Assembly: GCA_030692055.1 (NCBI GenBank)
Contig: JAUYCY010000179.1
Span: forward strand, 1 to 16,415
Source of the DNA: Candidatus Omnitrophota bacterium
Lineage (GTDB): Bacteria > Omnitrophota > Koll11 > Duberdicusellales > 4484-171
Length of the DNA stretch: 16,415 bases
Direction of reading: 5' to 3'
Positions 1 to 16,415 of the stretch are shown here, in pieces (position 1 is the first letter of the stretch; each line of letters starts with the position of its first letter). The position numbers were made by a program, and so were the translations under genes. Below the pieces are notes generated by a model. That model saw nothing but the letters and a program-made list of their open reading frames with translations. It had not been told where the DNA came from and ran no database searches.

Positions 1-125
1 TATTTTTTCTTATTTTCTTTAAAAAAATATTTTCTTTGCAATCTAAAGGCTTTTATGTTTAACTATAAGGCATTAAGAGCATAACCGCTTGTATTCTTTA
101 TAAAATACCCTATTGACAAGGGTAG

Positions 126-297
126 TTTCGCAACAGCGCCAACATACTCCGCGGCTTGCCGCGGAGACTGGTTGATATATTCGCGGCGCAAAACTACCCC
201 AACATGTCACGGCACCTGCCGGCAGCCCGCCTACTGGTAGGCAGGGCAGGGATTATACGGTACGCCGACCAGTACCAACTATGGCGCTGTCGCGAAA
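126..297. repeat. Nested palindrome cluster, multi-hairpin fold
   Basis: This gene-free stretch (1-471) holds no supportable ORF. Outer arms at 126-140 and 283-297 are complementary over 15 bases with one mismatch. Inside are a hairpin at 147-166 (CTCCGCGG, loop CTTG), an inverted pair GCCTAC/GTAGGC near 229-242 within CCTGCC/GGCAGG arms, and GGTAC/GTACC near 259-275. An alternative pairing exists between GGGTAGTTT (120-128) and AAACTACCC (190-198). The arrangement is cloverleaf-like and resembles the cluster at 4025-4168. Function is unknown; it could be a non-coding repeat element or a structured transcript. Confidence 0.6.
141..176. repeat. 36-base dispersed repeat, copy 1 (CTTG-loop hairpin)
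   Basis: These 36 bases are identical to 5132-5167 in the same orientation. The core is a perfect 8-bp stem CTCCGCGG/CCGCGGAG closed by a CTTG loop, followed by ACTGGTTGAT. A third hairpin at 5039-5058 has the same CTTG loop and GG/CC closing pairs but a different stem sequence. The function is unknown. Confidence 0.8.
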
Positions 298-308
298 TAG
301 CGCCAGCG

Positions 309-398
309 CCTGATTTCAATGATTAAAAGATGATTACTGTGATTGGAAATGCCAATGTTTTCAATCGTTGTAATCACAGATGAATCACTGTAATCAGG
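309..398. repeat. Imperfect long palindrome (AATCAC/GTGATT family)
   Basis: The left end CCTGATT (309-315) pairs with AATCAGG (392-398). Between them, ATTACTGTGATT words pair with AATCACAGATGAATCACTG words. It belongs to the same general style as the CACAGAT palindromes at 5818, 8321, 13152 and 13972. Confidence 0.6.
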
Positions 399-421
399 GA
401 CTGTTGCGTTTTGCAACAGTC
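399..421. terminator. Perfect 9-bp hairpin, possible terminator
   Basis: GACTGTTGC (399-407) pairs with GCAACAGTC (413-421) around the loop GTTTT. No T-run follows, so an intrinsic terminator is doubtful. It lies about 50 bases before the SpoIID-like gene and could also shape that gene's 5' leader. Confidence 0.3.
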
Positions 422-471
422 TCACTATTTACTAAGCCAATAACGAGGTAGGCGCCATTTTAATTAGGTCA

Positions 472-2355
472 ATGAGGTTTGTATTTCTTATTTTTTTTTC
501 CGCCAGCGCATTCTTCTTGCCGTACTCTTTCGCTCAAGAAGACAAAGCCCCAGAAATTAATAATTATTTAGACATAGCTGCTACCTTTAAAGAGAAGATG
601 GACTATGGTAGGGCGATTATTGCTCTAGAGGCGCTAATAGGCCAAAGTTCGAATAAGAAACCCAGGTATCTTTTAGGCAAACTTTACTATCTCAACGGCA
701 ATTCCCAAAAAGCTTTAGAGATACTTACAAACTTAAAAGAAAAAGATTGGCTTGTTTTTCTTTATTTAGGTTTAATCTACGAAGACCTAGGCAAACAAAG
801 TTGCGCTGTCACTAACTATTTATATTCGTTGAAACTTAAGAAAAATATTATTGCACTCTATCGGCTAGGAAAAACTTTTTACCACGCCAAAAACTATAAA
901 AAATCCGCTATTTTTTTTTCTGATACTCTTGCTTTGGATTCAAGCATACGCTTGGCGAACTATTATCTGGGAGATTGTTTCCTAAAAATGGGAAATTATG
1001 AGAAAGCGTATTCGTATGCCTCAAAAGGGATAAATTTCTACCCCAACAACGATAACGTCAAGAAACAGTTGAGCGAAGCAAAACAAAATTTAGGTGAATA
1101 TTTCTTCGCCCAGATAAAGCAGATGGCAGAAAAGACTCGCACGATGGTGAAATTAATGTTTTATGCACAAGAAAAAAATGCTCCACTTATTAATGTTGGA
1201 ATTGCAAACGACTTACAGAAATTTACTTTCCGCTCTGGCGGCCCCTTTACCATAAAAGATAGCAAGAAGTCTTTTCGTGCCGTAAAAGACAAGTATTATA
1301 CCTTGATTCTTAAAGATAAGCGCCTATTTCTCATTGATTATGATAAGAAAACTGTTTATGCAAAGCTAAAGAGCCCCATTAAGATTAAGGGCCAAGGTTA
1401 CCCCTTTTATATCCTAGATGTGCTTTATGGCAAGGGGAATTTCTGGCACAAAAAGATCGACAGAATTTATCGAGGAGATTTAAAAGTAGTTTTAAATAAC
1501 ACAATATTGCTAATTAATATTTTAAGCGTTGAGGAATATCTTTACGGAGTTTTACCTGCTGAAATTTCTTCTAGGGCGTCAAAGCAAGCCCTCAAGGCTC
1601 AAGCAGTTGCAGCTAGGACCATAGCTTTTAAAAGTATTGGCCAACGCCATAAAGCGGAAGGCTTTGATGTTTGCGCGGATATACATTGCCAAGTATATCA
1701 GGGTATGTCAGTTGAAACCGCGCAGACAAATCAGGCAGTTGACGAAACAAAAGGAGAAGTCCTTTTGTATAATAGCCAGCCATTTGAAGCGCTTTATCAT
1801 GCGAATTGCGGTGGATGTTTACGCCGAGATGTGTTTGGTGAAAAAGATTGTTACGTTAATAAATTTGACTCAAAAAAAGAATATACAAAGCTATCTTCTT
1901 ACGAAGAAGAATTGTGGTTTAGCGCGGAGCCTGAATCTTTTTGTTTAAATCCTGATAGAAGTAATTATCGTTGGCAGCGGGTTTACGATGCAGAAGATTT
2001 TTTTCTTGTATTTGGATTTCCTTTGAGAGATTTGAAAGCAATAGTGCCATTAGCCAAAGGCGATTGCCCTTACTATCAAGCTATAGACGTTCGTAAGGCA
2101 ACCGGCGCGCTAACGATCGGAGGTAATTTACGCATACGCGATTACCTTGATAAGTTAAGGAGCAGTTCTTTTAAAGTTGAAATTAAATTCTCGCCGCAAA
2201 GGAAAGCGCAACTACTATTTTTCTGGGGTGCGGGTTTTGGCCACGGCGCAGGCCTGTGCCAAGACGGTGCACGGGCGATGGCGGAACAGGGGTATACCTA
2301 TATAGAGATTCTAAAACACTATTATCCTAAAGCAAATATAAAACAAGTATATTAG
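472..2355 (+). CDS. TPR and SpoIID/LytB domain protein, exported
   Basis: This 627-residue protein starts with a hydrophobic signal peptide (about residues 1-22, ending SFAQ), so it is probably periplasmic or surface-exposed. Residues 30-210 form a run of TPR-like helical repeats (YYLG, NYEKAY). Residues about 335-625 match the SpoIID/LytB family: LPAEISS at 361-367, then ALKAQAVAART at 373-383, and GAGFGHGAGLCQDGA near the end. SpoIID enzymes are peptidoglycan lytic transglycosylases that cleave glycan strands lacking stem peptides, and E364 is the likely catalytic glutamate. LytB members instead modify amidase activity, so the exact role is open. The TPR array suggests a partner-binding scaffold in cell-wall remodelling. 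The Shine-Dalgarno is weak (AGGT only three bases before ATG). No operon partner follows, because the next gene is convergent. Confidence 0.88.
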   Translation: MRFVFLIFFSASAFFLPYSFAQEDKAPEINNYLDIAATFKEKMDYGRAIIALEALIGQSSNKKPRYLLGKLYYLNGNSQKALEILTNLKEKDWLVFLYLGLIYEDLGKQSCAVTNYLYSLKLKKNIIALYRLGKTFYHAKNYKKSAIFFSDTLALDSSIRLANYYLGDCFLKMGNYEKAYSYASKGINFYPNNDNVKKQLSEAKQNLGEYFFAQIKQMAEKTRTMVKLMFYAQEKNAPLINVGIANDLQKFTFRSGGPFTIKDSKKSFRAVKDKYYTLILKDKRLFLIDYDKKTVYAKLKSPIKIKGQGYPFYILDVLYGKGNFWHKKIDRIYRGDLKVVLNNTILLINILSVEEYLYGVLPAEISSRASKQALKAQAVAARTIAFKSIGQRHKAEGFDVCADIHCQVYQGMSVETAQTNQAVDETKGEVLLYNSQPFEALYHANCGGCLRRDVFGEKDCYVNKFDSKKEYTKLSSYEEELWFSAEPESFCLNPDRSNYRWQRVYDAEDFFLVFGFPLRDLKAIVPLAKGDCPYYQAIDVRKATGALTIGGNLRIRDYLDKLRSSSFKVEIKFSPQRKAQLLFFWGAGFGHGAGLCQDGARAMAEQGYTYIEILKHYYPKANIKQVY

Positions 2356-2356
2356 T

Positions 2357-2371
2357 CATTAGACTAATGAA
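2357..2371. terminator. Short palindrome after SpoIID-like gene
   Basis: TCATTAG-A-CTAATGA begins two bases after the stop codon at 2353-2355. It could be a weak bidirectional terminator in this convergent gap, but there is no T-run. Confidence 0.3.
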
Positions 2372-2403
2372 GCTTTCTCAACTTTATGGCAGGAATTTTT
2401 CAT

Positions 2404-2510
2404 AGCTAATGGTTCGACTGCGCCCATTCGACTCACTTCGTTCGCTCAGGGCTGTCCTGAGCGCAGTCGAAGGACGCTCACCATTAGCACTGAGCGAAGT
2501 CGAAGTGCTA
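2404..2510. repeat. Composite REP-like palindrome
   Basis: Several arms compete here. TTCGACTGCGC (2413-2423) pairs with GCGCAGTCGAA (2461-2471). TTCGACT (2427-2433) can use the same right arm, and CGCTCAGG pairs with CCTGAGCG around a five-base loop (2443-2462). CTAATGGT (2405-2412) pairs with ACCATTAG (2480-2487), and TTAGCACT pairs with AGTGCTAA on the right (2484-2511). The open frame running through it is low-complexity repeat and not a gene. It sits between convergent genes, where REP-type elements are usual. Confidence 0.65.
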
Positions 2511-2576
2511 ATTATAAATCAAGGAATTATCTCTTACGGCCATCTTTTTAAAGTCATTGTATTAAGAAAGCTTCTT

Positions 2577-2613
2577 AAGTTCTTTCCCTTTGCATAAACT
2601 TGGGAAAGAACTT
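2577..2613. repeat. 37-base palindromic element, copy A
   Basis: AAGTTCTTTCCC (2577-2588) pairs with GGGAAAGAACTT (2602-2613) in a 12-bp stem. The loop, about 13 bases, reads TTTGCATAAACTT. Its reverse complement is almost identical to 5780-5816 (one extra G), loop included, so the two copies lie in opposite orientation. It may act as a terminator for the converging genes. Confidence 0.75.
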
Positions 2614-2637
2614 AAACTTCATATCTTAATCTGCCAC

Positions 2638-4011
2638 TTATAGCCCTAAGAGATATTCTTCTATTTCCTTTGATGATTTTTTCTCTAAGATAGCCCACAT
2701 ACCTTTATTTTCCATACATAGATACACTGGAGTTTTCTGGTCATATTTACGTATCCACTGTACCATATTTTTATAAATTTCTCTTTTTAAAAATACAGGA
2801 TACCTTAATTTTTTATCGTCGCCCAAGAATAATTCGCCATAAAAAATGTTACTTTGAGGAAAACGCAGTTCTGTAATAGTCTTTAACTTGCGATGTGAAC
2901 GTAAGGTCCCTAAACTTATCCAGCAAAAATGAGGTTTTATTTCTCTATATAATCTATCTACGACTTCTTTGTATAAAGTTTTCCAGTTGTCAGAATAAAT
3001 GATAGGGTCAAAATGAAAAGCTATGCCGTAGCCTTTTTCTTGGACTTTTTTTGCCGCATTTATTCTTTCATCTAAAGAGGCTGTTGCTAGTTCTTCTTTT
3101 GTAATGATTGATTGGGGGTTTAAAGACCAAGAAACAACGATATTAGACGAGGAAGGTATTTTCAATATATTGTCTACTTTGTTACTTTTAGTTTTTAACT
3201 CAAAAAAAACATTTTTGTCCTTAAAGTAAGTAATGAGCCTGTCGGAATATCCGGTTATTTGGTCAAGCGCAAGCGAATCGCAAAATTCACCGGTGCCTAT
3301 TCTTATCGGTTTTTTCAGTTTTTTATATAATGCGTCGAATTCTTCAAAAAAATCATCCAAATTCGCAGGTAAAAGTATTCCTGGAAAGTTACTATAGCAT
3401 TGTAAAAAACAATACGAGCAATCAAAAGGGCAGCCAAACCCCAAATTTAATATCCAATAGCCGCAACCCAGATGGCCTTTAGTGCAGGGGCAAGGCTTTA
3501 AAAAGTCCCATTTTTCTTTTACTATAAACACTATAGATTTTTTTAAAATAGAAAGCGTAAATTTATTTTCTCTCAGGTAATCGCTGTAGCGATTTATTTC
3601 TTCAATGTCTACATCAGGAAAACATTTACGAAAGTTGGCTACCAAATAACTATCTTTGACCTCTTGTTCCACAAAGATCTTTAACGGTTTGAAATATTTT
3701 TTGACCCCGTGGTTATCTGCAAGCGGTTCTCGTACTTGATTTAAAAATACATTTTTTGTATCTATTTTTTCTTTTGAGTTCGTGAGAGGAAAACGCCGTT
3801 TGATAAGGATGTTTTTGATGGCAAAAAATTTATTTCTTCCGCCGTATTTTTCAATACTCGAATTATTTTTTAAATGCGCGATGATTTCTTCGGGAGTGGT
3901 ATTTTCCCTGCGTATTATCTCAAAAACGAGACGTTCGATATCACGGAATTGGTTTCTATTAGGCCGAAAAGAAAAAGTATTTTCAATTTGTTTTTTAAGG
4001 TCTTCGCACAT
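2638..4011 (-). CDS. SPL-family radical SAM protein
   Basis: This 457-residue protein carries the radical SAM cluster motif GCPFDCSYC, with cysteines 194, 198 and 201 binding a 4Fe-4S cluster that cleaves S-adenosylmethionine. It is preceded by CPCTKGHLGCGYWIL and followed by GTGEFCDSLALD (239-250) and an ISLGTLR motif, the pattern of spore photoproduct lyase-like (SplB, COG1533) proteins. True SPL repairs the thymine dimer spore photoproduct. In non-sporulating lineages this family is common and its substrate is not known, so I would not call it a DNA repair enzyme. Residues 1-75 form a charged helical N-terminal extension that may bind nucleic acid (inference). The ATG at 4011 has no Shine-Dalgarno and lies 13 bases from the hairpin cluster at 4025. 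Confidence 0.82.
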   Translation of the reverse strand: MCEDLKKQIENTFSFRPNRNQFRDIERLVFEIIRRENTTPEEIIAHLKNNSSIEKYGGRNKFFAIKNILIKRRFPLTNSKEKIDTKNVFLNQVREPLADNHGVKKYFKPLKIFVEQEVKDSYLVANFRKCFPDVDIEEINRYSDYLRENKFTLSILKKSIVFIVKEKWDFLKPCPCTKGHLGCGYWILNLGFGCPFDCSYCFLQCYSNFPGILLPANLDDFFEEFDALYKKLKKPIRIGTGEFCDSLALDQITGYSDRLITYFKDKNVFFELKTKSNKVDNILKIPSSSNIVVSWSLNPQSIITKEELATASLDERINAAKKVQEKGYGIAFHFDPIIYSDNWKTLYKEVVDRLYREIKPHFCWISLGTLRSHRKLKTITELRFPQSNIFYGELFLGDDKKLRYPVFLKREIYKNMVQWIRKYDQKTPVYLCMENKGMWAILEKKSSKEIEEYLLGL

Positions 4012-4024
4012 ATTTAGCTTTTAT

Positions 4025-4168
4025 CCCGTTAGAGAAAACCACCGATTTTAATCGGTGGTGTACCGATTCTCAAGCTGACAGTGGTATTAAACCACCGTCA
4101 GCGCAAACCGCTCGCCCCGTTAGAAAAGAATTTTCTAACGGGGTAAAAGGACGAAGTTCTCTAACGGG
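4025..4168. repeat. Cloverleaf-like repeat: outer stem with three hairpins
   Basis: Outer arms CCCGTTAGAGAA (4025-4036) and TTCTCTAACGGG (4157-4168) are perfectly complementary over 12 bp. They enclose three hairpins: ACCACCGATT/AATCGGTGGT (4038-4059), GCTGAC.GTGGT/ACCAC.GTCAGC (4074-4102) and CCCCGTTAGAAAA/TTTTCTAACGGGG (4115-4143). The same CCCGTTAGAGAA arm pair recurs at 12218-12248. The right arm overlaps the end of the glycosyltransferase gene and supplies its TAG stop. The function is unknown. Confidence 0.8.
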
Positions 4169-5000
4169 ATTTATTGAATTTTACCATTAATTTTTGATAG
4201 TGTTGAATTTCTTTAACTTTTCCCCGTTTTAGCGCTCCCTTAATGAATATTTCACATTTAATTTTTAGTTCATTGAGAGCTATTTTATGATTTTTTTTGT
4301 TTAACTCGCCGCTTTCAAGTATTTTTTGCAGCGCATAAATACGTAGCGTATCCATTGCCGGAAATTTTATTGATTGTTGGTCGGGATGGCCACCTTCTTT
4401 TATGGTTAAATATTGCGGGATGAGAAATACCGGCTGTCTGTGGGTCAGCCTTAGCCAAAAATCATAATCTTCGCAAGCAGGCATAGTTTCATCGAATAAA
4501 CCTATTTCGTTAAAAATATCACGTTTAATCGCCGCCGTAGAAATACTAATAGAGCATAGTTTCGCCGCACTTTCAAAGACAAAGCCAGTTGGCTTTTTAT
4601 GATATATTTTTTGGGGTAAAAGCTGGCCGCGGCGATACCATATTTCTTCGGTATGAAATATTTTATATTCAGGGTATTTTTTTATGTATTGATATGTTAT
4701 TTCTAGCTTATTATGCCGAAAACGGTCATCAGAATCTAAAAAACAAATGAATTCACCCTTGGCTTTGGCGATTCCTTTATTCCTTGCGCTTGATACGCCT
4801 TGATGTCTTTGATAGAGATATTTAGCTTTTTTATCACCTAGATCGTCAAATAATTTCTTTGTGTTGTCTTTCGAACCGTCATCGACGACAATCAATTCAT
4901 AATCGTCAGAGCTTTGTTCTAATACAGACCGTATAGCGATTTTTAAAAATTTTTCGCGGTTATAGGTAGGGATAATAATGCTAAAAAAAGGTTTACTCAT
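4161..5000 (-). CDS. Family 2 glycosyltransferase
   Basis: This 279-residue protein is a GT-A fold, family 2 glycosyltransferase that moves a sugar from a nucleotide-sugar donor to an unknown acceptor, most likely in cell-surface polysaccharide or lipid glycan synthesis. The N-terminus FSIIIPTYNR (6-15) and IVVDDGS (37-43) form the nucleotide-binding part. FLDSDD (87-92) holds the metal-binding DxD. CEDYDFWLRL (176-185) provides the expected ED acceptor-side motif. The protein is soluble, with no predicted membrane segment. The ATG at 5000 has no clear Shine-Dalgarno. Its last two codons and stop lie inside the repeat arm at 4157-4168, so the C-terminus has been set by that element. It sits between two SPL-like radical SAM genes, with no evident functional link. 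Confidence 0.9.
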   Translation of the reverse strand: MSKPFFSIIIPTYNREKFLKIAIRSVLEQSSDDYELIVVDDGSKDNTKKLFDDLGDKKAKYLYQRHQGVSSARNKGIAKAKGEFICFLDSDDRFRHNKLEITYQYIKKYPEYKIFHTEEIWYRRGQLLPQKIYHKKPTGFVFESAAKLCSISISTAAIKRDIFNEIGLFDETMPACEDYDFWLRLTHRQPVFLIPQYLTIKEGGHPDQQSIKFPAMDTLRIYALQKILESGELNKKNHKIALNELKIKCEIFIKGALKRGKVKEIQHYQKLMVKFNKSR

Positions 5001-5038
5001 TTTTCGATTACGTTATCTTTATTCTCTCTCGGCGAATA

Positions 5039-5058
5039 CCCCGTGGCTTGCCACGGGG
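5039..5058. repeat. CTTG-loop hairpin
   Basis: CCCCGTGG pairs with CCACGGGG around the loop CTTG. It has the same length and loop as the hairpins in the 36-base repeats at 141 and 5132, but its stem bases are changed in pairs, as in a maintained hairpin. It lies upstream of the minus-strand glycosyltransferase. Confidence 0.65.
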
Positions 5059-5131
5059 ATAAAGCCGAAATCGTAAACGTAGTTGACCTCATTCCATGGC
5101 AATGAATGAACCGGTGATAATATTAGTATAG

Positions 5132-5167
5132 AACATACTCCGCGGCTTGCCGCGGAGACTGGTTGAT
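5132..5167. repeat. 36-base dispersed repeat, copy 2 (CTTG-loop hairpin)
   Basis: This copy is identical to 141-176 over 36 bases, with unrelated sequence beyond. The hairpin CTCCGCGG-CTTG-CCGCGGAG is at its centre. It lies in the divergent gap between the glycosyltransferase and the small membrane protein gene. Confidence 0.8.
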
Positions 5168-5236
5168 TACAGCGCGATAGTTAAATGCTTTATTCTATTG
5201 ATATTATCAACTAAACGGTGCTGTAACAAGTTTTTT

Positions 5237-5264
5237 TTGACAAGCGAAAGCGAACATGTATACT
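5237..5264 (+). promoter_or_regulatory. Sigma-70-type promoter for small membrane protein
   Basis: The -35 box TTGACA (5237-5242) and -10 box TATACT (5259-5264) are separated by 16 bases. Transcription would start near 5271, about 40 bases before the ATG at 5310. The leader contains AGGAGG at 5298-5302. Confidence 0.7.
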
Positions 5265-5309
5265 AATATTATATGCACGAGTTCAATCTACAAAAAAGGA
5301 GGCATTAAT

Positions 5310-5747
5310 ATGGCCTACAACAGATTTTCACTAAAGTCTTTATCGGGCGATGCAGATAGTACTGATAGCGGAGTTTTTATAATGGCCAGCATAGGTATAG
5401 CGCTCGTTATTTTTAATATTGTTTATTATTTATTCATCCAATTTAATGTAGTTGGCATTGTGATGAATTGTTTTTTTGCATGGATGTATTTTAATTTAGC
5501 ACAAAATAAAAAATGGGCAAGAGTTTTGTCCGTGATATTTCACAGCTTAATTGCTAGCGTTTTGGTGCTTGTATGTGGAGCCATGTTTATTGTCGCAGGT
5601 AACAAAGCGATAGAGGATATAGGGCGGTGCATAGAAGTTTCTGCACCCACTATTTTTTCAAAAATATTTCTTACGGTTTGGTTATTTTATATCTTTGGAT
5701 TACTTTTTTATCTTCTTAGTCCTAAACCCAAGCTTCAATTAAAATGA
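5310..5747 (+). CDS. Small four-helix membrane protein, unknown function
   Basis: I chose the ATG at 5310 because a strong AGGAGG lies eight bases upstream. An in-frame ATG at 5256 lies inside the promoter region. The resulting 145-residue protein has four predicted membrane helices (about 21-43, 46-63, 72-96 and 115-136). The N-terminus is short and polar (SLSGDADSTDSG) and the C-terminus is basic (SPKPKLQLK). A NKKWAR loop (66-71) resembles the cytosolic loop of small DoxX- or DUF-type membrane proteins, but I do not recognise the family. It has its own promoter and is followed by a small CCGAC/GTCGG hairpin and palindromic repeats, so it is probably monocistronic. Confidence 0.75.
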   Translation: MAYNRFSLKSLSGDADSTDSGVFIMASIGIALVIFNIVYYLFIQFNVVGIVMNCFFAWMYFNLAQNKKWARVLSVIFHSLIASVLVLVCGAMFIVAGNKAIEDIGRCIEVSAPTIFSKIFLTVWLFYIFGLLFYLLSPKPKLQLK

Positions 5748-5779
5748 AGCTTTGCCCCGACAAGTCGGAGTGGATTTAT

Positions 5780-5816
5780 AGTTCTTTCCCAAGTTTATGG
5801 CAAAGGGAAAGAACTT
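5780..5816. repeat. 37-base palindromic element, copy B (inverted)
   Basis: AGTTCTTTCCC (5780-5790) pairs with GGGAAAGAACT (5805-5815). It is the reverse complement of 2577-2613 with one added G in the loop. It lies 32 bases after the stop of the membrane protein gene and may terminate it. Confidence 0.75.
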
Positions 5817-5817
5817 G

Positions 5818-5908
5818 ATTACACCGATTTTAAAAAGATTACACAGATTTCGATAGATTTTATACGTATTCTTAATCAGTGTAATCTGCATCTAATCTGT
5901 GTAATCAG
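5818..5908. repeat. Imperfect palindrome, TTACACAGATT/AATCTGTGTAA type
   Basis: GATTACACCG and GATTACACAGATT on the left pair with AATCAGTGTAATC and AATCTGTGTAATC on the right. It is a member of the CACAGAT palindrome group. The remainder of the gap (5909-6046) shows no gene. It has an AAGCTTTCT/AGAAAGCTT inverted pair (about 5909 and 6003) and a twice-repeated ACTAAATCTA word. Confidence 0.7.
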
Positions 5909-6046
5909 AAGCTTTCTTGCAATCAAGAGGTCAAAAATAAGAATTTTACAGAGAAGGCACTAAATCTAAATTAGTTATGAAATATTTGTGCAACAAAGTC
6001 GAGAAAGCTTCGGATTTATCGCGTCCACTAAATCTAGAATTATCGG

Positions 6047-6961
6047 TTAACAGGATTTTTCATAGTCGATGCTTGAACTATAAAAATAGTTAAAGTCAGG
6101 CGTAATATAAAAAAACTTGATATTATTGTTATTTTTTATTTTTTCAATTTCTTCCCTCAGGCTACTAGCAAATCGTAGATAATTTTTTTCATTTAAATAG
6201 ACATCCGCTAATTTATTTTTTAAGTCCTTGCCAAAACCCTCATCTACGCGCTTTAAAATCTTTTTGAAATTGCCCATTGTCTGATGATATAGCTCAACAT
6301 CAATTTCTTTTATACCTCTGGGTAGCATTGCCATGATATCTTTAAGCGAGGATAGGTAGGGAATAAATGGCCCTATATGTATTCGTAGGTTTATGTTGTG
6401 CGTAATAATTTGACTGATTGTTCTTATTCTTTCCTCAAGCGACGGTGATTTTTTTTCAAACATTCTGATTATTGCATCCGATGTACAATTGAACGTAAAA
6501 TATATTTTATTTCCTTTATTTTGCGCAATAAGTGGCAGATATTGGGCAATGATATGTGATTTGGTAAGTATAGTGTAGGCAATATTATAATTATTGAGTA
6601 TTTTTAAAATTTTTTCCATAAGTCGGTATTTTAATTCAGCATATTGAAAACACTCAGTAGTTGAGCCTAAAAGAACCCTTTTGGGGTTTTTGTAATGTAA
6701 CTCTCTTTCCAATACTTGTGGAGCATTAATTTTTATTCCTAATACATTAGGAAAATTACCGTTTTTTTCCGCCAGAATTGCCCACCTATCTGACACACAG
6801 CTATCAGCCTTTGGCTGAAGATTTTTATTTTCCAACGAATAACAATAGAGGCAGCTGATTTCGCATCCGCGATAAGGATTTATTACGTAATCCGCAATAC
6901 TTATCTGGGTGGGAGAGAGGACTTTTTGAGTGTTAATAAGTTTAATTTCCATTTTTTTCAT
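6047..6961 (-). CDS. Radical SAM protein, SplB-like (COG1533)
   Basis: This 304-residue protein has the motif NPYRGCEISCLYCY, with cysteines 33, 37 and 40 for the 4Fe-4S cluster. The preceding ADYVINPYRGC is typical of the SplB-like COG1533 group. ERELH (86-90), LLGSTTECFQ (97-106) and ILTKS (about 132-136) follow, matching the barrel strands of that group. The substrate is unknown. It is not closely similar to the other SPL-like protein at 2638-4011, which has an extra N-terminal part, so the two are probably not recent duplicates. It starts at ATG 6961, or possibly at the fourth codon (ATG 6952). Neither has a Shine-Dalgarno, and the palindrome at 6963-7051 ends two bases before the ATG. 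It is co-directional with the 7053-8306 gene, 91 bases apart. Confidence 0.82.
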   Translation of the reverse strand: MKKMEIKLINTQKVLSPTQISIADYVINPYRGCEISCLYCYSLENKNLQPKADSCVSDRWAILAEKNGNFPNVLGIKINAPQVLERELHYKNPKRVLLGSTTECFQYAELKYRLMEKILKILNNYNIAYTILTKSHIIAQYLPLIAQNKGNKIYFTFNCTSDAIIRMFEKKSPSLEERIRTISQIITHNINLRIHIGPFIPYLSSLKDIMAMLPRGIKEIDVELYHQTMGNFKKILKRVDEGFGKDLKNKLADVYLNEKNYLRFASSLREEIEKIKNNNNIKFFYITPDFNYFYSSSIDYEKSC

Positions 6962-6962
6962 G

Positions 6963-7051
6963 CACGAATAGTTACGAATTCGCTTCGCTCACACAAATAT
7001 TCACGAATAAAAAATTTGTGTGTATTCGTGTGTAATTCGTGAATATTCGTG
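6963..7051. repeat. Imperfect palindrome, CACGAATA/TATTCGTG type
   Basis: CACGAATAGTTACGAATT, ACACAAATATTCACGAAT and related words on the left pair with ATTCGTGTGTAATTCGTGAATATTCGTG on the right. The layout is the same as the CACAGAT palindromes but with a different core word. It fills the whole gap between two minus-strand radical SAM genes and would be transcribed as the 5' leader of the 6047-6961 gene. Confidence 0.75.
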
Positions 7052-7052
7052 T

Positions 7053-8306
7053 TTAATAAATAAGGTTATTTATAAAGCTTTTAGTATACTTTATTTTTTC
7101 TCTTTCTATATTTTTCAGAAAAAAGTTGGTTCGTTCCATTGCTATTTTAGTTGGGAATGTCTCGTTAGAGAAGCCATTCATATAATCAACAAAGGGGTTC
7201 GCTTGAGCGATTTTGGGTATTATCTTTTTATTTTTTGTAATGAAATTAAGAGTTTTTTTAAAATCTACTTCGGTTTCGCCGGGATAACCGAAAATAAGGC
7301 TTATTTCAAATTGTAAACCCGCCTTATTTAGTTTTTCAAAAAAACCTAAGGCAATTTCCTGGGTAAAGCCTTTTTGCATCGATTGCAATACTTCATCCGA
7401 AGCGCTTTCTAAGCCAACAAATAAATTATAGCAACCGCTTGTTTTCATTCGCATGCCTAGCTCAACAGTAAAATTAGGGTCAATGCGCATTTGTGCTTCC
7501 CATTTTATGTTAAGATTATTGGTAATAGTTAAAGAACAAAATTTCTCTAACCATTCATTGTTGTAATTTATCAATGAATCGCAGAAGACTAAACTGTTAG
7601 TTTTATATTTTTTCATCAAAAACTTTATTTGCTCAATCATATATTGAGGGGAATGATACTTGAATTTTTTATAGAGCTTTTTCTCAGAGCAGAATTTACA
7701 GTTATGCATGCACCCACGTGAAGAAAATAAAGGAATATATTGTGAATAAAGTTTTAAATTCAAAGGCTCAAAGTTCAAAAAAGGTAATTTGTCTAGATTT
7801 TCAATTTCGTCAAAGCGATGCACCATACTTTTATCACCATTTAGGATTTTATAAAGAGGAATTTCTCCTTCACCAATTACCCAATGATAGTTATGATCGA
7901 GTTTGTCTTGCCAGCCTAGAAAAAGCGTTTGCGGACCGCCAAAAACTATCTTTTTATGGGGGTACTTTTTTCTTATTTCTTCTGCTAAAGCGAGAGAGAA
8001 AGGAGCATTGCGTTTTGATATTGACAAACCAATTAGCTCATAGTTTTCTATTTCTCTATATAATTTTTCTAAGAGATAGTTAAATTTCTTTTCAAGCGCT
8101 TTGAACAGATTTTTTTCAAAATCTTGATTCAAAGCAAGCCATTCCTTTGTAGATAAATTAGATAACTTAAAAAATTCAATATTTAAATCCCTGATTTTTA
8201 CCCTGCAGCATTTACTCTTTAGGTAATTCTTTAAGTATACCAAAGAAAGCGGCGGTGTCTTTAGCCAAGAAGGCGCACCTTGAATTATATAGACACTTTT
8301 TTCCAT
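7053..8306 (-). CDS. B12-binding-type radical SAM protein
   Basis: This 417-residue protein has a Rossmann-like N-terminal domain (1-150) of the cobalamin-binding radical SAM class: PPLSLVYLKNYLK, LIGLSIS and IVFGGPQ, then VIGEGE (143-148). The radical SAM motif SRGCMHNCKFC has cysteines 199, 203 and 206. The barrel includes CDSLINYN, FVGLESAS and IFGYPGET. The usual DxHxxG cobalamin-coordinating motif is not visible, so it may bind cobalamin without it or not at all. Family members carry out methylations and ring rearrangements; the substrate here is unknown. At 417 residues it is somewhat short at the C-terminus for the class. It starts at ATG 8306 without a Shine-Dalgarno. TATAAT-like bases just upstream on the minus strand could be a -10 box. 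Confidence 0.85.
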   Translation of the reverse strand: MEKSVYIIQGAPSWLKTPPLSLVYLKNYLKSKCCRVKIRDLNIEFFKLSNLSTKEWLALNQDFEKNLFKALEKKFNYLLEKLYREIENYELIGLSISKRNAPFSLALAEEIRKKYPHKKIVFGGPQTLFLGWQDKLDHNYHWVIGEGEIPLYKILNGDKSMVHRFDEIENLDKLPFLNFEPLNLKLYSQYIPLFSSRGCMHNCKFCSEKKLYKKFKYHSPQYMIEQIKFLMKKYKTNSLVFCDSLINYNNEWLEKFCSLTITNNLNIKWEAQMRIDPNFTVELGMRMKTSGCYNLFVGLESASDEVLQSMQKGFTQEIALGFFEKLNKAGLQFEISLIFGYPGETEVDFKKTLNFITKNKKIIPKIAQANPFVDYMNGFSNETFPTKIAMERTNFFLKNIEREKIKYTKSFINNLIY

Positions 8307-8320
8307 TACTATATAATTAT

Positions 8321-8455
8321 AACACAGATTAGCACAGATTTGTCCGTCACCTAACTATTTTTATATAGGCGGATCCGCCTCGGGCGGAAAAGCGGATGAG
8401 CACAGATGAATTATCTGTGACTATCTGAGGTCTTTATCCGTGGCTATCTGTGTAA
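8321..8455. repeat. CACAGAT palindrome with GGCGGATCCGCC core
   Basis: AACACAGATTAGCACAGAT (8321-8339) pairs with repeated ATCTGTG words ending near 8455. A 14-base perfect palindrome AGGCGGATCCGCCT sits at 8367-8380. It fills the divergent gap between the 7053-8306 gene and hemW and runs to within a few bases of the hemW ATG. Confidence 0.75.
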
Positions 8456-8459
8456 AGAG

Positions 8460-9581
8460 ATGAATTCGTTATATATCCATATTCCTTTTTGCCGCAAGAA
8501 GTGTCTATACTGCGATTTCTATAGCACACGTTATTACTATGGTTTTGCTCGTAGCTATATCGATATTTTGTGCCAACAGATAAAGAGATTAGACGGAGAT
8601 TTTCATACCATATATATAGGAGGAGGGACGCCTACGGTGTTAGAGGTGCGGTTGTTACGCAAACTTCTTAAGAGTCTATATAAAATCGCTCGTAAAACAG
8701 TAGAATTTAGCGTTGAAGCCAATCCAGAAAGTCTAGATAAGCAGAAGCTTAAGCTATTGCTTAGTGAAGGCGTAAACCGTATAAGTATCGGTGTTCAGTC
8801 TTTATACGATCAGAAATTACGTAAACTCGGGCGTATCCACTCGGCAAAAGAAGCACTTCGTGCGGTATGCCTTGCGAAAGAAGAAGGCTTTAAAAATATA
8901 GGCATAGACCTTATCTTTGGGCTGTGGCAAGAAACGCTAAGTAGTTGGAAAGAAGAATTAAGCCTAGCTGTTAAATTGCCCGTCAACCATATCTCAGCTT
9001 ATTCATTAACTTATGAAAAAAACACTCCGCTTTTTGATAAATTGAACACGAAAAAGATTATATCACTGGCTGATACGATAACCTCCAAAATGTATAAGTA
9101 TTGCATGAATTATCTGCCCAAGCGCGGATTTATGCAATATGAAGTGTCAAATTTTGCAAAAAATGGTTTTTCTTGTAAGCACAATTTAAATTATTGGGAG
9201 AATAACCCCTATATTGGTTTAGGCCCTTCGGCTGTTTCGTATCGCGATGGTATCAGAAATAGAAATTTAGTTAATATCGAGAAATATATTGAGAAAATAG
9301 AAATTGGAAAAAGCCCTATAGTTTTTCAAGAAAAGCTTTCACCTGAAAAATACGCAAAAGAAACCGCCGTCTTGAAAATTCGGACAAAAAAAGGAATAAA
9401 TTTCCATTGGTTTAGCGAAAAGACAGGTTTTGACTTTAGAGATTTTGAAAAAAGCGCCATTAAGAATCTTATTACTCAAAGGCTTATTAGATATGCCAGA
9501 GCCAGAGGCAAGATAGTCGGTATTTGCCTCACTAAAAAAGGGTTCCTTTTTTGTGATTCTGTGTGTGCAGAGTTAGTGTAA
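8460..9581 (+). CDS. hemW: Radical SAM heme chaperone HemW
   Basis: This 373-residue protein opens with YIHIPFCRKKCLYCDFYS, holding the CxxxCxxCxF motif (C11, C15, C18) that separates HemW from true coproporphyrinogen oxidase HemN. GGGTP follows at 54-58, then IGVQS and HNLNYWENNPYIGLGPSAVS. HemW binds heme and a 4Fe-4S cluster and is thought to deliver heme to respiratory enzymes. It does not carry out the oxidative decarboxylation. The family is often annotated as an oxygen-independent coproporphyrinogen III oxidase, which I think is wrong here. The length is normal for the family. The ATG has only AAAGAG upstream, immediately after the palindrome. A weak CCCA/TGGG hairpin with a T-rich tail near 9600-9618 may end the transcript. 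Confidence 0.92.
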   Translation: MNSLYIHIPFCRKKCLYCDFYSTRYYYGFARSYIDILCQQIKRLDGDFHTIYIGGGTPTVLEVRLLRKLLKSLYKIARKTVEFSVEANPESLDKQKLKLLLSEGVNRISIGVQSLYDQKLRKLGRIHSAKEALRAVCLAKEEGFKNIGIDLIFGLWQETLSSWKEELSLAVKLPVNHISAYSLTYEKNTPLFDKLNTKKIISLADTITSKMYKYCMNYLPKRGFMQYEVSNFAKNGFSCKHNLNYWENNPYIGLGPSAVSYRDGIRNRNLVNIEKYIEKIEIGKSPIVFQEKLSPEKYAKETAVLKIRTKKGINFHWFSEKTGFDFRDFEKSAIKNLITQRLIRYARARGKIVGICLTKKGFLFCDSVCAELV

Positions 9582-9715
9582 TATATATCTGAACATTCCC
9601 CAAAATTTATGGGTATTTTTACACAACTCTTTATAACCAATGAAATAAGGGAAATTAAAATCTATGATATTGCGAAACGGATGTATCTGTCAATTACATT
9701 TAAAAAATGGGGAAA

Positions 9716-9750
9716 CTCCTGAATATATATTGCTTGTTAAGCAACAGGAG
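9716..9750 (+). promoter_or_regulatory. Hairpin occluding AGGAG before macro-domain gene
   Basis: CTCCTG (9716-9721) pairs with CAGGAG (9745-9750), and TTGCTT (9730-9735) pairs with AAGCAA (9739-9744). The right arm contains the only purine-rich Shine-Dalgarno candidate near the start, so the fold could restrict translation. The AGGAG is about 19 bases before ATG 9770, which is too far for a normal site, so the role is uncertain. Confidence 0.35.
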
Positions 9751-9769
9751 AAATATTATAATCGAAACA

Positions 9770-10309
9770 ATGGAAACAGTACTTGAATTGGTAAGGGGGG
9801 ATATTACAAAAATAACCGTTGACGCAATCGTTAATGCTGCTAATACAACTTTATTGGGCGGCGGTGGAGTAGATGGCGCAATTCATAAGGCAGCCGGTCC
9901 CGGCTTACTTGTTGAATGTAGGAAATTAGAAGGATGTAGAACCAGTGAGGCAAAAATTACCAAAGGTTATAACTTGCCGGTAAAATATATCATACATACC
10001 GTTGGGCCAATATGGCGTGGTGGAAAAAATAATGAAGAAAAGTTACTATCTTCCTGTTACTACAGTTGTTTAAATTTAGCAAAGGTATATACTTTAAAAA
10101 GTATCGCGTTTCCCTCTATATCTACTGGCGCGTATCGTTTTCCTATTGATTTAGCCGCGCCCATAGCTTTAAAGACGGTAAAATCATTTCTGGAAGAAAA
10201 TCCTAAAATTTTTAATAAAGTAGTATTTGTTCTATTTTCTGACAAAGATTACGCTATCTACTATGATTTGTATAAAAATTGGTTGACCGAAAATAAAAAC
10301 TTTATATAA
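9770..10309 (+). CDS. Macro-domain ADP-ribose hydrolase
   Basis: From the ATG at 9770 the protein is 179 residues. An in-frame ATG at 9707 would add 21 residues not matching the family. It is a complete macro domain of the MacroD/YmdB type: GDITKI (10-15), VNAANTTLLGGGGVDGAIH (21-39), AKITKGYNLP, IIHTVGPIW and FPSISTGAYRFP. These residues form the ADP-ribose pocket, with the catalytic aspartate in the GGGGVDGAIH segment (D35). Members hydrolyse O-acetyl-ADP-ribose or remove mono-ADP-ribose from proteins and nucleic acids; which one cannot be told here. It may equally act as an antidote to an ADP-ribosylating toxin, but no such toxin is next to it. Thioredoxin follows after a 46-base gap. Confidence 0.9.
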   Translation: METVLELVRGDITKITVDAIVNAANTTLLGGGGVDGAIHKAAGPGLLVECRKLEGCRTSEAKITKGYNLPVKYIIHTVGPIWRGGKNNEEKLLSSCYYSCLNLAKVYTLKSIAFPSISTGAYRFPIDLAAPIALKTVKSFLEENPKIFNKVVFVLFSDKDYAIYYDLYKNWLTENKNFI

Positions 10310-10355
10310 TGATATGACATAATAAAAAATCAGCGTATAAAAGAAAGGAGAGGTT

Positions 10356-10673
10356 ATGGAAGTTAAGTTAACAAGCGCAAATTTTGAAAAAGAAGTTCTT
10401 CAGGCTAAAGTCGCTGTTTTAGTAGACTTTTGGGCGCCGTGGTGCGGTCCTTGCAAAACGATCGCCCCTTATGTTGAAGAGTTAGCAAAGGAGCTTGAAG
10501 GTAAGCTTAGGGTTGCTAAACTTAATGTTGACGAAGTTCCGGATATTGCCACCCGTTACACGGTAATGAGCATTCCTACACTTTTAGTATTCAAAGAGGG
10601 GAAAGTCATGGATAAAAAAGTTGGGGCGATGGCTAAGCGCGATTTAGCTAAATTTATCCAGCCTTATATATAG
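10356..10673 (+). CDS. trxA: Thioredoxin
   Basis: This 105-residue protein is a standard full-length thioredoxin. The active site is WAPWCGPC with redox cysteines C30 and C33. The buried D24 and the cis-proline P74 (SIPT) are in place. It reduces disulfides in cytosolic proteins such as ribonucleotide reductase and peroxiredoxins, and is itself reduced by thioredoxin reductase, which is not in this window. There is no signal peptide, so it is cytosolic. AAAGGAGAGG sits a few bases before the ATG. It is either co-transcribed with the macro-domain gene or served by an unseen promoter in the 46-base gap. A new promoter follows at 10700. Confidence 0.95.
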   Translation: MEVKLTSANFEKEVLQAKVAVLVDFWAPWCGPCKTIAPYVEELAKELEGKLRVAKLNVDEVPDIATRYTVMSIPTLLVFKEGKVMDKKVGAMAKRDLAKFIQPYI

Positions 10674-10699
10674 AGCCAGGGATTTTTTATAAAAATATG

Positions 10700-10727
10700 T
10701 TGCATTGTGGTTATATTTAAGTATACT
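10700..10727 (+). promoter_or_regulatory. Sigma-70-type promoter
   Basis: TTGCAT (10700-10705) and TATACT (10722-10727) are 16 bases apart. AAAGGAGGTGG follows at 10734, directly before the ATG at 10748. Transcription would start around 10734, leaving a very short leader. Confidence 0.5.
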
Positions 10728-10747
10728 ACAGGTAAAGGAGGTGGAGT

Positions 10748-11122
10748 ATGAGCTTTAGTAAGTTTATAGGGGTGATTCTTGTAATGGCTTTAATTTTTTC
10801 CTTCAGTATCCCCTCATTCTCAGAGACAAAGAAAGAGTATATGGGGCAGTTAAGTCAGGCGCGTAAGGATTTTATTAGTCAGAGGGATAAACTTCATGAC
10901 CAAGATAGATTATTAAGAATTGCTTGGCATAGCGAACGGGAGTTATTGTATGGACAAGCCAAAGCAAGCCCAAAAGATAAGGCTATAAAAGAGCAGCTAA
11001 ATGAAGGGGCAAAGAAATTTTTCGCAAATAAAAAAGCCATATACAGGCGATTAGAGCAATTACGTAAGAACTGGCTTAGCGCGAGAAAAGATTTAGGCGC
11101 TAAGATAAAAAATACGAAATAG
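10748..11122 (+). CDS. Small exported helical protein, unknown function
   Basis: This 124-residue protein begins with a signal peptide (1-25, hydrophobic core VILVMALIFSFS, likely cleavage after SFS before ETK). The remaining 100 residues are very polar, rich in Lys, Arg, Glu and Gln, have no cysteine, and are predicted to be long helices or a coiled coil. It may belong with small periplasmic helical proteins such as the Spy or OmpH-like groups, but I see no LTxxQ motif and do not assign a family. A strong AAAGGAGGTGG Shine-Dalgarno and its own promoter suggest good expression. The MscS-like membrane gene follows 42 bases downstream, probably in the same transcript, which suggests an envelope-related role (inference). 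Confidence 0.75.
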   Translation: MSFSKFIGVILVMALIFSFSIPSFSETKKEYMGQLSQARKDFISQRDKLHDQDRLLRIAWHSERELLYGQAKASPKDKAIKEQLNEGAKKFFANKKAIYRRLEQLRKNWLSARKDLGAKIKNTK

Positions 11123-11164
11123 GTTAATAAAAAATAGAAATAGATAGCAGAAGGAGGTGGTTAA

Positions 11165-11845
11165 ATGGATTTACAAATAATTCGTTTAGACCCGGCGAAA
11201 GAGATTCTTGTTAAGCTTGGCGGTATCGGCATTAGCGCGCTTAAGATTATTATTATACTTCTTTTTGGTTGGATCGTTGCAAAGATTATAAAAAGAATCG
11301 TGGTTAGAGTGCTAAAGGCAGTGAAAATTAATGAATTGTCTGAACGCGTTAACCTAAATAACCTATTGCTAAAAGGCGGCATAAGCAGCACTGTTTCCGA
11401 TTTACTTGGCGCAATTTGTTATTGGGTTATAATTTTAGTTACCTTATCGGTTGCAGTTGATGCTGTGGGTTTAAATAAATCCGCTGATCTTATTGAAAAA
11501 GTTGTTCGCTATGTAGCAGTTGGTGTTGTGCCCGCAATATTTTTCCTTATTGTCAGTATGTTTGCTGCGACGTTACTGAGTAATATAGTCAAAACAGCAG
11601 CCAATAACGCCGGTATTTCACAGGCTTCGCTTTTAGGAAAAATCGCACAAGTAGTAGTTATGGCATTTGCTATAGCTGTTTCTTTGATACAGCTTAGAAT
11701 CGCATCTAACATTATTACTTTGCTTATAACAATTTTATTAGGAGCTCTAGGCTTAGGCCTTGCTTTAGCATTTGGCTTAGGTTGTAAAGATATTGTCGCA
11801 AAGTACGTTGAAGGGTTCATTGACAATATAAAGTCAAAAAAGTAA
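11165..11845 (+). CDS. MscS-like membrane protein (conserved TM-helix type)
   Basis: This 226-residue protein has about five membrane helices (21-44, 80-101, 118-140, 160-177 and 182-205). The last segment, GALGLGLALAFGLGCKDIVAKYVEGFI, matches the pore-lining helix and the start of the next part of MscS-type mechanosensitive channels. The large cytosolic beta domain of MscS is missing, because the chain ends at residue 226. It therefore fits the conserved TM-helix repeat family, often annotated as mechanosensitive ion channel family. Channel activity is not certain. AGAAGGAGGTGG lies just before the ATG. A strong terminator follows 18 bases after the stop. No frameshift is apparent; the short form seems to be the whole gene. 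Confidence 0.8.
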   Translation: MDLQIIRLDPAKEILVKLGGIGISALKIIIILLFGWIVAKIIKRIVVRVLKAVKINELSERVNLNNLLLKGGISSTVSDLLGAICYWVIILVTLSVAVDAVGLNKSADLIEKVVRYVAVGVVPAIFFLIVSMFAATLLSNIVKTAANNAGISQASLLGKIAQVVVMAFAIAVSLIQLRIASNIITLLITILLGALGLGLALAFGLGCKDIVAKYVEGFIDNIKSKK

Positions 11846-11863
11846 TATTTTACCTAAATATAG

Positions 11864-11904
11864 CCCCCTACAAGTTGGTGAATACCAAAATGTAGGGGGT
11901 TTTT
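11864..11904 (+). terminator. Strong intrinsic terminator
   Basis: CCCCCTACA (11864-11872) pairs with TGTAGGGGG (11891-11899), with an inner TTGGT/ACCAA extension (11875-11879 and 11884-11888). TTTTT follows immediately. It ends the transcript of the MscS-like gene. Confidence 0.92.
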
Positions 11905-11924
11905 AAAAAACCCAATTTTTTTTC

Positions 11925-11952
11925 TTGACAAAAATATCTTTTATAATATAAT
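11925..11952 (+). promoter_or_regulatory. Strong promoter for tRNA-Thr unit
   Basis: A consensus TTGACA (11925-11930) and TATAAT (11947-11952) are 16 bases apart, just after the terminator. The expected start is near 11959, which is 356 bases before tRNA-Thr. Confidence 0.85.
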
Positions 11953-11958
11953 CTTACA

Positions 11959-12300
11959 GTCTTTGTTTCTCTAAAACTTCTTTGCTTAACCGGAAAAATG
12001 CGGTTGTCAGGATAAAACTGCTGTAATGATAAGAAACGTTTGTGGTTATGAAAAAACCTTGGCGTACCAATTAGTGCGCCGTATTTTTCCTGGTTACCTC
12101 GGCGTGACTGCAATTTGCCTGAAATTTCTACCGAAATTTCAGGGTAAATTCCAGCGCCGGCCCGTAGGGCAAAAGATGCATTTATTCCAAATGTATCTTT
12201 TGGGTTAAGCCTATTTACCCCGTTAGAGAACTACGTTCTCTAACGGGGTTTACCTAAAATAATAGAGGAAAAATTGCCCACGCAGCTTAAGGCGGTAGAG
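11959..12300 (+). other. Hairpin-rich leader, no gene
   Basis: No believable protein is encoded in this stretch. It holds a row of hairpins: AACCG/CGGTT (11989-12006), CCTGAAATTTC/GAAATTTCAGG with a 4-base loop (12118-12143), GCCC/GGGC (12160-12170), AAAAGATGCATTT/AAATGTATCTTTT (12171-12201) and CCCCGTTAGAGAA/TTCTCTAACGGGG (12218-12248). The last uses the same arms as the repeat at 4025-4168. It may be a cluster of inserted repeats, a regulatory leader or an unrecognised small RNA. I saw no match to RNase P RNA, tmRNA, SRP RNA or 6S RNA. Confidence 0.55.
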
Positions 12301-12407
12301 CATCCCGCGCTTTCGCCTGGATAGCTCAGTTGGTAGAGCACATCCTTGGTAAGGATGAGGTGATGGGTTCAACTCCCATTCCAGGCTGAAAAGAAAAGCG
12401 CGGGATG
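12301..12407 (+). promoter_or_regulatory. 13-bp stem enclosing tRNA-Thr, likely processing site
   Basis: CATCCCGCGCTTT (12301-12313) is a perfect reverse complement of AAAGCGCGGGATG (12395-12407). The tRNA lies exactly between them. Such long flanking stems are typical RNase III processing sites, best known around rRNA. I infer that this stem drives tRNA release. Confidence 0.6.
12315..12387 (+). tRNA. tRNA-Thr (anticodon GGT)
   Basis: This 73-base cloverleaf has acceptor GCCTGGA paired with TCCAGGC, then a T discriminator. The D arm is GCTCAGTTGGTAGAGC. The anticodon arm is CATCC-TTGGTAA-GGATG with anticodon GGT, and the T arm is TGGGTTCAACTCCCA. CCA is not encoded. The GGT anticodon reads ACC and ACT threonine codons. 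Its position upstream of the secE-nusG-ribosomal protein cluster is conserved in many bacteria. Confidence 0.95.
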
Positions 12408-12466
12408 GCGCCAGAGAATTCCGGTCGTGGCTAAGCAGACAATTAGGCAGAAATTACTTAAAAAAC

Positions 12467-12491
12467 AAAGGGGATTTTTATCCTCTTTTTG
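12467..12491 (+). terminator. Intrinsic terminator after tRNA-Thr
   Basis: AAAGGGGAT (12467-12475) pairs with ATCCTCTTT (12480-12488) around a TTTT loop, and the 3' arm runs into a T-rich tail. It may separate the tRNA-Thr unit from rpmG, or allow partial read-through. No strong promoter is obvious before rpmG. Confidence 0.65.
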
Positions 12492-12525
12492 TATTATTTA
12501 TTTTATAGGATTTACTTAATTTAAA

Positions 12526-12678
12526 ATGAGAGAATTAATTGCATTAGAATGCACAGTTTGTAAAAGAAAAAACTATTATATTACTAAAAATAAACGAAAG
12601 CATCCTGAGAAATCAACGTTTAATAAGTTTTGTCGTTTTTGCCGCAAACACACTGAGTATAAGGAGACTAAACCCTAG
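12526..12678 (+). CDS. rpmG: 50S ribosomal protein L33
   Basis: This 50-residue protein is L33, a small protein of the large ribosomal subunit near the E site. The sequence has the family pattern MRELIALECTVCKRKNYY with a zinc-ribbon made of C9, C12, C36 and C39 (CTVC and CRFC), so it is the zinc-binding form. KHPEK (25-29) and a C-terminal ETKP are as expected. The start is the ATG at 12526, with only a weak GGA 15 bases upstream. It lies between tRNA-Thr and tRNA-Trp, as in many bacteria where rpmG directly precedes tRNA-Trp and secE. Confidence 0.95.
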   Translation: MRELIALECTVCKRKNYYITKNKRKHPEKSTFNKFCRFCRKHTEYKETKP

Positions 12679-12708
12679 ACGCGAATAGATTTTAATTTGC
12701 GGAAATTA

Positions 12709-12779
12709 GTCCCGCCTGCGCTTATGCTCGGCGGGATCCCGCAGAATTCGCCCTTGGCGGATGTATGCGGGACGTTTTT
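12709..12779 (+). terminator. Tandem alternative hairpins with T-run, possible attenuator
   Basis: GTCCCGCC (12709-12716) can pair with GGCGGGAT (12730-12737, last pair a wobble). ATCCCGC (12736-12742) or GTCCCGC (12709-12715) can pair with GCGGGAC (12767-12773), which is followed by GTTTTT. A small CGCC/GGCG hairpin lies in the loop. The choices are mutually exclusive in part, as in an attenuator, between rpmG and tRNA-Trp. Confidence 0.5.
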
Positions 12780-12804
12780 CAGAATTAGCGGTAATTAGCG
12801 TTAT

Positions 12805-12878
12805 AGGCGAGTAGCTCAATTGGCTAGAGCATCGGTCTCCAAAACCGGGGGTTGCAGGTTCAATTCCTGCCTCGCCTG
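12805..12878 (+). tRNA. tRNA-Trp (anticodon CCA)
   Basis: This 74-base tRNA has acceptor AGGCGAG paired with CTCGCCT and discriminator G. The D arm is GCTCAATTGGCTAGAGC. The anticodon arm is TCGGT-CTCCAAA-ACCGG with anticodon CCA. The T arm is GCAGG-TTCAATT-CCTGC. CCA is not encoded. tRNA-Trp directly before secE-nusG is the usual bacterial order. The last 18 bases of the tRNA recur twice just downstream. Confidence 0.96.
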
Positions 12879-13145
12879 CGTAATGGTTGTTTGAAGGGGT
12901 ATTGGCATATTTAGACGTAGGATTTGCTGTGGAAGGAGATATTGGATGCACTAATAATCCTTTGGATTAACTCCGACATTAGTCGGAGAGTGCATACAAT
13001 TCCTGCCTCGCCTGCTTGAAGGTTATTTGATAAATGAGTGTAGTAAGGTAAGGTTGATTTTGCTTGTGAGCGAAATTGGAACAAATAAAAGCCTTCGGCG
13101 CTCAGACATACGTCTGAGATTTGTTGCAATTCCTGCCTCGCCTGC
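12861..13145 (+). repeat. Three copies of tRNA-Trp 3' end with two structured inserts
   Basis: CAATTCCTGCCTCGCCTGC occurs at 12861-12879 (end of the tRNA), 12997-13015 and 13127-13145. The inserts are 12880-12996 (117 bases) and 13016-13126 (111 bases). They are related: each begins with a GGTTRTTTGA word and has GAWATTGGA before the fold. Insert 1 ends with ATGCACT/AGTGCAT (12946-12952, 12989-12995) enclosing TAATCC/GGATTA and CTCCGAC-ATTA-GTCGGAG. Insert 2 ends with AACAAAT/ATTTGTT (13080-13086, 13119-13125) enclosing GCC/GGC and CTCAGAC-ATAC-GTCTGAG. No ORF is supportable on either strand. Confidence 0.9.
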
Positions 13146-13151
13146 GTGAAA

Positions 13152-13240
13152 AACACAGATAATCACAGATGAAGACCGCAGATGGTCATGGATAAATATC
13201 TGTGTTTATCTGTGGTGTGTATCTGTGTTAATCTGTGTAA
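13152..13240. repeat. CACAGAT palindrome before secE
   Basis: AACACAGATAATCACAGAT on the left pairs with ATCTGTG words on the right, with GACCGCAGATGGTC at the centre-left. It ends seven bases before the secE ATG, leaving no room for a normal Shine-Dalgarno. Confidence 0.8.
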
Positions 13241-13246
13241 TAAAAA

Positions 13247-13444
13247 ATGATAAATAAACTAAAAAAAATTCCGAAATTTTTCTCAGAAGTTAAAGAGGAA
13301 TTAAAAAAGGTAAATTGGTCAACGAAACAGGAGCTTAGGGGGGCCGTTATTGTCGTTGTGGTGGTGTTAGCGTTTTTGACGCTTTATGTCGCAACGATAG
13401 ACTTAGGCCTTTCAAAAGTTATGCATTCTCTTTTACGCGGATGA
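13247..13444 (+). CDS. secE: Preprotein translocase subunit SecE
   Basis: This 65-residue protein is the short, single-helix SecE that clamps SecY in the inner-membrane translocon. The amphipathic N-terminal part has the family pattern FFSEVKEELKKVNWSTKQEL (13-32), followed by one membrane helix (about 34-53, VIVVVVVLAFLTLYVATIDL) and a short tail. The length is normal for bacteria outside the enterics. The start ATG at 13247 has no Shine-Dalgarno. The stop overlaps the nusG start (ATGA), so the two are probably translationally coupled. Confidence 0.95.
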   Translation: MINKLKKIPKFFSEVKEELKKVNWSTKQELRGAVIVVVVVLAFLTLYVATIDLGLSKVMHSLLRG

Positions 13445-13968
13445 AAAATTGGTATATTTTACATACTTTAAGTGGCGCAGAGGAAAAAGCTAAAGCAAAC
13501 CTAGAAGCAAGAATAAAGGCTCATGCGTTGCAAGATAAAATAGACAGCGTTATTATTCCTAAGGAGCAGATTACCGAAGTAAAATTAGGAAAAAAGAGAA
13601 TTTTAGATAGAAAGTTTTTCCCTGGGTATATCTTAGTATATATGGAGATGAACGATGATACTTGGCTTTTCGTTAAAAATACCCCGGGCATAACCACATT
13701 TATCGGACCAAGGAGAAAACCTTCACCTATACTTCAGGAAGAGGTGGATAAAATTTTAAAAAAGGCTGAAGAGAGTAAAGAAAAACCTGCGCCGAAAGTA
13801 AGCTTTGAAAAAGGCGAAGGCGTGAGAGTCATCGAAGGTGCGTTCATCAACTTTACTGGAGTAATAGAAGAAGTCCAGCACGACAAAGGCAAATTAAAAG
13901 TCAACGTTTCTATCTTTGGCAGAACTACTCCGGTGGAGCTGGAGTTTTGGCAAGTCGAGAAAATATGA
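13441..13968 (+). CDS. nusG: Transcription termination/antitermination factor NusG
   Basis: This 175-residue NusG binds the RNA polymerase clamp and links it to ribosomal protein S10 or Rho. The NGN domain (1-100) begins WYILHTLSGAEEKA and has FFPGYILVYM (59-68) and TPGITTFIG (81-89). A lysine-rich linker (104-118) leads to the KOW domain (121-175) with GVRVIEGAFINFTGVIEEV. It has no large insert. The ATG overlaps the secE stop by four bases. The next gene, rplK, is 108 bases away, with the gap filled by a palindrome. Confidence 0.97.
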   Translation: MKNWYILHTLSGAEEKAKANLEARIKAHALQDKIDSVIIPKEQITEVKLGKKRILDRKFFPGYILVYMEMNDDTWLFVKNTPGITTFIGPRRKPSPILQEEVDKILKKAEESKEKPAPKVSFEKGEGVRVIEGAFINFTGVIEEVQHDKGKLKVNVSIFGRTTPVELEFWQVEKI

Positions 13969-13971
13969 CAT

Positions 13972-14058
13972 ACACAGATAATCACTGATTAAGACCACAG
14001 ATAGTCACAGATATTAAATCTGTGTTCATCTGTAGTCTTTCATCTGTGCTAATCTGCG
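13972..14058. repeat. CACAGAT palindrome between nusG and rplK
   Basis: ACACAGATAATCACTGATT, GACCACAGAT and AGTCACAGAT on the left pair with ATCTGTGTTCATCTG, TAGTC and ATCTGTGCTAATCTG on the right. It lies inside the operon and would be part of the transcript, a long imperfect RNA hairpin in front of rplK. Confidence 0.8.
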
Positions 14059-14076
14059 CAGCGAACGAAGTGAGCT

Positions 14077-14511
14077 ATGGCGAAGAAAAAGAAAAAACCA
14101 GTGACTCAGATAAAGCTGCAAATCACAGCAGGGGCTGCAACAGCTGCGCCTCCTGTTGGCCCAGCCTTAGGCCAGCACGGCGTCAATATCGGGAAATTTG
14201 TCAAGGATTTTAATGAAATGACAAAGGCAAGGGAAGGAATCATTTTGCCTGTTATCATAAATGTATATGAGGATAAATCTTTTGATTTCATTCTTAAAAG
14301 TCCTCCGGCTTCGGTTCTTCTTAAGCGCGCAGCTAATTTAGCAAAGGCAAGCGGTCAAACAGGAAAGGAAATCATTGGCGAAGTTACGAAGGCACAGGTT
14401 TTAGAAATAGCGAAAGAAAAGCTTGTAGATTTAAATACTACTGATTTAGAGCAAGCAGCAAAGATAATTGCCGGAACCGCGCGTAGCGCAGGAATAAGAG
14501 TCAAAGAATAA
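14077..14511 (+). CDS. rplK: 50S ribosomal protein L11
   Basis: This 144-residue protein is L11, which binds 23S rRNA at the GTPase-associated centre and is the site of thiostrepton action and of RelA sensing. The N-terminus [29 protein letters not shown] carries the proline-rich PPVGPALG hinge. The C-terminal rRNA-binding domain ends in [12 protein letters not shown]. The length is normal. The ATG at 14077 follows GAAGTGAGCT and has no strong Shine-Dalgarno. It lies in the conserved order nusG-rplK-rplA. Confidence 0.97.
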
Positions 14512-14537
14512 CGACTTTTATGATTTTTTAGATAGCT

Positions 14538-15221
14538 ATGAGAAAAAAGAGTAAAAGATATCAAGAGGCGGTAAAGTTAGTAAACGAGGATAAGTCTTAT
14601 TCTATAGAAGAGGCCGTAGAAATCCTAAAAAAAATGCCCCACGCTAAATACGATGAGACCTTAGAAGTTAGTTGCCAGTTATTTATTGATCCTAAGCAGA
14701 CCGAGCAAGCGGTAAGAAATTCAGTAGTACTGCCGCACGGGACGGGGAAAAAAGTAAAAGTTATTGTGTTTTGTGAGCCAGAAAAAGAGCAAGATGCAAA
14801 AGAAGCCGGCGCTGACCATGTAGGAAGCCAGGAACTGGCAGATAAAATTTTAAAAGAAGGGTGGCTTGATTTTGATTATTGCATTTCAACGCCCTCTATG
14901 ATGAAAATTGTTAGTAAATTAGGCAAAATTCTTGGGCCAAGAGGCCTTATGCCGTCCCCAAAAACAGGAACGGTAACTGATAGTATTTCTTATGCGGTAA
15001 AGGAAGTCAAACGCGGCAAAATAGATTTTCGTATGGATAAATCCGGCGGCGTACATTTAGGGCTCGGCAAAATTTCGTTTCCCAAGGAAGCGTTGGTTGA
15101 GAATGTAAGCACATTTATGGATGCGCTTGGCGCAGTCCGGCCGCAATCCGCTAAGGGGGAATTTATTAGGTCTCTCTATCTATCCACAACCATAAGTCCT
15201 TCGTTGAGGCTCGCGCTATGA
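14538..15221 (+). CDS. rplA: 50S ribosomal protein L1
   Basis: This 227-residue protein is L1, which forms the mobile L1 stalk that helps release E-site tRNA. In many bacteria it also represses its own operon by binding the mRNA. The start MRKKSKRYQEAVKLV and the motif LGPRGLMPSPKTGTV are diagnostic. The C-terminus ends [12 protein letters not shown], slightly different from the common STMGPGVKV end but in the same place. It has no strong Shine-Dalgarno. The gap after rplK is 26 bases, and its stop overlaps the rplJ start (ATGA). Confidence 0.97.
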   Translation: MRKKSKRYQEAVKLVNEDKSYSIEEAVEILKKMPHAKYDETLEVSCQLFIDPKQTEQAVRNSVVLPHGTGKKVKVIVFCEPEKEQDAKEAGADHVGSQELADKILKEGWLDFDYCISTPSMMKIVSKLGKILGPRGLMPSPKTGTVTDSISYAVKEVKRGKIDFRMDKSGGVHLGLGKISFPKEALVENVSTFMDALGAVRPQSAKGEFIRSLYLSTTISPSLRLAL

Positions 15222-15757
15222 AAACCGTAGGCTTAGAGGTTAAAGAAAGAATCATTGGGGAAGTAAAACAGAGTATACAAGACTCCCAGGGATATTTTTT
15301 TGTTAACTTCAATAAAGTAAAAGCAAGCGCTATAAGCAAGCTAAGGTGTGTTTTAAAAACCAGCGGCGCAAAACTTTTTGTGGCTAAAAATTCTTTGTTT
15401 AAAAGAGCGTTGGATGATGCCGGCAGGAGCGATCTGAATGGTTTTTTAGCCCAAGAAACAGGAATTGTTTTTATATACGACAAGGATATCGTTAGGACCG
15501 CTAAGGCACTTGTTGATTTCTCTAAAGAAAACGAAATTATCCAGTTAAGAGGCGGATTCATAAAAGAGCAGAAAGTTTCTATTGATGGTTTAAATGTTTT
15601 AGCTAAACTTCCGCCAAAGGAAGTTCTTTTAGGAATGGCAGTTAGTGGCCTAGCCTCTGTGCTGACAGGATTTCTTTCAACATTGAATCAGATAATGCTT
15701 AAGTTTGTTTGGGTGGTAGAGGAAATAAAAAAGAATAAAGAACAAAAATCAAAGTGA
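15218..15757 (+). CDS. rplJ: 50S ribosomal protein L10
   Basis: This 179-residue protein is L10, the base of the ribosomal stalk. Its C-terminal helix carries the L7/L12 dimers. The N-terminal part has the family pattern [20 protein letters not shown] and [11 protein letters not shown], and RGGFI is near residue 108. The C-terminal helix (about 130-179) is rich in Leu and Lys and suitable for L12 binding. GAGG (15206-15209) lies eight bases before the ATG, inside rplA. The four-base overlap with rplA leaves no L10 leader of the kind that E. coli uses for autoregulation. Confidence 0.96.
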
Positions 15758-15767
15758 GGAGGGCAAT

Positions 15768-16151
15768 ATGTCAAAGGTAGAGGATGTTTTAAAGACGGTA
15801 GAAGAAATGACGGTGCTAGAGCTTTCCGAATTAGTCAAGGCCTGCGAGGACAAATTTGGCGTAAAGGCAAGCGCCCCTATGATGGTAGCTATGCCTGGAG
15901 TAGCTGGCGCAGCGGCTGCAGTTGAAGAGAAAGAAGAAAAGACGAACTTTACTGTAGTGTTGACTAGTGTCGGCGCAAATAAGATTGCGGTTATTAAAGA
16001 AATACGCGCAATTACTGAACTTGGCTTAAAAGAAGCAAAAGAGCTTGTTGATTCTGCCCCAAAGAATGTAAAGGAAAATATTCCCAAAGAAGAGGCCGAG
16101 GAAATTAAGAAAAAGTTAGAAACAGCCGGAGCTACAGTAGAGCTCAAATGA
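15768..16151 (+). CDS. rplL: 50S ribosomal protein L7/L12
   Basis: This 127-residue protein is L7/L12, present in several copies on the stalk, where it recruits and stimulates translational GTPases. The N-terminal dimerisation part (1-35) has [21 protein letters not shown]. An Ala/Val-rich hinge (36-55) follows. The C-terminal domain is [40 protein letters not shown], the usual factor-binding face. A strong GGAGGG is placed before the ATG, as expected for a protein made in excess. It begins 10 bases after rplJ. Confidence 0.97.
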
Positions 16152-16155
16152 GGCA

Positions 16156-16346
16156 GTCCCGATATAATCGGGACGTAGCCGAATTTGACCCCACACCCAG
16201 ACAGGGTGATGGACAAAAGCGGAAGTGTTATCTATTAAATAATAAATAAACCGCACATATCAACTGGTCGACATATCGCTGGGTGTGGGGTTCAATTCGC
16301 ACTATTATTTTTTCTACGTGCTGGCGCACTTGAAAAAATAATGTGC
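16156..16346 (+). promoter_or_regulatory. Structured rplL-rpoB spacer, likely processing or attenuation site
   Basis: The gap contains a hairpin GTCCCGAT-ATA-ATCGGGAC (16156-16174). A 21-base inverted pair (16180-16200 with 16279-16299, two mismatches) enclosing about 78 bases comes next. A long hairpin 16299-16346 has arms ATTATTTTTTC/GAAAAAATAAT and inner GTGC/GCAC. The equivalent gap in E. coli has an attenuator and an RNase III site. The same role here is inferred from position and folding. Confidence 0.6.
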
Positions 16347-16366
16347 TCATTGAAGGAGGTTTTACC

Positions 16367-16415
16367 TTGAGAGGTAGGAAAGAAGTATCGTTTGCAAAAA
16401 TTAAAAAAAGTTTTC
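16367..16415 (+). CDS. rpoB: RNA polymerase beta subunit, start only
   Basis: Only the first 16 codons are in the window, and the gene runs off the right end. I chose the TTG at 16367 because a perfect GGAGG (16355-16359) lies seven bases upstream. The peptide RGRKEVSFAKIKKSF resembles the start of bacterial RpoB (usually a basic stretch followed by SFGKI or SFAKI). The upstream ATG at 16341 is in another frame and meets a stop after nine codons. Position after rplL is the conserved place for rpoB. RpoB forms the beta subunit of RNA polymerase. Confidence 0.85.
   Translation, partial: MRGRKEVSFAKIKKSF

Follow-up and report, generated by a model that had tools for sequence, protein, structure and literature searches.

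Two inserts behind a tRNA-Trp gene of an Omnitrophota bacterium, probable members of a gene-free mobile DNA family with a target-matched hairpin foot

In the DNA of a Candidatus Omnitrophota bacterium (contig JAUYCY010000179.1; "the window" denotes the whole stretch of 16,415 nucleotides that was analysed) the tRNA-Trp gene is followed by two inserts of 117 and 111 bases lying between copies of the tRNA 3′ end, and these inserts are, at slightly better than even odds (roughly 0.55), two copies of a family of mobile, gene-free DNA elements that enter their targets at TT|C and whose right-end hairpin stands on a foot matched to the target. A family element measures about 115-130 bases, of which ~60 nt form the left domain and ~55 nt the hairpin at the right end; that such elements move at all is suggested by the comparison of sequences, the source of all the evidence presented here.

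The repeated tRNA end CAATTCCTGCCTCGCCTGC has exact matches at three places in the window (Table 1), and allowing up to three mismatches returns the same three matches only, the number expected from shuffled sequences being 0.01. The preliminary description had attributed these copies and the inserts between them to the serial insertion of gene-free elements of ~130 bases, each restoring the tRNA end, and had proposed to look for copies at other tRNAs and for genomes with zero, one or more units at this locus. The searches and comparisons described below found both, in support of serial insertion; the target-matched foot, the 4-bp extension of the stem, the elements at gene starts and the varying position of the second boundary had no place in that reading. 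At the gathering score Rfam recognizes two tRNAs only in the window, with no match to the RtT RNA (RF00391). The closest NusG relatives, at most 83% identical, are from Omnitrophota; the ORF downstream of the last tRNA copy, just before nusG, is one that we take, from its sequence and position, to be secE, and several ORFs at 2638-9581 presumably encode proteins resembling radical-SAM proteins. The space between the last tRNA copy and secE is occupied by a degenerate inverted and direct repeat made up of CACAGAT/ATCTGTG units (window 13148-13237).

Table 1. Features of the tRNA-Trp locus and of the two inserts (positions in the window)
Feature	Position	Strand	Evidence
tRNA-Trp (cca), target gene	12805-12879	+	ARAGORN, Rfam; exact repeat
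Left copy of first duplication (tRNA-Trp 3′ part)	12861-12879	+	exact repeat
Unit 1 left domain, 61 nt	12880-12940	+	between tRNA end and hairpin foot
Unit 1 5′ foot ATTG, complement of target CAAT	12941-12944	+	DNA fold; foot rule
Unit 1 hairpin core	12945-12996	+	DNA fold; R3 55.4 bits (unit in R3 training set)
tRNA-Trp 3′ end, copy 2	12997-13015	+	exact repeat
Unit 2 left domain, 59 nt	13016-13074	+	between copy 2 and hairpin foot
Unit 2 5′ foot ATTG, complement of target CAAT	13075-13078	+	DNA fold
Unit 2 hairpin core	13079-13126	+	DNA fold; R3 53.6 bits (unit in R3 training set)
tRNA-Trp 3′ end, copy 3	13127-13145	+	exact repeat; taken as original target end
secE-like ORF, 65 aa, downstream	13247-13444	+	ORF list
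nusG	13441-13968	+	ORF list; NusG relatives

Folded as DNA, the hairpins at the ends of both inserts adopt a common structure made up, in this order, of a 4-bp foot, a 1×1 mismatch, a stem of 7 bp, a small side hairpin and a further hairpin of 7 bp closed by a loop of four bases; none of 200 shuffled sequences was as stable as either of them (z = -8.9 for unit 1 and -5.6 for unit 2). Folding of the entire units as RNA gave less remarkable values (z = -3.2, with 1/200 shuffles as stable, and z = -1.5, with 18/200). In the core of unit 1 a G is followed by the 7-bp stem ATGCACT/AGTGCAT, the small hairpin and the 7-bp hairpin CTCCGAC/GTCGGAG, an A standing opposite the G, and in that of unit 2 a G, here with another G opposite, is followed by AACAAAT/ATTTGTT, the small hairpin and CTCAGAC/GTCTGAG. 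The outer stems pair perfectly in both units in spite of their different sequences, as had been noticed at the outset, and extend by 4 bp into the tRNA copy, the ATTG of the 5′ foot pairing with CAAT, the first four bases of the copy.

The common architecture and the maintenance of the fold, which the preliminary description had also claimed, hold for the family. Indeed, in an alignment of 74 distinct rows, whose fitting to the structure favors the structure in the pairing figures, 98.3% of 1306 cells are paired and double changes occur in 17 of the 18 pairs (326 double-change cells), values reached by none of 500 shuffles, while pairing drops to 32-42% when the structure is slid along the same alignment. 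G-U pairs (G-T in DNA) account for 8 of the 1284 standard pairs in the hairpins (0.6%), compared with 58/930 (6.2%) in the T-stems of 187 distinct tRNAs taken from all collected loci, carriers and others; in the acceptor stems the count, obtained with crude indexing, was 85/1185. Since G-T pairs are ten times rarer than are G-U pairs in tRNA T-stems, the hairpin evolves in the manner of DNA; its two arms vary jointly, and states in which only one side has changed, or in which a G-T pair stands, are very scarce. Such a shortage of wobble pairs in an inverted repeat suggests that it is the DNA that is constrained or templated.

The stem sequence varies, and covariance models were therefore required to delineate the family, a sequence pattern used as finder having been abandoned after matching in only 3/20 and 3/293 genomes. 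Model R1, made from three units and built on paired feet, gave 85 matches at E ≤ 0.1 in 24 of the 37 genomes of one taxonomic family of Omnitrophota. The matches in G282 and G009 (E = 0.08 and 0.06), with no tRNA nearby and apparently coding, were dropped and G004 was added, which brings the carriers to 23 of the 37 genomes; the aligned set comprises 86 hits, the two of the window included. A tRNA lies upstream on the same strand within 420 nt of 61 of these 86 hits; the hairpin foot is found 58-71 nt past the tRNA end in 51 of the 61, and in 40 of the 61 the end of that very tRNA is repeated behind the hairpin (≤2 mismatches of 18), the targets being of 15 isotypes (Trp, Leu, Pro, Lys, Val, Ser, Arg, Asp, Thr, Gly, Phe, Tyr, Glu, Ala and Met). 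Reading of the sequence identified the target of L087 as the 3′ end of tmRNA, for which ARAGORN made no call, and placed the hits of L149 and L151 antisense at apparent start codons with ribosome-binding sites; furthermore, a hit on the minus strand of L127 is antisense at the 5′ end of tRNA-Leu.

At the tRNA-Trp locus the number of units ranges from none to several among genomes. Within loci L001-L045 tRNA-Trp was called in 44, L011, the sequence of which starts inside a unit, having no such call; a script allowing 3 mismatches of 18 found the tRNA end repeated downstream in only L010 and L027 of the 44, and reading added one unit with an interrupted right copy (L014) and a truncated unit (L012). 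One clean unit is present at the tRNA-Trp of L085 (genome G287), and L010 holds an array with three visible hairpins, one cut by a run of N, plus a further left domain. The preliminary description had allowed for copies produced by an assembly error; in spite of the run of N in L010, such an error is unlikely to be the source of the family, since the latter occurs also in two genomes with records labelled chromosome, CP070807.1 (L003 of G003) and CP070684.1 (L007 of G007).

As far as the searches reached, the elements appear confined to this one family of Omnitrophota, with the addition of one copy in G094 that may belong to a misplaced contig. With stricter filters, model R2 matched in only two of 109 genomes of the class, namely G010 and, with one copy at a contig end, G094, and model R3 (see below) matched in the 42 genomes of the order only in members of the 37-genome family. 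The G094 copy (L192, G094:C3) begins at the contig end and its right copy resembles a tRNA-Val end; since G094 is not among the 42 genomes of the order, either the element also occurs beyond the order or the contig has been misplaced. In viral contigs the stem pattern had no match, while two matches to GCCTAATACATTNTYGGA, both inside long ORFs and with no R3 match up to E = 0.1, were rejected as chance. No gene-bearing copy of the element was seen among the inspected hits, and no description of such elements was met in a literature search covering titles and abstract openings among the matches listed, with few subscription journals.

The insertion point is TT|C, corresponding in a tRNA to T55|C56 of the T-loop. 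After removal of 3 partial or weak hits, 83 of the 86 were examined for duplication; 5 had no room for a left copy, and in 48 of the remaining 78 such a copy (≤3 mismatches of 18) was found at 72-93 nt, the right copies of the other 30 being decayed or interrupted, or the hits being weak or at contig edges. The left copy is preceded by TT in 44/48 cases, the other four, with TG or TA, being second units of tandem arrays. The direct repeat begins at the C and runs for 18 to about 30 bases: in the 41 simple loci that were profiled after 7 tandem-like ones had been set aside, positions 1-18 match in 95-100%, position 19 in 76%, positions 20-25 in 46-66% and those beyond 25 mostly in 20-40%, with scattered higher values. 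Exact runs of at least 18 bases occur in 37 of the 41 loci, one run measuring 37, and the other four are reduced to 5-10 by inner mismatches. One boundary is therefore fixed and the far one is variable; since 18 bases are exactly the distance from C56 to the discriminator base, the lower limit may mirror survival of the tRNA rather than the mechanism.

Some loci depart from this picture. The flanking duplication of L144 (G296:C67), the hairpin core of which is 98% identical to that of L156 from another genome, is 66 bases long, yet the total from TT|C to the foot is the usual ~80 nt; the idea, prompted by this locus, that left domains originate in the sequence flanking the target was rejected as a general rule because the left domains are alike, by eye and among the loci listed, at different tRNAs. 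The left domain of unit 2, for instance, has words in common with that of L128 at tRNA-Arg (by eye). In L111, L112, L117:897, L165, L166 and L014 the right tRNA copy is broken after about 5-9 bases by another small palindrome, frequently GCCTGCC...GGCAGGC, after which the copy resumes. In L036:963-1117 the 3′ half of a tRNA-Tyr is repeated in tandem behind the gene over 70 bases, which resembles a plain tandem duplication.

The match between foot and target follows a simple rule. Among the hits used for the test (78 of 86, 76 of them distinct) the foot and the left tetramer are exact reverse complements in 64/76, whereas 10,000 permutations gave 8.5 such cases on average and 21 at most. Four further feet match only the right tetramer, no proper left site having been found (L112, L131, L117:1353 and L158), and eight match neither (L092, L102, L136, L141, L154, L156, L160 and L162). 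Because the training of R1 included paired feet, a core-only model without the foot, R3, was made from 30 of the 31 listed cores (L121 being left out); it matched at E ≤ 0.01 in 21 of the same 37 genomes and, after two partial matches had been dropped, gave 76 distinct hits, most of them in loci first found by R1. The foot is fully paired in 59 of these, with an extent of exactly four bases in 45 and of five in 14, so that the fifth base pairs at about the level of chance. In the loci found by R3 only, which represent a cleaner test, the foot pairs in 9/11. Finally, six hits with a clear left site have unlike tetramers on the two sides and a foot that fits one of them; the fit is to the left one in all six (L097, L119, L143, L155, L157 and L161) and to the right one in none. 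A one-sided fit of this kind is the trace to be expected if the match was set when the element inserted and the right copy, being useless, decayed later.

The same match would also be expected if the foot were a copy instead of a guide, that is if the inserting strand folded back on its hairpin and copied four target bases by snap-back synthesis, each insertion writing its own foot. This is the most serious competitor of the guide, even though we hold it to be unlikely. It would account for the fact that 53 of the 67 pairs of cores at least 80% alike are found at different target tetramers, with both feet matching their own target in 33/53, for the occurrence within the GAACAAA subgroup of seven of the eight possible NTYG feet (by reading) and for the joint changes of the hairpin arms. 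Mutation and selection of guides could, however, also yield rapid switching, and an extent of exactly four bases is what one would expect of a binding site more than of a copying process. Guide and copy both explain the match, the fixed length favoring the former and the switching between similar cores the latter.

As to the enzyme, none that tracks the elements emerged among the six protein families (Y1, reverse transcriptase, Cas1, serine recombinase, IS110 and phage integrase) searched in the 37 genomes, which are mostly drafts, so that single absences mean little and the pattern over the carriers means more. Target-primed reverse transcription would fit one fixed and one variable boundary, yet reverse transcriptase (RVT_1) was found in 4/37 genomes, of which one of the 23 carriers (G263) and 3/14 others, and this candidate was discarded. 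The IS110/IS1111 DEDD transposase exceeds the cut-off in 5/37 genomes (2/23 carriers, G263 and G308, and 3/14 others) and serine recombinase is present in 13/37 (7/23 carriers and 6/14 others). Casposons target tRNA 3′ ends and produce target duplications; they fit the tRNA end, yet they too were set aside, Cas1 being found in 3/37 genomes, 0/23 carriers and 3/14 others. Phage integrase (PF00589) is the sole family of the six with matches in all 37 genomes, carriers and non-carriers alike; exactly two phage-integrase matches, the number expected for XerC plus XerD, which these proteins presumably are, are present in 15/23 carriers, genomes with 10, 8 and 7 matches being among them. One phage-integrase match (L103, G011:C21:8431-8895) lies just upstream of a tRNA-Pro with two tandem hairpin units.

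These counts leave mobilization by a tyrosine recombinase, favored by the preliminary description, unsupported, although an integrase that came from elsewhere and has since disappeared may have acted. More generally, it is improbable that the elements are att-site elements, that is small circles carrying their own tRNA 3′ end and integrated at the T-loop by a tyrosine or serine integrase acting in trans. A duplication from T-loop to 3′ end is a common footprint of tRNA integration, and the direct repeat of the tRNA 3′ part found here has that form. Moreover, the ssrA islands of Dehalococcoides, as far as the available part of the source describes them, enter the T-loop of tmRNA with a 20-bp repeat, several islands standing in series (PMC3146451), and in T-loop insertion, flanking repeat and serial units they resemble the present family; unlike the latter, they are large, carry a serine recombinase module and have one target gene. 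Against such elements stand not only the two integrase matches of most carriers and the presence of serine recombinase in only 7/23, but also the 15 isotypes and the gene starts entered by one family, which would require as many attP cores, and the fact that no gene-bearing member was seen among the inspected hits.

A similar arrangement is that of the RtT repeats of E. coli tyrT (RF00391), which also form a tandem series behind the tRNA gene; every unit terminates in a repeat of the tRNA 3′ end, and a 5′ arm pairs with this repeat. Three such units stand behind tRNA-Tyr in the E. coli record (L251), and to our knowledge RtT occurs only at tRNA-Tyr. By reading, the E. coli arm is GGGGAAGGAT pairing with ATCCTTCCCC, and in Salinisphaera (L072) a different arm fits, with one wobble, the different end of its own tRNA-Tyr; these arms (L072:2642-2773 and L251:1472-1960) are largely antisense copies of part of the T-arm of their own tRNA-Tyr (86% over 22 nt in E. 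coli). RtT differs from the present elements in its spacing of 178-179 bases, in a copy that starts from A58 and not from C56 (by reading), in an arm of about 10 bp and not 4, and in being described as an RNA. The RF00391 model matched L072 (52.5 bits) as the only one of 6 loci, none of the carrier loci L090, L101, L104 and L117, and 1 of 32 loci in another search, while R3 had no match in L251 and L072 up to E = 1. A different unit of 150 bases, with a repeat that starts from C56, is present at the tRNA-Trp of a distant NusG relative (L027:404-590); its possible 7-bp foot GGAGTCG/CGACTCC belongs to the centroid and is absent from the best fold, itself no better than shuffles. The RtT parallels are drawn from two examples and the L027 parallel from one.

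If the elements were, like RtT, functional RNAs selected in the tRNA transcript, the DNA repeats would be by-products, a view for which the preliminary description had left room and which is now very improbable. The fold is conserved and located in tRNA transcripts, and the annotation of E. coli describes rtT as an sRNA that arises by processing of the tyrT transcript, its tandem units being spaced by 178 and 179 bases. The near absence of G-U pairs (8/1284) and the foot that fits the left tetramer and never the right one where these differ, indicating that the pairing with the right copy is not kept, weaken an RNA role, as do the patchy presence among the 37 genomes and the hits lying antisense at apparent gene starts. 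Finally, that the elements are REP-like palindromes moved by the Y1 (HUH) transposases common in these genomes is hardly credible, for although the foot tetranucleotide and the hairpin resemble REP and IS200/IS605 ends (PMC8266576) and the Y1 family occurs in 30/37 genomes, it is found in 17/23 carriers versus 13/14 non-carriers (drafts can miss a gene by chance) and was not found in carriers G270 (7 matches), G001, G302, G303, G004 and the single-contig G007, the conserved GTAG of REP was not seen here, and target duplication is not among the REP features described in the available part of that source.

Compared with integron attC cassettes, in which a folded imperfect hairpin ends each unit of a tandem array, the present units carry no gene and have a long target duplication, and they differ from casposons in that Cas1 is absent from all 23 carriers. 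A functional analogy is offered by IS200/IS605 and REP/TnpA-REP, where, in the parts of the sources available to us, a tetranucleotide 5′ of a hairpin picks the cleavage site by base complementarity (PMC8266576) and IS608 was retargeted by changing this tetranucleotide (PMC8266576; PMC5934647). Here too a foot tetranucleotide 5′ of the hairpin is complementary to the target; unlike in those systems, all four bases form Watson-Crick pairs, the insertion point lies on the 5′ side of the tetramer, the duplication covers 18 bases or more and the Y1 genes do not track the elements.

In the reading that we prefer, that of a mobile DNA with a target-matched foot, the active form of the element would be a DNA strand that has folded up and holds the target by pairing through its foot, in the manner of the guide of IS200/IS605 ends. 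This pairing would bring the 3′ end of the hairpin next to the 5′ end that a cut at TT|C produces in the target strand, so that the two could be joined, and the free T55 end would be extended by 18 or more bases before joining the left end of the element, an extension that would generate the duplication and save the tRNA, or the start codon and its ribosome site; the enzyme would be supplied in trans. Both this enzyme and the order of the steps we infer, and strand extension is proposed only to fit the duplication, since IS200/IS605 transposition, as far as we know, makes no such target duplication.

More tentatively, these elements might represent a new minimal class of transposable DNA whose foot reads or rewrites four target bases and which could enter any gene with a suitably placed TT|C, leaving tRNAs, tmRNA and start sites working; the RtT repeats of E. 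coli, with their long foot, would be a relative within this class that has been overlooked. We consider this possible though short of probable. If this is true, these would be among the smallest mobile elements known to us, and the sequence of each would hold a four-base record of the choice, or of the copying, of its target. They would also join IS200/IS605 as a second example of DNA insertion guided by base pairing, one in which the cut is different and the duplication repairs the target, and the old puzzle of the tandem tRNA-Tyr end repeats behind E. coli tyrT would become testable.
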